IMG/VR virus record: IMGVR_UViG_3300020433_000012
Span: 1 to 46,276 of that record
Strand: one strand, 5' to 3'
DNA: 46,276 bases
Source of the DNA: a virus
Shown here: piece after piece, positions 1 through 46,276 of the stretch
Numbering within the stretch: position 1 is the first letter of the stretch
How the letters are laid out: each line of letters opens with the position of its first letter
The notes under the pieces: generated by a model
The model's database searches: none
Told to the model about the DNA's origin: nothing
Seen by the model: the letters and a program-made list of their open reading frames with translations, nothing else
Translations under genes and position numbers: made by a program

Positions 1-567
1 TCATTTGGTGTCGCAGCAATCTTTCGTTATATCTTATTCATTCAAGGTTTCCACAATATTACTCTTAACCCATTTCATATGATGGGTGTAGCAGGTATAT
101 TAGGTGGAGCATTACTATGTGCCATTCATGGTGCAACAGTGCAGAACACCTTGTATCAAGATACCTCACAATACACAGAGGGTAAGGTTCAATCTACAAC
201 CTTCCGTGCGTTTGATCCAGTTCAAGAAGAAGAAACTTATTCTTTCATTACCTCCAATAGATTCTGGTCACAGATCTTTGGTATTGGATTCTCTAACAAA
301 AGATTCCTACATTTTATGATGTTATTCGTGCCTGTTACAGGTATGTGGGCATCATCAATTGGTATCGTAGGTCTTGCACTTAACTTAAGAGCATACGACT
401 TTGTATCTCAAGAGATAAGAGCAGCAGAAGACCCAGAGTTCGAAACTTTCTACACTAAGAATATACTTCTTAATGAAGGTATGAGAGCATGGATGTCATC
501 TGTTGATCAACCTCATGAGAACTTCGTGTTCCCAGAAGAAGTATTACCTCGTGGTAATGCCTTGTAA
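1..567 (+). CDS. psbD: Photosystem II D2 protein, C-terminal part (5' end outside window)
   Basis: The reading frame is open from base 1 and covers D2 from about residue 172 to the stop. D2 pairs with D1 in the photosystem II reaction centre in the thylakoid membrane; phage copies are thought to keep photosynthesis running during infection. Visible landmarks are GFHN (His189, partner of tyrosine D), PFHMM (His197, chlorophyll ligand), AIHGA (His214) and FLHF (His268), the last two binding the non-haem iron. The end, [11 protein letters not shown], is the normal D2 terminus. Between NTLYQD and TFRAF there are about seven more residues than in the usual cyanobacterial D2. A strong terminator follows. 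The family call is certain; the numbering is from general knowledge of D2. Confidence 0.98.
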
Positions 568-621
568 TTCCCGTACCTTCTGTTAGTTAAATTTGTTACA
601 TAAATAAGTTAACATCATAAT

Positions 622-652
622 AGAGACTCCTTCGGGGGAGTCTCTTTTTTTC
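622..652 (+). terminator. Rho-independent terminator after psbD
   Basis: AGAGACTCC (622-630) pairs with GGAGTCTCT (637-645) around a small TTCGGG loop and is followed by a run of T. It ends psbD transcription just before the next gene. Confidence 0.9.
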
Positions 653-663
653 CCTAAAATAAA

Positions 664-927
664 ATGTCCTTTCTATTAGTATCAGCAAGTTTTCTTAACT
701 TTATCTTTTACATCTATGCAATTGGTTTTGTAATTGCATTGATACTGGAACAGGTCGTCAAGCAAGGTGATAATGAAAGGAATCTATACATCGTAGAAAC
801 GAATAGGAGATACCTTTGGAGACAGACATGGATTGTGAACATCAATTGGTTCGCTTGTAACGTGGGTCTGTTCTTCCTTTCTAGAAACTTGCAACCTGTA
901 ACAGATAATTTTTATTCAGGATACTAA
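664..927 (+). CDS. Small hypothetical membrane protein (87 aa)
   Basis: Not recognised as a named family. The first 30 residues (SFLLVSASFLNFIFYIYAIG and onward) form a hydrophobic membrane segment. A polar stretch with NERNLYIVETNRRYLWRQ follows, then a second hydrophobic segment near residues 62-74 (WFACNVGLFFL), so a two-pass inner or thylakoid membrane protein is likely. The gene starts 11 nt after the psbD terminator T-run and has no clear Shine-Dalgarno sequence. Its stop codon lies in the 5' arm of a long hairpin at 919-958. Small membrane proteins next to phage photosystem genes are common in cyanophages, but no function can be assigned. Confidence 0.7.
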   Translation: MSFLLVSASFLNFIFYIYAIGFVIALILEQVVKQGDNERNLYIVETNRRYLWRQTWIVNINWFACNVGLFFLSRNLQPVTDNFYSGY

Positions 928-958
928 ATCAAAATCGACTTTTGATTTACAGATATCC
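919..958 (+). repeat. Long stem-loop over the stop codon of the preceding gene
   Basis: TAAATCAAAA (925-934) is a perfect complement of TTTTGATTTA (940-949) around the loop TCGAC, and GGATA (919-923) can extend it with TATCC (954-958). There is no T-run directly after it, so it may be an RNA processing or stability element rather than a terminator. The core word AAAATCGACTTTT recurs at about 12452-12464, again just after a gene. Confidence 0.6.
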
Positions 959-1004
959 TCAAAAAAATTTCTCCAAATTTTTTGGATCTCTATAGTTTTT
1001 TTCA

Positions 1005-1038
1005 AGGGGGTTGACACCCTCTTTTTTTATGCTATAAT
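1005..1038 (+). promoter_or_regulatory. Merged terminator and sigma70-type promoter
   Basis: AGGGGGT (1005-1011) pairs with ACCCTCT (1016-1022) around TGAC, followed by seven T residues (1022-1028): a rho-independent terminator. The same bases hold the -35 box TTGACA (1011-1016), 16 bp from a perfect -10 TATAAT (1033-1038). Transcription should start near 1045, exactly where a strong hairpin begins. The stretch 1011-1038 is repeated identically at 5922-5949. Confidence 0.8.
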
Positions 1039-1044
1039 ATATTT

Positions 1045-1259
1045 GTTGACCTGACGAGGTTAACACGGGAGTGACTGAATAACCCTGTTGGAATTAGGCG
1101 GGGTAATGTAAACGGTCAGGGGTGGTGCCCGCTTCTTCGGAAGAACTTCTTACCAGAAGGACTGTTGTTGTTATGTACTAATTTTCGCACTAGCGATTCC
1201 CATAACTTGAGGGTAAAATGTATTCCCTCCTCCCACCCCTCTTTAAGAGGGTTTTTTTT
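1045..1259 (+). ncRNA. Candidate structured small RNA of about 210 nt
   Basis: This non-coding stretch lies between a consensus promoter (start near 1045) and a terminator. It can fold into a chain of helices: 1045-1052 with 1057-1064 (8 bp, one G-U pair); 1098-1102 with 1128-1132 (GCGGG/CCCGC); 1132-1135 with 1140-1143 closing a cUUCGg tetraloop; 1146-1150 with 1155-1159; 1170-1175 with 1201-1206, with CGC/GCG (1186-1188/1193-1195) inside; 1209-1213 with 1225-1229; and the terminator stem 1237-1241 with 1247-1251. The frames are broken by stops. GAGGG/CCCTC arms occur twice and could swap partners, so an attenuator-like leader for the gene at 1376 is the alternative to a free sRNA. I do not recognise it as a named RNA family. 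Confidence 0.7.
1237..1259 (+). terminator. Terminator of the structured RNA
   Basis: CCCTC (1237-1241) pairs with GAGGG (1247-1251) around TTTAA and is followed by eight T residues. The 5' arm could alternatively pair with GAGGG at 1209-1213. Confidence 0.8.
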
Positions 1260-1310
1260 ATGTCAAAATATTTCACTTCATTGACTTTCATTGAGCAAAT
1301 ATAAAAACAA

Positions 1311-1318
1311 TATAAATA
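1311..1318 (+). promoter_or_regulatory. T4-type late promoter TATAAATA
   Basis: An exact TATAAATA box lies 58 bp upstream of the start codon at 1376. This is the sequence recognised by the gp55/gp33/gp45-type late transcription machinery in T4. Confidence 0.65.
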
Positions 1319-1327
1319 AAACCCTTT

Positions 1328-1370
1328 TTGTGTTGAAAGTATGATAAATTATATGAGGAACTCAACACAA
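1328..1370 (+). promoter_or_regulatory. Inverted repeat enclosing a Shine-Dalgarno-like sequence
   Basis: TTGTGTTGA (1328-1336) and TCAACACAA (1362-1370) are perfect 9-bp complements. The purine stretch GAGGA (1355-1359) lies inside the loop and the start codon follows at 1376. The linear spacing from GAGGA to ATG is long (16 nt); folding of the stem would mask the site or change the distance. A translational control element is inferred. Confidence 0.5.
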
Positions 1371-1375
1371 ATAGA

Positions 1376-1639
1376 ATGTCAGGAGATTATTTTACCCACA
1401 ACGATAGACAACCATGTATTTCAAACTACTCTGCTTTGAAGTGGGATAGCACAGGTGAATTGTCAGAACTTGACATGGATAGGATATTGGAATTACTCAA
1501 TAAAAATGAAGAACCAGAAGAGTGTGAAGTTTCTGTAGCAATGGATGAAATTAAAGAATCTAAATGGAAAGATTCTACTTACATCAAATCTATTCATGTC
1601 AACGCACGATACCGAACTGGTAGTGCGATCCAAGAATAA
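1376..1639 (+). CDS. Hypothetical acidic protein (87 aa)
   Basis: Soluble, acidic, with no membrane segment or recognisable motif. It contains an ELSELDMDRILELLNKNEE helix-like stretch (residues about 29-47) and two cysteines. It follows a late promoter box at 1311 and a 9-bp inverted repeat at 1328-1370. Its stop codon overlaps the ATAAATA late box for the next gene. The structured RNA upstream ends 117 nt before it, so it could be the downstream gene of an attenuator. Function unknown. Confidence 0.65.
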   Translation: MSGDYFTHNDRQPCISNYSALKWDSTGELSELDMDRILELLNKNEEPEECEVSVAMDEIKESKWKDSTYIKSIHVNARYRTGSAIQE

Positions 1640-1642
1640 ATA
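1636..1642 (+). promoter_or_regulatory. Late promoter box ATAAATA overlapping a stop codon
   Basis: ATAAATA overlaps the TAA at 1637-1639. With T4-like spacing the start would be at about 1648-1649, inside the 5' arm of the following terminator stem, so the late transcript would lack a complete stem and read into the gene at 1668. Confidence 0.6.
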
Positions 1643-1644
1643 TT

Positions 1645-1666
1645 GAGGGTAAGACCCTCTTTTTTT
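1645..1666 (+). terminator. Terminator directly before the gene at 1668
   Basis: GAGGGT (1645-1650), AAG loop, ACCCTC (1654-1659), then seven T residues (1660-1666). It ends upstream transcripts only one base before the next ATG. Confidence 0.8.
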
Positions 1667-1667
1667 A

Positions 1668-4600
1668 ATGGCAATTGCATATTATTATCCAGAAGGACCG
1701 TTAGGACCAGTATGTGACTATCAAGTTGATGATGATGGTGATCTGGATGCAAGACGTAGAAGAATTCAAGACGCTATAGGTGACGGAAGAGAGGTAACTT
1801 ATGGTCCTGTAGATTATGGTGACCTAGAACGTGTAATGGATGGTGGTATACCTGCACTCGTCAGTAGAAGATGTAAAGTTAGAACTCTTGCTGATGGAAC
1901 TAAAGAGTTCTATGATTGTCAAGATGATTTTTTAACACCAATTGGTGCTCCAGTTGGTTATCCTTTAGTAGAACCTCAATATGATTGGTTATCTAATTCA
2001 GTATCTCCTTGGGGATTAGATGATGATTTTGAACCTCTCGAAATGAGTCCTTACGCTTGTTCTCCTTTTGATCCAGACATTAATATAATTCCTGTGAAGA
2101 TGTATAGATCTGATGGGACTTTTGTAGAGAAAATTTTAACAGAAAAATCTTCACCACCAACTTTTCCTGTAAGAAGTGGTAACTCAACATTTGCTAGTGG
2201 AAGTGTCAATGCAAATTTTGTAGAAGTCAATTCAGATAATCTTTGGTATACTAATCCAGCAACATTGGCATGGCGTATCACTCAAGGTTCTACAGAAATT
2301 GCTACCTCAGTTACCAATAAAGGTACATGGGTACAGGTAGGTGCATCAAATAATCCTGCTAATGGTTGGACACAATTTATGATTGATTATGGTATCTACC
2401 CATCAGTGCCTTTAGATACACAGGAGGATCCTTTAATTGGACAGTGGCAAACACTTACTACTACTGTCAACTTTCCTACATCTGGTACATATTCTATAAG
2501 AATAGAGTCTGATAATGATGGTTATATTAAGATAATAAATTCTGCTGATATTGCTATTCTTGATAGAGAGATATACTACAATAATTCTACTGGTGTAGGA
2601 GAAGAAACTATTTCATTGACATTAGCTGCAGGTACCTATACTGTAGAGACACGCATTAAAAATAGGATTATAGCAGGTGGTGATCTAAAACTTAGAGTAA
2701 TTGGTGATGTTGCTGGTCTTGTTGGACTTACATTTAGATGGAATGATAACCCTAACACTGCTGGAACTGCTCTAAGTTCTCTAGTTATTGATGGTGTTAC
2801 GTTTAATCAAACAGGAAGAAGGGGAGAGACGGATGCAATACTTACTGTTGCTGCTGGTAGTACTGATTATCCAATAACAATTAATCCTGGTACAGGATTT
2901 GGTGGAAAGGAAGTACAGTTTCAAAATGTTGGTTTTTATGATCTTGATGGACAAGATTATAATGCAGAACTATTAATTACTAGAGTTGAACCAGAACCTC
3001 AAGTAAATAATGTAGGTGGATTTTGGTCTGAAGAAGGTAATAAGTATGCAGTTTGGGTTAATCCAGAACAATGTACTCTACCTGATCTACCTCAAGAGGT
3101 AACATACATGATCGATATACCAGCAACCGACACGTATACATTTACTGGTGGTGCTGATGATGAATTTAATGTCTTTTTAAATGATGAAACTTCTCCTGTT
3201 ATTGGTGGTGTTGGTGGGATATTTAATTTTGGAACAAACACCACACCATTCTCAGCAACTAGAACAATACAAGCAGGTAAGTTGAAGATGGTTGTACAGT
3301 GTACAAATGGTAATGCTACCTTTGTTGATGCTGAGGGAAGACCTGATGGTTTAGCATATAGTTGGTCTAGAAATCCTGGTGGGTGGTATGTAAAAATTTG
3401 TAGAGGTACTAGTTGTATTGAACCAACAACAATTGTATGGGTTCCATCTGGTCCTCATAATGCTTGGGGAGATTTTATGGACACATACGCTGTATATCCA
3501 TCCAATAATCTTGTTCTAAAAGGAAATCCTCAAACAACATCTTACAATGTTAATATTCCTTTTCCAGGTAATTACACATTAGAATATTCTGTAGATGACA
3601 TAGGAGTTATTTCATTAGATGGAACTCAGATTGTAAGTTTTGCTGCTAATTTTCCTACCTCAAACACATATACTATTAACAATCTTACTGCTGGTCCTCA
3701 CGTAATAGAAGTTACTGTTACTAACCAAGCAGCAAGTGCGGATAGTGATGATTGGACTACAAATCCTGCAGGTATCGCATGGACTTTAACTCCTGAAACA
3801 AGTGCATCTAATGTAGCAGTTAAGTTTTTAAGTAATGGTGATCTGTTAGCAACAGGAGAAGGATTCGCATCAGTTCCATTGACTTTCACATCTAATGCTG
3901 CTACTGGTGCTCGTGCTCTTTGGTCAATCTTCGGAAGATCAATAGATTCAGGATATCAAATAGCATCTTCTACTAAAATTATGTGGGATGATGATATTTC
4001 TGGTGGGTTTGATGAAAATGCTAGTCTTACTATAGTAAGTATTAATCAAATAGGTGGTTCAAATATAGGTGTTACGTTTAGTTCTGATGGAAGTGGTATC
4101 GATATAACTGGTGCAGGATCTGCTGATGTTGTATTTCATTTTGCATGGAATGATAATCCAAATACTTCTGGACTTGCAGTTGGTAACTTAGAACTGTTAG
4201 GCACAACATTTACTCAAAGTTCTCAAACAGGTAATCAAACTGAAACTATTAGAGTTAGTGGTAGTACATCTCAGGTTTCTTATTACATTAGTGGGCAATC
4301 ATTTGTTCAAACTGCAAATGCTGCTACCGTTACTAAAACAATTAGCGTTAATGGTGGTGGAGAACAGGGTAGAGTATACGCAAGTAGTTCTTTCTATACC
4401 CAAAATTTACGAACTGAAAATAATGGACAGAGACTTTGTTTAAATGACAACGGTAGTAGTAATACTTACATGGCATTTATCAGAGGTTGTATAATTAATC
4501 GTGCAAATGGATTTACTGAAAGTAATGTTGATTTGGGATACGAGGATACCACAGATACTTCATTATATTTCTACCCTATTGTCAGATCAATCGCTGAGGA

Positions 4601-5048
4601 GTATACTAGTGGTAGATTTGGACGTACAGGCACCTTTCCAAACAGAGGCAGACCTCCAGATCTTAGAGGATTGACTGGTTATGTTGATTATTACATTCGA
4701 CTTGGTGGGTTATTAAATACTCCTGTCAACGAAACTATTTTCAACACAGTTAAATCTCTTATTGCAACTAACTATACAAATAACCCATTGGGTAATGAAG
4801 CAGACCTTCCAGATATAGTATCTGTTGTATATCCTCCACGTTGTACTGCTAAGATAGAAATTGGAACACCTAACCAAGGAGTTTCTGATGAACCTATCGT
4901 AGCTTCCTCTCTAGATTTAACTCCTTCTATACAAGAAGGTAATTTAGTTTGGTCTACTAGAGATGCTACAGGTTATGAGTACAAAGAAATTGGTTCTGAA
5001 TCTTCTGGTAGTGGTGGATCAGGTGGTGGATCAGGTGGTGGATACTAA
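1668..5048 (+). CDS. Large virion structural protein with PA14-like repeats (1126 aa)
   Basis: The N-terminal 150 residues are unique and include YYYPEGPLGPVCDY. The rest is beta-rich, with repeated units of the type NNPANGWTQFM, YGIYPS, a strand block ending SGTYSIRIESDNDGYIKI, and RIKN. A second copy near residue 595-690 has HNAWGDFMDTYAVYPS and GNYTLEYSVDDIGVISLDG. These resemble PA14-type carbohydrate-binding domains. Two further similar blocks contain RWNDNPNTAGTAL and AWNDNPNTSGLAV. The protein ends in a Gly/Ser tail closing with GGGY, the same ending as gp53 in this window. There is no Shine-Dalgarno: a terminator T-run abuts the ATG. It is probably a surface-exposed virion protein; the PA14 reading is inference from pattern. 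Confidence 0.75.
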   Translation: MAIAYYYPEGPLGPVCDYQVDDDGDLDARRRRIQDAIGDGREVTYGPVDYGDLERVMDGGIPALVSRRCKVRTLADGTKEFYDCQDDFLTPIGAPVGYPLVEPQYDWLSNSVSPWGLDDDFEPLEMSPYACSPFDPDINIIPVKMYRSDGTFVEKILTEKSSPPTFPVRSGNSTFASGSVNANFVEVNSDNLWYTNPATLAWRITQGSTEIATSVTNKGTWVQVGASNNPANGWTQFMIDYGIYPSVPLDTQEDPLIGQWQTLTTTVNFPTSGTYSIRIESDNDGYIKIINSADIAILDREIYYNNSTGVGEETISLTLAAGTYTVETRIKNRIIAGGDLKLRVIGDVAGLVGLTFRWNDNPNTAGTALSSLVIDGVTFNQTGRRGETDAILTVAAGSTDYPITINPGTGFGGKEVQFQNVGFYDLDGQDYNAELLITRVEPEPQVNNVGGFWSEEGNKYAVWVNPEQCTLPDLPQEVTYMIDIPATDTYTFTGGADDEFNVFLNDETSPVIGGVGGIFNFGTNTTPFSATRTIQAGKLKMVVQCTNGNATFVDAEGRPDGLAYSWSRNPGGWYVKICRGTSCIEPTTIVWVPSGPHNAWGDFMDTYAVYPSNNLVLKGNPQTTSYNVNIPFPGNYTLEYSVDDIGVISLDGTQIVSFAANFPTSNTYTINNLTAGPHVIEVTVTNQAASADSDDWTTNPAGIAWTLTPETSASNVAVKFLSNGDLLATGEGFASVPLTFTSNAATGARALWSIFGRSIDSGYQIASSTKIMWDDDISGGFDENASLTIVSINQIGGSNIGVTFSSDGSGIDITGAGSADVVFHFAWNDNPNTSGLAVGNLELLGTTFTQSSQTGNQTETIRVSGSTSQVSYYISGQSFVQTANAATVTKTISVNGGGEQGRVYASSSFYTQNLRTENNGQRLCLNDNGSSNTYMAFIRGCIINRANGFTESNVDLGYEDTTDTSLYFYPIVRSIAEEYTSGRFGRTGTFPNRGRPPDLRGLTGYVDYYIRLGGLLNTPVNETIFNTVKSLIATNYTNNPLGNEADLPDIVSVVYPPRCTAKIEIGTPNQGVSDEPIVASSLDLTPSIQEGNLVWSTRDATGYEYKEIGSESSGSGGSGGGSGGGY

Positions 5049-5065
5049 AAACAAACACAAGAATT

Positions 5066-5320
5066 ATGGAATTACCAAAAATTAAAAATGAAAATTTACC
5101 GAAAGAATTGAAAGAGATTCTTGGTGATAGAGATGCTGAGTTTGAATCAATTGTAAATCCTATGGATATTGTCAACGTTTACCTTGATCCCGAACAAGAT
5201 CAGAAAGATCGTGAAAGAGTTGCTAACATGCTCATAGAATCAAGAAAGAAATCTCATGAGTATTTGAGACAGCAGAGGTTAGAAAAGAAACGTTTAGACA
5301 CATCTTCAACAGATGCTTGA
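5066..5320 (+). CDS. Hypothetical charged helical protein (84 aa)
   Basis: A small soluble protein rich in Lys, Glu and Arg, predicted helical (for example KELKEILGDRDAEFESIV and the Arg/Gln/Lys-rich C-terminal third). It starts 17 nt after the large virion protein and probably shares its transcript. No signal peptide, membrane segment or catalytic motif is visible. Function unknown; a structural or assembly role is possible from context only. Confidence 0.65.
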   Translation: MELPKIKNENLPKELKEILGDRDAEFESIVNPMDIVNVYLDPEQDQKDRERVANMLIESRKKSHEYLRQQRLEKKRLDTSSTDA

Positions 5321-5342
5321 CACTTATCTAAAGTTGTGATAT

Positions 5343-5350
5343 TATAAATA
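5343..5350 (+). promoter_or_regulatory. T4-type late promoter TATAAATA
   Basis: An exact TATAAATA box stands 116 bp before the outer-membrane-type gene at 5466, giving a roughly 110-nt structured leader. Confidence 0.65.
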
Positions 5351-5380
5351 GTCATTATACAAAGGACTCGAAATAATCGT

Positions 5381-5438
5381 AACCCTGTGTAGATGCAAAA
5401 AAGTTTTTCATGTCGGAAAAACTACCATCCGCAGGGTT
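5381..5438 (+). promoter_or_regulatory. Two-level hairpin in the leader of the barrel protein gene
   Basis: The outer stem is AACCCTG (5381-5387) with CAGGGTT (5432-5438); the inner stem is AGTTTTTC (5402-5409) with GAAAAACT (5416-5423) around ATGTCG. T residues after 5438 make it look partly like a terminator, but it sits between a late promoter and the start codon at 5466, so it could be either a terminator of the upstream operon or a leader element. Confidence 0.55.
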
Positions 5439-5465
5439 TTTCCTTGCGAGACACTTTAAACTATT

Positions 5466-5861
5466 ATGACTATTAAATCAACAATCGCTGCAGTAGCAGC
5501 ATCTCCATTCCTTCTCGCTGGTGCAGCTTTTGCTGGTCCTTACGTGAACGTTGAGAGCAATCTTTCATATCCAGATGGCGATTATTCATCTGCAACAACT
5601 GATATCCATCTTGGATATGAGGGAACTGTTGGAACAGAGGGTAAAATCGCATACTACATCCAAGGTGGTCCTTCATTGAACCATACAGAGTCAACTGATG
5701 ATACAGAGACAGAAATCTCTGGTAAGGTTGGTGCTTCTGTACCTGTTAATGATGATCTTGCTGCTTATGCTGAGATCTCTGGCACTACTGCTGGTGAAGA
5801 TGCTGATGGCGACACTATCCGTAACTGGGGTGGTAAAGTTGGTGTTAAATTTACATTCTAA
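5466..5861 (+). CDS. Secreted outer-membrane beta-barrel-like protein (131 aa)
   Basis: Residues 1-23 form a classical signal peptide (MTIKSTIAAVAASPFLLAGA then AFA before cleavage). The mature part alternates polar and hydrophobic residues in short strands (YVNVESNLSYP, TDIHLGYEGTVG, KIAYYIQGGPSLN, EISGKVGASVPV, DLAAYAEISG, WGGKVGVKFTF). It ends in a C-terminal phenylalanine, the signature recognised by the outer-membrane insertion machinery. At about 108 mature residues it could make a barrel of six to eight strands. It has its own late promoter and a hairpin-rich leader. A phage-made protein sent to the host outer membrane is unusual; superinfection exclusion or a virion role are both possible. 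Not recognised as a named family. Confidence 0.75.
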   Translation: MTIKSTIAAVAASPFLLAGAAFAGPYVNVESNLSYPDGDYSSATTDIHLGYEGTVGTEGKIAYYIQGGPSLNHTESTDDTETEISGKVGASVPVNDDLAAYAEISGTTAGEDADGDTIRNWGGKVGVKFTF

Positions 5862-5912
5862 CTAAATAAGATTGAGACATCGTTCGTGCGGTCTCTACAA
5901 TCGGAACTTACA

Positions 5913-5949
5913 AGAGGGTGCTTGACACCCTCTTTTTTTATGCTATAAT
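5913..5949 (+). promoter_or_regulatory. Merged terminator and sigma70-type promoter
   Basis: AGAGGGTG (5913-5920) pairs with CACCCTCT (5926-5933), followed by a T-run. The loop and 3' arm hold -35 TTGACA (5922-5927), 16 bp before -10 TATAAT (5944-5949). The start site near 5956 leaves a leader of about 12 nt for glutaredoxin. Bases 5922-5949 are identical to 1011-1038. Confidence 0.85.
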
Positions 5950-5967
5950 TTTAAAAAATATACTCCT

Positions 5968-6204
5968 ATGAATTTTTCTGTATACACTCGTAATGGTTGT
6001 CCCTATTGCTCAAAAGTCAAAGCAGTTATCTCTAGTAAGGGATATAAGTTTACTGAGTATCGTTTAGACACACACTTTGATAGACAAGGTTTCTATGAAC
6101 AGTTTGGTGCTGCTAGTACATTTCCTCAAGTAATTTTAGATGGTAAAAAACTTGGTGGTTGTACGGAAACTGTTCTATATTTGAGAGAGAACAACTTGAT
6201 ATAA
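5968..6204 (+). CDS. nrdC: Glutaredoxin
   Basis: A 78-residue thioredoxin-fold protein of normal glutaredoxin length. The dithiol active site CPYC is at residues 11-14, the cis-proline motif TFPQV near residue 52 and the GG C-terminal motif (LGGCTE) near residue 64. It donates electrons to ribonucleotide reductase or reduces glutathione-mixed disulfides in the host cytoplasm. It is driven by the consensus promoter at 5922-5949 with a very short leader lacking a Shine-Dalgarno sequence. The family is certain; the T4 symbol nrdC is used by analogy. Confidence 0.92.
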   Translation: MNFSVYTRNGCPYCSKVKAVISSKGYKFTEYRLDTHFDRQGFYEQFGAASTFPQVILDGKKLGGCTETVLYLRENNLI

Positions 6205-6207
6205 ACA

Positions 6208-6214
6208 CTAAATA
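6208..6214 (+). promoter_or_regulatory. Late promoter box CTAAATA
   Basis: A CTAAATA box lies 21 bp upstream of the membrane protein gene at 6236, immediately after the glutaredoxin stop. Confidence 0.5.
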
Positions 6215-6235
6215 AAAATAGCTACGGAGAAACAC

Positions 6236-6475
6236 ATGGATCCAATCATTGTTGCACTGGTTGTCTTAGTTGTTCTGGGAGCATTTTTCCTTGGTATAAC
6301 TGTTTCTTGGTTGGCGAAAGGATATGTAGAAGACTACATAGAAAATGCAGCATATTCCAAATCAGTTGTACATCCTGAAATGTTTGATGAAGATGGTAAC
6401 ATGTTACATGATGAACTCATCTATATCAGACCAACAAATATCTGGAATTTCGACGATGCTGATGAGGAAGACTAA
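6236..6475 (+). CDS. Small single-pass membrane protein (79 aa)
   Basis: Residues 4-27 (IIVALVVLVVLGAFFLGITV and onward) form one strong membrane helix. The rest is an acidic cytoplasmic or periplasmic tail ending DDADEED. The start is preceded by CGGAG and by a CTAAATA late box. No family recognised. Such one-helix proteins with acidic tails are frequent in cyanophages; function unknown. Confidence 0.7.
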   Translation: MDPIIVALVVLVVLGAFFLGITVSWLAKGYVEDYIENAAYSKSVVHPEMFDEDGNMLHDELIYIRPTNIWNFDDADEED

Positions 6476-6491
6476 TCACAGGAATTAAATT

Positions 6492-6956
6492 ATGCCACGT
6501 AACATGGAAAATAGTAACCCTAGGTTGCTACTAAGTGAGATTTTGAGAAAGGTCTCTAATGCAAAAACAAAGAAGGAGAAAGTAGATCTTCTTCGTAAAC
6601 ATAATAGCAATGCTCTCAGACAGGTGTTAATCATCAATTTTGATGAGAGTATTGAATCAGTGATGCCAGAAGGAGATGTACCTTACACTCCTAACGATGC
6701 ACCTATAGGAACAGATCATACACGATTGGAACAAGAGTATCGTGGTCTTTACAGATTCTTCAAGGGTGGAGATCCCAGACTTAAAGGGTTGAAGAGAGAA
6801 ACTATGTTTGTTCAACTTTTAGAGGGACTTTATCAGGATGAAGCAGAACTTATAGTTCTTGTTAAAGATGGTGGATTGAATAAAAAGTATAAGCGTATCA
6901 CTAAAGCAGTAGTATCTGAAGCATTTCCACAGATTGAGTGGGGAGGAAGGAGTTGA
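6492..6956 (+). CDS. Conserved T4-like phage protein of unknown function (154 aa)
   Basis: A soluble, mainly helical protein: an N-terminal RLLLSEILRKVSNAKTKKEK helix, then a region LEQEYRGLYRFFKGGDPRLK, and a C-terminal KDGGLNKKYKRITKAVV segment. The pattern matches a protein family widespread in T4-like phages (possibly DUF6433; from memory). It begins 16 nt after the previous stop with a CAGGAA ribosome site, and its stop TGA overlaps a TTG that is probably the next start. No catalytic motif is evident. Confidence 0.75.
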   Translation: MPRNMENSNPRLLLSEILRKVSNAKTKKEKVDLLRKHNSNALRQVLIINFDESIESVMPEGDVPYTPNDAPIGTDHTRLEQEYRGLYRFFKGGDPRLKGLKRETMFVQLLEGLYQDEAELIVLVKDGGLNKKYKRITKAVVSEAFPQIEWGGRS

Positions 6957-7219
6957 AAGTCCTAAAACAAAATTGTGACCCTAAAGATTCTCAAGACCCA
7001 TCACTACCATACACCGCATACCTTGTTGAATATAAACAAGATGGTAAGTCAGTGTATGATCTTGCAATTGCTAATAGGGCAGTAGACCTTTTTGATTATT
7101 ACTACGATCTTTACAAAAAGAATTTTGTAAAATTTACACAATCAGAGGGAAGAATTAATCCTAAATTATGGAACGATCCAAACCAACCAAAACCTCCAAA
7201 GAAAGGCAGGAAAAAGTGA
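6953..7219 (+). CDS. Conserved cyanophage hypothetical protein (about 88 aa)
   Basis: Soluble protein with a YLVEYKQDGKSVYDLAIANR core and FDYYYDLYKKNF, ending in a basic tail KPPKKGRKK. Two starts are possible. TTG at 6953 is preceded by GGGGAGGAAGGAG, the strongest ribosome site in the area, and overlaps the upstream TGA; GTG at 6938 adds five residues but has no ribosome site. I chose TTG. It ends in TGA overlapped by GTG of the next gene (GTGA), so the three genes look translationally coupled. Function unknown. Confidence 0.7.
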   Translation: MKVLKQNCDPKDSQDPSLPYTAYLVEYKQDGKSVYDLAIANRAVDLFDYYYDLYKKNFVKFTQSEGRINPKLWNDPNQPKPPKKGRKK

Positions 7220-7494
7220 CAATTTATTTTGATAAACGTGCTTTAGAACAAGAAAAAAAGGAAGAAGAACAAGCAAAGCAAGAAGAACTAGATAAGAAAG
7301 CAGAACAAAAAAAGAATGAAGAGGTTGGTAAACAAGTTGTAACTTCAGTTGGTAACTTATTTTTATCACCTCTAATTCTTATGTTAGTATGGAATGCTTG
7401 TATACCAGGTCTCTTTGGATTAGCAAGTTTAGGATACTGGTCTGCAATGGGACTATATGTAATTTCTCGTATTTTATTAAAGAAAGATGACTAA
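7216..7494 (+). CDS. Charged-coil membrane protein (92 aa)
   Basis: The start chosen is GTG at 7216, which overlaps the previous TGA and follows AGGA; an ATG at 7168 would add 16 residues lying wholly inside the preceding gene. The N-terminal third is a highly charged coiled-coil-like run of Glu, Lys and Gln. Two hydrophobic segments follow (LFLSPLILMLVW and GLASLGYWSAMGLYVI), suggesting two membrane helices with a cytoplasmic coil. It overlaps thyX by 8 nt. No family recognised. Confidence 0.65.
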   Translation: MTIYFDKRALEQEKKEEEQAKQEELDKKAEQKKNEEVGKQVVTSVGNLFLSPLILMLVWNACIPGLFGLASLGYWSAMGLYVISRILLKKDD

Positions 7495-8197
7495 AGTATG
7501 TTTAATCTCTGTCACTCCTGATGCAGAGAAAACCATTGGATATATTGCTCGTGTAAGTAATCCTAGCAATCAGGACAATCCTAAAGTGGCAGGATTGTTG
7601 AAGTATTGTATCAAGCATGGTCATTGGTCTGTCTTTGAGCAAGCATCAATGACTGTAGAGATTCATACTACTCGTGCCATCGCTGCTCAAGTCTTGAGAC
7701 ATAGATCGTTTACATTTCAAGAATTTTCGCAGAGATATGCTGACTCTTCAATGCTAGGTGAAACTATTCCTTTGCCACAGTTGAGGACTCAAGATACTAA
7801 GAATCGTCAGAACAGTATTGATAATCTTGATGAATTTAAGAATCAAACATATCAAATTTTGATGCAAGATCACTTCAAAAGAAGCATGGAACTTTACAAA
7901 CGTATGCTTGATGAAGGGATTGCTAAAGAGTGTGCTAGAAATGTCTTACCTCTTGCAGTGCCAACAAAAATGTATATGACTGGCAATCTTCGCAATTGGA
8001 TTCATTATATCGAATTGCGTTCTGCCAATGGAACCCAGAAAGAGCATCAGGATATTGCACTCCTTGTTAAGGATCATTTTACTTGTCAGTTTCCAGTGAT
8101 CTCTGAGGCACTTGGGTGGTGCCCTGAGGAAGAGGAGGAATGTCCTTGTCGTTACACTGATTGGGATGACATCCAACCATGTTTAAAAATTGAGTAG
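7487..8197 (+). CDS. thyX: Flavin-dependent thymidylate synthase ThyX
   Basis: 236 residues, normal for ThyX. The signature motif appears as RHRSFTFQEFSQRY at about residues 71-84. Downstream are ARNVLPLAVPTKMYMTGNLRNW and the substrate-binding RSANGTQKEHQDIA. The enzyme methylates dUMP to dTMP using methylenetetrahydrofolate, FAD and NADPH, supplying thymidylate for phage DNA synthesis. It overlaps the upstream membrane protein gene by 8 nt. A cysteine-rich acidic insert (EEEEECPCRY) lies near the C-terminus. Confidence 0.96.
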   Translation: MTKVCLISVTPDAEKTIGYIARVSNPSNQDNPKVAGLLKYCIKHGHWSVFEQASMTVEIHTTRAIAAQVLRHRSFTFQEFSQRYADSSMLGETIPLPQLRTQDTKNRQNSIDNLDEFKNQTYQILMQDHFKRSMELYKRMLDEGIAKECARNVLPLAVPTKMYMTGNLRNWIHYIELRSANGTQKEHQDIALLVKDHFTCQFPVISEALGWCPEEEEECPCRYTDWDDIQPCLKIE

Positions 8198-8220
8198 TAA
8201 TCTAAATAGTAGGTTACTAC
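8194..8220 (+). promoter_or_regulatory. Late promoter CTAAATA inside an inverted repeat
   Basis: GTAGTAA (8194-8200) and TTACTAC (8214-8220) are perfect complements flanking CTAAATA (8202-8208). The start would be at about 8214, just before the 47-residue gene at 8224. The box plus downstream bases match the gp32 promoter at 10661 (CTAAATAGTA then GTTAC). Confidence 0.6.
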
Positions 8221-8223
8221 GAA

Positions 8224-8367
8224 ATGAATATGGTTTTGAAAGATAAGAAAGCAGCAAAAAGATTATTAAAACTTGCAAAAAAACATCCTGAATGGTATAC
8301 TAGACAAGATGTCTACTATGCTAAAAAAGTTAAAAAACACATTAAACAACAAAAAGAGGAAACCTGA
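8224..8367 (+). CDS. Small basic protein (47 aa)
   Basis: A complete small gene starting MNMVLKDKKAAKRLLKLAKK and continuing HPEWYTRQDVYYAKKVKK, ending QQKEET. It is strongly basic and helical, with alternating Lys and Leu as in an amphipathic helix. It follows a late promoter box by 16 bp and its TGA abuts the ATG at 8368. The pattern recalls a small protein conserved among cyanomyoviruses; nucleic-acid or polymerase binding is only a guess. Confidence 0.75.
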   Translation: MNMVLKDKKAAKRLLKLAKKHPEWYTRQDVYYAKKVKKHIKQQKEET

Positions 8368-8598
8368 ATGCCTACTTACCCCGTTTTAAATAAAGAGACT
8401 GGAGAGAAAAAAGAACTATCCATGTCTATGAATGATTACGATCAGTGGCGTAAAGACAATCCTGATTGGGATAAAGATTGGAGTGCAGGTATAGGTGGTC
8501 ACATGTATGGCAAACCTAAAATGGATGATGGTTTTAAAGAAGTCATGTCCAAAGTTCAAGCAGCACATCCCAAATCGAACTTGAGTCGTTTCACTTAA
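8368..8598 (+). CDS. Conserved cyanophage protein, FmdB-like N-terminus without cysteines (76 aa)
   Basis: It starts MPTYPVLNKETGEKKELSMS, which has the shape of the FmdB-type zinc-ribbon start (MPTY...) but has no cysteine, followed by MNDYDQWRKDNPDWDKDW, a pattern I associate with cyanomyovirus homologs. The start abuts the preceding TGA and has GAGGA upstream. The C-terminus is helical and ends SNLSRFT. No function can be given; loss of the metal site would argue against classical zinc binding. Confidence 0.75.
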   Translation: MPTYPVLNKETGEKKELSMSMNDYDQWRKDNPDWDKDWSAGIGGHMYGKPKMDDGFKEVMSKVQAAHPKSNLSRFT

Positions 8599-8601
8599 AT
8601 T

Positions 8602-9372
8602 ATGGCAAGAGCACGAAAGAAAACTAATGGTAATGGAAATGGCACTGCACCACTCCAACCCATGTCAAAGAAAATGATGAAGCGAAAGAAACCTATTGAT
8701 TCATCTTACATGATTCCTGTCAATCCATTGACTCCTAATCAGGAGACAGTGTTTGAGAGGTATGCACAAGGACAGAATCTTCTGCTACATGGTGCAGCAG
8801 GTACAGGTAAAACTTTTATCACATTATATCTTGCACTAAAAGAGGTACTTGACGAATCTACACCATATGATAAAATATACATTGTAAGGTCTCTGGTTCC
8901 TACCAGAGAGATTGGTTTCCTACCAGGTGACCATGAAGATAAATCTGCTTTGTATCAGATACCTTATAAGAACATGGTTAGGTATATGTTTAGTATGCCT
9001 GATGACAACTCTTTTAATATGCTTTATGAGAATCTTCGTGCTCAAGAAACAATAAGTTTCTGGTCTACAAGTTTCATTCGTGGAGTTACTCTTGATAATG
9101 CTATCGTTTTAGTAGATGAATTCAGTAACTTGAATTATCATGAACTTGATAGTATAATCACAAGAGTTGGACAAGATTCTAAGATTATGTTCTGTGGTGA
9201 CATCACTCAAACTGATCTTACTAGAGAATATGAGAAGTCTGGTATCTCAAACTTTATTAATATCCTCCAACAAATGCGTGAGTTTACTTGTGTTGAGTTT
9301 GGTATTGATGATATCGTAAGGTCTGGACTAGTCAAATCTTATCTTGTTACTAAGTATAATCTAGGTTTCTAA
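8602..9372 (+). CDS. phoH: PhoH-like P-loop ATPase
   Basis: 256 residues. A basic, Asn/Gly-rich N-terminus precedes LTPNQETVFERYAQGQNLLL. Walker A GAAGTGKT is at about residues 67-74 and Walker B AIVLVDEFSN at about 168-177, followed by the sensor-like IMFCGDITQTDL. This is the RNA helicase/ATPase-like family found in most cyanophages, named for the phosphate-regulated E. coli gene; the exact substrate in phages is unproven. It sits between small T4-like genes and the RecB-like nuclease with 3-nt spacers, so it is probably co-transcribed with them. Confidence 0.95.
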   Translation: MARARKKTNGNGNGTAPLQPMSKKMMKRKKPIDSSYMIPVNPLTPNQETVFERYAQGQNLLLHGAAGTGKTFITLYLALKEVLDESTPYDKIYIVRSLVPTREIGFLPGDHEDKSALYQIPYKNMVRYMFSMPDDNSFNMLYENLRAQETISFWSTSFIRGVTLDNAIVLVDEFSNLNYHELDSIITRVGQDSKIMFCGDITQTDLTREYEKSGISNFINILQQMREFTCVEFGIDDIVRSGLVKSYLVTKYNLGF

Positions 9373-9375
9373 TAT

Positions 9376-10083
9376 ATGATTTGGCCAATTCCCACACGAC
9401 AGTTTAAATTTATTGATACTGAACTTAAAGAACACGTTGAGGTTGATGCTATTGACCGTAATGGCACCAGATTTTACCCTATTCCTGGTGCAGATAAATA
9501 TTATCCAAGTGTAACTTCCATCACATCGTTTAAGAACGCTCAGTTCTTCCAAAAATGGAGAACTAAAATTGGTGAAACGGAAGCGAACAGAATTACTGCC
9601 AGAGCAACACAAAGAGGTACAGCATTTCATTCTCTCACTGAAGATTATTTCAAAGGTGAATTGGATACAGACAAATACTTGGAAAATAATCCATTGTCTG
9701 TTAGAATGTTTTACAAAGCAAAATCTACGTTAGATCGTATCAACAACATTCATTGTTTAGAAACTTTTCTATACTCTCATTACCTTGGTCTTGCGGGTCG
9801 TGTAGACTGCATTGCTGAGTTTGATGGTGAGTTGGCAGTAATTGATTTCAAAACTTCAACAAAAGAAAAAAAGGAATCATACATTGAACATTATTTTGTT
9901 CAAGAAACTGCATACGCAGCGATGTTCCTTGAACGTTCAGGTTTAGAGGTACAGAAAATTGTCACACTCATCGCAACTGAAGAGGGATCTATTCAAGTAT
10001 TTCAGAAGTACAATCTTGATGACTATTTACAATTACTCAAATCCTATATTGAAGAATTTGTTAGGGGAAGAACGAATGCCTGA
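9376..10083 (+). CDS. PD-(D/E)XK exonuclease, RecB/Cas4-like
   Basis: 235 residues. The central catalytic core reads GRVDCIAEFDGELAVIDFKT, with Asp at about residue 143 and the D-x-K pair at about 156-158. An upstream RGTAFHSLTEDYF helix carries the conserved His/Glu, and the FVQETAYAAMF helix after the core supplies the QxxxY motif typical of RecB nucleases. It probably processes DNA ends during replication, recombination or host DNA breakdown. It overlaps the next gene by 8 nt. Confidence 0.88.
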   Translation: MIWPIPTRQFKFIDTELKEHVEVDAIDRNGTRFYPIPGADKYYPSVTSITSFKNAQFFQKWRTKIGETEANRITARATQRGTAFHSLTEDYFKGELDTDKYLENNPLSVRMFYKAKSTLDRINNIHCLETFLYSHYLGLAGRVDCIAEFDGELAVIDFKTSTKEKKESYIEHYFVQETAYAAMFLERSGLEVQKIVTLIATEEGSIQVFQKYNLDDYLQLLKSYIEEFVRGRTNA

Positions 10084-10327
10084 TAAAGAAATTGAGGATA
10101 AATTTTTAACTCCTACTAAATTTTCTCAGGAAATTGAAAGATTGGTGAAGCGTAGTAACGGTCTCATTTCATATATTGAAGCAGTTGTAACATACTGTCA
10201 AGAAAATGAAATTGAGATTGAAACTGTTCCAAAACTGATGTCTAAACCCCTCAAAGAACGCTTACGGCATGAAGCAGAGCGTTTAAATTACATGAAAAAA
10301 AGATCCAAAGGAGTTCTACCATTGTAA
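10076..10327 (+). CDS. Putative late transcription coactivator, gp33-like (83 aa)
   Basis: It starts at ATG 10076, after GGGGAAG, overlapping the exonuclease. The sequence FLTPTKFSQEIERLVKRSNG then SYIEAVVTYCQENEIEIE, VPKLMSKPLKERLRHEAERL resembles the short helical T4 gp33-type proteins that bridge RNA polymerase and the sliding clamp at late promoters. I assign it by this pattern and by the abundance of late promoter boxes; the clamp-binding C-terminal motif is not obvious (the end is KGVLPL). It could be another small conserved T4-like protein. Confidence 0.6.
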   Translation: MPDKEIEDKFLTPTKFSQEIERLVKRSNGLISYIEAVVTYCQENEIEIETVPKLMSKPLKERLRHEAERLNYMKKRSKGVLPL

Positions 10328-10328
10328 G

Positions 10329-10658
10329 ATGAGTAAATTTTTCAATTCGCAACAAGTACAATCGAATCTACAAGACATCTTTGATACTTATCAGGAGGTT
10401 GCTGCAATGACAGCAAAACTTTCTACGATGAGTAGAGAAGAACGACTAGATCATATTGAAGATTGTAAGAATTTAATTGATAAACAAAGGACTTTTTATG
10501 GTAGACTATGCCTTGCTGCTCCAGAGGACAAGGAGGCAGCAGACATGAAATCTAGGATTAATGCCTTGTCCAATGCTTTTGGGTATAAAAACCTTGCCGA
10601 GTGTATGGATGACATGATTAAAACACTTGATACAACTGCACAACGTGGGGTTGACTAG
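10329..10658 (+). CDS. DUF1825 family protein of cyanobacterial type (109 aa)
   Basis: The start MSKFFNSQQVQSNLQDIFDTYQE..., the middle HIEDCKNLIDKQRTFYGRL and the end NAFGYKNLAECMDDMIKTLD match the DUF1825 proteins found in cyanobacteria and their phages. It is all-helical and soluble with no catalytic motif. It is separated from the gp33-like gene by one base, so translation is likely coupled. It is probably host-derived; function unknown. Confidence 0.8.
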   Translation: MSKFFNSQQVQSNLQDIFDTYQEVAAMTAKLSTMSREERLDHIEDCKNLIDKQRTFYGRLCLAAPEDKEAADMKSRINALSNAFGYKNLAECMDDMIKTLDTTAQRGVD

Positions 10659-10660
10659 AC

Positions 10661-10667
10661 CTAAATA
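10661..10667 (+). promoter_or_regulatory. Late promoter CTAAATA before gp32
   Basis: CTAAATA is followed by GTATGTTAC, matching the promoter at 8202 except for one base, and lies 59 bp upstream of gp32. A GTTAC/GTAAC inverted repeat (10672-10676/10686-10690) falls in the start of the transcript. Confidence 0.65.
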
Positions 10668-10726
10668 GTATGTTACGATTACACAGTAACAATCCAAAAA
10701 AACACACTTAATACGGAGAATACGAA

Positions 10727-11650
10727 ATGTCATTTGCCTCTCTTAAAAAGGCATCATCTAAGGGTGATACCTTTGCAAAACTATCCAGAGAGATTGATAA
10801 ACTGAACCAACCTGCTGCTGGTTCTTCTGCTGATGAGCGTTTCTGGAAACCTGAACTTGATAAGTCTGGTAACGGTTACGCAGTCATAAGATTCCTTCCT
10901 GCTCCTGACGGAGAAGAAATGCCTTGGGCAAAGGTTTGGAGTCATGCTTTCAAAGGTCCTGGTGGACAGTGGTACATTGAGAACTCTCTCACCACTCTTG
11001 GTAAGGATGATCCCGTTGGAGAACTAAACAGAGAACTTTGGAACAGTGGTCGTGATAGCGATAAGGAAATCGCACGTGCTCAGAAACGTAAACTTTCCTA
11101 CTACAGCAACATTTATGTTGTTCAAGATCCTGCTCACCCTGAGAATGAGGGTCGTGTCTTCCTATACAAATTTGGTAAGAAGATTTTTGATAAACTTGTT
11201 GAAGCAATGCAACCTGCATTTGCAGACGAGACACCATTAGATCCTTTCAATTTCTGGAAGGGTGCTGACTTTAAGTTGAAGATTCGTAAGGTTGATGGGT
11301 ATTGGAACTACGACAAGTCTGAATTCGCTGCACCTAAAGTGCTAGGTAACTTCGATGATGAAAAACTAGAGTCTATCTGGAAAGAGGGTTACTCTCTTGC
11401 AGAGTTTGAAGCAGAGAAGAACTTCAAATCATATGAAGATCTACAGAAACGCCTTAATCTAGTTCTTGGTAAGGGTGCTGCACCTGTACGTCCTGACCTT
11501 GGTGTTGATAGTGAGGAGTATGAACCACAACCTTCTGGTGGTTTCAATGATGATGATGTCAGTGGTCTGAAGAACGCAGTTGCTTCGTCTCCTGTTGAAG
11601 ATTCAGAGGATACTCTATCATACTTTGCAAAACTAGCAGGTGAAGATTAA
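10727..11650 (+). CDS. 32: Single-stranded DNA-binding protein gp32
   Basis: 307 residues, close to T4 gp32 (301). The basic N-terminal cooperativity region (SFASLKKASSKGDTFAKL) comes first. The binding core contains NGYAVIRFLPAPDGEEMPWAKVW, YYSNIYVVQDPAHPENEG and VFLYKFGKKIFDKL; the C-terminus is acidic and ends DTLSYFAKLAGED, the protein-interaction tail. It coats single-stranded DNA during replication and repair. No cysteine occurs in the whole protein, so the zinc site of T4 gp32 is absent. A CGGAG ribosome site precedes the ATG. Confidence 0.95.
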   Translation: MSFASLKKASSKGDTFAKLSREIDKLNQPAAGSSADERFWKPELDKSGNGYAVIRFLPAPDGEEMPWAKVWSHAFKGPGGQWYIENSLTTLGKDDPVGELNRELWNSGRDSDKEIARAQKRKLSYYSNIYVVQDPAHPENEGRVFLYKFGKKIFDKLVEAMQPAFADETPLDPFNFWKGADFKLKIRKVDGYWNYDKSEFAAPKVLGNFDDEKLESIWKEGYSLAEFEAEKNFKSYEDLQKRLNLVLGKGAAPVRPDLGVDSEEYEPQPSGGFNDDDVSGLKNAVASSPVEDSEDTLSYFAKLAGED

Positions 11651-11842
11651 ATGATGTTTTCAGTACTGAATGTAGTAGAAGCATGGAATGAAATCTCATG
11701 GGCAGATGCAGTTCCATTTACATTAGTTCTTATTGGTCTGTATTGGGTCAAAGTTAAAATTGATTCTAGAGCAGGTCTTGGTAAGAAAAAATTAAGACAG
11801 TTGAAGACGGTGATTAAAGAAGCAATTCTAGAGACCAAATAA
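11651..11842 (+). CDS. Small single-pass membrane protein (63 aa)
   Basis: It starts immediately after the gp32 stop codon. A short N-terminus precedes one hydrophobic helix (ADAVPFTLVLIGLYWVKVKI, residues about 18-37), followed by a basic tail (GLGKKKLRQLKTVIKEAI). Basic-tail topology puts the tail in the cytoplasm. It is terminated by the hairpin at 11857-11879. Function unknown. Confidence 0.65.
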   Translation: MMFSVLNVVEAWNEISWADAVPFTLVLIGLYWVKVKIDSRAGLGKKKLRQLKTVIKEAILETK

Positions 11843-11856
11843 AGAACTGTCACAAA

Positions 11857-11889
11857 GGGGGTGTAAACCCCCTTTTTTTATGCTATAAT
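11857..11889 (+). promoter_or_regulatory. Merged terminator and promoter
   Basis: GGGGGT (11857-11862) pairs with ACCCCC (11867-11872), followed by seven T residues: a terminator for the gp32 operon. A perfect TATAAT (11884-11889) stands 16 bp from a weak -35 TGTAAA (11862-11867) in the stem-loop. The arrangement and the T-run-ATGCTATAAT bases match the copies at 1005 and 5913. Confidence 0.75.
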
Positions 11890-11911
11890 ATACATATTAA
11901 AAAGGATTAAG

Positions 11912-12445
11912 ATGAAAGTACTACCCTTGCTGCTACTACCATTTCTAACTGCTCCTGTTAGTGCAGAAAGTATTGGTGATCGTAGTAACCGTCAAGCATA
12001 TGAAGATGCTCCTTCTAGAAATTGGTTTGATAAACTTGTTACACCAGCATCAAGTTCTATTCCACATGAGTACAGAAACAAAAGAAGGGAACCAAGACCT
12101 TGGTGGACAGTAAAGAACAGTTATCAACCAGGATATTCTGCATCTAGCACATGTACAAGGCAAGAGTATAGAGAAGAGTATATTCCTGGTACAGCAAGGA
12201 GTCCTGGTTATATCAATTCATGGTATGATACTGTTGAGGTGCCATGTAATTATCAAAGACCAAGACCTATCCTAAAAAGAGAACCATCACCTGATGGTAA
12301 TGAGTGTAGTGAAGGTGCAATCCTTGGTGGAATACTAGGTGGGGGAGCTGCAGCAGCAATGTCTCAAGGAGATGGTCGTTGGTGGGCAATCCCTCTTGGT
12401 ATTGTTAGTGGTAGTGTGATAGGTTGTGATATTGATGGAGGGTAA
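11912..12445 (+). CDS. Secreted glycine-zipper protein (177 aa)
   Basis: Signal peptide at residues 1-18 (MKVLPLLLLPFLTAPVSA). The middle is rich in Arg, Tyr and Pro with four cysteines (STCTRQEY, VEVPCNYQRP, NECSEG and GCDIDG). The C-terminus has a glycine zipper, GAILGGILGGGAAAAMSQGD then IPLGIVSGSVIG, like the 17-kDa surface antigen/Gly-zipper family. It is predicted to go to the host periplasm or membrane. Its own promoter lies at 11862-11889 and AAGGA precedes the ATG. The role in infection is unknown; membrane insertion by the zipper is inferred. Confidence 0.75.
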   Translation: MKVLPLLLLPFLTAPVSAESIGDRSNRQAYEDAPSRNWFDKLVTPASSSIPHEYRNKRREPRPWWTVKNSYQPGYSASSTCTRQEYREEYIPGTARSPGYINSWYDTVEVPCNYQRPRPILKREPSPDGNECSEGAILGGILGGGAAAAMSQGDGRWWAIPLGIVSGSVIGCDIDGG

Positions 12446-12467
12446 AACCAAAATCGACTTTTAAATA

Positions 12468-12503
12468 CAAAAAACCCCGAAAAAAAATTCGGGGTATTTT
12501 TTT
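12468..12503. terminator. Bidirectional terminator between convergent operons
   Basis: ACCCCGAA (12474-12481) pairs with TTCGGGGT (12488-12495). An A-run on the left and a T-run on the right make it work in both directions, between the plus-strand gene ending at 12445 and minus-strand gp53 ending at 12518. Confidence 0.85.
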
Positions 12504-12517
12504 GTCTGTAGGGTTTT

Positions 12518-13534
12518 TTAGTATCCTCCGCCGTATCCTCCTCCATATCCACCGCCTGATGGAGGACTACTTGGAGGTGACATTGGTGGAGAACTCGGTG
12601 GACTACTTGGTGGACTACTTGGTGGACTGGATGGTGGACTACTTGGTGGACTGGATGGTGGACTGTATGATGGACTACTGCTAGGACTGCTTGTATTTTG
12701 TTCTGATGCCTGAGTTCCTCCCATAGGAGTTGTAGAGGTGGTTGTTGAACTAACTCCAGCAGTTAGTTGTAAAGTATTTAAATCTGCTACATTTCCAGGT
12801 CCATCGTCAAATGTAATTTCACCAGATCCGCTTACTGCAGAACGAACTGCACTAGCAAAACTCACGGATCCTGCGTTATTTAAGAATCTAGAAGCAAGAT
12901 TCAATTCTGTTTTCTTATTATTTGCTTCATCAAGTTCTACATGAGGTTCATATGCAACTAAGTCTTCAAACTCTTCAATCATGATATCTAACATATGACC
13001 AACTGGAAGTAAAATTTGTCTTTTTACTTCATTTTTAAAATATTCATGTTCATAGTTAGTCACTTGATATATTGATTCTTCTGCAGTTTTTACATCACCA
13101 TTTGGTAGTACGGTTCTCCAATCTGAAGTTACCTCAACACCTTCTTTAATAACTGGTGTACCATCATCAAGTATAATTTCATTAGTTTCCCAATGATGAA
13201 TATTATCTCTTTTTTCGGAACCATAAACTTCGTCTACATAATCCTCTAACTGGTCAGAACTTTTTGGCCATTCTTCATATACGTCAGTAATATCATTAAT
13301 TAAAAGGATTGCCCAATCTAACTTGGGATCATCAAAAAACTTAGATGCCAAGGAATCGGGAGTTTCACCATTTTCAATTGAATATGTCTCAAAAAGAGTT
13401 GTGTATTCATCTAAATCAGGTCTTGCCCTAATTTTTCTAAAAATATTTTTAACTAGTCGGTATTTAAATGCCTCATCATCTCTGACACCCTCACCAACAA
13501 ATACATTAGGAAAGTAAGAAAAATATCCTGCCAT
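12518..13534 (-). CDS. 53: Baseplate wedge protein gp53 with Ser/Pro and GGGY tail
   Basis: 338 residues against about 196 in T4. The N-terminal 200 residues are gp53-like: MAGYFSYFPNVFVGEGVRDD, then DLDEYTTLFETYSIENGETP (a LysM-like segment) and WAILLINDITDVYEEWP. From about residue 250 the protein becomes Ser/Thr-rich, then a run of SPPSSPP units, and ends in three GGGY repeats. In T4, gp53 joins neighbouring baseplate wedges. The added tail is probably exposed. The gene is one base downstream of gp48, transcribed leftwards. Confidence 0.88.
   Translation of the reverse strand: MAGYFSYFPNVFVGEGVRDDEAFKYRLVKNIFRKIRARPDLDEYTTLFETYSIENGETPDSLASKFFDDPKLDWAILLINDITDVYEEWPKSSDQLEDYVDEVYGSEKRDNIHHWETNEIILDDGTPVIKEGVEVTSDWRTVLPNGDVKTAEESIYQVTNYEHEYFKNEVKRQILLPVGHMLDIMIEEFEDLVAYEPHVELDEANNKKTELNLASRFLNNAGSVSFASAVRSAVSGSGEITFDDGPGNVADLNTLQLTAGVSSTTTSTTPMGGTQASEQNTSSPSSSPSYSPPSSPPSSPPSSPPSSPPSSPPSSPPMSPPSSPPSGGGYGGGYGGGY
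12541..12700 (-). repeat. Short tandem repeats coding the Ser/Pro and Gly/Tyr tail of gp53
   Basis: On the plus strand the words GGTGGACTACTT and GGTGGACTGGAT alternate many times, coding SPPSSPP units on the minus strand; CCTCCGCCGTAT-type units code the GGGY end. Repeats of this size are prone to copy-number change by slippage. Confidence 0.75.
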
Positions 13535-13535
13535 T

Positions 13536-14525
13536 TTAAAAACCCTCGTCTATTTGAGATTGAGTTACAAGTTGAGTTTCTGTAAATCTACAATTCACTG
13601 TAACTGCAGGAACTTGTAACGGTGCATTATCTGTTACACCCAGTGTTTCTCTGCCTCTTGAAGTTTTGATAGCATTATACTGACCGTCTGGAGTATAATT
13701 CACATCAATTCCACTACATACAGATGTATGAATTTTATAATGAAGATCCTTACTTACAGTCAAACTGTCTGATCTAGGATCCAAACGAATAAATTTAATA
13801 TCAAATTTGTCTGGAATCTCGAAGAAACGAGCAGCTCCTCCTCTTCCTAAAAGGTCATCAATTACCCCAGCTCCCTCTGATCGGTTTCCCCCAATTGAGA
13901 CATTAGTTGACGATCCATATTTCGGTAAAGCACCTTTTTTTAGGTATTTAATAATTTTATTAATTTCTCTAGATTCTCTATCATTACGAGCAAAAAACTT
14001 AAATGAGAATATGTGGTTTCTAAACTGCATATTACTGTACAATTGCTCAGTGTAGGGGTTGAAAACCTTTCCTCTAGATAATGCCAGTATATCATTTGCA
14101 CTAGCATTACCTGCTAGTCCTAAAAACTGTGCAGCACCAGTAGTAATATCTGCTAAGGTACCAGTTATGAGTTCTGGTATTGCATTATCAGCAGCATCCG
14201 ATAGTGCTTTAGCAGCTTTATCAAAACTATCAGCACCTATATTCTGAGCCATTGCCATTCCAGCAACTCCTACATCAATTTGACGATATGTTGGTTGATA
14301 TTGAGTTGAGAGGTTCTGAGGCATTGCGATATATACCCGATCAGGATTGAGATTCATCGCAACTTTATTATTAGGAATATTCAACCCATAGTAAGCACTA
14401 CTGTTTTTATCATCATATTGTATTCTCTTTCTTTGAAACATTACATAGTCAACTTCCTTTGTAGGATTATCTACATCAGTGTTTCCAGAAACGGGTGGAC
14501 TTAAGGGATAGCGAAATATCGTCAA
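13536..14525 (-). CDS. 48: Baseplate tail tube cap gp48
   Basis: 329 residues, near T4 gp48 (364). Recognisable stretches are RYPLSPPVSGNTDVDNPTKE, DYVMFQRKRIQYDD, VYIAMPQNLSTQYQ, and the tube-fold part LYSNMQFRNHIFSFKFFARN and SREINKIIKYLKKGALPKYG. In T4, gp48 forms the first ring above the hub on which gp54 and the tail tube assemble. It is transcribed leftwards from a late box at 14557-14563 and is followed by gp53 after one base. Confidence 0.88.
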   Translation of the reverse strand: MTIFRYPLSPPVSGNTDVDNPTKEVDYVMFQRKRIQYDDKNSSAYYGLNIPNNKVAMNLNPDRVYIAMPQNLSTQYQPTYRQIDVGVAGMAMAQNIGADSFDKAAKALSDAADNAIPELITGTLADITTGAAQFLGLAGNASANDILALSRGKVFNPYTEQLYSNMQFRNHIFSFKFFARNDRESREINKIIKYLKKGALPKYGSSTNVSIGGNRSEGAGVIDDLLGRGGAARFFEIPDKFDIKFIRLDPRSDSLTVSKDLHYKIHTSVCSGIDVNYTPDGQYNAIKTSRGRETLGVTDNAPLQVPAVTVNCRFTETQLVTQSQIDEGF

Positions 14526-14533
14526 TTTTCTAC

Positions 14534-14563
14534 CTAAATACTACGTGACCTGTATGTATTTAT
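14534..14563. promoter_or_regulatory. Overlapping divergent late promoters for gp48 and gp4
   Basis: Plus strand: CTAAATA at 14534-14540, starting near 14547 toward gp4. Minus strand: ATAAATA (plus-strand TATTTAT at 14557-14563), starting near 14550 toward gp48. Each start falls between the two boxes, so the polymerases would face each other and one promoter may exclude the other. Confidence 0.65.
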
Positions 14564-14981
14564 GAGATATCAAGGTAAGTATCGTGTTTCTAATCCTAGG
14601 AAATACAAAGGTGACGCACGAAATGTTGTATATCGCTCCTCATGGGAGTATAAATTTATGCAATGGTGCGATTCTAATCCTTCTGTAGAAGAATGGGCTA
14701 GTGAAGAGATTATTATACCTTATATTTCACCTGTTGATGGTAAACGACATCGATATTTTCCAGATTTTTACGTTAAAGTAGGAAAAAGAAAGTATCTTGC
14801 GGAAGTTAAACCATTTTATCAGACGAAAGAACCAAAAACTCAAAAACGAAACACTAAGAAATATATAAGTGAAGTTGTGACTTATGCTGTAAATCAAGCA
14901 AAGTTTAAAGCAGCGAATGAGTTTTGTAAAGATCATGGTTGGGAATTCATGGTAGTCACAGAAAAGGAACTTAAAATCTAA
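14562..14981 (+). CDS. 4: Head completion protein gp4
   Basis: 139 residues (T4 gp4 is about 150). The fold is a PD-(D/E)XK endonuclease of TnsA type: the N-terminal RNVVYRSSWEYKFMQWCDSN carries the conserved Glu, HRYFPDFYVK the Asp, and KYLAEVKP the E-x-K. T4 gp4 (also called gp50/65) trims packaged DNA and completes heads before tail joining. The leader is short, about 15 nt, with no good Shine-Dalgarno site. Confidence 0.9.
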   Translation: MRYQGKYRVSNPRKYKGDARNVVYRSSWEYKFMQWCDSNPSVEEWASEEIIIPYISPVDGKRHRYFPDFYVKVGKRKYLAEVKPFYQTKEPKTQKRNTKKYISEVVTYAVNQAKFKAANEFCKDHGWEFMVVTEKELKI

Positions 14982-14992
14982 TAGAAACAACT

Positions 14993-15880
14993 ATGTTAGG
15001 GTTTGGTATTCAAAAAGGAAATCCTCAAGGAGCAAGATACCCCTCATTTCAGGAGTTTTTGTCTAGAACTAAAGGCAAAGACAATGCTCCTAGTTATACT
15101 AACTTATTTTCGGTAAGATTTGTATCACCGAGGATGCTGCAATCAGGACCAATCTTTGGTGCCTTTAGATCTCTTGTGAATACAGGACCAATACAACAAA
15201 ACCCACCAGCAAATTCATTTGATGTTAATCAAAGTAATAATGATTTGAGTATGTTACTTGATTACTATGCTGATAGCGTAAATCTTCCAAGTAAACAGGT
15301 TACTACTTCACAAACTCCTTATGTTGGATCACCGTTTAAGTATGCAACAAATACAGCATACAGTCAGATCAGTATAAACTTTAGAATGCCACGTTCTCAA
15401 TATTCAAGAAATTACTTTGAGAGATGGACAACTATGATGGCAAGCGATAGTGAGCAATATACAAGATATTATGAGGATTATGTCTGTCCTAAAATGATGA
15501 TCTACAAGTGGGAAAGAGGTGGTGGAGGTTTAGCAGTCACTAATCCTGATTTGATTCGTTCTATAAGAGAAAACGGGGCAGCAGATATGTTGTTGGCAAG
15601 AAAGTATCAATTAACTGCTGCATGGGAACTTCAAAATTTATATCCATATAATATTGGTTCGGTGCAGTTAAATAACTCTCAAGCTCAGACAATGACTTTG
15701 AGTATTGGTTTTTATTATGAGAGATATCGTTTCTATACTGCTGATCAGTTTGATGCTAATACTACTAATTTTCTTACTGTTAATGCTACTTCAGATGATG
15801 TTACTGATGGTTCAAGTTCTCGTAACACATCATTTTTGGGAAGTCTACTCTCTTCACTTGCGGGTGGTGTGTTTACCTAA
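14993..15880 (+). CDS. 54: Baseplate tail tube initiator gp54-like
   Basis: 295 residues (T4 gp54 is 320). It starts MLGFGIQKGNPQGARYPSFQEF. Tube-type beta segments include YSQISINFRMPRSQYSRNYF, YLYPYNIGSVQL-like strands and QTMTLSIGFYYERYRFYT, as in tail-tube folds. The position after gp48 and gp4 and the length support gp54, which starts tube polymerisation on the baseplate. A tail tube paralog is the main alternative. Confidence 0.75.
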   Translation: MLGFGIQKGNPQGARYPSFQEFLSRTKGKDNAPSYTNLFSVRFVSPRMLQSGPIFGAFRSLVNTGPIQQNPPANSFDVNQSNNDLSMLLDYYADSVNLPSKQVTTSQTPYVGSPFKYATNTAYSQISINFRMPRSQYSRNYFERWTTMMASDSEQYTRYYEDYVCPKMMIYKWERGGGGLAVTNPDLIRSIRENGAADMLLARKYQLTAAWELQNLYPYNIGSVQLNNSQAQTMTLSIGFYYERYRFYTADQFDANTTNFLTVNATSDDVTDGSSSRNTSFLGSLLSSLAGGVFT

Positions 15881-15896
15881 ACCTTTCTGGTATCGC

Positions 15897-15903
15897 CTAA
15901 ATA
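15897..15903 (+). promoter_or_regulatory. Late promoter CTAAATA before gp26
   Basis: The box lies 21 bp upstream of the gp26 ATG and directly after gp54. Confidence 0.6.
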
Positions 15904-15924
15904 AATGTACTGATGTGAATATCT

Positions 15925-16635
15925 ATGGCATTACCTAAGATTAGTGTACCTAAGTACAAATTGAAACTACCCTCAGATGGTAGAACTGTGAACTTTAGAC
16001 CATTTCTTGTAAAGGAGGAAAAAATCCTTCTCTTAGCTACTGAGAGTGGTGAACAATCTACTATTGTTTCAGCAATCAAAGATATTATCAAAGATTGCAC
16101 AGACATAACCGATGTAGAAAAACTCGCTACTTTTGATATTGAATTCGTTTTCTTACAGATTCGTACAAAATCTGTTGGTGAAAGTGTAGATGTCAATATC
16201 GTTTGTCCTGATGATAATGAAACTAATGTAACAGTTTCTATTCCTTTAGACGAAATTAAAGTCAAGAAGACTAGAGGTCACAAAAAAGATCTTAAAATTT
16301 CTGAGGAAGTTGCTATTACAATGGGATACCCCACTATTGAAACATTCGTTGCTATGAATTTTAGTGATGAGGGTGCTCAGGTTGATCAAGTTTTTGATAT
16401 GGCAGCTAGTTGTGTAGAATCAATTAGTGATGCTAATCAAGTTTATGATTGTTCTAGTGTTCCTAAAAAAGAACTAATAGAATTTTTTGATCAATTGAAT
16501 AGTAAGCAATTTATGATGATACAGGACTTTTTTGAAAAAATGCCTAAATTAACTCATACTGTTAAGGTTACTAACCCTAATACTGGAGTTGAAAGTGATG
16601 TTGTATTGGAGGGTTTAGCGAGTTTTTTCGAATAG
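15925..16635 (+). CDS. 26: Baseplate hub assembly protein gp26
   Basis: 236 residues (T4 gp26 is 208). The N-terminus MALPKISVPKYKLKLPSDGR then TVNFRPFLVKEEKILLLATE is the gp26 signature, followed by KDIIKDCTDI and FDIEFVFLQIRTKSVGE. It acts in hub assembly. The last codons are AGT TTT TTC GAA TAG; the heptamer T TTT TTC is a classic -1 slippery site, and the -1 frame continues for 64 codons, giving a predicted 299-residue fusion. Confidence 0.92.
   Translation: MALPKISVPKYKLKLPSDGRTVNFRPFLVKEEKILLLATESGEQSTIVSAIKDIIKDCTDITDVEKLATFDIEFVFLQIRTKSVGESVDVNIVCPDDNETNVTVSIPLDEIKVKKTRGHKKDLKISEEVAITMGYPTIETFVAMNFSDEGAQVDQVFDMAASCVESISDANQVYDCSSVPKKELIEFFDQLNSKQFMMIQDFFEKMPKLTHTVKVTNPNTGVESDVVLEGLASFFE
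16623..16629 (+). promoter_or_regulatory. Candidate programmed -1 frameshift site (T TTT TTC)
   Basis: The heptamer is in the zero frame of gp26, six codon bases before its TAG at 16633. Slipping back one base joins ...GLASFF to RIALLHTNLQTYY, a protein-like sequence with no start codon of its own until 16683. Confidence 0.65.
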
Positions 16636-16823
16636 CTCTTCTTCACACCAATCTACAGACTTATTATGAAGGTAATTTTGCCATGATGCATCATCATAAA
16701 TGGGATATCGCTCATATTGATAATTTGATGCCATGGGAAAAGGAGATTTATGTGAATATGTTAGTAAATTTCCTCAAAGAGGAGCAACGTAGAATGAAGG
16801 AGCAACAAGCAGCTGGTGGCTAA
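16629..16823 (+). CDS. gp51-position reading frame, probably the -1 frameshift extension of gp26
   Basis: The frame is open from 16599. Read from the slip point it gives RIALLHTNLQTYYEGNFAMM, then HHHKWDIAHIDNLMPWEKEI and YVNMLVNFLKEEQRRMKEQQ, a 64-residue helical extension. The first ATG in frame is 16683, with AAGG upstream, which would yield only 46 residues. The stretch before that ATG looks equally coding, so expression as a gp26 fusion is favoured; tail assembly chaperones of other phages use this trick just upstream of the tape measure gene, and here a tape-measure-like gene follows at 16816. In T4-like maps this is the place of gp51. Independent translation from 16683 remains possible. 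Confidence 0.65.
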   Translation, partial: RIALLHTNLQTYYEGNFAMMHHHKWDIAHIDNLMPWEKEIYVNMLVNFLKEEQRRMKEQQAAGG

Positions 16824-19800
16824 ATTACAAACCTATAAATTTGTCAATCCTGGAGTTTCAAATGTGAAATCTCCAATAGCTGCTGCTGCAAGAAAACAAA
16901 CACTAGCGTTGAATAGACTAGGGAGTACAATATCTGGAATAGGAAGTGTTGTTAGTGATATAGAGAAAATTTCAATTGCTCAAATTAAAAATGAAAAATT
17001 AAGAGAAAGAGCAGAACGTCGCAAAGAGAGAAGAGAGGCAGATGAAGCGGCAGAAGAGGCAATAGAAAACAAAAAGGCAACGAGAAAAACAAAACCCAAA
17101 ATATCCAAAACATCATTAAAAATTGTCAAAGGTAGTCTAAGTTGGATAGAGAAATTCTTAGCACCAATTGGAAAATTTTTTGGATATCTGGCTAAGATTG
17201 CTATTTCAACAGGTGTACTTGATTGGGTTTCAAATCCAGACAATATTAATAAGTTAACAGAGTTTTTAGAGAAGACACACTTTGTTTTTAAAAAACTATT
17301 TGGTTGGGCAGCAGGATTCACTAACAATATTCTAGACGGATTTTCTGCTCTAACAGATCCTAATAGTACCTTTATACAAAGGTTAGGTGGTGTTGGTAAA
17401 ATGATGACAGGTATCATTGGGTTGAAATACCTGATGAATCCTTTTAGTCTCATAACGGATATTTTAGGATTAATCGATTTACTTACTGGTTATGATCCGT
17501 TAAAGTCTAAGAAACTTAAAGGTAAGCAGACAAATAAACCAACTAAAAAGAACCCATCTGGTGCTAATCCAGATGTAGACGGACCTAGGGGTAGACCTAG
17601 AGTAAAAACTGTTACTGATCGGTTTGGTAACGCAGCAGGAAAACAATATAGGAAGATTCTTGCAGAATATGGTGATGATGCTGCTAGAGCATACTTGAAC
17701 GCATTGGAGTTGAATGGTGGAAACCCCACAAAAGCACTTCAAAGTTGGAAGAGACTTAAATTAAAGAAGGTAGAGTATAAACCAACAAGAATACAGAAAG
17801 TTGGGGATTTCTTTGGAGGTCTCTTTGATAAAGGTGTAAAATCTTTAACAAAAGGTTTACCTTCTTGGGCGAAAAAACAATACAGTAATTTAGATTCTTT
17901 CAGACAGAAACAATGGCAAAAAATTGTTTCAATAGGTGAGGGAATTAAAAATACTGGTATAACATGGGCAAGTAAAGCAAAAAATAAATTTAACAGAGGA
18001 ATAGAAGGTCTTAAATCTGGCACTCGAAAGTTGTTTACTGATAGAGTATTAACTCCTCTCAGACCAATTATTGAACCTATAGGTAGGCAAGCTAGTAAGA
18101 TTGGTTCATCAATGATTAATCAGTTGATGAAAATTCCTGGTATGGATAAGGCAGTAGAAGTTCTTAATAAGAAAGGAATTTCTAGTTTTAACGCTATTGC
18201 ATCAGCAGGTAAAAAACTAGGAGCGAGGGCATCAGCAATTCTTCCTGTTGTTGGTGGTCTTGTAAACCTTGCCTTTGCTTACCAACGTTTTTCAGCTGGT
18301 GATTCTATTGGTGGATTGATTGAGGGTACTGCTGGTATTTTAGATATACTTGGTCTTTTTACTGGTGGTGGTACTAGTGCTTTGTCTATGCTTATGGACG
18401 GATATATGTTCGTTCGTGATTTTGTTCCTCAGTTGCAACAAAATGAGGAAAGAATAATTGATGCTGTAGGTGCAAGAGGATTGAAAGATGGTATTGATCG
18501 AATACTATCTAAGTTGCCTGGTATTGGTCAACTTGTTAGCACACTCGTAGGTGGTGGAACCGACGAAGAGAAAACGAAGGTTAAGACAGTAAAAACAGAA
18601 TCAATAAAAAGTGATTTAACAAGTATGACTGTTGATGGGGGTACTGAGAAAAATCAATGGTGGGACTTTCTTGACGTATTTCCAAACAAAAGTAAACCTA
18701 AAGATGAACCTAAAGATGAGCAAACAGAGGGAACTAAGAAAAATCAATGGTGGGACTTTCTTGACATATTTCCAAACAAAGGTGAACCTAAATCAGAGGA
18801 AAAGAAAAAGAAAAATTTCTGGTCTGGTCTTTTCTCTAAGGGAGAACCTAAAAAGTCAGAACCTGAAAAGAAGAAGAAAAAGGGTTTATTTGGATTAGGA
18901 TTTTTAGGTCTTGAAGATGGCGGTAAATTACCTGAGTTCTTCATTGGTGGTTTATTTAAAGGTATTGGTAAAGCAGTTAGTGGTGTAGTTAAAGGTGTAG
19001 GTAAAGTAGTTGGTGGTGTTGTTAATACTGTTGGTAAGATAGCAAGCAATCCTATAGTGGGTACTGCATTATCATTCATTCCTGGTATGCAAATACCAAT
19101 GGCAGTGATTAATGCTGGTACTGCTTTATCACAAGGTAATGTTATGGGTGCTCTTTCTGCTGGATTAGGTGGATTGGGTGCCTTTGCTAATATCAATACC
19201 GTTAATGCTATTAGTCAACCTCAATGGTTGCAAAACCTAAGATTTAGTGGTTTTGGTCAGGGTGTTGCAAATATGTACCACAGTGGTCTCAATGCATTTA
19301 ATAATTTGAGTGCTGGATTTAATAATTTTATGAATTCCAAAGTAGGTAGTATAGCATCTGATGTCCTAAGTGGTAATTACTTGGGTGCTTTAAACACTCT
19401 TAATCCTAAGATTGGAGGCATTGCTCAGAATATTATGAGTGGTAATTATGGAGGTGCTCTAAGTGCTTTCAACCCCGAACTTGGTGCAGCAGTTAGTAAG
19501 GGAATAGCATTGGTAGACTCATTTAGGCAAGATCCTATGGGTTTACTTGCTGGTGTTGCAGAAGCAAATGGTATGGGTGGAATTCTTAAAGCAGTTACTG
19601 GTTTGTTTGGCGGTGGTGATAAGGTCACTGCTGTAACGCAAATAGCAGCAGAAATGGGTGTCGATCCTAAACTTTTGGGTGTAGTAGATTCCGTAAATAA
19701 GAGAGCAATGAGAGAGGGAGGTATTTCTGCTGAATTTGCTATAGAACAAGCTATGGAGTTTATTCCTATTCCCATTATTATTGAGAAGATCGTTCCAATA

Positions 19801-19884
19801 CCTCAGGCAGTAGGGATAAATATTGGTGGTGGTAACCAAATAGTAATAACTGCACCTAATTCGTTGCTTGACAGAATGAGATAA
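16816..19884 (+). CDS. Tape-measure-like tail/hub protein 1 (1022 aa)
   Basis: Starts at GTG 16816, overlapping the previous frame by 8 nt with AAGGAG upstream. A basic coiled coil (residues about 50-90) precedes hydrophobic segments (WIEKFLAPIGKFFGYLAKIA, GGLVNLAFAYQRFS, TALSFIPGMQIPMAVINAG) and long Gly/Ala-rich helical stretches, as in tape measure proteins. Residues 110-230 (VLDWVSNPDNINKLTEFLEK, FIQRLGGVGKMMTGI, NPFSLITDILGLIDLL) are paralogous to the next gene. KNQWWDFLD-FPNK occurs twice with a 90-nt period, and a third diverged copy follows. T4 gp29 is the nearest functional analogue (inferred). Confidence 0.75.
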   Translation: MAKLQTYKFVNPGVSNVKSPIAAAARKQTLALNRLGSTISGIGSVVSDIEKISIAQIKNEKLRERAERRKERREADEAAEEAIENKKATRKTKPKISKTSLKIVKGSLSWIEKFLAPIGKFFGYLAKIAISTGVLDWVSNPDNINKLTEFLEKTHFVFKKLFGWAAGFTNNILDGFSALTDPNSTFIQRLGGVGKMMTGIIGLKYLMNPFSLITDILGLIDLLTGYDPLKSKKLKGKQTNKPTKKNPSGANPDVDGPRGRPRVKTVTDRFGNAAGKQYRKILAEYGDDAARAYLNALELNGGNPTKALQSWKRLKLKKVEYKPTRIQKVGDFFGGLFDKGVKSLTKGLPSWAKKQYSNLDSFRQKQWQKIVSIGEGIKNTGITWASKAKNKFNRGIEGLKSGTRKLFTDRVLTPLRPIIEPIGRQASKIGSSMINQLMKIPGMDKAVEVLNKKGISSFNAIASAGKKLGARASAILPVVGGLVNLAFAYQRFSAGDSIGGLIEGTAGILDILGLFTGGGTSALSMLMDGYMFVRDFVPQLQQNEERIIDAVGARGLKDGIDRILSKLPGIGQLVSTLVGGGTDEEKTKVKTVKTESIKSDLTSMTVDGGTEKNQWWDFLDVFPNKSKPKDEPKDEQTEGTKKNQWWDFLDIFPNKGEPKSEEKKKKNFWSGLFSKGEPKKSEPEKKKKKGLFGLGFLGLEDGGKLPEFFIGGLFKGIGKAVSGVVKGVGKVVGGVVNTVGKIASNPIVGTALSFIPGMQIPMAVINAGTALSQGNVMGALSAGLGGLGAFANINTVNAISQPQWLQNLRFSGFGQGVANMYHSGLNAFNNLSAGFNNFMNSKVGSIASDVLSGNYLGALNTLNPKIGGIAQNIMSGNYGGALSAFNPELGAAVSKGIALVDSFRQDPMGLLAGVAEANGMGGILKAVTGLFGGGDKVTAVTQIAAEMGVDPKLLGVVDSVNKRAMREGGISAEFAIEQAMEFIPIPIIIEKIVPIPQAVGINIGGGNQIVITAPNSLLDRMR
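18643..18860 (+). repeat. 90-nt tandem repeat coding a Trp-rich motif
   Basis: AAATCAATGG starts at 18651 and again at 18741, and the following 35 bases are almost identical, coding KNQWWDFLD(V/I)FPNK. A third diverged unit codes KNFWSGLFSKGEPK. The linkers are Lys/Glu/Pro-rich. Confidence 0.8.
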
Positions 19885-22679
19885 TGGCGACTATAAAAAA
19901 GAGTTCTAAAATTAATTTCTATAAGTTCGTGAAGGTAAAGGAACCTCTACGGTCAAAAAGTCTTCGTGGTGAGATGCCAGAGGTTGCAAAAACTTTGAAT
20001 AATAATACTCTTGCTATCAATAATCTTGGTGCAACTGTAAACTCTATTGGAAAAATTACACAAAGTTTTAAGAGTATTCAACTTAAAAGATTAAAAATTG
20101 CAGAGTCGCAAATAAAAAATTTTGAAGCAGATTTTACAAAAACAAAAAAGAAAAAACCTTTTGCTGGATTTAGTCCTGCTGCCTTAGTAAAAAAACGTAG
20201 TTGGTTAGAAGGTCTGTTCAAGTTGTTGAGTGGACTGATTAAAGCAGCAATTGTTATACCTGCTCTAAAATGGTTATCTGATCCTAAAAATAGAGAGAAA
20301 GTATCCAATATAATCGAAGCCCTTAGTAAATTGGCAACGTTCATCTTTAAAGTTGCATCTTTTGGGGTTGTCAATACCATAGAAGGGCTGTATGATCTGA
20401 TGTCAGATACATCTACTCCTTGGGAAAGAATAGGAGGACTTGTAAAAGGATTAACTGGACTCGGAACTTTATTATTAGGTCTTCGTTGGTTGAGTAATCC
20501 AACTCGTATTATTACAGATTTTGGTAACGTGTTAATTTTTCTACGTAACAACCTAATTAGAGGTAGGAGAGGACTCCTAGGTAGAGCTGGAGCACTTGGA
20601 TTACTAGCAGGTGCTGCTTATGGAGGATATAAACTTTATGAAAACTTAAAGGAAGATGGATCGGGTGGAAAACCAGATCCAAATGATAAAGGTTCTGAAG
20701 TAGTATCTAAAGACATATCCTTTGGTGATAGAGGAAACGCATCGTTTGACACCTCAGGTAAATTCCAAGGCAGCATGAATCTAGGTGATAATGTCACTAT
20801 CAACCTCGGTGGTGATGCTAATTTAGATGAAAAATCTAGTAATTTCCTTAGTGGCATACTCAACCTATTCAAATCTACTGGCGGTCTTGTACCCGCACCC
20901 GCATTCGCACAAGGAGGATGGATTAGTGGACCACAATCAGGATACCCCGTATCATTGGATGGAGGGAGATCCACTTCGTTCATCGGACATGGAACTGAGT
21001 ACGTTGCTAGAAAGAGCGATGGGGGAGCTTTCATCGTTCCTTTTGATACTCCTGGAACAAAAACACAACCAAACTTAACAGATAAAAGATTAGGTGAAGC
21101 TAAAAGTCTAGGATTTGAAATGCCTGGTTTTATGCAAGGAGGAACTTTACCAAAAGGTCTACTTCTTTCACAAAAAGCCGCATTTGATCATGTATATAAT
21201 CTAGCAAAAATGGCAGGAGGAGCAAAATTCCCTGAGATTGTTGCTGCTCAGGCAATGCATGAAACAGGATTTTTAAATCCTAACATAATGAGTGTTTATA
21301 ATGCCACAAACAGAACTAATGCTTTTGGTCAAACTGGCGACAGGGGATTTGGTACTATTCCTAGAAAAGGTTTTGTAGATGGTTGGACAAAATATGATAA
21401 TTTATCCAGTGCAGTAAGTGATAATATTAGACTTTGGCATGATGTAAAAAATCATCCTCAAAACTATAATGCTTTTGGTAATATTTTAGATGGTATTGCT
21501 GCTGTTGCTCCAGCATATTCACCTAATGCAGATCCTGAAAATATCAAAAAAGGATTTACTACTGACAAGTATAGTGAGGGAATGATTAGGGCATTGAAAG
21601 TTGGTGGATTTGATATTAGTAATTTGAAGGATAAACCTAATATTATTTCATCTAATAGTGGTTCTGGACAAAGAAGATCTGGTAACATCTTGACAAACTT
21701 TATGAGTGGTCTTAAAACTGCACTTGGATTTGGTAGTGATACAGATGGCACTAGTAATAAAACAAGCACACAAAATAAATCAAATACTGTCAAACCCGCA
21801 TCACATCCTGAAACAGGTTCTGGATTTACTGTTACAGGAACGAGGGATCAAAATGGTAGACCTTTAGTATTTTCACAACCAGCAGCACAAATGTTTGCTG
21901 CAGCAATGAAAGATTCAGGAATCGATTTAGCATCATTTGTTGCAAGTTCTGGTAGAAGTAGATCTAAAAATACTGAAGTTGGTGGAGATCCTAATTCACA
22001 TCATCTATATGGTGAAGCAGTTGATATGAATGGTGAAGGGTATCAATGGTTAAAAGCGAACGGCAGACGTTTTGGTTGGCAATATGTTTACAATCATAAC
22101 CCTGACAGTGCTCACTTTAAATATGTTGGTGCTAAGGCAGGTACTACACCTATCTTATCAGAACCTGGTGAAAATTATGCTGGTGGTAATAGTCTCTTTG
22201 GACATATAGGTGAGGGTTCTCGTGAAGGTTCTCGTGCATCTAGTAATACAATGGGAAATGATGAAACATCTCCAAGTGTGAGAAAAGGAGGAGGTCTTGG
22301 TGGATTTACCTCTTCAGTAAGTTCCGCCCCTTCTGGAATGAGAGGTATGGGAGATGTAGAATCCTCTGACCGTTCATCAATGTTCGGGCAAGCGAGACAA
22401 CAGAAAAGACTAGAAAAAGTAACAGCAGAGAGAAATAAAGCACGTCGTAAAGTTGCTGAGAGGAGTCAAGACATGATTCAGGAAGTTATGGCAGCAGTTG
22501 CTCAACAAAATGGGGTAAATAGTCAAGCAATCCAAGCAGCACAGACAGCGTTAGCATCAGTGGCAGCACAAACTGGTGGTGGTCAACCACAGATTATTCC
22601 TAGTAGTTCTAGTTCAGCAGGATCTATTGCATCCACTTTACAATCTACCCTTAATCCTTTGAGAGGTTTAGTTAGATGA
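19884..22679 (+). CDS. Tape-measure paralog with glucosaminidase and M15 peptidase domains (931 aa)
   Basis: TAATG overlap with the preceding gene. Residues 1-240 mirror the preceding protein (NNTLAINNLGATVNSIGKI, IPALKWLSDPKNREKVSNII, GGLVKGLTGLGTLLLGLRWL). A Gly-rich linker follows. Residues about 430-570 look like a flagellar/phage glucosaminidase-type domain (IVAAQAMHETGFLNPNIMSV, then FGQTGDRGFGTIPRKGFVDG). Residues about 665-750 contain the M15/VanY zinc peptidase motif SHHLYGEAVD (about 703-712) with the second His in SAHFKYVG (about 743). The C-terminus is a coil. It would cut both glycan and peptide of host peptidoglycan at DNA entry; catalytic assignments are inferred from motifs. 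Confidence 0.8.
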   Translation: MATIKKSSKINFYKFVKVKEPLRSKSLRGEMPEVAKTLNNNTLAINNLGATVNSIGKITQSFKSIQLKRLKIAESQIKNFEADFTKTKKKKPFAGFSPAALVKKRSWLEGLFKLLSGLIKAAIVIPALKWLSDPKNREKVSNIIEALSKLATFIFKVASFGVVNTIEGLYDLMSDTSTPWERIGGLVKGLTGLGTLLLGLRWLSNPTRIITDFGNVLIFLRNNLIRGRRGLLGRAGALGLLAGAAYGGYKLYENLKEDGSGGKPDPNDKGSEVVSKDISFGDRGNASFDTSGKFQGSMNLGDNVTINLGGDANLDEKSSNFLSGILNLFKSTGGLVPAPAFAQGGWISGPQSGYPVSLDGGRSTSFIGHGTEYVARKSDGGAFIVPFDTPGTKTQPNLTDKRLGEAKSLGFEMPGFMQGGTLPKGLLLSQKAAFDHVYNLAKMAGGAKFPEIVAAQAMHETGFLNPNIMSVYNATNRTNAFGQTGDRGFGTIPRKGFVDGWTKYDNLSSAVSDNIRLWHDVKNHPQNYNAFGNILDGIAAVAPAYSPNADPENIKKGFTTDKYSEGMIRALKVGGFDISNLKDKPNIISSNSGSGQRRSGNILTNFMSGLKTALGFGSDTDGTSNKTSTQNKSNTVKPASHPETGSGFTVTGTRDQNGRPLVFSQPAAQMFAAAMKDSGIDLASFVASSGRSRSKNTEVGGDPNSHHLYGEAVDMNGEGYQWLKANGRRFGWQYVYNHNPDSAHFKYVGAKAGTTPILSEPGENYAGGNSLFGHIGEGSREGSRASSNTMGNDETSPSVRKGGGLGGFTSSVSSAPSGMRGMGDVESSDRSSMFGQARQQKRLEKVTAERNKARRKVAERSQDMIQEVMAAVAQQNGVNSQAIQAAQTALASVAAQTGGGQPQIIPSSSSSAGSIASTLQSTLNPLRGLVR

Positions 22680-24055
22680 CAATTAGAAGAAATGAGACTG
22701 GTGATGTTGAGGTAAAAGTTAACGTCTTTAGGAATGGTCAAAAACTTCAAAGTAGTGAGGGTTCTGACGACATCTATGATTTTATTACGGGTATTGAAAT
22801 TTTTGAAAGTATTACTTCATCAACTATAGAAGTAAAACTTCTCTTTAATGATGGTTCTGGATTTATAGGTGCCATGACTGGATCTGAATTATTCAGAATA
22901 ATAATTAGTGGAACAATTCTTGATAGAGTTTATTATGTTAGAGCATATGATATTGAGTCAAGAACAAGATTAGATAAAGCAGACGCATTTATTGTTAATT
23001 GTGCCAGTGATGAATTTTTTCAAAATGAGATTAGTAATGTATTTGGTAATAGTCAAGTTATATTTGATTCCACATCATCTTCTGAGATTGTAGAGAAACT
23101 TTTAAAAACAGATAATAGGTATATAAAAACTCGAAAGAAGATTTATATTGAAGAATCTACAAACAAACAACAATTTATAGCATCAAATTGGAGACCATTT
23201 GATTGTATCTATTGGCTTTCACAAAGGTCAGTGCGAAAGGCAAGGAAAGGTGGTACCCTTCAAAATGGATTTCTTTTTTGGGAAAGTGGTTTAGGTTATA
23301 ATTTTAAGTCCATTGATAAAATGATTGACAAGGTAAACGATCAAAGCGAGTCGGATACTAATTTTAGTACAGGTGAGAGTAAATTGTACACTTATACGTA
23401 TTATCCAAAATCATCTGGTACGACTGAAAGTGATCAATTTAGAATTGAAACTGTGGTATTTCCAGAAGAGAGAGACTTTTTAACTGGATTACGTCATGGT
23501 GCTTGGGCAGGTTTTAGTATGGGATTTGATCCTGTTACTGTAACTCAATCTAAAATGGGATTGAGTACAGATATGTCAGTAGATGCTTATCGTTACAGTA
23601 TAAATCACATATGGCCAAAGATGTCACATCTAAATGAAAGTAGGTCAGTTAATCCATTAACACAACTGGATGATAATATTAAACAAATTGTAGAATATCC
23701 AAGACGAACAAGATATAATATTCTATCAAATCAAATTTTTGATCCAAAATTTGTAGACAATCCTCAAAAGAATTATGAAGAATTGGTAGAACTTCAATCA
23801 TATCAATGGATGAGGATTGAGTCTCTAAAAAATATTAAGTTGATGATTAAATTTCCTGGTAATCTTGATCTATATGCAGGAAATGGGATTAATGTAATTT
23901 TACCTGCAACATATAAGAGGAGTTCTACCACAGATATGGATAGAAAATACAGTGGAAGATATGTCATTGGGGGGTTGACACATAAGATTACTGGTACTAA
24001 TATGACTACTGAAGCATTATTATTGAAGGATTCGATACCAAGGAGATCCTCATAA
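22676..24055 (+). CDS. 27: Baseplate hub protein gp27-like
   Basis: 459 residues (T4 gp27 is 391), ATGA overlap with the preceding gene. Features: YDFITGIEIFESITSSTIEV, ELFRIIISGTILDRVYYVRA, RPFDCIYWLSQRSVRKARKG and the late YSGRYVIGGLTHKITGTNM, typical of gp27-type hub proteins with tube-like beta domains. A trimer of gp27 would hold the gp5 spike, encoded 1.4 kb further on. Three auxiliary metabolic genes lie between. Confidence 0.85.
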   Translation: MTIRRNETGDVEVKVNVFRNGQKLQSSEGSDDIYDFITGIEIFESITSSTIEVKLLFNDGSGFIGAMTGSELFRIIISGTILDRVYYVRAYDIESRTRLDKADAFIVNCASDEFFQNEISNVFGNSQVIFDSTSSSEIVEKLLKTDNRYIKTRKKIYIEESTNKQQFIASNWRPFDCIYWLSQRSVRKARKGGTLQNGFLFWESGLGYNFKSIDKMIDKVNDQSESDTNFSTGESKLYTYTYYPKSSGTTESDQFRIETVVFPEERDFLTGLRHGAWAGFSMGFDPVTVTQSKMGLSTDMSVDAYRYSINHIWPKMSHLNESRSVNPLTQLDDNIKQIVEYPRRTRYNILSNQIFDPKFVDNPQKNYEELVELQSYQWMRIESLKNIKLMIKFPGNLDLYAGNGINVILPATYKRSSTTDMDRKYSGRYVIGGLTHKITGTNMTTEALLLKDSIPRRSS

Positions 24056-24060
24056 TGCAC

Positions 24061-24067
24061 ATAAATA
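24061..24067 (+). promoter_or_regulatory. Late promoter ATAAATA before the auxiliary trio
   Basis: CATAAATA directly after gp27, 21 bp before the CP12-like start at 24089. Confidence 0.5.
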
Positions 24068-24088
24068 CTAATGTATCAAGGAGGTACT

Positions 24089-24316
24089 ATGCAAAGTATC
24101 GAACAACATATTGAAAAAGACAAGGGTATTATTGATGATCCAACAATGAATCCTGCTGCACGTAGACACGCAAAAGCAGAACTGCATGATTTAGAAGAGT
24201 ATGTAGAGCATCACAAGAAAGAAATCGAAGCAGGAGATCACCACGATCCTAACGCATTAGAACTATGGTGTGATCAACATCCCGAAGAACCAGAATGTCT
24301 AGTCTATGATGACTAA
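24089..24316 (+). CDS. cp12: CP12-like Calvin-cycle inhibitor
   Basis: Start 24089 is chosen because AAGGAGGT (24078-24085) is perfectly placed before it; an ATG at 24071 lies upstream of that site. 75 residues. The C-terminus LELWCDQHPEEPECLVYDD matches the CP12 C-terminal loop (C, eight residues, then CxxYDD), which binds GAPDH and, with PRK, shuts the Calvin cycle. The N-terminal cysteine pair of full CP12 is missing: these are the only two cysteines. The N-terminus is helical and His/Glu-rich. In cyanophages CP12 is thought to redirect carbon to the pentose phosphate pathway for NADPH and nucleotides. Confidence 0.85.
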   Translation: MQSIEQHIEKDKGIIDDPTMNPAARRHAKAELHDLEEYVEHHKKEIEAGDHHDPNALELWCDQHPEEPECLVYDD

Positions 24317-24747
24317 TGACAAATTTTTTATCATGGTTACTTGGAACTTGGACTAATAAGCATCAAGCACAATCATCTCCCACTTTATACAAATCTGTAT
24401 ACGTCAGATGGGAGAAAAATGGTGAGTTTATAAATTCTGTTCATTGGGGTAGGAAATCATCTCATGATCCATATTTAAAAACTCATAAAAAATTAGTAGA
24501 ATTATCGGATAAAGAAGTTATTTTAGAACATTGGGGTGGAACCTATAGTGGTTTGACTCGCAATGAAAATTGTGATATGATATTAAAATTTGATGGCACA
24601 GCATGGATAGGTCAGTTTGATACTGAAAATATTCATGCTGAACTTGCTGTTTATGGAAATAAACTTTTTATGAAGGATAAATTTTTGGACTCTAAAGGTA
24701 AGATTATTTGGGGTGCAGATGAAATATATAAGTTTGTAAGAGTTTAA
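24316..24747 (+). CDS. CpeT-like putative phycobiliprotein lyase (143 aa)
   Basis: TAATG overlap with the CP12-like gene. The N-terminal FLSWLLGTWTNKHQAQSSP fits the CpeT/CpcT opening (L..WL.G.w.N..QA...P), and the end IIWGADEIYKFVRV fits the family's closing strand. A central RNENCDMILKFDG matches the usual (G)C-D-M region. CpeT/CpcT proteins are calycin-like chromophore chaperones attaching bilins to phycobiliproteins. Placement just before a bilin reductase supports a pigment role. It is shorter and more divergent than host CpeT, so lyase activity is uncertain. Confidence 0.65.
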   Translation: MTNFLSWLLGTWTNKHQAQSSPTLYKSVYVRWEKNGEFINSVHWGRKSSHDPYLKTHKKLVELSDKEVILEHWGGTYSGLTRNENCDMILKFDGTAWIGQFDTENIHAELAVYGNKLFMKDKFLDSKGKIIWGADEIYKFVRV

Positions 24748-24749
24748 TT

Positions 24750-25466
24750 ATGGATTCAGGAAAGTATATAAAACCATGGGTTCGACTTTCAATTGAAGTT
24801 GCCAACTATCTAAGACAAGAATTGAAAAGTTTTCCTGATGTTACACACATGGAAAACAAATATCCTATTGTGGAAAATGAGAATGTATTCATTATAAATG
24901 AAATGCATCAGAGTGATAAACTTAGAAAGATGCATTTAGAAACTGGATATACAGAAAATATTTCTATAATGCACTGTGTGTTGTATCCTGATCCTAATTA
25001 TCCTATTCCCATATTTGGTGCTGATATTGTAGAAACTCCTAATTCAGTTACCGCAGCAATTGTTGATATATCACCTGTGTTTGGAACTCAAAAATACGTT
25101 GATGTATTCAGAGATATATCATACAAATATAAATTTAAAGAGAATAGAGTTTTACCTTTATGGACTGATGATGTTTTTTCACAAGGGTGTAAGTTCATGC
25201 GTATTAGAACTGAAGAAGAGAAAATAATGTATATGAATTTGATTGAGGAATCTATTCAACTCTATAAAGGTATAGTAGAAAATTCTAAGTTTGATGAACA
25301 ATGGATTCATACAATGAAAAGGATTGATGACCAGATTTATTATTGTAAACAACAGAGAAAGAATAAAAAGACTGAGGCAGTTTTGAGTCAGTGGTTTGAT
25401 CCCCAGTGGGCAAAGGATTACATAAACGAAATCCTCTTTGACACAAAGGTAATAAATAAGTCGTAA
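24750..25466 (+). CDS. pebS: Ferredoxin-dependent bilin reductase, PebS-type
   Basis: 238 residues. Family features: HLETGYTENISIMHCVLYPD, PIPIFGADIVETP with the conserved Asp92 (Asp105 of PebS), AAIVDISPV, and a C-terminal FDPQWAKDYINEILFD. PebS makes phycoerythrobilin from biliverdin with reduced ferredoxin in two steps. The segment YCKQQRKNKKT aligns with the family's ...QQ..NDKT, so the second catalytic aspartate (PebS Asp206) is a lysine here (residue 206). The enzyme could therefore stop after one reduction or act differently. PcyA or PebA subtypes are alternatives. Confidence 0.82.
   Translation: MDSGKYIKPWVRLSIEVANYLRQELKSFPDVTHMENKYPIVENENVFIINEMHQSDKLRKMHLETGYTENISIMHCVLYPDPNYPIPIFGADIVETPNSVTAAIVDISPVFGTQKYVDVFRDISYKYKFKENRVLPLWTDDVFSQGCKFMRIRTEEEKIMYMNLIEESIQLYKGIVENSKFDEQWIHTMKRIDDQIYYCKQQRKNKKTEAVLSQWFDPQWAKDYINEILFDTKVINKS
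25452..25458 (+). promoter_or_regulatory. Late promoter ATAAATA before gp5
   Basis: The box lies within the last codons of the bilin reductase, 23 bp before the gp5 start. Confidence 0.6.
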
Positions 25467-25481
25467 GGATAAAAGTATACA

Positions 25482-28043
25482 ATGCCGTCAATTGAAGGAA
25501 TCATCAATGAACCTAATACCAATTTTGTTGGTAAAGACGGATTTTTCTGGTGGGTTGGTGAAGTAGAAGACAACGAAGATCCTATGGAGTTAGGTAGGGT
25601 CAAAGTTCGTGTGCTTGGATATTATACCAATGTTCGTGGTGGTACCACAGCAGATCTCCCTACTGAAAATCTTCCATGGGCAACCGTATTACAACATACG
25701 TGCCAATCAGGAAATGATGGTCAGGGTGAAAGTTCTGGTCAACTACAACCTGGTGCTATTGTCATGGGATTCTTCATGGATGGGGAGTCTGCTCAAATGC
25801 CAATAGTTATTGGTGTTATGAGAGTTAAAAAATCTGCAGAGTCACAGAAAGAAAAGATATTTGCTTTTACTGGTGAGCACATGGAACCTGGCGTTGGTTC
25901 TAACGTGGCAGCACAATTGCCTGGTAGTCCTAACTCAAGTACAGGAAGGAATCAAGCGGAGGGGTATGGTAGGGCAAATATTGCTAACACTGTAGATCTT
26001 CCTAACCAAAAGGGTGAGAATCAGAGTGCTGCTATTTCTGGTGTAGGTTCTCCTAATAATATCGGAACTGTGATGAATGGTAGTAGTGGTAATCCCATCA
26101 AACCAAGAAGTTCAAACAAACCTAATCCTGCTGCTAATGGTGTTGGTGGTCCTTGGAAAACTTTAGAGTATAAGTTATCGTATCTCATAGAAGATCTTGC
26201 AGATCATGCTGGTTCTTTGATTCGTGCAGAAGATGGTGATTTTTTAGATGTTGTTACTGGTAAGTTAGTCACTGCAAAACAACTTACTGTAAAACTTCAG
26301 AACTTCTTGAGTAGTGTATTTGCTCAAGTAGTTGCTGCAATGCGTCAGGCACTTGCTAATCTTGCTGAACAACTGGAGTTAATAAACATTCTTGGTGGTG
26401 CAACTGGTGTGCCATTTGTGGTGTTTGCTGCAATTCAAGCAGCAGTCAAAACAATTCTTGCCTCTCTTTGTAATGTTGATAGTAGATTACTTAGTTTCAT
26501 TTCAGATCCTGTAGGAAGTATTGTTGGTATTCTTGAAAACTTCCTTGATGGAGTTATTGATAAAGCAACCATGGTTATGCAGGGTGTTCAGGCAGCAATC
26601 GATGGTGTTATCTGTCAAGTTCAGAGACTTCTTGATCAGGTATTAGGTGTTGTTGATACTGTATCAGCAATCGTAGATGGTATTGGTAAAGCAAAAGAAA
26701 TTATTGAGGCATGGAAAGCAGGTAGTGAAATTTTTGAATCGGGAACTGATCTTCTTAAGAAAGGTATTAATAGCATTACTGGACTAATTCAACTCTTCAT
26801 TAAGTTTGCTGCTAGTAATTGTGATCGTAAACCTGATGGTGGTAAAGATACGGTAGGATGGTATCCCTTATTTGGTGTTACTCATTGTACTCCTGAAGAA
26901 CTTGCAGAAATTAACGCAATTAGAGGACAGAGTAGAGGCACTTGTGGTGGTGATGCAGGATCTGGTAGTTTATTTGACAATATTTTCAATGAAGCAGATC
27001 CATATTTAACTGCTGCTAAAACTTTCTTAGATGGTTCTTATGATCTATTTGTCGGAACACCTGGTCGTCAGGCAAGTGTACATAAAAAAGCAAGTGGAAC
27101 AACATCAACATCTGTAAAGATAAATCAGAACGAGTATGCTAAGTTCAATGCTCGTAAGGAAATTAGAAAACAAAAACCAGACATATCTGAAGAAGAACTT
27201 GAAAAACAAGTAGATGTATATGTTAAAGATCAGAACAAATCATCATCATCAGGTAAGGGTGATACTGGTTCTTTAGTTGCTGACCACTGCTCATTTGCTG
27301 GTAATTATACAGAAGAAACTCATGGTGACCAGTGTAAACAAATTGACGGTGATCATGTTGTAAACGTTGATGGTGATTATTTCTTAAAGATTACTGGTGA
27401 TTGTCATATTGAAGTTGGTGGTGGTTTCTTCTTTGATGCTGAGGGTGCTCCTAAAGTTGTAGATAAAAAAGGTAATAAGAAGAATGAAAAGGTTCAAAAG
27501 CATACAATCAAATTTGGATCTGATGTTGATATCAATACTGTTGGTGCTAAGTTTGAAGTTCAAGGTGCAGAATTTAATGTAGGATCTGTTTCTACTAAGT
27601 TTACTAGCAGTGTTTTTGAATCTAGCGGTGGTCAGATGGCACTCTCTGCAGGAGAAATGATTATTAGTGGAGATAACTCTATTGATATTATTACACCTTC
27701 ATTAGTTGAAATGATTAACGTACCAGTGTCAAAAATGCCTAAGGTAATGTCAGGTATTCGTAGAATGGTTGGTGGTTCTGTTGAAACAGTTATGATACCT
27801 GGTTCTGGTACTGATTCTATTCCTAGGTATACTATTGCCAATCCACTTGGACCATATTCATTGACTTGTGGTACAACAGGATATAACTGTAATGTTATTA
27901 CTGGTGCATACAATGCTAATGTTGCTGCGGGATTTATTTACATGCAAGCATCTGCTGCTGTAACTATGCTTGCTGGTGCTGGTATGCTTCTTGAAGCAGG
28001 AGCAGCAGTATTGATTCTTGGTAAAACAGTCTTTATTAACTAA
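25482..28043 (+). CDS. 5: Baseplate central spike gp5 without a lysozyme domain
   Basis: 853 residues. The N-terminal OB-fold domain is clear: FFWWVGEVEDNEDPMELGRV, KVRVLGYYTN, LPWATVLQHT, PGAIVMGFFMDGE and MPIVIGVM. The C-terminal part (from about residue 600) is a repetitive beta-helix: HGDQCKQIDGDHVVNVDGDY then FLKITGDCHIEVGG, as in T4 gp5 and VgrG. Between them is an approximately 400-residue helical and linker region with no T4-lysozyme motif. Two parts of the T4 design are therefore kept, while the cell-wall enzyme seems to have moved to the protein at 19884. Confidence 0.9.
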   Translation: MPSIEGIINEPNTNFVGKDGFFWWVGEVEDNEDPMELGRVKVRVLGYYTNVRGGTTADLPTENLPWATVLQHTCQSGNDGQGESSGQLQPGAIVMGFFMDGESAQMPIVIGVMRVKKSAESQKEKIFAFTGEHMEPGVGSNVAAQLPGSPNSSTGRNQAEGYGRANIANTVDLPNQKGENQSAAISGVGSPNNIGTVMNGSSGNPIKPRSSNKPNPAANGVGGPWKTLEYKLSYLIEDLADHAGSLIRAEDGDFLDVVTGKLVTAKQLTVKLQNFLSSVFAQVVAAMRQALANLAEQLELINILGGATGVPFVVFAAIQAAVKTILASLCNVDSRLLSFISDPVGSIVGILENFLDGVIDKATMVMQGVQAAIDGVICQVQRLLDQVLGVVDTVSAIVDGIGKAKEIIEAWKAGSEIFESGTDLLKKGINSITGLIQLFIKFAASNCDRKPDGGKDTVGWYPLFGVTHCTPEELAEINAIRGQSRGTCGGDAGSGSLFDNIFNEADPYLTAAKTFLDGSYDLFVGTPGRQASVHKKASGTTSTSVKINQNEYAKFNARKEIRKQKPDISEEELEKQVDVYVKDQNKSSSSGKGDTGSLVADHCSFAGNYTEETHGDQCKQIDGDHVVNVDGDYFLKITGDCHIEVGGGFFFDAEGAPKVVDKKGNKKNEKVQKHTIKFGSDVDINTVGAKFEVQGAEFNVGSVSTKFTSSVFESSGGQMALSAGEMIISGDNSIDIITPSLVEMINVPVSKMPKVMSGIRRMVGGSVETVMIPGSGTDSIPRYTIANPLGPYSLTCGTTGYNCNVITGAYNANVAAGFIYMQASAAVTMLAGAGMLLEAGAAVLILGKTVFIN

Positions 28044-28046
28044 TTC

Positions 28047-28075
28047 TTGACAGGACACCTCTTGACTGCTATACT
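28047..28075 (+). promoter_or_regulatory. Strong sigma70-type promoter for the small-gene operon
   Basis: TTGACA (28047-28052), 17 bp, TATACT (28070-28075). The start near 28082 leaves about 6 nt before the ATG at 28088, almost leaderless. A second TTGACT at 28062 is not correctly spaced. Confidence 0.75.
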
Positions 28076-28087
28076 AGATAATATAGT

Positions 28088-28294
28088 ATGGAGTCACATG
28101 TGGAATCTGAACTAGCACATGTTTTTGTTAACTTCTCAAAACGCACAATTAAGATCGTTGATGATGAAGGATATGACAAAACTGTAAATTGGAAATGGGA
28201 TCAAGAAGGTTCTAGAGGTTTTTCTGAAACCGTTAGCGATATCGAAGATATTCTTGATCCTGATATGATCACTTATTGTTTTGCTGTGCAATGA
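28088..28294 (+). CDS. Hypothetical acidic protein (68 aa)
   Basis: First gene of a compact operon, right behind a consensus promoter. A small beta-type protein: AHVFVNFSKRTIKIVDDEGY then NWKWDQEGSRGFSETVSDIE and an acidic end with DILDPDMITYCFAVQ. Its TGA overlaps the ATG of the next gene (ATGA). It resembles small early proteins of cyanomyoviruses; function unknown. Confidence 0.7.
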   Translation: MESHVESELAHVFVNFSKRTIKIVDDEGYDKTVNWKWDQEGSRGFSETVSDIEDILDPDMITYCFAVQ

Positions 28295-28506
28295 TTGGAC
28301 CTATTGGAATCACACAACGTCAAGCAGAAGAACATTTTGACTTTATTATGGATCTGACAGAATCACAACATGTCTGTTGGAAAATTACTCGTAATGATGG
28401 TAAGTCTGCTATGCTTGTTCCTGTAAATGAAGTTTCTCCAATTCCTGATGAAATACAAACTCAGGTAGAAGAATTCCAAAAACAATTTATGGAGGATAAA
28501 AAATGA
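28291..28506 (+). CDS. Small protein with Phd/YefM-like outline (71 aa)
   Basis: Start ATG 28291 overlaps the preceding stop. MIGPIGITQRQAEEHFDFIM then WKITRNDGKSAMLVPVNEV follows the general layout of Phd/YefM antitoxins: a short strand, a helix, then an I-T-R-x-G-K-x-A-x-L-V-P strand. The C-terminus is a charged helix, as in antitoxin tails. No partner toxin is recognisable next to it, so the similarity may only reflect a DNA-binding fold. ATGA overlap with the next gene. Confidence 0.6.
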   Translation: MIGPIGITQRQAEEHFDFIMDLTESQHVCWKITRNDGKSAMLVPVNEVSPIPDEIQTQVEEFQKQFMEDKK

Positions 28507-28778
28507 TTTTTGCCAATTTGATTGACCATGGTAACTATGCAGGATTACCACCAACAGGCATATTCATCTTTTGGATAGTCGCATCTCTTGCAGGACTAAT
28601 GGGGTATGGTTTATACTATACCTTTGGTCCAGGTGGTAAAGATCTTAAAGATGAGATTAGAGAACATGCGAGAATGCATGAACTGGGTATTGCTCACGGT
28701 CATGAAGGAAGGGCACCTTTAATGACACAGAAAGCACAAGAGCAAGATTATCCACAACATAAGCATACTAAAGGATGA
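28503..28778 (+). CDS. PsbN-like membrane protein with His-rich tail (91 aa)
   Basis: One membrane helix at residues about 17-38, followed by GYGLYYTFGPGGKDLKDEIREH. This matches the conserved PsbN ending (G-(F/Y)-(G/A)-(V/L)-Y-T-A-F-G-P-P-S-K-x-L-x-D-P-F-x-x-H). PsbN is a thylakoid protein needed for photosystem II assembly and repair and is about 43 residues; here an extra N-terminus and a 40-residue tail rich in His and Gln are added. Phage psbD is at the other end of the window. The call rests on pattern similarity alone. Translation is coupled to the gene before it (ATGA). Confidence 0.6.
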   Translation: MIFANLIDHGNYAGLPPTGIFIFWIVASLAGLMGYGLYYTFGPGGKDLKDEIREHARMHELGIAHGHEGRAPLMTQKAQEQDYPQHKHTKG

Positions 28779-28784
28779 AAATCA

Positions 28785-28976
28785 ATGATTACTAAAGAAA
28801 AACAAAGAAACCAAGTGAAATCTAAATTTTATTATATTTTTTGGGGTGTGGCAACAGCATCCGTTGTACTGGGTCAATTGTATGTTGGATCTGGATATAG
28901 ATCATTTGCTCGTACATTAAATAGAATCTTCGATACTATTGAAGTTGAATACGTACCTTCACCAAGTTTTTATTAA
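28785..28976 (+). CDS. Small single-pass membrane protein (63 aa), paralog of the next
   Basis: A basic N-terminus (TKEKQRNQVKSK), then FYYIFWGVATASVVLGQLYV as the membrane helix, then an ending IEVEYVPSPSFY. AAGGAT lies upstream. Its layout (YY-FW-VA, Q-x-(Y/F)-V/T, R-L, VE(Y/I)) is shared with the next gene, suggesting tandem duplication. Its TAA overlaps the next ATG. Function unknown. Confidence 0.65.
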   Translation: MITKEKQRNQVKSKFYYIFWGVATASVVLGQLYVGSGYRSFARTLNRIFDTIEVEYVPSPSFY

Positions 28977-29155
28977 TGAGGACACAAAATAAAGAAAACT
29001 ATTACTATGTGTTTTGGGTGGTTGCAATGGTGGCATTCATTATACCTCAAGTATTCACAGCAGTAGCATATCACAAACTCATTAGAATTCTTCAATCTCC
29101 TGTTGAGGTTGAGATTAAAAAAATGCCCCCATATCAAGTGGAGTACATCAAATGA
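28976..29155 (+). CDS. Small single-pass membrane protein (59 aa), paralog of the previous
   Basis: A complete gene translating as MRTQNKENYYYVFWVVAMVA, then FIIPQVFTAVAYHKLIRILQ and an end VEVEIKKMPPYQVEYIK. One helix with a polar tail. It overlaps the previous stop (TAATG) and the next start (ATGA). The similarity to the 63-residue neighbour covers the YY-FW-VA start, the helix, the R-I-L segment and the VEVE region. Confidence 0.65.
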   Translation: MRTQNKENYYYVFWVVAMVAFIIPQVFTAVAYHKLIRILQSPVEVEIKKMPPYQVEYIK

Positions 29156-29235
29156 ATTATGTTGGACTAGAGGTAATTTTTTGGACAACTCTTACAATCT
29201 ACATCCTAGCAAAATTAGGTGCATTTAAAAAATGA
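29152..29235 (+). CDS. Tiny membrane protein (27 aa)
   Basis: It translates as MNYVGLEVIFWTTLTIYILA followed by KLGAFKK: one membrane helix with a basic end, the size class of photosystem or cytochrome small subunits. It is framed by ATGA overlaps on both sides, which is the main argument that it is real. Confidence 0.55.
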   Translation: MNYVGLEVIFWTTLTIYILAKLGAFKK

Positions 29236-29420
29236 AATCAACAAAATACATCATAGGTAGCATTGGAGCATTTACAGTGTTACTCTCATCAAGTTTATTT
29301 TATCTTGGTTCAAGTAACCATAGACTATCAGATACAAATGATGCACTGTCAGCAGACATGCAACTATTAATAGAGACACTACAATACTCTACCCCACAAG
29401 AAAAAACAATTTATTGGTAA
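29232..29420 (+). CDS. Small membrane or secreted protein (62 aa)
   Basis: N-terminal hydrophobic segment MKSTKYIIGSIGAFTVLLSS then SLFYLGSSNH, followed by a polar helix with DALSADMQLLIETLQYS. The first part could be a signal anchor. It overlaps both neighbours (ATGA and TAATG). Function unknown. Confidence 0.6.
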   Translation: MKSTKYIIGSIGAFTVLLSSSLFYLGSSNHRLSDTNDALSADMQLLIETLQYSTPQEKTIYW

Positions 29421-29701
29421 TGACTGAACCTAGATTTACCGTTGATGGGAATCAATACAACTCAGACTTACATAAGAAACCTACTGAAAATTTAGAGGAA
29501 CTTATGAAAAAATTTACTAGGATTTTGGAAGAGACAAGTCCAGAAAATAAAGAGACAATAGCATACCTTCTGGGTTGTAGAGATGTTGTTGATTATCTAG
29601 CAAGAGGAAAACTTCCGAGTGAAAAGAATCATGATCCTATAAAAACAAATCCCGCATTACAATTTAAAGACAAGGTAACTTTTATTTCAAGATACTTATG
29701 A
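29420..29701 (+). CDS. Hypothetical soluble protein (93 aa)
   Basis: Start ATG 29420 overlaps the previous TAA. Residues 1-20 (MTEPRFTVDGNQYNSDLHKK) lead into a helical part NLEELMKKFTRILEETSPEN and AYLLGCRDVVDYLARGKL. No membrane segment. The stop overlaps the next ATG (ATGA). Not recognised. Confidence 0.65.
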   Translation: MTEPRFTVDGNQYNSDLHKKPTENLEELMKKFTRILEETSPENKETIAYLLGCRDVVDYLARGKLPSEKNHDPIKTNPALQFKDKVTFISRYL

Positions 29702-29973
29702 GACTTACACAAGAATTAATTGACAAGATCCAATTAGCATTGCAGCACACTAAAAAGGATGGTACAGTCAACTGGAAAGACGGTGATGACATTGAGGTCA
29801 GTGTTGCAGGTACATTTGCTGCTGACAGATTTATTGTTATTAATAATAGGTCAAAGAAACCTTGGGAACCATCAGTAAATAGTTCACATCATCCTGATTA
29901 TGACCCCACACCTGCTGAAGAGTTTTATAAAAAATGGCCACATTTATTAGAACCACCCTATCGAAATAAGTAA
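29698..29973 (+). CDS. Hypothetical soluble protein (91 aa)
   Basis: ATGA overlap with the previous gene. N-terminal helix MRLTQELIDKIQLALQHTKK, a beta part DIEVSVAGTFAADRFIVINN and a proline-rich end WPHLLEPPYRNK. I see no catalytic motif. It is the last gene of the overlapping series; 42 nt separate it from the small basic gene at 30016. Confidence 0.65.
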   Translation: MRLTQELIDKIQLALQHTKKDGTVNWKDGDDIEVSVAGTFAADRFIVINNRSKKPWEPSVNSSHHPDYDPTPAEEFYKKWPHLLEPPYRNK

Positions 29974-30015
29974 GTAATAACTTTGCTATATAAAATACGA
30001 GCACAGGGCAAGACA

Positions 30016-30159
30016 ATGCACCTCAAAAGTCACGAAACACCAAGAAAACGAGGTCGCAACGACAAATCGAGAAAAAGTCCTGTCGCAGTTAGACAATTAA
30101 AAGCAAGACACAAAGCACTTATAAAAAAATTAGAGGGAGTACAAAAGATCTCTAGGTAG
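30016..30159 (+). CDS. Small highly basic protein (47 aa)
   Basis: It translates as MHLKSHETPRKRGRNDKSRK then SPVAVRQLKARHKALIKKLE and GVQKISR. About a third of the residues are Lys or Arg, so it should bind nucleic acid or a membrane surface. The ribosome site is weak (AGGGCAAG). A possible -10 element (TATATAAA, 29987-29994) lies upstream. The 3' end overlaps the terminator stem. Confidence 0.55.
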   Translation: MHLKSHETPRKRGRNDKSRKSPVAVRQLKARHKALIKKLEGVQKISR

Positions 30160-30180
30160 AAAGAGTGCCCTCTATTTTTT
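30131..30180 (+). terminator. Operon terminator overlapping the end of the basic gene
   Basis: TAGAGGG (30131-30137) pairs with CCCTCTA (30168-30174), followed by a T-run. The loop of about 30 nt is long but can fold internally. Confidence 0.65.
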
Positions 30181-30196
30181 TATTATTATCTATAAA

Positions 30197-30808
30197 ATGA
30201 AGAACAATCTTAATGTTGTGAAAAAAGTCTCTAAGCAAATTCCTTTACAGGATGATTTTATTGGAGTATATGATGATGTTCTTACAAAAGAACAATGTTC
30301 TAATTTCATTTCATTCTTTGAGAACTTAAGAAAAACGGGATTTACAACTCCCCATCAACTTGAGAACCATAGAATTGATATGGAAGAATATAACGATTCA
30401 TGGCATTATGATTTAAATGCAGCAACGCCAGTCAGTGATACATTTTTTAATATTACTAGTCAATGTGTAAATCAATATTTGAAGAAGTATACGGTATTAG
30501 GTCAATCTAGATTTTTGTTTTATGATTTTAAGTTAAAGAAAATACCTGTTGGAGGAGGATTTCACGACTGGCATTTTGAGAATTCTACGCTAATATCTTG
30601 TGCAAGGCAATTAGTAATACAGATATATTTGAGTGATATTGAAGAGGGTGGAGAAACAGAATTTTTATATTTGAATAAAAGGATTAAGTCAAAAGCAGGT
30701 AGGTTAATTATATTTCCAGCAGGTTATACACATGTCCATAGGGGTAATCCCCCTATTGGACAAGAAAAGTACATCGCAACAACTTGGGGGATTTTACAAA
30801 GCTCATGA
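30197..30808 (+). CDS. 2-oxoglutarate/Fe(II)-dependent oxygenase (203 aa)
   Basis: The prolyl-hydroxylase-type core is visible. The metal-binding H-x-E-like segment is in FHDWHFENSTLIS at about residues 121-133, LVIQIYLSDIEEGGETEFLY follows, and the distal His and cofactor Arg-like region are in AGRLIIFPAGYTHVHRGNPP. The N-terminal DDFIGVYDDVLTKEQCSNFI opening is typical of phage 2OG oxygenases. It hydroxylates an unknown substrate, protein or nucleic acid. Cyanophages carry several such enzymes. It overlaps the next gene by 4 nt. Confidence 0.85.
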   Translation: MKNNLNVVKKVSKQIPLQDDFIGVYDDVLTKEQCSNFISFFENLRKTGFTTPHQLENHRIDMEEYNDSWHYDLNAATPVSDTFFNITSQCVNQYLKKYTVLGQSRFLFYDFKLKKIPVGGGFHDWHFENSTLISCARQLVIQIYLSDIEEGGETEFLYLNKRIKSKAGRLIIFPAGYTHVHRGNPPIGQEKYIATTWGILQSS

Positions 30809-31086
30809 TATTTTGGATTGGATTTACCCTTATGGTATTGAATGAGGGTTTTGTTATGATGAGACATATTTCACCTTGGTTTGGAAAACAAAGACAAAAA
30901 TTTATTGATAGGTATGGTGCTAATGTATGGTATAGATTTCATGGTACATTAGATTATACTTGGATAGGACTTGTGACTATTGGATTAATAGTTAATCCTA
31001 ATCGGATACTACACATTGCAGCGTTAGCAATCTTCTGGTCTTTAAGTTTCATTATATTTTATCTACCAAGATGGATAAAAAGATAA
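30805..31086 (+). CDS. Membrane protein, probably three helices (93 aa)
   Basis: Start ATG 30805 overlaps the preceding TGA. Hydrophobic segments at about residues 2-19 (IFWIGFTLMVLNEGFVMM), 52-66 (TWIGLVTIGLIVN) and 68-88 (ILHIAALAIFWSLSFIIFYL). A basic loop FGKQRQKFIDRYG lies between. No known family recognised. Confidence 0.7.
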   Translation: MIFWIGFTLMVLNEGFVMMRHISPWFGKQRQKFIDRYGANVWYRFHGTLDYTWIGLVTIGLIVNPNRILHIAALAIFWSLSFIIFYLPRWIKR

Positions 31087-31087
31087 C

Positions 31088-31116
31088 TTGACGCTTATAT
31101 AAAACCATGATAGACT
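31088..31116 (+). promoter_or_regulatory. Sigma70-type promoter
   Basis: TTGACG (31088-31093), 17 bp, TAGACT (31111-31116). The start near 31123 leaves a 15-nt leader before ATG 31138, with no Shine-Dalgarno. Confidence 0.6.
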
Positions 31117-31137
31117 ACATTTAAATTCCCCTTCAAA

Positions 31138-31335
31138 ATGATCAATGTCAAAGACAACGAAGACGGTTCGTTCACAGTCGAATGGGACGAAAACGACGAA
31201 GACGAAAGTTTCTTCAACGACTGGACGAAAGAAGACTTCACGAGGTTCTTCCGCCTCTGTGCAGAGCGTGAAAACGCAAAAAAATCTGGAGAAGAATCTC
31301 AAGAATTTGACATCAAAGAAAGTCAGAAGGACTAG
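31138..31335 (+). CDS. Small acidic protein (65 aa)
   Basis: MINVKDNEDGSFTVEWDEND, then WTKEDFTRFFRLCAEREN: a short strand pair and helix rich in Asp, Glu and Phe, a common pattern in cyanophage early proteins. It is the first ATG after the promoter at 31088. Codons are more GC-rich (GAC, AAC, TTC) than in its neighbours. Most of its length is overlapped by the frame starting at 31145. Confidence 0.7.
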   Translation: MINVKDNEDGSFTVEWDENDEDESFFNDWTKEDFTRFFRLCAERENAKKSGEESQEFDIKESQKD

Positions 31336-31558
31336 AATTGATAAGAAACCAGTATTTACTAAAGTTAAGTCTGGTGATCTATGGGAATTAGGTAATGGTA
31401 ACGGTAATATAAAAAATACAATGCCTTGGTATCTTCATCCAGTTGAAAAGGATACATTTAATAGGTCATGGTTCAGAGATTATGATGATGCATGTAAGCA
31501 AATTGCACGATTAAAACTAAGACCAGAACAATACACCCTAACAAAATACAATGGGTGA
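31145..31558 (+). CDS. Hypothetical protein with uncertain start (up to 137 aa)
   Basis: The C-terminal 75 residues look coding: KPVFTKVKSGDLWELGNGNG, MPWYLHPVEKDTFNRSWFRD and YDDACKQIARLKLRPEQYTL. The first 60 residues overlap the acidic gene in another frame and are a Lys/Thr/Ser-rich string that GAN-codon DNA yields automatically in this frame. The true start may be a rare codon near 31337 (ATT after AAGGA) or one of the Leu codons (CTG/TTG) before it. The coordinates given are the longest ATG form. Confidence 0.5.
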   Translation: MSKTTKTVRSQSNGTKTTKTKVSSTTGRKKTSRGSSASVQSVKTQKNLEKNLKNLTSKKVRRTRIDKKPVFTKVKSGDLWELGNGNGNIKNTMPWYLHPVEKDTFNRSWFRDYDDACKQIARLKLRPEQYTLTKYNG

Positions 31559-31565
31559 ATACCTT

Positions 31566-31573
31566 TATAAATA
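31566..31573 (+). promoter_or_regulatory. T4-type late promoter TATAAATA
   Basis: An exact late box 28 bp before the GTG start of the fibre-like gene at 31601, heading the virion-protein block. Confidence 0.65.
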
Positions 31574-31600
31574 AACTTGTAGCAAATAGTGTGATTATTC

Positions 31601-32923
31601 GTGGGAACTCGTAAAATTTCTCAACTGGATACAATCTCGGATTCAAATCTATCTGGAGAAGGAATTCTACCTGTAGTTGTATCTGACCCGTTGATCCCAA
31701 ATAGAAAAGTAAAGATCAATCAACTCCATAAAGGTCTTGCACAAGGGGCAAAAGCAACTCCTGGACTTTGTTTCGATCTTGATCGTAACACTGGTTTATA
31801 TCAATCTGCATATGATGAGTTAGGATTATCTTTTGGTAGCAGTGGTTTTTACATGACCACTATTTCAAATAGTGAAACTAGCAAATCTTTATATATTACT
31901 GCAGTTCACGAATCTTCAACAAATGCTGATATTGTTCTTGCCCCCAAAGGAACTGGTGCTGTAAAGGTTACTGGTAACTTTGTAGTATCCGATCAAACTT
32001 TTATTCTTGAAGATGCTCAAGGTCCTAAAGCAAGATTTGAAGTTAGTAATATTGGTACTGGTACTAATACTCGTATCTTTACCCTTCCCGCCATTACCTC
32101 TGGTAACGGAACTACCGTTGTTGGTGATAATACTACTCAGACGTTAACTAATAAAACTATTCTTATTGATGAGGATAATTTAGTTATTACTGATGGTAAT
32201 GAGGAAGCAATCTTCCAAATCAATTGGACAACTACATCCGACACTCGTAGATCTTATTTGCTTCCTGATGCAGGAACTGTAACAACAACTGCTGAACCCA
32301 CTGCTACATCATCTACATTACTTGACACTAAGGCAGAACAAACTGTTCTTAATAAAAGTTTTGTTGATGTTAAGTTTCTTACTGACGCTGAGATTGGAAC
32401 TGCTTTTGCAGCAATTAATACTGATGCTCTTACAGCAAACAGAACTATAACAATTCCAGACTTGAGTCTTACATTAGTTGGTACTGATTCCACTCAACTT
32501 CTTCAAAACAAGACTGTTGAAAATCTAGTTCTTCAGGATTCTGTAGATAACACTAAGAAAATTACTTTTAGTGTTGCCAATCAAAACTCATCATCTAACC
32601 AAACATTTGAAGTTCCACCCACAAATGATCTAAATAATGGCATAAACAATAACGTATTTGTTACTGATCTATCAACTCAGTCTTTATCCAATAAGACTTT
32701 AGTTGTTCCTGTTATCAAACAGACAAGTGAAGCAAGTACGAGTGTTACTCTTGATACGAGTAACATCACTGGAACTAGAACAATCAAGTTTCCAGATTCG
32801 GATGCAACTTTACTCTCTACGGAAAACGTAACTCTAGAAGATGTTACGTTTGGTGCTGGTATTGGTGGTAACAACCTTACTGGACTAACCAGACAACAAC
32901 AATTCTTTTATTCGGGATTCTAA
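31601..32923 (+). CDS. Virion structural/tail fibre-like protein (440 aa)
   Basis: GTG start; no clear ribosome site. Beta-rich and repetitive: the phrase TQTLTNKTI occurs as TQTLTNKT, TQLLQNKTV and TQSLSNKTL at wide spacing, with TRRSYLLPDAGT-, NRTITIPDLS- and TRTIKFPDSD-type strands before them. The early DRNTGLYQSAYDELGLSFGS is common in phage fibre proteins. Such 20-40 residue modules usually form trimeric shafts. It belongs to the late virion block; the exact T4 counterpart cannot be named. Confidence 0.75.
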   Translation: MGTRKISQLDTISDSNLSGEGILPVVVSDPLIPNRKVKINQLHKGLAQGAKATPGLCFDLDRNTGLYQSAYDELGLSFGSSGFYMTTISNSETSKSLYITAVHESSTNADIVLAPKGTGAVKVTGNFVVSDQTFILEDAQGPKARFEVSNIGTGTNTRIFTLPAITSGNGTTVVGDNTTQTLTNKTILIDEDNLVITDGNEEAIFQINWTTTSDTRRSYLLPDAGTVTTTAEPTATSSTLLDTKAEQTVLNKSFVDVKFLTDAEIGTAFAAINTDALTANRTITIPDLSLTLVGTDSTQLLQNKTVENLVLQDSVDNTKKITFSVANQNSSSNQTFEVPPTNDLNNGINNNVFVTDLSTQSLSNKTLVVPVIKQTSEASTSVTLDTSNITGTRTIKFPDSDATLLSTENVTLEDVTFGAGIGGNNLTGLTRQQQFFYSGF

Positions 32924-32932
32924 TAACTAACC

Positions 32933-34393
32933 ATGGCTAAACAAGGACTTCTAGCACAACTTAAACCATCTGCAAACACTGATACGGTGTTTTACTCAGC
33001 ACCTATTGATGCAAGTGCTAGTACGGTGTTGACTGTAGCAAACGACGGAACAGGTTCCGCTTACGATGTGGCAGTAAAGGATTACGATCAAAAAGTTACT
33101 CTTGATGCAAGCACATACAAACTTCATGAAGGTGACTTGATAACATCATCTGTTGTCGAGGTTGGAACTCCAATTTCATCAGAGATAGCAATTAGTCCTG
33201 GTGATCTAATCACTACATCAGATCAAGAAAAAACATTTAAATTTGAATCATTCTTCGTTCCTTCTTTCACAGAAATTTTCGTCAAAGTATTTGCTGTTAG
33301 GGTAGTTCCTGTAGAGTCTGTTACTGGATCATTTGCTGCTGGTGATACAATTAGTAAAGGATCTGGAAGTGACACGACTACTGCTGTGGTATATGGTTAT
33401 GATGATGTCAACACTGCCATCCATATCGGTACTTCTACAATAAATGGTTCTGGAACTGAATTTGCTGCTGGTGATACCATAAGTGTTTCTGGTGGTGCTT
33501 CTGGAACGATCTCAGCATCACCTGCTATCACTGCTGCTAATGATGAATTTGTATTTTCAACTACAACTGCTGGTGGAGTTTACAACATTTACATTGGAAC
33601 TAACAATATTCTTCAATTTTTTGATGATCGTACCTATAGATTTAACGTTGCAGACTCAACAATGAGTGGTAGAGACTTTAAACTTTCTGAAACTGTAAAT
33701 GGTGAGTATGGACCTGACGGTGCAGTAGGTGGTGGTGATGATGGTACAGAATTTACGACAGGCAAAACAACAAACGGCACTGCTGGTTCCTCTGGTGCAT
33801 ATGTACAATATGCTTTCGGAGGCAATGAAACTCCAACAACTTTATTCTTTTATGATGGTGGGACAGGCACTGCATCAAACGGTAATTTTGGTGGTGCTGA
33901 CAGATATATTTCACGTACAACTAGTTACACTTATCCTGGATTTTTTGTTTTTGACAAAGTAGGCACTATCGTTGATAATACTGATACCTTCCTTTTAGGT
34001 GGCATTACTTATACCATTACCAGTCAAACTGCTGGTGCTTATGGATATGTTAGGGATTACACTGGTTCTACTTTAAAGTTTATTAAGGGACTTAATTCTC
34101 CTGATTTTTCTGGATCAGATACTTTCAGGGATGTTCCTAAATCAAACACTGCATCTAGATCTACTGCAACTATTAACAGTATTGATGTTGCATCTGCAGC
34201 AGTGGAAGGATCCAATTACATTACTCAAGGTGTTAGCAATGGTAACAATGAAGTTGATAAGATTACCTCATTAGTTGTTGGACCTGGTGAAACACTTGTC
34301 GTAAAATCAACAACGGCAAATAATGTCTTTAGTCTTATTGGTTTTGAAGATGGTTCAAATTCAATTACGACTAGAGTATTTGGTCAAGGATAA
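32933..34393 (+). CDS. Virion structural protein (486 aa)
   Basis: It starts MAKQGLLAQLKPSANTDTVF, an attachment-type N-terminus. Beta-sandwich-like segments follow, including two copies of a FAAGDTIS(K/V)(G/S) unit (GSFAAGDTISKGSGSD and TEFAAGDTISVSGGASG) and a Gly/Thr-rich middle. The end NITQG-type repeats and GETLVVKSTTANNVFSLIGF are typical for phage surface proteins. It lies 9 nt after the preceding gene and is probably co-expressed. No T4 homolog is recognised. Confidence 0.75.
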   Translation: MAKQGLLAQLKPSANTDTVFYSAPIDASASTVLTVANDGTGSAYDVAVKDYDQKVTLDASTYKLHEGDLITSSVVEVGTPISSEIAISPGDLITTSDQEKTFKFESFFVPSFTEIFVKVFAVRVVPVESVTGSFAAGDTISKGSGSDTTTAVVYGYDDVNTAIHIGTSTINGSGTEFAAGDTISVSGGASGTISASPAITAANDEFVFSTTTAGGVYNIYIGTNNILQFFDDRTYRFNVADSTMSGRDFKLSETVNGEYGPDGAVGGGDDGTEFTTGKTTNGTAGSSGAYVQYAFGGNETPTTLFFYDGGTGTASNGNFGGADRYISRTTSYTYPGFFVFDKVGTIVDNTDTFLLGGITYTITSQTAGAYGYVRDYTGSTLKFIKGLNSPDFSGSDTFRDVPKSNTASRSTATINSIDVASAAVEGSNYITQGVSNGNNEVDKITSLVVGPGETLVVKSTTANNVFSLIGFEDGSNSITTRVFGQG

Positions 34394-34396
34394 ATA
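34390..34396 (+). promoter_or_regulatory. Late promoter ATAAATA
   Basis: It overlaps the stop codon of the preceding gene and lies 20 bp before the large fibre gene at 34417. Confidence 0.55.
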
Positions 34397-34416
34397 ATCA
34401 AAAGGCAGTATAAGAA

Positions 34417-37400
34417 ATGGCACTTACCAGGCTAAAGAATATTATTACGTCCAGAACTGGACGTATTATCTACGTAAACCCTGATGACTTTGATGCTTCA
34501 GATGCTATCGATAACAGAGGTAATTCTGCACTGAGACCTTTTAAGACGATTCAAAGGGCATTTCTTGAAGTTGCCAAGTTTTCATATAGAGTTGGTTTAA
34601 GTAATGACGAGTTTGATGCTTTTAGTATCATGCTTTATCCATCTGAATATATTATTGACAACCGTCCTGGTGAGGTTCTTTATACTAATGTTCCCCCTAT
34701 TGATTCAAACTCAAATTTAGACATCACATCATCTAGCAATGTACTATACAAATACAATTCCATTGAAGGTGGTGTCATTGTACCTAGAGGTTGTTCTCTT
34801 GTTGGTACTGACCTTAGAAGAACTAAAATAATTCCAAAATATGTACCTTATCCAACAACATATGCTGCGAAAGGTATTAATACAGAAGCAGATGTTCCAC
34901 CTCGTTCAGCATTATTTAAAGTAACTGGTGGTACTTACTTCTGGCAATTCTCATTCTTTGATGGTGCAGAAGAAGGTGTATATTATAAACCTGATAGTAC
35001 AGATACATTAGCACCTAAGTTCTCACATCATAGACTTACATGTTTTGAGTTTGCTGATGGTTTGAATCCATTATCAACTCTTATTGCTAAGGGCACTGTA
35101 CCTAACTCCGATTACACTGCTGTTGCAAATATTCAAGAGAGAACTGACCTAGAAATTTATTATCAAAAAGTATCGAAGGCATTTGCTGCTGTTCCTGATA
35201 CATCTGGTGATCCTGATACTGACCAGATTCAGGCAAGAGTAGAAGAAAATCGTATTGTTGGTCCTATTTCTGATGAGTATAGAGTCCTACAAATTACAAG
35301 AAACGGACAAACTGCTACTGCTGTTACTGTTGATGAGTTTGATAATCCAAGAGATCATGGGTTCTCTGTTGGTGTTAACATTAACATTAGTGGTGTTACT
35401 GGATCAACTGGACCTTCATCTGAAGCAGATGCAGGAGTTTATAATGGATCCTTCACGGTTACATCTGCATCTGGTAACGTCTTTACTTATCAAATGCAAT
35501 CAGAACCAACAGGAAATGCTGTGGGTTCAAACGTAACAGTTAAGACTGAGATTGACACTGTTGACTCTGCTTCACCATATGCATTCAACCTATCACTAAG
35601 AAGTGTGTGGGGTATGAATGGTATGCATGCTGATGGTAGTAAGGCAACTGGTTTCAAATCAATGGTTGTGGCACAGTTTACTGGACTGTCACTTCAAAAG
35701 GATGATAGAGCATTTGTTAGATTTAATGCTTCAACTGGTAATTATGATGTAGCAACAGCAGGTGATGGTGCTCACTTAGATGGTTTTGCTGAATACCGTA
35801 AAGGATGGGGTCATGAGCATATCAAATGTTCAAATGATTCATTTATACAGGCGGTGTCTGTATTCGCTGTGGGATATCAAGGTCACTTCACTGCACTAAG
35901 CGGTGGTGACATGTCAATCACCAACTCTAACTCTAACTTTGGTAACACTGCTCTAAGATCAGCAGGTTTCAAAGCAAAAGCATTCTCAAAAGATAAAGCA
36001 GCAGCGATTACTCACATCATACCACCTAAAGCATTAAGTGTTATTTCAACAACTGCTACTGGTACTGCTGCTGCCACAACAATTACACTCGCTGATGATG
36101 GTTCGATTAACGGTCTTGTTCAAGGAGTTGCAGTCAGTGGAAATGGTATTGCTACTGGAGCATTAGTCTCTTCATTTAACACAAATACTAGAGTAGTTAC
36201 TCTTTCTGCAGCAAATACTGGTACTGTTAGTGGCAATGTAATATTTGGTCAAGAAACTTCAGTCAACTGGGTAAACCTTGACATTCAAAGAACAAAAGTA
36301 ATTAATCAGGCACTTGCAAGTGGTGGTGGAACACCTGGAACTAGACTTTACTTGTATGGTTTTACTGTTGAAGCATCTCCACCAACAAGTAAAGTACAAG
36401 GTTTTACTATCGGTGCAAGACAAGATGGCACAGGTGGTAGTGCTGTACCTGACAAATTAAATTGTCTATTAGTTGCAAGTGGTGCATCTGAAGCAACTGT
36501 CCAACAAGCATCAATCTCTCCTTATGGACCTTCTGTTTCTGGTAAAGCACCAGGCACCGTAGGTTCACCATTACAATATGATTCTGGCACATATACCATT
36601 GGTGGATTAGCAGGTCAAGTTGGTGGTTGGTATATCACTGTATCTGATACTGATAATGAAATTTACACAGCAATTAATACAAACACACAATATAATAATG
36701 TAAGTTTTACTCCTACAACTTTCATTAAGAGAATTTCTGACGGTAGAGATCTTCAAGATAGAACATATCGTGTTAGACTTGTAATTGATAAAGATAAGAG
36801 CAATCCATTACCTAGAGATCCTATCTCTGGTTTCGTATTACAACCTTTGAATACTGATACCACTTCATATAACTTAGATAAGTGTTATTACATATATGAT
36901 ATTGAAATTGTTCAAAAATTTGAAAGAGGTGTCAGTGATGGTATTTACTACCTAACATTACTATGCGGATCAATCGCACCGTCAACATCAAACTTTAATG
37001 ACAGAAAATTCTCACAAAATGTCAACGAAGTTTATCCTACATTTGATAGAGACAACCCAGTTGCTGATCCACCTGCTGCTGTATCAGTCGCAGATAACGA
37101 AACTATCGGATTGGTAAATGCAACAGATGGTGCAACACCAACTCCTAATAAAGATCCTAAACGTTCTATTACTAAAGAAGGAATACAATTTATTCTTGCT
37201 GATAGTGGATGGACTCAACCAGGTACAACTCCTGGATGGGATGCAGTTAATAATGAACTCTCTGATGTTGAATTAACTGCTCGTGCTGGTGACGAGGAAG
37301 TTAGAAAGATTAACATTAGAGAAAATAATGATGGTTCTGTAGCACCTATTCCTGTTGAGTTTAGACGACACTCTATTCTAAGATCAGGTAACCATACGTT

Positions 37401-38379
37401 TGAGTATCTTGGTTTTGGTCCAGGTAACTATTCAACTGCATTCCCTCAGACTCAGGTTGAAACTCTAACTCCAGAACAGATTAGATTCTCTCAGTCTATC
37501 AAAGAAGAAGGTGGAGTTTCATTCTACTCAGGTCTTAACTCAAACGGTGACCTATTCATTGGTAACCAAGTTATCAACCCAGTTACAGGTCAGATTACTA
37601 ATGAAGATATTGCTCAGTTGAATGTTATTGGTGAAGAGAACACAACCATCGAAACATTCTCAGAGATTGTTCTTACTGACAAACTCACAGTTATTGGTGG
37701 TGCATCTAACCAGTTAGAATCTATCTTTGCAGGTCCTGTTACATTCCAAGGTCAAGTATCATCTACTGACAATCTTATTGCAAAGAAATTTACTTATAAT
37801 AACCAAGATGGTACAGTAATTAAACAAACATTACTAGCACCTGAAGATGCTCTGGGACAACCTGACTTTAGTAATGTCACAGGATACGATACGCCTGGTG
37901 ATGGAGATTTAGTTTATAATATTAACTGGAGTCCAGGTAAGTCTCTTGGTTGGATTTATTATAGTGCAGTATGGCATGAATTTGGTCTAACTGATACTGG
38001 AGATATTGACATTGGAACGTTCAGTAATGAACAGCATATTGGTATTGGTAAGGTAGCAACTGCTGATTTTAGGGTTGATGTTTTAGGTAATGCTAAGGTA
38101 GATGGTAACTTAGTTGTTACTGGACAAGGTGGTGTTTCTGCTTCCAATTATAAAACTAGAGAATATAATGGTGATGGTACACAGTTAACATTTGCAATCA
38201 CAACATACAGTGGTGGTATTAAACACACTGCAGATTCTGTTCTCGTATTCTTAAATGGTGTTGCTCAGGTTGGTGGAACTGATTATACAGTTGATGGTAC
38301 TGGTGCAAACATTGTGTTTGCGTCAGGGTCAGCACCACTTGCAAGTGATGACATCCATATTGTAGAAATGCCTATCTAA
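34417..38379 (+). CDS. Large tail fibre/virion protein (1320 aa)
   Basis: N-terminus MALTRLKNIITSRTGRIIYV followed by ALRPFKTIQRAFLEVAKFSY, an opening I associate with large cyanophage virion proteins with a right-handed beta-helix (pectin-lyase-like) region: PRGCSLVGTDLRRTKIIPKY and GGDMSITNSNSNFGNTAL fit such coils. The C-terminal 70 residues (TFAITTYSGGIKHTADSVLV then FLNGVAQVGGTDYTVDGTGA) form a tip domain common in phage fibres. It is the longest gene in the window and probably a major host-contact structure; function is inferred. Confidence 0.8.
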   Translation: MALTRLKNIITSRTGRIIYVNPDDFDASDAIDNRGNSALRPFKTIQRAFLEVAKFSYRVGLSNDEFDAFSIMLYPSEYIIDNRPGEVLYTNVPPIDSNSNLDITSSSNVLYKYNSIEGGVIVPRGCSLVGTDLRRTKIIPKYVPYPTTYAAKGINTEADVPPRSALFKVTGGTYFWQFSFFDGAEEGVYYKPDSTDTLAPKFSHHRLTCFEFADGLNPLSTLIAKGTVPNSDYTAVANIQERTDLEIYYQKVSKAFAAVPDTSGDPDTDQIQARVEENRIVGPISDEYRVLQITRNGQTATAVTVDEFDNPRDHGFSVGVNINISGVTGSTGPSSEADAGVYNGSFTVTSASGNVFTYQMQSEPTGNAVGSNVTVKTEIDTVDSASPYAFNLSLRSVWGMNGMHADGSKATGFKSMVVAQFTGLSLQKDDRAFVRFNASTGNYDVATAGDGAHLDGFAEYRKGWGHEHIKCSNDSFIQAVSVFAVGYQGHFTALSGGDMSITNSNSNFGNTALRSAGFKAKAFSKDKAAAITHIIPPKALSVISTTATGTAAATTITLADDGSINGLVQGVAVSGNGIATGALVSSFNTNTRVVTLSAANTGTVSGNVIFGQETSVNWVNLDIQRTKVINQALASGGGTPGTRLYLYGFTVEASPPTSKVQGFTIGARQDGTGGSAVPDKLNCLLVASGASEATVQQASISPYGPSVSGKAPGTVGSPLQYDSGTYTIGGLAGQVGGWYITVSDTDNEIYTAINTNTQYNNVSFTPTTFIKRISDGRDLQDRTYRVRLVIDKDKSNPLPRDPISGFVLQPLNTDTTSYNLDKCYYIYDIEIVQKFERGVSDGIYYLTLLCGSIAPSTSNFNDRKFSQNVNEVYPTFDRDNPVADPPAAVSVADNETIGLVNATDGATPTPNKDPKRSITKEGIQFILADSGWTQPGTTPGWDAVNNELSDVELTARAGDEEVRKINIRENNDGSVAPIPVEFRRHSILRSGNHTFEYLGFGPGNYSTAFPQTQVETLTPEQIRFSQSIKEEGGVSFYSGLNSNGDLFIGNQVINPVTGQITNEDIAQLNVIGEENTTIETFSEIVLTDKLTVIGGASNQLESIFAGPVTFQGQVSSTDNLIAKKFTYNNQDGTVIKQTLLAPEDALGQPDFSNVTGYDTPGDGDLVYNINWSPGKSLGWIYYSAVWHEFGLTDTGDIDIGTFSNEQHIGIGKVATADFRVDVLGNAKVDGNLVVTGQGGVSASNYKTREYNGDGTQLTFAITTYSGGIKHTADSVLVFLNGVAQVGGTDYTVDGTGANIVFASGSAPLASDDIHIVEMPI

Positions 38380-38384
38380 GAACC

Positions 38385-40271
38385 ATGCCTACTTCAAGAG
38401 TTAGTGGTAATCAGATTGAAAATACCACAAATTTAAATATCACAGGACTAGATTTTGCTGGTAACAGTGGTAAATTAAAACTTCCCACAGGAACAGAGGC
38501 ACAAAGACCTGCCTCTGGTGCCATTGGCATGATCCGTTTTAATACGACAGAGGACAGGGCAGAGCAATATGTAATTAATGGACCTGACAATGTACCTGGT
38601 TGGGCAAAGGTAAAAGGTGGTGGTGGTGCTACTGGATTAGGAGTATATGGTCTAATTAAAGGTAATTCGAGAAGTATTGATGAAAATATAGATATTCCTG
38701 CAATTAGTGAGTCATATGCTTTTGATAATGCATTTACAGTAGGACCAGTTATTACTATTTCAAGTGGTTATACTGTTACAGTCGGAGAGGGTGTTGATTG
38801 GACTATTGTTGAGACTGGTTTTGAACCAAATACTCTAGGCAGTGGTGGATTTGCGGGTAAAATTGGACCAAGTTGGGCAAATATTGGATCTGATGATGGA
38901 ATTGGAGAATTTAATTTAATTCGTGGTAACTCAAGAACTATAGATCAAAATTTAGTTATTCCATTTAATCCTTCTACAAATGATTATGCCTTCGAAGAAT
39001 CATTTTCAGTGGGACCGACCATTACCATTACAAGTGGAAATACTGTCACTGTTAGTAGTGGTGTCACATATGAAATATTAGACACTTCTTCATTACCACC
39101 TACAGGTCCAACCTTTAATGTATCTGTAGATCCTACTAGTGTTAATGAGGGAGATACATTTACAACTACCATTACAACTACTGGTGTTGATGATGGTACT
39201 ATTCTTTACTGGGAGATAACTGGTGTATCCTCTGATGATTTTGCTACAGCACCAATCTTTCCAGCAACACAAGGACAAGTTATAATAGCTAGTGGTACTG
39301 CAGACTTCTCACATGGTCTTGCCAATGATGAAACTACTGAGGGAACAGAGACTGCCACTATTAAATTTTATAGTGATTCTGAAAGAACTCAACAGGTTGG
39401 TGATACTGTAACTGTTACTATTGCAGATACTTCCGACACACCACCAGCTGCACCACCAGGTCAAACACAGTGGACAAGTGCTCAAACAACTTCATTCACT
39501 GTACCTGCTGGTGCGTTTACTATTTCTGCTGTAGTAGTTGGCGGTGGAGGCGGTGGCGGAGGTTGCATTGGTAACTCTGGTACTGGTTCTGGTGCTGGTG
39601 GTGGAGGAGGACTCTCATGGGGAAATTTCCCAACCAATCCTGGTGAAACTTTAACTATTCGGGTAGGTGCTAGAGGTGGCGGTGGTAATAGTAATGGTAG
39701 TAATGGTAGTCCTGGTGGTGATAGTTATATACAACGTAGTGGCACTAATCTTCTCTTCGCAGGAGGAGGTGGAGGTGGACAAGGTGAAGCATCTAACAAC
39801 ACTGGTGCTGGACCAGGTGGAACAGGTGCTTCTGGTACAGGTGCTCAAGGTGGTGGTAATGGTGGTAGAGGATCTCAAGCTCATAATGACGCATCTGCTC
39901 AAGGTGGTGGAGGTGCTGGAGGATATTCTGGTGCTGGTGGTATTGGCGGTAGATCAAGTACTGGTACTAATGGAAGCGGTGGTGCAGGATCAGGTGGTAG
40001 TGGTAGTAACACCTATGGAGGTGGCGGCGGTGGAGTCGGCATCTTAGGTTCAGGATCATCTGGTACTGGAGGAAATGGTGCTGGTGGATCTGGAGGATCT
40101 CAAGGTGGTAATGGTAATGGATCAACTTCACAAGGTGGTGGTGATTATGGAGGTGGCGGTGGTGCTGCTGAAGATGACACTAGAGATAGTGGTGGTGATG
40201 GCGGTGTAGGTGCTGTAAGAATTTTATGGGGTGGTGGTAGGTCATACCCCAGTAACGCAGGAAGTGTATAA
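38385..40271 (+). CDS. Glycine-rich tail adhesin 1 (628 aa)
   Basis: Modular. Residues 1-85 form an attachment domain (SRVSGNQIENTTNLNITGLD). Residues about 86-145 and 167-225 are two copies of an L-I-(K/R)-G-N-S-R-(S/T)-I-D unit ending in I-T-(I)-S-G-x-T-V-T-V. Then a Calx-beta-like domain (VDPTSVNEGDTFTTTITTTG). Residues 360-628 form a polyglycine-rich tip with runs of eight Gly and an end AVRILWGGGRSYPSNAGSV. The tip is almost the same, also at DNA level, as that of the gene at 43005. It probably binds a host surface receptor like polyglycine-sandwich adhesins of T-even relatives. Confidence 0.8.
   Translation: MPTSRVSGNQIENTTNLNITGLDFAGNSGKLKLPTGTEAQRPASGAIGMIRFNTTEDRAEQYVINGPDNVPGWAKVKGGGGATGLGVYGLIKGNSRSIDENIDIPAISESYAFDNAFTVGPVITISSGYTVTVGEGVDWTIVETGFEPNTLGSGGFAGKIGPSWANIGSDDGIGEFNLIRGNSRTIDQNLVIPFNPSTNDYAFEESFSVGPTITITSGNTVTVSSGVTYEILDTSSLPPTGPTFNVSVDPTSVNEGDTFTTTITTTGVDDGTILYWEITGVSSDDFATAPIFPATQGQVIIASGTADFSHGLANDETTEGTETATIKFYSDSERTQQVGDTVTVTIADTSDTPPAAPPGQTQWTSAQTTSFTVPAGAFTISAVVVGGGGGGGGCIGNSGTGSGAGGGGGLSWGNFPTNPGETLTIRVGARGGGGNSNGSNGSPGGDSYIQRSGTNLLFAGGGGGGQGEASNNTGAGPGGTGASGTGAQGGGNGGRGSQAHNDASAQGGGGAGGYSGAGGIGGRSSTGTNGSGGAGSGGSGSNTYGGGGGGVGILGSGSSGTGGNGAGGSGGSQGGNGNGSTSQGGGDYGGGGGAAEDDTRDSGGDGGVGAVRILWGGGRSYPSNAGSV
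39480..40271 (+). repeat. Adhesin tip module, copy 1 (related to 43110-43907)
   Basis: Long identical DNA stretches are shared with the gene at 43005, for example about 38 nt from 39570 (matching 43209) and about 27 nt from 39642 (matching 43281). Protein identity is high throughout the tip. Confidence 0.75.
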
Positions 40272-40280
40272 TACCACTAT

Positions 40281-40288
40281 GATAAATA
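40281..40288 (+). promoter_or_regulatory. Late promoter GATAAATA
   Basis: The box lies 27 bp before the short fibre gene at 40316, with AAGGAGGA between. Confidence 0.55.
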
Positions 40289-40315
40289 CAAGGAGGACAG
40301 TGTTCTAAAAAAGAA

Positions 40316-40756
40316 ATGACAACTACAAGAATTAGTGATAACCAAATTGATGAAGCAACTTCTGCAACTATCACGACACTGAATTTTCTAAATACTAACA
40401 GCGAATTTAGAATTCCTGTTGGTGATACTGCAACAAGACCAGGCAGTCCTGCTATTGGTATGTTGCGATTTAATACTGAAAATGATAAAGCAGAAATTTA
40501 TGTTGCTGATGCTGACGGTGATGGAAATGCTGGATGGATTAATCTAGGTGCTGGTGCTGGTGGCGGTGTTAATGTTTTGGGTGATAATAATAATATTAGA
40601 GGAAACCCTAAGACTATTGCTGAAAATCTTGAAATTCCTGATCCCGCAACAGATAAATCATTTGAAAATGCTTTCAGTCTCGGACCAAAATTGACCATTG
40701 CCAGTGGTTATTTCGTCACAGTTCCTAGTGGAGTTAATTGGCGTATTTTCGATTAA
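40316..40756 (+). CDS. Short fibre protein, stand-alone copy of the adhesin stem (146 aa)
   Basis: MTTTRISDNQIDEATSATIT and GMLRFNTENDKAEIYVADAD match the N-terminus of the adhesin at 38385, followed by one copy of the N-I-R-G-N-P-K-T-I-A-E-N-L-E-I-P unit ending ITIASG-type strands and NWRIFD. It ends where the longer protein would begin its Calx-beta and glycine tip, so it is a truncated or modular stem without adhesin. Confidence 0.75.
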   Translation: MTTTRISDNQIDEATSATITTLNFLNTNSEFRIPVGDTATRPGSPAIGMLRFNTENDKAEIYVADADGDGNAGWINLGAGAGGGVNVLGDNNNIRGNPKTIAENLEIPDPATDKSFENAFSLGPKLTIASGYFVTVPSGVNWRIFD

Positions 40757-40772
40757 TTATAGGTATTAACTA

Positions 40773-41399
40773 ATGTCACAAATAAATGTAAACAAAGTTA
40801 TCTCTCCATCCCAAGCGGCAAGCGACGGACCAACTATTGATATTGCCGCTAATGGTAATATATCTTTAGATACGGATACAGTTTTTGTAGATTCTACAAA
40901 TAATCGCTTGGGAATAGGTACTACATCCCCCTCTAGGACATTAGACATACAAGAAAGTGGTGGTGTATCATTTAGTGCTGGTGTTATCTTTGAATCTTGT
41001 CAAATAACTGGAACTGGACTAAGTGGAACAGCAAATCATGATGTTGAATCAGAAAATGCTAAGTACTACAACGGTACTGCATCTGGAAACTGGACTTATA
41101 ACGTAAGATATAATTCTTCTACAACATTAGATTCAATGATGAGTGTAGGTGAGACTATTAATATCTCATACATAACTCCAGTTGGAGGAAGTAGTTACTA
41201 TGAAACAGGATTTACGATTGATGGTTCTTCTGTAACTGTGCAATGGGTAGCAGATATATCACCTGTTCAGGGTGGTGGAAGAGAAGGCAGTGAACCTGCA
41301 GCGACATCAGGATTTGATGTGTATAATTTTGCCATTAATAAACATGGCAGTAACTCATACTACGTTCTTGGATCGCATACGCACTTTGGTCAATTCTAG
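40773..41399 (+). CDS. Fibre-type protein (208 aa), paralog of the next
   Basis: N-terminus SQINVNKVISPSQAASDGPT then DTVFVDSTNNRLGIGTTSPS, the N-R-(L/V)-G-I-(G/N) module of many phage fibres. The C-terminal half (residues 75-208) is a compact beta domain with GNWTYNVRYNSSTTLDSMMS and GSNSYYVLGSHTHFGQF. It shares layout and many residues with the 196-residue protein after it. The start lies 16 nt after the previous stop. Confidence 0.75.
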   Translation: MSQINVNKVISPSQAASDGPTIDIAANGNISLDTDTVFVDSTNNRLGIGTTSPSRTLDIQESGGVSFSAGVIFESCQITGTGLSGTANHDVESENAKYYNGTASGNWTYNVRYNSSTTLDSMMSVGETINISYITPVGGSSYYETGFTIDGSSVTVQWVADISPVQGGGREGSEPAATSGFDVYNFAINKHGSNSYYVLGSHTHFGQF

Positions 41400-41407
41400 T
41401 ATAAATA
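41400..41407 (+). promoter_or_regulatory. Late promoter TATAAATA
   Basis: The box begins one base after the previous stop region and 22 bp before the gene at 41430. Confidence 0.6.
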
Positions 41408-41429
41408 ATCAAACAATAGGTATAACGAG

Positions 41430-42020
41430 ATGTCTCAACTAAATGTAGATGCACTAAAACACTCTCAGGGAACTGGACCTGGTATTGATCTACAAAGTAG
41501 TGGTAATTTTGCATTTGATACAAGCACACTGTATGTCGATTCTGTTAATGATAGAGTCGGAATTAATGATGCCACACCAAGTCGCTCTTTAGATGTTGCT
41601 GGTAGTGAGGGTGTCAATCTAGGTGCTGGTCCTATATTTGAAGGAGTAAATATTGTCAGTGGATCTTCTAATAGTAATACCAACATTGACCTATTAACAT
41701 CATCAGTTCATTTGTTTACTTCTTCTAATACTGGCAACTGGACTCCCAACTTTAGAGGAGATTCTTCTACCAGTTTAGATAGTATAATGTCTACTGGTCA
41801 GGTTATTGTTGCTACTATCATTTCCCAAAATGGTGGAAGCAGTGGTTATGCATCAAACATGAATATTGATGGAAGTGGACAAACTGAGTATTGGTCAAAT
41901 GATGACACCCCTGACGAAAGAGGTGGTACATCTGGATATGACGTATACCAATACAGCATAATTAAAACTGGTTCTGGTAATAGTTACTTAGTTTTAGCAA
42001 ATAGAACATATATGGATTAA
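41430..42020 (+). CDS. Fibre-type protein (196 aa), paralog of the previous
   Basis: SQLNVDALKHSQGTGPGIDL and TLYVDSVNDRVGINDATPSR correspond to the opening of the gene at 40773, and the C-terminal domain has GNWTPNFRGDSSTSLDSIMS and GNSYLVLANRTYMD in matching places. The spacing N-W-T, S-T-(T)-L-D-S-(M/I)-M-S, and S-Y-(Y)-V-L shows common descent. Likely a receptor-binding or stem subunit encoded in tandem; function is inferred from neighbours. Confidence 0.75.
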   Translation: MSQLNVDALKHSQGTGPGIDLQSSGNFAFDTSTLYVDSVNDRVGINDATPSRSLDVAGSEGVNLGAGPIFEGVNIVSGSSNSNTNIDLLTSSVHLFTSSNTGNWTPNFRGDSSTSLDSIMSTGQVIVATIISQNGGSSGYASNMNIDGSGQTEYWSNDDTPDERGGTSGYDVYQYSIIKTGSGNSYLVLANRTYMD

Positions 42021-42025
42021 AAATT

Positions 42026-42994
42026 ATGTCACCTATTTTTTCACAATTTTCATCTGGTGGTGGTGGTAGAGCAGCAGGTTTTGGTATGGGACCAATGGGT
42101 GGCGGTGGTTTATATGCTTTTACATTTGCATCATTTGGTGGTAACAATGGGAGAAGTCATCAAGGTCCAAGTCTTTCACAAGCTCGTTCGGGATTAACTG
42201 GAGGGGAAACATCCCAATGGAAAAACAATACATCATTTTTTAATACAACGAGTGGAATTCAATTATGGACTGTACCAGTTGACGGGACATATCGAATTGA
42301 AGCACATGGTGGTAGAGGTGGATACACTGGTGCTGGTGGTGGATATGGAGCTCGGATGCGAGGTGACTTCGATTTAACTGAAGGAGAAGTAATTAGAATA
42401 CTGGTAGGTCAACAGGGAAGGCAAGGAGGACACCCTTTTCAGGGTGGTAGTAGTGGAGTTGGTGGTGGTGGAGGTGGTTCATTTGTTGTAAGATCACCAT
42501 ATAATACCAATCAATCTATTTTAGTAATCGCTGGTGGCGGTGGTTCTGGTGCTAGTAACATATGGTCTAGTCAGTCAGGAGATAACGCAAGCACTGGTAC
42601 TAGTGGTACTGGTGGTGGACAAGGATCACCAGGATCTAATGGTCAAGGTGCACCTTATGTTCCTTATGGTGGTCCTGCTGCTGGATTTTTTAGTGATGGT
42701 GGAGGAAGTTCAGGAACTTCATCAAGTGATTATGCTAGAGCATTCGTGAATGGAGGAAACGGTGGTAGTGGTGCAAGAAGTTGGGGTGGTACTGATGCCA
42801 AGGGTGGTTTTGGCGGCGGAGGCGGTTCTGGTATCGCTTGCGGCGGAGGCGGCGGTTACTCTGGTGGATCAGGTGGAAGCTGGTCAAGCAGCCAAAGAGG
42901 TGGTGGTGGCGGTTCATATAATAATGGCACCAACCAAAGTAACGGAATAACCAGTCGAGGCAGTCATGGAGTAGTTACAGTCACATTAGTATAA
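42026..42994 (+). CDS. Glycine-rich tail adhesin 2 (322 aa)
   Basis: N-terminal anchor SPIFSQFSSGGGGRAAGFGM, shared with the gene at 43005. Then a domain resembling the Gly_rich family known from ALK-type receptors: LWTVPVDGTYRIEAHGGRGG, GEVIRILVGQQGRQGG, SFVVRSPYNTNQSILVIAGG, followed by several Gly runs and an ending SHGVVTVTLV. Unlike adhesins 1 and 3 its tip is of a different subtype. No Shine-Dalgarno is visible. Probably an interchangeable receptor-binding tip. Confidence 0.75.
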   Translation: MSPIFSQFSSGGGGRAAGFGMGPMGGGGLYAFTFASFGGNNGRSHQGPSLSQARSGLTGGETSQWKNNTSFFNTTSGIQLWTVPVDGTYRIEAHGGRGGYTGAGGGYGARMRGDFDLTEGEVIRILVGQQGRQGGHPFQGGSSGVGGGGGGSFVVRSPYNTNQSILVIAGGGGSGASNIWSSQSGDNASTGTSGTGGGQGSPGSNGQGAPYVPYGGPAAGFFSDGGGSSGTSSSDYARAFVNGGNGGSGARSWGGTDAKGGFGGGGGSGIACGGGGGYSGGSGGSWSSSQRGGGGGSYNNGTNQSNGITSRGSHGVVTVTLV

Positions 42995-43004
42995 TATTAG
43001 AACA

Positions 43005-43907
43005 ATGACACCTATTTTTTCTCAATTTTCATCTGGCGGCGGCGGTAGAGCATCTGGTTTCGGTATGGGACCAATGGGTGGTGCTGTTGCTGAACCAGGT
43101 CAACAACAGTGGACAAGTTCCACAACAACTAGTTGGACTGTGCCTAGTGGTGTAAGTCAAATATCTGCTGTCGTTGTTGGAGGCGGTGGTGGAGGAGGAG
43201 GCGGTGCTGGTAACTCTGGTACTGGTTCTGGTGCTGGTGGTGGAGGTGGTCTTTCATGGGGTACTTTTTCTGTAAGCAGTGGTGAAACTTTAACTATTCG
43301 GGTAGGTAATAGAGGTAGTGGTGGTGGATTTGGTAGTAGTCCTGGTAGTCCTGGTGGTGAGAGTTATATAAGAAGAAGTGGAATTAATCTCCTATATGCT
43401 GGTGGAGGTGGTAGAGGTATTGCAGAGGCATCTAATAATACTGGTGGAGGATCTGGTGGTACAGGTTATTCTGGTTCAGGTGCTCAAGGTGGTGGTAATG
43501 GTGGTCCTGGTTCAAATGCTATTAATGATGCAGGTCAGCAAGGTGGCGGTGGTGCTGGAGGATATACAGGAAGTGGTGGACAAGGTGGTCGATCAGGTTC
43601 TGGTTCACCTGGTTCTGGCGGTGGCGGTGCTGGAGGTGGCGGTTCATCCTATGGTGGTGGAGGAGGAGGCGTAGGCATCCTCGGTTCTGGTTCAAGTGGT
43701 TCAGCAAATGGTGGCGGTGGATCTGGTGGTCAATCTGGTGGACAAGGACAAAACACTAGTAACCAGTATGGTGGAAATTATGGTGGAGGTGGAGGTGCAC
43801 CAGAAGATGACACCTATGGACCAGGTGGAACAGGTGGATCTGGTGCTGTAAGAATAATTTGGGGTGAGGGTAGATCCTACCCAAGTACCAACGTTGGTGA
43901 CGTATAA
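43005..43907 (+). CDS. Glycine-rich tail adhesin 3 (300 aa)
   Basis: It joins the same first 25 residues as adhesin 2 (TPIFSQFSSGGGGRASGFGM) to the same tip as adhesin 1 (QQWTSSTTTSWTVPSGVSQI, runs of nine Gly, end AVRIIWGEGRSYPSTNVGDV). It is therefore a chimera of the two. The tip is likely the host-receptor binding part. It is the last gene of the virion block and is followed by the terminator at 43952. Confidence 0.78.
   Translation: MTPIFSQFSSGGGGRASGFGMGPMGGAVAEPGQQQWTSSTTTSWTVPSGVSQISAVVVGGGGGGGGGAGNSGTGSGAGGGGGLSWGTFSVSSGETLTIRVGNRGSGGGFGSSPGSPGGESYIRRSGINLLYAGGGGRGIAEASNNTGGGSGGTGYSGSGAQGGGNGGPGSNAINDAGQQGGGGAGGYTGSGGQGGRSGSGSPGSGGGGAGGGGSSYGGGGGGVGILGSGSSGSANGGGGSGGQSGGQGQNTSNQYGGNYGGGGGAPEDDTYGPGGTGGSGAVRIIWGEGRSYPSTNVGDV
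43110..43907 (+). repeat. Adhesin tip module, copy 2
   Basis: Second copy of the module at 39480-40271; see that entry. The bases 43005-43080 in turn repeat 42026-42100 (the shared anchor). Confidence 0.75.
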
Positions 43908-43951
43908 GTAATCAAGATTGATAAGATGTGACAATCAACATAAGTGGCACA

Positions 43952-43986
43952 AGAGGGTTTACATACCCTCTTTTTTGTGGCATAAT
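43952..43986 (+). promoter_or_regulatory. Merged terminator and promoter
   Basis: AGAGGGT (43952-43958) pairs with ACCCTCT (43965-43971), followed by a T-run. -35 TTTACA (43958-43963) lies in the loop and CATAAT (43981-43986) is 17 bp on. The start near 43993 gives a 17-nt leader for the gene at 44010. Fourth example of this arrangement in the window. Confidence 0.75.
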
Positions 43987-44009
43987 AACAAGGTACTCAA
44001 TATAGGATC

Positions 44010-44225
44010 ATGCCTCAATTTAAACTCGTCTGCACTGATGATGACGAAACAATCTCAACTAAAGAATTTGAAGCAACAATTCTTGATGAAGTTGTAGAAA
44101 AAACAGAAGACTTTCTTAAAGGAGTTGGTTATGTTTTTGAAGGACTAAGAACAGAGGTTCATCCTGTAAAAAAGATCAATAAACTACATAAGGATTACAT
44201 CACAACCTACAGAAATGTAGACTGA
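44010..44225 (+). CDS. Small hypothetical protein (71 aa)
   Basis: MPQFKLVCTDDDETISTKEF then EVVEKTEDFLKGVGYVFEGL and a basic end. A strand-helix-strand outline; one cysteine. It is the first gene behind the composite promoter at 43952 and starts a series of small early-type genes. Not recognised. Confidence 0.65.
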   Translation: MPQFKLVCTDDDETISTKEFEATILDEVVEKTEDFLKGVGYVFEGLRTEVHPVKKINKLHKDYITTYRNVD

Positions 44226-44268
44226 TATATAACTGTAAGTAGTTTATCATAACTTCAAACTCACTAAC

Positions 44269-44448
44269 ATGGGCAAGACTTTTAGGCGTGGCGGTAGTGA
44301 ACAGGGATACTATTCTCCTGGTAAATCTATCCGAGATAAACGACAAAGTTCAAGTAAATTTCGAAACCTAAATGAAACTAATCATTCCAGAAACAAAAGG
44401 GGAAAACCTAGAAAATTAGATCAATTTGCTGACAACAATGAATGGTAA
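44269..44448 (+). CDS. Small basic protein (59 aa)
   Basis: It translates as MGKTFRRGGSEQGYYSPGKS then IRDKRQSSSKFRNLNETNHS and a lysine/arginine-rich part ending DQFADNNEW. Low hydrophobicity and many Arg/Lys/Ser/Asn suggest a disordered, nucleic-acid-binding protein. A weak promoter (CTGATA 44222, 17 bp, TATCAT 44245) may give a leader of about 12 nt. Its end overlaps the next start by 11 nt in another frame. Confidence 0.6.
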   Translation: MGKTFRRGGSEQGYYSPGKSIRDKRQSSSKFRNLNETNHSRNKRGKPRKLDQFADNNEW

Positions 44449-44611
44449 CGACACTGAAAAATTCAACAGAGGACTAGATCTATTTGTTGAATCGGTTATG
44501 AAACCCGACCACGCACTTCGCCAATGTGCCCACAACCAAAAATGCTATAACGAATTAATGAACATTCGTGAGCATGTACTTGATTATCTTCAAACTTTAC
44601 GACATCAATGA
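44438..44611 (+). CDS. Small hypothetical protein (57 aa)
   Basis: ATG 44438 is chosen; an upstream TTG at 44426 would add four residues. MNGNDTEKFNRGLDLFVESV then CAHNQKCYNELMNIREHVLD: helical with a C-x5-C pair. It overlaps both neighbours (previous stop; ATGA with the next). Function unknown. Confidence 0.6.
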   Translation: MNGNDTEKFNRGLDLFVESVMKPDHALRQCAHNQKCYNELMNIREHVLDYLQTLRHQ

Positions 44612-44811
44612 CCATTGGCATTCACTCAGCAATCCTGATTAAGGATCAAAAAATGATATTAAAAGACGCATTACTTTTGTATGTTTCAGACTTGCAAAAG
44701 AAACATTTTAGTGCTAAAGTAGTTGATGAAGATGTCTACCTATCTAAAATGAAAGAGGTAGAGGAAATTGTCAAGACGTTAAGACTTGACGATCTGTACA
44801 AATATAAGTGA
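44608..44811 (+). CDS. Small hypothetical protein (67 aa)
   Basis: ATGA overlap with the preceding gene. Helical: MILKDALLLYVSDLQKKHFS and KMKEVEEIVKTLRLDDLYKY. An internal ATG after GATTAAGGATC (near 44653) is a possible alternative start. No motif recognised. Confidence 0.6.
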   Translation: MTIGIHSAILIKDQKMILKDALLLYVSDLQKKHFSAKVVDEDVYLSKMKEVEEIVKTLRLDDLYKYK

Positions 44812-44861
44812 CTCATGTGACAGTCAACAAACTGACACACCTATCTGCACATCATCTTCAA

Positions 44862-44880
44862 TTGACATTATACTATTATC
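44862..44880 (+). promoter_or_regulatory. Possible leaderless early promoter
   Basis: TATACT (44869-44874) as -10 places the start at about 44881, exactly on the ATG. The expected -35 position (44846-44851, TGCACA) is weak, and TTGACA at 44862 is too close to serve it. Confidence 0.4.
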
Positions 44881-45051
44881 ATGTTTGACAAAGACATTCG
44901 CCTATTGAACAAAGTCATCCGCTTGGGAGAAAGCGGTAAAGTCCAATATACGGACAAAGAACTGATTAAGTTGAAGAAAAAACGTAGTCAGTTACGTGAT
45001 TGGAAACAATCTGCTAAAATTTCACAATCCAGAGGTTTCGGTTATGACTAA
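44881..45051 (+). CDS. Small basic helical protein (56 aa)
   Basis: It translates as MFDKDIRLLNKVIRLGESGK then VQYTDKELIKLKKKRSQLRD and WKQSAKISQSRGFGYD. Strongly basic helix pair. It overlaps the next gene by 8 nt and follows a 69-nt gap that holds a -10-like box. Not recognised. Confidence 0.6.
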   Translation: MFDKDIRLLNKVIRLGESGKVQYTDKELIKLKKKRSQLRDWKQSAKISQSRGFGYD

Positions 45052-45184
45052 AAGACTATTTGTTCCATCAGTTGAATATGATGAGCAGTTTGACAACTGT
45101 CAAGAGCGAGAGGACGATTGGGTTTCCTCAGTTATCGGATCTGATGCCGATGCAATTTATGATGTACTTTCTGAAATCAAATGA
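45044..45184 (+). CDS. Small acidic protein (46 aa)
   Basis: Start ATG 45044 is chosen because the extra upstream 16 residues (from 44996) lie inside the preceding gene. MTKRLFVPSVEYDEQFDNCQ then WVSSVIGSDADAIYDVLSEI. Acidic with one cysteine; ATGA overlap with the next gene. It may bind the basic neighbour, but this is speculation. Confidence 0.6.
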   Translation: MTKRLFVPSVEYDEQFDNCQEREDDWVSSVIGSDADAIYDVLSEIK

Positions 45185-45429
45185 CAGTTATTTTAGAACG
45201 GTATCCATACCGTTATGTCCAGTCTGGTGTTATTGAATTGAACGGTAAACCAGACTATCGTATCCAAAAATGGAACGAATACACAAGAAGATATAATGAC
45301 ATGTATCTTCTTGATAGTGCCATGCAACTAGATTATGCCATGGAAGACTTTGAGTATACCAAATGGTTAGATCCATCTGGTGTACCATGTTATGTAAAAG
45401 ATCACGCAACACACAATGACGACAACTGA
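45181..45429 (+). CDS. Small hypothetical protein (82 aa)
   Basis: ATGA overlap with the preceding gene. Tyr-rich beta segments MTVILERYPYRYVQSGVIEL and KPDYRIQKWNEYTRRYNDMY, then LDSAMQLDYAMEDFEYTKWL. A conserved-looking compact domain, not recognised. It overlaps the ParB-like gene by 14 nt. Confidence 0.6.
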   Translation: MTVILERYPYRYVQSGVIELNGKPDYRIQKWNEYTRRYNDMYLLDSAMQLDYAMEDFEYTKWLDPSGVPCYVKDHATHNDDN

Positions 45430-46276
45430 ACCTAACGTAGGACAAGACTACGAAAATCTTAATTCACAATTTGGTGTAGAACCTACTGCACATGAAATCA
45501 ATGAAAATCTTCTATTCAATAGTGAGTTATTGAATCGTTGCCGTCAGGAATGTCAACCAATTGATTATTTGGTTGTCAAATATGGTGGTAAGATGATTAA
45601 TAATGAATTACAACTAGTTAACATTCATACAATACATCCAGCAGGTAAAGAGATAAGGAATAATAAAACTCTGAAAGTAAAGTCAAAAGGATTTCAGATT
45701 AGGTCTGACACCAATATCAATGAAAAACAAAAGAATAGTGTTCTTAACGATATTTGGAATGGATATTGGAAACCTAGTAGACCTGCAATAGTATTATTTC
45801 GTTTACCTAAAGAGTATGAATACGATAATGTTAAAGAGGGTGTTCGAGTAATCTGGGGTATTGTTGATGGGTCACACCGTTTTGCTGCTGCTAGTGATGC
45901 TAATCAAGAAAATCTTATCACTTGGTTGATTGACATGCCACTTAATAAAATTCCTAAGTTTGCTAATGCTGAACTAAACAGAGTTGACTGTCGTCAATTA
46001 GAAAGAGATCCATTAGATGTTGCTGCATCAATTTGTAATGATATTTTGGATGAAGAATCTGATCTCTATGCAAAACTTGAAAATGCAGAGGATGGAGAAA
46101 AAGATAAGATTTTGCGTGATGAAATAAGAACTTATAATTATAGTCATCACATGGAGATTGATGGTATTCTTCGTAAGATTCAACATAATCCTAACGTAGT
46201 TGTTGATCGTAAACAGTATGGTTCAGATCAAATGAAGAACTATATTGCAGAACATGTAATCAACTGGAGTAAAACT
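45416..46276 (+). CDS. ParB/Srx-like protein, N-terminal part (runs off the window)
   Basis: The frame is open for 287 codons to the last base. The region VIWGIVDGSHRFAAASDANQ at about residues 145-165 has the G-(S)-H-R-F core of the ParB/sulfiredoxin fold, preceded by PSRPAIVLFRLPKEYEYD. Phages carry ParB-like proteins as CTP-dependent DNA binders, nucleases or nucleotide hydrolases; the subtype cannot be told. A later helical part (SICNDILDEESDLYAKLENA) follows. The gene overlaps the preceding one. Confidence 0.7.
   Translation, partial: MTTTEPNVGQDYENLNSQFGVEPTAHEINENLLFNSELLNRCRQECQPIDYLVVKYGGKMINNELQLVNIHTIHPAGKEIRNNKTLKVKSKGFQIRSDTNINEKQKNSVLNDIWNGYWKPSRPAIVLFRLPKEYEYDNVKEGVRVIWGIVDGSHRFAAASDANQENLITWLIDMPLNKIPKFANAELNRVDCRQLERDPLDVAASICNDILDEESDLYAKLENAEDGEKDKILRDEIRTYNYSHHMEIDGILRKIQHNPNVVVDRKQYGSDQMKNYIAEHVINWSKT

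What the first reader, a model, noticed from the sequence alone, without database searches (positions are those of the whole stretch)
1045..1259. Structured, independently transcribed RNA in the phage genome
A perfect sigma70-type promoter starts RNA at the first base of an 8-bp hairpin; seven or more helices follow, including a cUUCGg tetraloop, and a terminator ends it. The order of helices is dense for random AT-rich DNA. GAGGG/CCCTC arms occur in two hairpins, so a switch between them is possible. It may be a phage sRNA or an attenuator for the gene at 1376.
Basis: seen in the sequence. Interest (0 to 1): 0.82.

Follow-up and report, generated by a model that had tools for sequence, protein, structure and literature searches.

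The report
Cyanophage manA RNA with own terminator
The structured RNA is real and belongs to a known but unexplained RNA family called manA, and comparing many related phages suggests it is an RNA module passed between phages, present once per genome, rather than a switch for the gene beside it.

Summary
Window 1044-1239 (+) matches Rfam RF01745 (manA RNA) over its full length: 130.9 bits, gathering score 55.2. A 12-of-12 sigma70-type promoter places the start at the first hairpin, and an intrinsic terminator begins at the motif's 3' end.

The family is known; Rfam calls it cis-regulatory, but the papers I found show no function. An attenuator of the gene at 1376 is poorly supported. The proposed GAGGG/CCCTC switch is absent in two relatives that keep the same terminator. 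That gene keeps its own upstream region in P-SSM7, where a 1.5-kb gene separates it from manA.

Of 23 cyanomyovirus genome records, 17 carry exactly one manA and 6 none, at 7 kinds of site. Its sequence often follows another lineage than its neighbours: window and P-SSM7 gp32 are 96% identical, their manA 54%.

Best reading: a mobile, single-copy phage RNA module, here a free RNA of about 215 nt, probably acting in trans. No transcript data were available.

The parts
1004..1030 (+). terminator-like hairpin AAGGGGGTTGACACCCTCTT + T run; its arm and loop hold the -35 box and its T run is the promoter spacer (upstream terminator and manA promoter share the same bases)
   Evidence: hairpin 1004-1023; exact second copy of 1011-1038 at 5922-5949; a terminator-like hairpin lies in the 80 nt before manA in 65 of 172 unique loci, in 60 with TTGAC inside it
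1011..1038 (+). sigma70-type promoter TTGACA-16-TATAAT
   Evidence: 12 of 12 matches; a -10 box just before the first hairpin is a family trait
1044..1239 (+). manA RNA (Rfam RF01745), full length
   Evidence: 130.9 bits, model 1-192 of 192
1044..1065 (+). P1, 5' hairpin starting at the expected transcription start
   Evidence: covariation (54 distinct helices in 65 sequences)
1067..1234 (+). P2, closing helix GGGAG (1067-1071) with CTCCC (1230-1234)
   Evidence: invariant in the main set because the search pattern contained it; GGGTG/CACCC in P-HM1 and P-RSM1 and MED4-213 (3' end CACCC)
1083..1103 (+). P3
1112..1165 (+). P4 branched domain: closing helix 1112-1117/1160-1165 with three hairpins 1119-1130, 1132-1143, 1146-1159
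1170..1206 (+). P5 with inner helix 1185-1188/1193-1196
   Evidence: 37 distinct P5 helices in 65 sequences, at least 5 bp in 65 of 65
1209..1229 (+). P6, GAGGG/CCCTC here, mostly GTTGG/CCAAC in relatives
   Evidence: 4 of 5 pairs change on both sides, 100% of cells paired
1237..1259 (+). intrinsic terminator CCCTCTTTAAGAGGG + T8
   Evidence: same terminator type in L053 and P-SSM7
1311..1318 (+). TATAAATA upstream of the next gene; resembles the T4 late promoter (recalled); not part of the RNA
   Evidence: kept in P-SSM7 and L053; TATAAATA itself is not over-represented in the window (4 on + strand against 2.66 expected)
1376..1639 (+). 87-aa ORF after the RNA, no Pfam or PHROG family; orthologue of PSSM7_229

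Best explanation
The feature is a manA RNA (RF01745) carried by a T4-like cyanophage related to P-SSM7. Shown from sequence: its own promoter, overlapping a terminator for the upstream gene, would start the RNA at the base of the P1 hairpin; the RNA folds into the manA structure; a terminator that begins at the motif's 3' end would end it after about 215 nt, before the next gene, which has its own upstream region. Inferred: the RNA is a separate, position-independent phage RNA that acts in trans as a folded RNA binding a protein, another RNA or a small molecule, and moves between phages as a single-copy module. In other phages the same module is joined to different downstream sequence (gp32, talC, tRNAs, a second hairpin), so being a 5' leader seems optional, not the conserved function. 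Target and partner are unknown.
For: Promoter and terminator at the RNA's ends in the window. A -10-like box before P1: 5 or 6 of 6 matches in 148 of 161 loci with a P1, against 9.3% of 3500 random places; 5 nt before P1 in 106 of 159. Copy number: 23 cyanomyovirus genome records searched, 17 with exactly one manA, 6 with none, none with two; 38 longer viral contigs: 37 with one match over the cut-off, the 38th with two partial matches at its end. Position: the 17 single copies lie at 7 kinds of site. gp32 and talC are each present once in all 17, yet manA directly precedes gp32 in 1 and talC in 2 of them. Mobility: of 16 genomes (S-TIM4 dropped as a near-duplicate of P-RSM4) the nearest relative by manA and by gp32 agrees in 4. 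P-RSM6 and P-SSM3 have manA 96% and gp32 75% identical, at different sites; P-RSM1 and MbCM1 share the gp23 site with gp32 96% and manA 52% identical. Window and P-SSM7: gp32 96% (protein), downstream gene 82% (DNA), manA 54%; window and S-SSM7: gp32 66%, manA 79%. In 17 of 174 loci a tRNA follows within about 100 nt; RNase P cleavage there would separate manA from the next gene (established knowledge, inference here). Phage confinement: 1 of 300 genomes of the Prochlorococcus family has manA, on a 189-kb contig that matches cyanophages; 0 of 394 in the order of Shewanella.
Against: No transcript data. In all 174 loci with enough sequence a same-strand ORF of 40 aa or more starts within 500 nt, median 70 nt, though these phages code mostly on one strand. 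In 60 of 174 loci no terminator, tRNA found by ARAGORN, or second hairpin was found between manA and the ORF, so there it looks like a leader; in one (L093) the ATG is 11 nt after P2. Downstream families are not random: gp32 50, transaldolase 19, phosphomannomutase-like 9, Hsp20 7, mannose-6-phosphate isomerase C-terminal domain 5, PurS 3 of 173, the kind of list that led Weinberg et al. to propose cis-regulation. manA and gp32 distances still correlate weakly (Mantel r 0.27, 141 of 5000 permutations as high). The 17 positive genomes were chosen because BLAST had found manA in them.
Confidence: 0.52

Rival explanations
1. manA is a cis-regulatory element (riboswitch or attenuator) of the adjacent gene, as Rfam and Weinberg et al. 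2010 class it; in the window it would control read-through of the terminator at 1237-1259 into the gene at 1376.
For: Rfam type Cis-reg; Weinberg et al. list manA as RNA 'Y', cis-reg 'Y', switch 'y' (passages read). Complex, highly conserved fold. Same-strand ORF close by in 174 of 174 loci, with recurrent metabolic genes. Here the terminator starts within the last 3 nt of the motif match and the P6 5' arm could pair with the terminator arm.
Against: The alternative pairing is missing in L053 and P-SSM7, which keep the terminator; in 19 of 21 terminator loci the match of the terminator arm to the P6 5' half is 3 nt or less. Terminators in most of those loci start 12-50 nt after the motif. An SD-like 4-mer before the first ORF in only 29 of 172 loci, 5 of 85 in the class with the second hairpin, so a general SD-masking platform is unlikely. 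One copy per genome before different genes although gp32 and talC are always present. The gene at 1376 is two genes away from manA in P-SSM7.
Confidence: 0.28
2. manA is a 5' cap domain: starting exactly with a hairpin and closed by P2, it protects phage transcripts or processed leaders from host RNase E, with no ligand and no trans target.
For: Transcription is expected to start at the base of P1 in most loci; placed before gp32 in 50 of 173 loci; in L112 and L010 a tRNA ends on the base before manA, which would give the same 5' end by processing.
Against: A cap needs only a hairpin, not about 190 nt with dozens of invariant loop bases; and it would be expected on several genes per genome, not on one.
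Confidence: 0.15
3. Chance hairpins in AT-rich DNA.
For: Energy alone is only moderately unusual (z -2.60); simple hairpins of the P1 kind occur in 23% of control stretches.
Against: RF01745 at E 5.3e-34; compensatory changes in all tested helices.
Confidence: 0.01

Closest known systems
manA RNA motif (Rfam RF01745; Weinberg et al. 2010, PMC2864571)
   Same: Full-length match to the covariance model, same helices, cyanophage host range.
   Different: An intrinsic terminator directly follows the motif, so the 5'-UTR role proposed for the family is not evident here. The window's type (CCCTGTTGG in P3) differs from that of its near relative P-SSM7 (54% identity).
wcaG RNA (RF01761) and PhotoRC-II (RF01717), other cyanophage RNA motifs
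   Same: Structured RNAs of T4-like cyanophages, function not shown (papers).
   Different: No match to these families in the window; PhotoRC-II is described as sitting upstream of psbA, whereas manA has no fixed neighbour.
CfrI, antisense RNA of cyanophage S-PM2 (as described in PMC9602691)
   Same: A phage-encoded non-coding RNA near photosystem genes.
   Different: CfrI is antisense to the psbA 3' end; this RNA is intergenic on the sense strand and highly structured.

Membership tests
manA RNA (RF01745) | covariance-model score over the curated gathering score | tested here: met
   130.9 bits against 55.2, positions 1-192 of 192
manA RNA (RF01745) | consensus helices present and kept by compensatory change in relatives | tested here: met
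   50 of 51 mapped pairs standard; eight helix tests, own partners beat 200 of 200 re-dealings; 27 of 53 pairs change on both sides, 0 of 500 shuffles as high, although a +1 slide of the imperfect MAFFT alignment scores higher on the covariation score and on cells changed on both sides
manA RNA (RF01745) | lies in the potential 5' UTR of a gene (cis-regulatory class) | tested here: inconclusive
   137 nt upstream of the same-strand ORF at 1376, but a strong terminator lies between
riboswitch | binds a ligand | not testable with these tools
   needs in-line probing or similar
riboswitch | expression platform mutually exclusive with part of the aptamer, conserved | tested here: not met
   GAGGG/CCCTC alternative present in the window, absent in L053 and P-SSM7, which keep the terminator
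stand-alone small RNA | own promoter and terminator at the RNA's ends | tested here: met
stand-alone small RNA | a discrete transcript exists | not testable with these tools
   no RNA-seq or Northern data at hand
stand-alone small RNA | conservation independent of neighbouring genes | tested here: met
   17 of 17 single copies at 7 kinds of site; manA and gp32 nearest relatives agree in 4 of 16

The most novel reading that the evidence does not exclude
manA is misfiled as a riboswitch candidate. It is a mobile phage RNA gene: one copy per genome, bounded by its own signals, swapped as whole alleles between cyanophage lineages even at an unchanged site, and often coupled to a second conserved hairpin that no Rfam model describes. 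Such behaviour resembles a trans-acting host-takeover or phage-phage competition determinant rather than a metabolite sensor.
Probability: 0.4. Interest if true: 0.72.

Novelty: new member of a known kind. Interest (0 to 1): 0.45.

Why it matters
manA has stood as a riboswitch candidate since 2010 and is named as cis-regulatory in cyanophage papers. If it is instead a free, mobile phage RNA, ligand searches aim at the wrong target, and the window gives a clean test case: a manA with its own promoter and terminator next to a gene with its own upstream region. P-HM1, P-HM2 and P-SSM2 carry manA and have cultured Prochlorococcus hosts (MED4, NATL1A) in their records, so the question can be tested on isolates.

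Tried and rejected
Energy alone as proof: z -2.60 is too weak by itself. GAGGG/CCCTC switch: rejected by L053 and P-SSM7. A GGTGG/CCACC pairing between the P4 loop and the 3' tail: not pursued, because the tail varies (CCCAC, CCCTC, CCCCA) while the loop does not (alignment). An alternative loop-loop contact GGTGGT with ACCA: both are present in 65 of 65 sequences, but invariance gives no covariation; idea only. SD masking by CUCCC: few SD-like sequences. Host origin: 0 of 394 and 1 of 300 genomes, the one on a phage-like contig; the output warns that nothing rang anywhere. The two gamma-proteobacterial manA RNAs reported in 2010 were not found or tested as such. Of the 34 genome contigs pattern matches I kept L131, L132, L133, L137 and L153; the other 29 lack manA features beyond the 16-mer by eye.

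Caveats. Its exact 16-mer makes the P2 5' strand invariant by construction. The 179 unique loci mix two scans, one of them selected on the second hairpin, so the share of loci with that hairpin (85 of 174) is inflated; in the manA-selected scan it was seen at 27 sites in 120 loci. The MAFFT alignment A1 misplaces variable helices (P1, P4, P5), hence the alignment-free test. PHROG names the gene at 1-567 photosystem II D1; its ending RGNAL suggests D2 to me (recalled).

Full report
What is there. The window comes from a virus record of 46,276 bases whose nearest named relative in the phage collection is Prochlorococcus phage P-SSM7 (50% of the first 25 kb covered at 86%). Between an 87-aa ORF (664-927) and another 87-aa ORF (1376-1639) lies a full-length match to Rfam RF01745, manA RNA, at 1044-1239 (+): 130.9 bits, gathering score 55.2. 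It is the only match over a gathering score in the window, and the only manA in the record.

Ends. A 12-of-12 sigma70-type promoter (1011-1038) would start transcription at the base of the first hairpin. Its -35 box lies inside a terminator-like hairpin (1004-1023) whose T run is the promoter spacer, so the upstream gene would stop where manA starts; a second exact copy of the 28-base promoter stretch lies at 5922-5949. After the RNA comes CCCTCTTTAAGAGGG and eight T (1237-1259). From start to end of the T run is 215 nt.

Structure. Mapping the Rfam consensus gives 51 pairs in the window, 50 of them standard. In 65 relatives, each under 90% identical to the others, I tested eight helices without trusting the alignment: each 5' arm was paired with its own 3' arm or with arms dealt anew. 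Own partners scored higher than all 200 re-dealings for every helix; P1 had 54 distinct helices and P5 37. P2 could not vary in this set because the search pattern held it, but GGGAG/CTCCC becomes GGGTG/CACCC in P-HM1 and P-RSM1, with the same 3' end in MED4-213. Pair counts on the MAFFT alignment agree (27 of 53 pairs with changes on both sides, 0 of 500 shuffles as high), with the reservation that a +1 slide of the partners also scores high there. Rfam's authors report 48 significant pairs for the corrected family alignment (PMC7779021, passages read).

What was known. Weinberg et al. [quoted passage not shown] Later cyanophage papers repeat the cis-regulatory label (PMC9964418 and PMC10665884, passages read); S-CREM1 has one manA. 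My searches for manA RNA names listed no paper showing a function or a ligand; only the open part of the literature is held.

Is it an attenuator of the gene at 1376? Three comparisons speak against it. First, the alternative pairing: L053 and P-SSM7 carry the same kind of terminator 2 nt after the motif, but their last hairpin is ATTGG/CCAAT and cannot pair with it; among 21 loci with a terminator and without the second hairpin, only the window and L029 show a 5-nt match. Second, the neighbour: in P-SSM7 the orthologue of the 1376 gene is separated from manA by a carbamoyltransferase gene of 1.5 kb. Third, that gene carries its own upstream sequence with TATAAATA in the window, P-SSM7 and L053 (the resemblance to a T4 late promoter is recalled).

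Family-wide behaviour. I collected 179 unique manA sequences. Of 173 with enough upstream sequence, 161 have a P1 hairpin, and 148 of those 161 have a -10-like box with 5 or 6 of 6 matches just before it, against 9.3% of 3500 random places. Of 23 cyanomyovirus genome records, 17 hold exactly one manA and 6 hold none. The 17 copies lie at 7 kinds of site: after gp23 (7), after pstS (3), between nrdB and talC (3), and four single sites. gp32 and talC are each present once in all 17, but manA directly precedes gp32 only in P-HM2 and talC only in P-TIM40 and P-RSM6. In 16 genomes (one near-duplicate dropped) the nearest relative by manA and by gp32 agrees in 4; P-RSM6 and P-SSM3 share manA (96%) but not gp32 (75%) or site, and P-RSM1 and MbCM1 share gp32 (96%) and site but not manA (52%). 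The window itself is such a case: against P-SSM7, gp32 is 96% identical in protein and the downstream gene 82% in DNA, yet manA is 54%; against S-SSM7, gp32 is 66% and manA 79%. A weak overall correlation with gp32 distances remains (r 0.27, 141 of 5000 permutations).

What follows manA. In 174 loci a same-strand ORF starts within 500 nt in all, median 70 nt; 25 have a simple terminator within 140 nt, 85 a second conserved hairpin (inflated by selection), 7 a tRNA found by ARAGORN (17 by a T-arm signature), and 60 none of these. Downstream ORFs fall into 36 clusters, led by gp32 (50 of 173), a DUF6561-like protein (23) and transaldolase (19). So the RNA is often a leader, often not.

Second hairpin. 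AGACC-TAAGATGCA-ACTC-loop-GAGT-C-GGGCAGAT-GGTCT is absent from Rfam. In a scan selected on this hairpin, 76 of 76 sites with at least 200 nt upstream had manA 174-188 nt upstream, and 18 of 19 truncated sites still had the CYTCCC 3' strand. Outer arms change together (AGAC/TCTT, AAAC/TTTT, TAAC/TTAC), and 32 of 48 distinct copies are followed by a T run. It is not in the window.

Judgement. The RNA is real and is a new member of a known family. Membership is clear; the family's presumed cis role is not evident here. A single-copy, site-shifting, allele-swapping module with its own start and, here, its own stop is best read as a phage RNA gene acting in trans (0.52), with riboswitch or attenuator (0.28) and 5' cap (0.15) as rivals. 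Which of these holds needs transcript mapping and genetics.

Noticed in passing
L016:3494-3526 and 94 further sites: A second conserved hairpin (CCTAAGATGCAA...GGGCAGATGG), not in Rfam, found only directly after manA: 76 of 76 sites with enough upstream sequence; often followed by a T run.
   Followed up: partly
window 5912-5949: Second copy of the composite in which the -35 box sits inside a terminator hairpin and the T run is the promoter spacer; it precedes the ORF at 5968 (thioredoxin-domain PHROG). With a strict pattern, 30 of 33 such composites in 1.55 Mb of manA-bearing loci lie directly before manA.
   Followed up: partly
L112:1120-1384 and L010 (also L059 by eye): A tRNA gene ends on the base before manA starts, with no promoter between, as if tRNA processing supplied the 5' end of manA.
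   Followed up: partly
L283:1567-1740 (P-SSM4 PSSM4_169.1), L161:2577-2783 (S-SSM5 SSSM5_127), L286:1556-1730 (P-HM2 PHM2_011/012), L157:2597-2728 (S-SSM7 SSSM7_180): Annotated hypothetical proteins overlap the manA RNA, two of them sharing cluster T4-GC 428; probably spurious ORFs in an RNA gene.
   Followed up: no
L132 (Nonlabens xiamenensis strain 1Q3 contig, 188 kb) and L137/L289 (Prochlorococcus AG-418-C09 contig, 189 kb): L132 is 99% identical to cyanophage P-TIM40 over 8 kb, so phage DNA in a flavobacterial assembly; the AG-418-C09 contig matches cyanophage replication genes.
   Followed up: yes
window 1329-1369: Inverted repeat TGTGTTGA...TCAACACA just before the ORF at 1376, kept in P-SSM7 and L053.
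   Followed up: no

Follow-up and report, generated by a model that had tools for sequence, protein, structure and literature searches.

The window analysed here is the complete IMG/VR record IMGVR_UViG_3300020433_000012 (46,276 bases), which derives from a virus of marine cyanobacteria. Gene 26 is followed by an overlapping frame in the -1 phase and then by a long gene with a GTG start, giving the following layout.

15925–16635, plus strand: gp26 (short form, TAC-N), 236 aa, with a TAG stop at 16633–16635; matches PF12322 (E 2.1e-75) and phrog_150 (E 1.2e-87).
16608–16613, plus strand: Shine-Dalgarno-like GGAGGG, 9 nt 5' of the heptamer; conserved purine run and probable upstream stimulator.
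16623–16629, plus strand: slippery heptamer T TTT TTC in the phase of gp26, 3 nt 5' of the gp26 stop (one codon between).
16629–16823, plus strand: -1 frame extension (gp51 part), 64 aa followed by a TAA stop at 16821–16823; matches phrog_634 (E 3.8e-30).
15925–16629 joined to 16629–16823, plus strand: predicted long form gp26-gp51, 299 aa.
16629–16682, plus strand: start-less part of the -1 frame, 18 codons, coding; the window has no ATG, GTG or TTG in this frame from the heptamer up to 16683.
16683–16685, plus strand: first ATG of the -1 frame; the product from here would be only 46 aa long.
16816–19884, plus strand: next gene, 1022 aa, initiated at GTG and sharing 8 nt with the end of the -1 frame; matches phrog_790 'endolysin'.

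The -1 frame is open in the window from 16599 to its stop at 16821–16823. As stated in the initial annotation, the heptamer lies in the gp26 frame immediately before the gp26 stop, and a shift at this position gives the predicted junction peptide LASFFR, again as described there. Among the trypsin peptides predicted from the window, VTNPNTGVESDVVLEGLASFFR, which spans the junction, would be unique to the shifted product and VTNPNTGVESDVVLEGLASFFE unique to gp26. The nearest named relative of the window gp26 is that of Prochlorococcus phage P-SSM7 (93% identity). On the minus strand, the gene at the gp53 position (window 12518–13534) carries at its end a low-complexity repeat, SPPSSPPSSPP, and after it a tail rich in Gly and Tyr.

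The presence of the heptamer alone does not constitute evidence, because TTTTTTC is frequent in this AT-rich window (24 occurrences on both strands, compared with 20 expected). In the T TTT TTC phase, none was detected in the other reading frames of the window with at least 250 codons (9,773 codons). Conservation was scored over the 169 loci in which the gp26 stop was located, comprising the window, IMG/VR loci and named phages. In the gp26 frame and close to its end, 149 of these loci carry TTTTTTC and 17 carry TTTTTTT (together 166/169); the three loci without a heptamer are L050, a continuous fusion, and those of Pseudomonas phage Cygsa01 and Vibrio phage K469. Codon usage was compared among 120 representative sequences that were less than 95% identical, with individual counts made over 115, 117 or 118 of them. 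In 99% of 117 representatives, T is the third base of the codon preceding the heptamer; this codon is almost always AGT, TCT, AAT, GCT or GAT, and the encoded amino acid varies (Ser, Asn, Ala, Asp); the T-ending share in other columns of the same amino acids averages 68%, the next best column reaching 91%. Within the heptamer, the first Phe codon is TTT in 118/118 representatives and the second is TTC in 111, compared with mixed usage in other Phe columns. The site fits the X XXY YYZ pattern of slippery heptamers in the zero frame and is conserved beyond the amino acids that it encodes. GGGTTTA, an alternative fit to this pattern 12 nt upstream, lacked conservation and was dropped.

Several lines of evidence indicate that the -1 frame is coding. 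The family phrog_634 ('baseplate hub assembly catalyst') matches residues 2–63 of the 64-residue extension (E 4e-30), including nearly all of the 18 codons that precede the first ATG at 16683. Omega was determined for each frame from 44 independent pairs of sequences. It was 0.097 in the gp26 frame just upstream of the heptamer and, in the -1 frame, 0.144 between the slip and codon 19 and 0.065 past codon 19, with zero stops in the 44 pairs; the other two frames before codon 19 gave values of 1.1 and 2.1 and contained 80 and 92 stops, respectively. Purifying selection thus switches frame at the heptamer. In ten pairs without any ATG, GTG or TTG in the stretch before codon 19, omega in the -1 frame was still 0.106, and the frame is coding from the slip onward without a start codon of its own. 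The -1 frame had initially been described as protein-like well ahead of its first ATG, and an alignment of homologues had been proposed to assess conservation of the heptamer and of positions 16629–16682; the results bear out both expectations.

The best explanation for these data, and the one put forward in the initial annotation, is a programmed -1 frameshift at U UUU UUC that fuses gp26 to the gp51 frame and would yield a short gp26 and a long gp26-gp51 chaperone. We hold this reading with high confidence. Most ribosomes would terminate at 16633 and release the 236-aa gp26; a minority would slip back by 1 nt at 16623–16629, with tRNA-Phe in both sites, and continue in the -1 frame to produce the 299-aa fusion.

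In the existing annotations, gp51 is instead an independent small protein that starts at an ATG after the gp26 stop, through either ordinary or coupled initiation. Consistent with such a protein, a separate gp51 gene is present in the records of P-SSM7, S-SSM5, S-RIM8, S-CAM9 and phiM7, codon 5 of the -1 frame is an ATG in 53/115 representatives (about half), and a TAATG overlap provides an ATG in this frame in Ackermannviridae, Cygsa01 and K469. The annotated starts are inconsistent, however, giving products of 31 aa in P-SSM7 (6242–6337), 45 aa in S-RIM8 (6504–6641) and 60 aa in S-SSM5, and no gp51 is annotated in Syn2 and S-CAM1; the P-SSM7 and S-RIM8 genes start around the area of the window's 16683 ATG or further downstream. 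Moreover, 36/115 representatives, the window included, have no ATG, GTG or TTG before codon 12 or upstream in the -1 frame, and the strong selection on this frame ahead of the first start would be pointless if the stretch were untranslated. The codon-5 ATG is located inside a stem in one subclade (see below), and independent initiation leaves the conserved heptamer unexplained. We therefore regard an independent gp51 as improbable. Homologues that lack the slippery site or have a good early start codon had been named at the outset as findings that would speak against frameshifting; both exist in part (early ATGs in about half of the representatives, no site in Ackermannviridae, Cygsa01 and K469), and they do not overturn the conclusion. 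Most likely, the separate 'gp51' of cyanophages results from faulty annotation. Its reported length of only about 20% of that of other gp51 proteins (PMC3037559) would be expected if the missing part is gp26, joined to it by frameshifting. The result is a corrected gene model for hundreds of T4-like marine phages.

The same fusion would also result from transcriptional slippage of RNA polymerase on the six-T run that forms the core of the site. Bacterial cases of such slippage involve runs of nine A or T (PMC5009743), compared with six here, and neither the selected Shine-Dalgarno-like element nor the spaced hairpin described below would be accounted for, which makes this explanation very unlikely. 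The least probable alternative, with hardly any weight, is that the -1 frame represents a decayed or mis-sequenced and unexpressed part of a once continuous gene. Both T4 gp51 and the contig L050 are indeed continuous; the -1 frame, however, shows zero stops and an omega of about 0.1 in the 44 pairs, and the identical break at the T run recurs in 166/169 loci from isolates as well as metagenomes. In L050 (IMGVR_UViG_3300049043_000112, 2501–3391), the gp26 and gp51 parts lie in one frame (297 aa) because two bases are missing from the T run, due to either a natural fusion or an assembly error.

Programmed frameshifting at the heptamer is probably assisted by the upstream element. A purine run at positions -15 to -10 relative to the heptamer (GGAGGG in the window) is conserved in 118 representatives. 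Its mean pairing energy with the anti-Shine-Dalgarno sequence was -6.0 kcal/mol in the representatives, compared with -4.0 kcal/mol (sd 0.14) after synonymous codon shuffling within the gene, and the element was stronger than in 100/100 synonymous shuffles. The Glu codon of the run is GAG in 78% of cases, compared with 13–65% in other Glu columns. Upstream elements of this type are common, although not obligatory, at bacterial frameshift sites; the spacing reported for Shine-Dalgarno-like stimulation of -1 shifts is 9–14 nt (PMC5009743), and that in the window is 9 nt. The element probably promotes the slip through base pairing of GGAGGG with 16S rRNA in the elongating ribosome.

Downstream hairpins were found in parts of the family. 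RNAalifold detected no common structure in the full set, and a hairpin became apparent only after the subclades had been split. A search for simple stems found none shared downstream of the heptamer in the window's own clade. In another cyanophage subclade, to which S-CAM9 belongs, a 10-bp stem begins 5 nt 3' of the heptamer and may act as an added stimulator; the 35-nt stretch containing it has a mean folding energy of -9.9 kcal/mol, compared with -2.9 kcal/mol for stretches within gp26, and the codon-5 ATG sits within the stem. Covariation was assessed in 39 sequences chosen by other columns. In these, an Ala codon varies at its third position together with the partner base (GCT/GAG 15, GCG/GCG 9, GCA/GTG 8), the two forming a Watson-Crick pair in 37/39 sequences (permutation p 5e-5, uncorrected for relatedness), with at least seven changes on the tree. 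A long stem in the window's own fold, formed by the Shine-Dalgarno-like run and a downstream CTCTTC, encloses the slip site and was set aside because a ribosome positioned on that site would exclude it. Four loci (L016, L018, L020 and L022) and their relatives contain another short perfect hairpin, GGTCC-ATAT-GGACC, at +17 to +30 after the heptamer; it is perhaps an independent stimulator in that subclade. No description of the Shine-Dalgarno-like element or the subclade hairpin was found in the literature searched, in which Vladimirov et al. 2022 was covered through citing papers only.

If the pair behaves like lambda gpG/gpGT, its natural analogue, the tape measure protein would be coated by the short form, with the extension bringing in tail tube subunits. 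A sequence search of the PDB identified no relative of gp26 or T4 gp51. For structural comparison, the homologous in-frame fusion L050 was modelled (mean pLDDT 88, 43–86 along the extension). Foldseek returned no significant match to this model in the PDB, and a chaperone match was obtained only upon realignment: the best match was 2ob9, the HK97 tail assembly chaperone (Z 7.9 over 85 residues), followed by 3fgx (Z 7.8), 3klu (Z 7.2) and 5ir0 (Z 4.9), with the remainder at 3.0 or below. We take 3fgx and 3klu to be relatives of the HK97 protein. The model thus has a chaperone-like N-terminal fold, confined to residues 1–88 and with Z below 8, values of 7–8 being possible from a common arrangement. 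Together with the lambda analogy, it suggests that gp26 and gp26-gp51 act as a tail assembly chaperone pair. T4 gp26 and gp51 have been listed as hub assembly chaperones; gp51, described as 'of unknown function', is essential and is not found in the particle (PMC3004832).

The gene that follows had initially been considered tape-measure-like. The searches did not confirm this role: the gene at 16816–19884 has no tape-measure Pfam domain and carries the PHROG label 'endolysin' (phrog_790), and no gene of the window was recognised as that for the tape measure protein. The corresponding gene of Ochrobactrum phage OC shows weak tape-measure matches only. The genes at 16816–19884 and 19884–22679 have a common N-terminal region of ~220 residues and both match phrog_1200; the latter also shows a weak M15 peptidase match (PF08291, E 2e-5).

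The T4 proteins provide a further line of support. T4 gp51 (249 aa) contains PF12322 at residues 1–201 (E 4e-52) and phrog_634 at residues 147–246 (E 1e-23), whereas T4 gp26 (208 aa) consists of the PF12322-type domain alone. The window's gp26 also matches PF12322 and its predicted long form is homologous to T4 gp51, giving a short and a long form with a common N-terminal domain. T4 gp51 can thus be viewed as a natural continuous version of the fusion, which supports the frameshift reading and agrees with the earlier suggestion that a fusion would unify T4 gp26 and gp51. By sequence comparison, the long form of T4 comes from a paralogous gene of its own, with gp26 and gp51 being divergent neighbouring genes.

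Both arrangements are found in a range of phages. Two genes, as in T4, are also present in Aeromonas phage 31 and in phages of Acinetobacter, Proteus and Morganella; in RB43 they lie next to each other. The form with TTTTTTC was found in Kyanoviridae, Schizotequatrovirus VH7D, Aeromonas phages phiAS5, Ah1 and ZPAH1, PhiW-14, Stenotrophomonas phage Marzo, Otagovirus Astolliot and a Nitratidesulfovibrio phage, and the form with TTTTTTT in Sinorhizobium phage phiM7 and Ochrobactrum phage OC; distant homologues were searched for with a single divergent query, phiM7. In an unrooted tree of the shared domain, which does not by itself establish polarity, the two-gene proteins are placed apart from the frameshift type. 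VH7D, phiAS5, Ah1 and ZPAH1 are classed with T4 in the Straboviridae, and the frameshift form is therefore probably older than the two-gene form. In Shigella phage Ag3 (Ackermannviridae), Pseudomonas phage Cygsa01 and Vibrio phage K469, which form one group on the tree, the heptamer is lost (ATTTTC or CTTTTTG) and a TAATG overlap places an ATG in the -1 frame; in this Ackermannviridae-type lineage, the mechanism may have changed to coupled initiation. We lean slightly towards a common scenario in which the T4-type pair is widely, and probably was ancestrally, produced by frameshifting and the two T4 genes arose by later duplication, with the stimulators turning over (the Shine-Dalgarno-like element nearly everywhere, the covarying 3' hairpin restricted to a single cyanophage subclade) and the heptamer being replaced by the TAATG overlap in the Ackermannviridae-type lineage.

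Frameshifting of tail assembly chaperones is already known as a kind, and the cyanophage case may already be included in Vladimirov, Gautam and Davidson 2022 (Virology 566:9–15). As cited in PMC10885494 and PMC12846349, that study identified T4-like gp26/gp51-type proteins as tail assembly chaperones; these articles add that frameshifting is replaced in some T4-like phages by a short gene plus a fused one (PMC10885494) and credit Vladimirov et al. with poly-T frameshift signals in the TAC-N genes of T4-like phages (PMC12846349). Very probably, a known phage frameshift trick operates in the window virus and has been hidden by wrong gene annotations.

Lambda gpG/gpGT resembles the predicted case in that a single gene encodes both a short form and, through a -1 shift, a long form with a C-terminal extension; neither lambda product is found in the virion (PMC5009743). 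The present case differs from lambda in its U UUU UUC site, its PF12322 family, its Shine-Dalgarno-like upstream element and a next gene that is not recognised as a tape measure gene. The chaperone of phage Adele and its relatives in the Vandenendeviridae/Andersonviridae (PMC12846349) likewise has a conserved T-rich site where TAC-N ends, together with a separately annotated open -1 frame, but uses a GTTTTT motif and belongs to different phage families. The combination of heptamer, upstream Shine-Dalgarno stimulator and downstream stem (11 bp in dnaX) is shared between E. coli dnaX and the hairpin subclade, whereas the window shares only the upstream one of the two stimulators; dnaX also differs in its A AAA AAG site and in that the shift shortens its product, while it would lengthen the product here. 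T4 makes the same two protein forms with the same two domains, gp26 being the short and gp51 the long one, but does so from two divergent genes rather than from one locus and a slip. T4 was named as an exception to the gpG/gpGT rule (PMC5009743), and it now appears as an exception within its own superfamily. Since some phages make this pair by frameshifting and others from two genes, the required ratio of short to long form becomes testable.

Follow-up and report, generated by a model that had tools for sequence, protein, structure and literature searches.

On sequence similarity, the analysed stretch of 46,276 nt (hereafter the window) represents part of the genome of a T4-like cyanophage close to Prochlorococcus phage P-SSM7 (Kyanoviridae, near Palaemonvirus P-SSM7). 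P-SSM7 was the top record for positions 34000–46276, with 86.7% identity across 75% of the region. All features described here lie on the + strand. A large tail-fibre gene (phrog_529, 34417–38379), the counterpart of PSSM7_037, adjoins a cassette on its upstream side. The cassette consists of ORFs at 38385–40271 (628 aa, adhesin 1), 40316–40756 (146 aa), 40773–41399, 41430–42020, 42026–42994 (322 aa, adhesin 2) and 43005–43907 (300 aa, adhesin 3). Its gene order is the same as that of P-SSM7 genes 038–042 and S-CAM22 genes 032–036, and the counterpart glycine-rich genes in these phages are annotated as hypothetical. In both, stem 1 carries no tip and there is a single anchor gene, and the window differs in each respect.

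Between the adhesin genes, an earlier sequence-only reading had placed a stem without tip and two paralogous fibre genes. The gene at 40316–40756 is indeed tipless, but it is a conserved short stem gene whose versions in P-SSM7, S-CAM22, L008 and L013 have the same length of 146 aa and likewise carry no tip, which rules out reading it as the relic of a lost tip. The ORFs at 40773–41399 and 41430–42020 proved to be paralogues (ORF list, family match and pairwise comparison), both belonging to phrog_5906 and both in the fibre cassette; their function, however, is unassigned. A reverse transcriptase near a variable target, by which a diversity-generating retroelement is recognized, was not found, as the family PF00078 had 0 matches in the 46-kb fragment, in keeping with the earlier view that the locus is independent of such an enzyme.

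Adhesin 1 is, by sequence comparison, built of three parts with unlike affinities and is a more strongly composite protein than adhesin 3. The counterparts of its stem part (38385–39080) are whole genes, namely PSSM7_038 (234 aa), S-CAM22_032 (236 aa) and the L008 and L013 genes (236 aa). This stem-1 gene ends in TGA in P-SSM7, L008 and L013, while the S-CAM22 stop falls one codon later, before ATAAATACAA. In the window, 1199 nt separate the last stem codon from the TGA that closes the gene in relatives. This block (39081–40279), which abuts the TGA at 40280, comprises the linker and tip A, is missing in 4/4 relatives compared and sits where all four terminate the stem gene, within one codon. 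The linker (39096–39455), Ig-like by eye only, had no significant family in Pfam, and its nearest relatives (60–62% aa) belong to a gene next to the terminase in other cyanophages. The tip (39456–40271, stop included) was assigned to lineage A by Pfam and the six-tip comparison described below. Behind it lies a 3′ trace of 6/8 nt, too short to prove joint movement of tips A and B.

The first 25 aa are common to adhesins 2 and 3 and form the anchor, located by pairwise comparison at 42026–42100 and 43005–43079, respectively. The adhesin 3 anchor matches that of neighbouring adhesin 2 at 67/75 nt and that of contig L008 at 70/75 nt, which weakly hints, over 75 nt only, at a slightly closer relationship to L008. 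In adhesin 2, the anchor is followed by a tip resembling the TG domain of ALK/LTK (42101–42994, stop included; sequence match and fold model). In adhesin 3, it is followed by a lineage B tip (43095–43907, stop included; Pfam, six-tip comparison and fold model). The latter tip lies within an apparent grafted block (43083–43925), which runs from 12 nt of upstream linker (11/12) through tip B and its stop into 18 nt of 3′ flank (16/18), in common with gene B of contigs L009 and L010. After this flank, which matches L009/L010 and not adhesin 1, recipient sequence resumes; among 548,361 bases compared, it recurred at ≥15/18 in the L009/L010 contigs and window copies only. An anchor with a Gly_rich_2-like tip is also found in P-SSM7 gene 042 and S-CAM22 gene 036, the one tip-like place in each of these complete records, and adhesin 3 is thus not unusual in its layout.

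The C-terminal Gly_rich_2 domain (PF21722) is common to adhesins 1 and 3 (30.7 and 30.5 bits, both exceeding the curated 24.3-bit cut-off), whereas adhesin 2 had no match to this Pfam family. The adhesin architecture first proposed thus holds as far as a shared start in adhesins 2 and 3 and a shared C-terminal glycine-rich domain in adhesins 1 and 3 are concerned, but sharing is not identity. The modules had been called equal, and direct comparison contradicted this for both pairs, with anchors agreeing at 67/75 nt and tips at 71–74% DNA identity. Nor were there long identical DNA runs between the tips, the longest exact run being 39 nt. Spare tips were not seen either, in that every glycine-rich domain belongs to a complete ORF and none is free-standing.

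The likeness of the adhesin 1 and 3 tips is nevertheless far beyond chance, with a local score of 508 against ≤63 in 200 codon shuffles. Identity was 74.3% at the DNA level on ungapped columns, and 71.3% nt and 72.9% aa when codon-aligned. The 39-nt run likewise exceeded the shuffles (≤21 nt in 200), and an exact run of 39 nt occurs at the same place between tips A and B of L010. In L009 and L010, which are other cyanophage contigs, tips A and B belong to adjacent genes on different stalks. Their carriers are collar-type stems of about 123 aa, while those of the window are a stem or an anchor. The adhesin 1 tip is 82.3% identical (nt) to L010 tip A and the adhesin 3 tip 87.0% to L010 tip B; window tips differ by 13–18% from the nearest other copy, and L009 and L010 tips are 92.3–92.7% identical to each other (nt).

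In the 14-row protein tree, the A/B group was unresolved, and we therefore relied on a six-row codon-aligned DNA test. Of at least 13 confirmed loci (from a scan giving at least 599 stretches), L028, L029, L031 (two genes) and L037 entered the protein tree, L027 and eight others being left out; the six-row test omitted the tips of P-SSM7, S-CAM22 and L041 as too distant. The tree joining adhesin 1 with tip A and adhesin 3 with tip B had a lnL of −3075.0, against −3212.9 for the tree pairing adhesins 1 and 3 (delta lnL 138; AU p 3.4e-6). Site patterns were distributed 79:9:5, with 79 for the former tree and 9 (intra) and 5 (cross) against it. By this comparison, the adhesin 1 tip groups with tip A and the adhesin 3 tip with tip B of L009/L010, and tips A and B are separate old lineages whose closer relatives sit on other carriers. 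The patterns against this tree were partly clustered, and in likelihood windows at tip positions 0–90, 135–225 and 765–810, other trees were better by about 2–4 units. A conversion-like tract was located at 39651–39664, with its partner at 43290–43303 (both +; five consecutive informative sites, permutation p 5e-5). In all, two short tracts point to later, local exchange between the tips.

Searches for further relatives gave little. L040 and L043 were matched, but their genes are unrelated. A tblastn search with adhesin 3 against phages had no match, probably through the low-complexity filter removing glycine-rich sequence, and a DNA search with the adhesin 1 tip retrieved just short pieces (5–17% of the query) from Serratia and Erwinia phages. 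Among bacterial genome contigs, 595 pattern matches yielded 0 confirmed relatives, a search in which the same filter may strip glycine-rich sequence.

The adhesin 3 model matched the Pam3 fibre (7ypx) with Z 19.7 over 194 aligned residues (2.7 Å, 27% identity). Its mean pLDDT is 59.6, so we give moderate weight to the prediction that adhesin 3 has the TNF-like and glycine-rich fold of a Pam3 gp24-type tip. Residues 1–26 of this model, where a helix is absent, have pLDDT below 50. The low-confidence adhesin 2 model (mean pLDDT 52.9) resembles the TG domain of ALK/LTK, a TNF-like core with a glycine-helix insert (9g5i; Z 22.9, 259 aligned, 3.1 Å); at the sequence level, glycine bias inflates the match to LTK (E 3.6e-5). 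In the models, pLDDT falls below 50 over much of the glycine part.

We consider it probable that the tips, which belong to the old A and B lineages, were gained as blocks from other cyanophages onto the stem and anchor carriers of receptor-binding adhesins. The cassette would encode putative receptor-binding adhesins, in each of which a carrier, either a long stem or an anchor plug of 25 aa, precedes a TNF-like/glycine-rich tip. Tip A, together with a linker of other affinity, closes a conserved stem gene in the window, and tip B sits behind a 25-aa anchor and is trailed by its donor-like 3′ flank. The blocks may have come from co-infecting cyanophages, through recombination at short stretches of similarity close to domain boundaries, and the short tracts would reflect later local exchange between the two tips. 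The donor side comprises only two contigs, which are much alike, so the direction of transfer is one that we infer. The carrier presumably docks on the fibre or baseplate and the loops between glycine runs may bind cell-surface receptors, in which case gaining a tip would change or widen host choice.

The sequence-only reading had instead assembled adhesin 3 within its own genome, from the adhesin 2 anchor and the adhesin 1 tip. One genome does hold the shared anchor and tip family, and the 39-nt run and the one conversion-like tract between adhesins 1 and 3 fit this reading. It is scarcely credible, however, given the rejection of the tree it calls for, a tip B that is 87% identical to that of L010 against 71% to adhesin 1, an anchor nearer that of L008 and a 3′ flank unlike that of adhesin 1. 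The theme of recombination was right, in that these genes of the fibre cassette are modular and bear the marks of recombination, but the parts have closer kin outside the genome. That the ancestral cassette had both tips, later lost from P-SSM7, S-CAM22, L008 and L013, would accord with lineages that are old and common to at least two cyanophage groups. We regard it as unlikely, because stem 1 stops at one place without remnants in 4/4 relatives, several equally precise losses would be demanded and the adhesin 3 block bears the flank of another carrier type.

Glycine repeats are prone to mis-joins in assembly, and the window is a virus record of sequence only, without reads. An artefact joining the repeats of glycine-rich genes is very unlikely all the same: both blocks lead straight back into syntenic sequence, no reading frame is broken and each tip is 13–18% removed from the nearest other copy. 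It also seems rather improbable that these proteins are structural parts of the fibre or baseplate, or act on the infected cell, instead of binding receptors. Their position in a fibre cassette and the hypothetical annotation of their P-SSM7 and S-CAM22 counterparts would allow it; the predicted Pam3 fibre tip fold of adhesin 3 speaks against it, as does the exchange of C-terminal domains on retained N-termini, typical of receptor binders (PMC10684548).

Beyond block gain by the adhesins, we tentatively propose that A and B are inherited together and pass as a pair from one cyanophage genus to another, to be split later over two unlike carriers. In this possible extension, the 25-aa anchor would be a general plug for Pam3-type or ALK-type tips, and each particle might carry three tips, refreshed by block transfer and short exchanges between paralogues. 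The locus supplies block edges and named carrier and tip families for genes annotated as hypothetical in relatives, and it offers a rule open to testing, that of a short anchor with an exchangeable tip. It also illustrates that the likeness of two tips within one genome can mimic an internal hybrid, though each has closer kin elsewhere.

The closest solved fold to adhesin 3 is gp24 of Pam3 (PDB 7ypx, 7yfw), described as a cyanophage fibre that recognises receptors through TNF-like and glycine-rich domains (PMC9608196). Pam3, however, docks through a helical domain and also encodes a chaperone, gp25; the carriers in the window are a long stem or the 25-aa anchor. For adhesin 2, a phage protein, the closest solved fold is the TG (glycine-rich) domain of the animal receptors ALK and LTK, and its predicted fold may bear on the origin of that domain. 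Adhesins of the T2/S16 gp38 type (polyglycine sandwich) have glycine-rich motifs as in the window, with hypervariable loops at the fibre tip in the accounts cited (PMC6851490, PMC12892980), but gp38 also has a beta-helix and attaches through a helical domain. S16 gp38 (PDB 6F45) was absent from the fold-match lists for the adhesin models, which is no evidence of a differing fold, since absence from such lists does not rule a fold out. Domain shuffling in phage receptor-binding proteins is already known, and Smug et al. 2023 (PMC10684548) describe mosaicism in which high-identity fragments occur across otherwise unrelated tail proteins. The window agrees with this pattern, its tips being 82–87% nt identical on different stems, and differs from it in that the tips are neighbours in one phage and dispersed over two carriers in another.

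The 46-kb virus record, perhaps a fragment, has its nearest match over 34000-46276 in P-SSM7, a Prochlorococcus phage of the genus Palaemonvirus (Kyanoviridae), at 86.7% identity across 75% of the query; S-CAM22 comes next (80.2% across 57%). Gene order here is that of 037-042 in P-SSM7 and 031-036 in S-CAM22, and the same cassette was found in two IMG/VR contigs, L008 and L013. All four relatives also keep the pair of phrog_5906 paralogues seen at 40773-42020. The open reading frames of the cassette are as the sequence-only reading described them, and include adhesin 1 (38385-40271), adhesin 2 (42026-42994) and adhesin 3 (43005-43907).

That reading regarded adhesin 3 as the anchor of adhesin 2 joined, inside this genome, to the tip of adhesin 1, both modules being equal to their sources. 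Neither pair is identical: 67/75 ungapped positions agree between the anchors (42026-42100 and 43005-43080), while a simple alignment of the tips agrees at 74.3% of ungapped columns and a codon alignment at 71.3% of nucleotides and 72.9% of amino acids. Since the similarity score of the two tips (508, shuffles at most 63) and their longest exact run (39 nt; no longer than 21 nt in any of 200 codon shuffles) exceed the shuffles, yet identity is only 71-74%, their relation is judged real but old. At the DNA level the adhesin 2 tip showed no likeness beyond shuffles to that of adhesin 3 (35, shuffle maximum 49) or adhesin 1 (39, maximum 51).

Contigs L009 and L010, from other phages, carry two adjoining genes, A and B, each with a collar-type stem of ~123 aa and a glycine-rich tip. 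In a test of six rows (the window's two tips and the A and B tips of both contigs), the tree joining adhesin 1 with A and adhesin 3 with B reached lnL -3075.0. The tree pairing adhesins 1 and 3, as expected had adhesin 3 taken its tip from this genome's adhesin 1, was rejected (lnL -3212.9, AU p 3.4e-6), as was the third (lnL -3214.1, AU p 6.7e-6). Informative nucleotide patterns numbered 79, 9 and 5 for the three trees, and a bootstrap of 100 supports the clustering of adhesin 3 with the two B tips. The adhesin 3 tip is 87.0% identical to that of L010 gene B and 71.3% to that of adhesin 1. Because trees, site patterns and identities agree in this pairing, they indicate that the window's two tips are separate lineages pre-dating this genome. 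Five consecutive informative sites nevertheless join adhesins 1 and 3 (tip nt 195-208; 39651-39664 and 43290-43303; permutation p 5e-5), three show a crossed pattern (tip nt 152-158, p 0.006), and the main tree is not the preferred one in likelihood windows at tip 0-90, 135-225 and 765-810. The short runs fit short gene conversion between paralogous tips.

The edges of the blocks can be located. The stem-1 gene of P-SSM7, L008 and L013 terminates in a TGA immediately upstream of TAAATACAAGG, and that of S-CAM22 runs one codon further. In the window, the last stem codon, which ends at 39080, is separated from the TGA at 40280 by 1199 nt (linker and tip). As the stem-1 genes of the relatives end there, this block is absent from 4/4 compared. 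The 3' trace behind the adhesin 1 tip (6/8) is too short to count. In adhesin 3, agreement with the B genes of L009 and L010 is 11/12 in the 12 nt upstream of the tip and 16/18 in the 18 nt that follow the stop, and past the 3' flank recipient sequence common to P-SSM7 and L008 resumes. Among 548,361 bases compared, no place matched this 3' flank at 15/18 or better except the L009 and L010 contigs and the window copies. The adhesin 3 anchor matches L008 at 70/75, adhesin 2 and L013 at 67/75 each and P-SSM7 at 66/75; 75 nt are too few to settle its origin.

The adhesin 1 linker (residues 238-357), which occurs once in the window, has its nearest relatives at another locus of other cyanophage contigs, in a gene with what is presumably a terminase gene on at least one flank. 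By eye, these relatives are fused to LamG-like or other domains. A phage tblastn search matched Marine virus AG-345-F15 at 61.9%. A scan with a pattern drawn from the window and contig L025, and hence biased toward that gene type, retrieved six IMG/VR contigs, with the linker in a terminase-adjacent gene in 6/6; with L025, 7/7 match it at 60-62% aa. In L025 (6701-8665) and L045-L050, the terminase-adjacent gene combines the same linker domain with differing LamG-like or other C-termini, and is possibly another recognition gene outside the fibre cassette.

Predicted folds suggest two kinds of TNF-like/glycine-rich module among the tips, because adhesin 3 resembles Pam3 and adhesin 2 resembles ALK/LTK. 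In the adhesin 3 model, which has a mean pLDDT of 59.6, residues ~30-140 are well predicted and the glycine part poorly; the model's closest listed match was the Pam3 fibre 7ypx (Z 19.7, 194 residues, 2.7 A), with 16.9 for the Bxb1 tail tip 9d93 and ~10 for ALK. For the adhesin 2 tip (42101-42994; model mean pLDDT 52.9), the nearest solved fold appears to be the ALK/LTK TG domain (Z 22.9, 259 residues, 3.1 A), with 6.8 for Pam3; the fold predictor may have had ALK structures in training, and the phmmer match to LTK/ALK (E 3.6e-5) is weak, with strong glycine bias. Tips like that of adhesin 2 also occur in contigs L008, L013, L014, L018, L019, L021 and L041 and in S-CREM1 (L026). On the minus strand of L041 (2377-4529), two neighbouring genes have near-identical collar stems, one with an ALK-type and one with a Gly_rich_2-like tip, echoing the anchor type shared by adhesins 2 and 3. 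Tandem genes in L031 (3206-6447) include a glycine-rich tip seemingly nested in a LamG-like protein.

The proposal of a natural mosaic therefore holds, but not that of one built from its own parts: judged from sequence, the cassette was put together from parts whose closer relatives sit in other cyanophages. Carriers and tips are modular at this level, with tip lineages common to other cyanophages, block edges and local exchange. Recombination in co-infected cells may have produced the mosaic, the carrier being the putative docking part and the tip the probable receptor contact, with a possible effect on host range. No description of this cassette was found in the open-access literature searched. 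Related material includes the glycine-rich receptor-recognising domain of Pam3 gp24 (PMC9608196), S16 gp38 (PMC6851490), the hypervariable regions of T2-type gp38 (PMC12892980), domain shuffling in receptor binders (PMC10684548), fibre genes in metaviromic islands (PMC3909814), S-TIM4 (PMC6224464), and S-SM1 virion proteomics with cyanomyovirus genomes (PMC3037559). The cassette is a well-resolved example of a kind already known.
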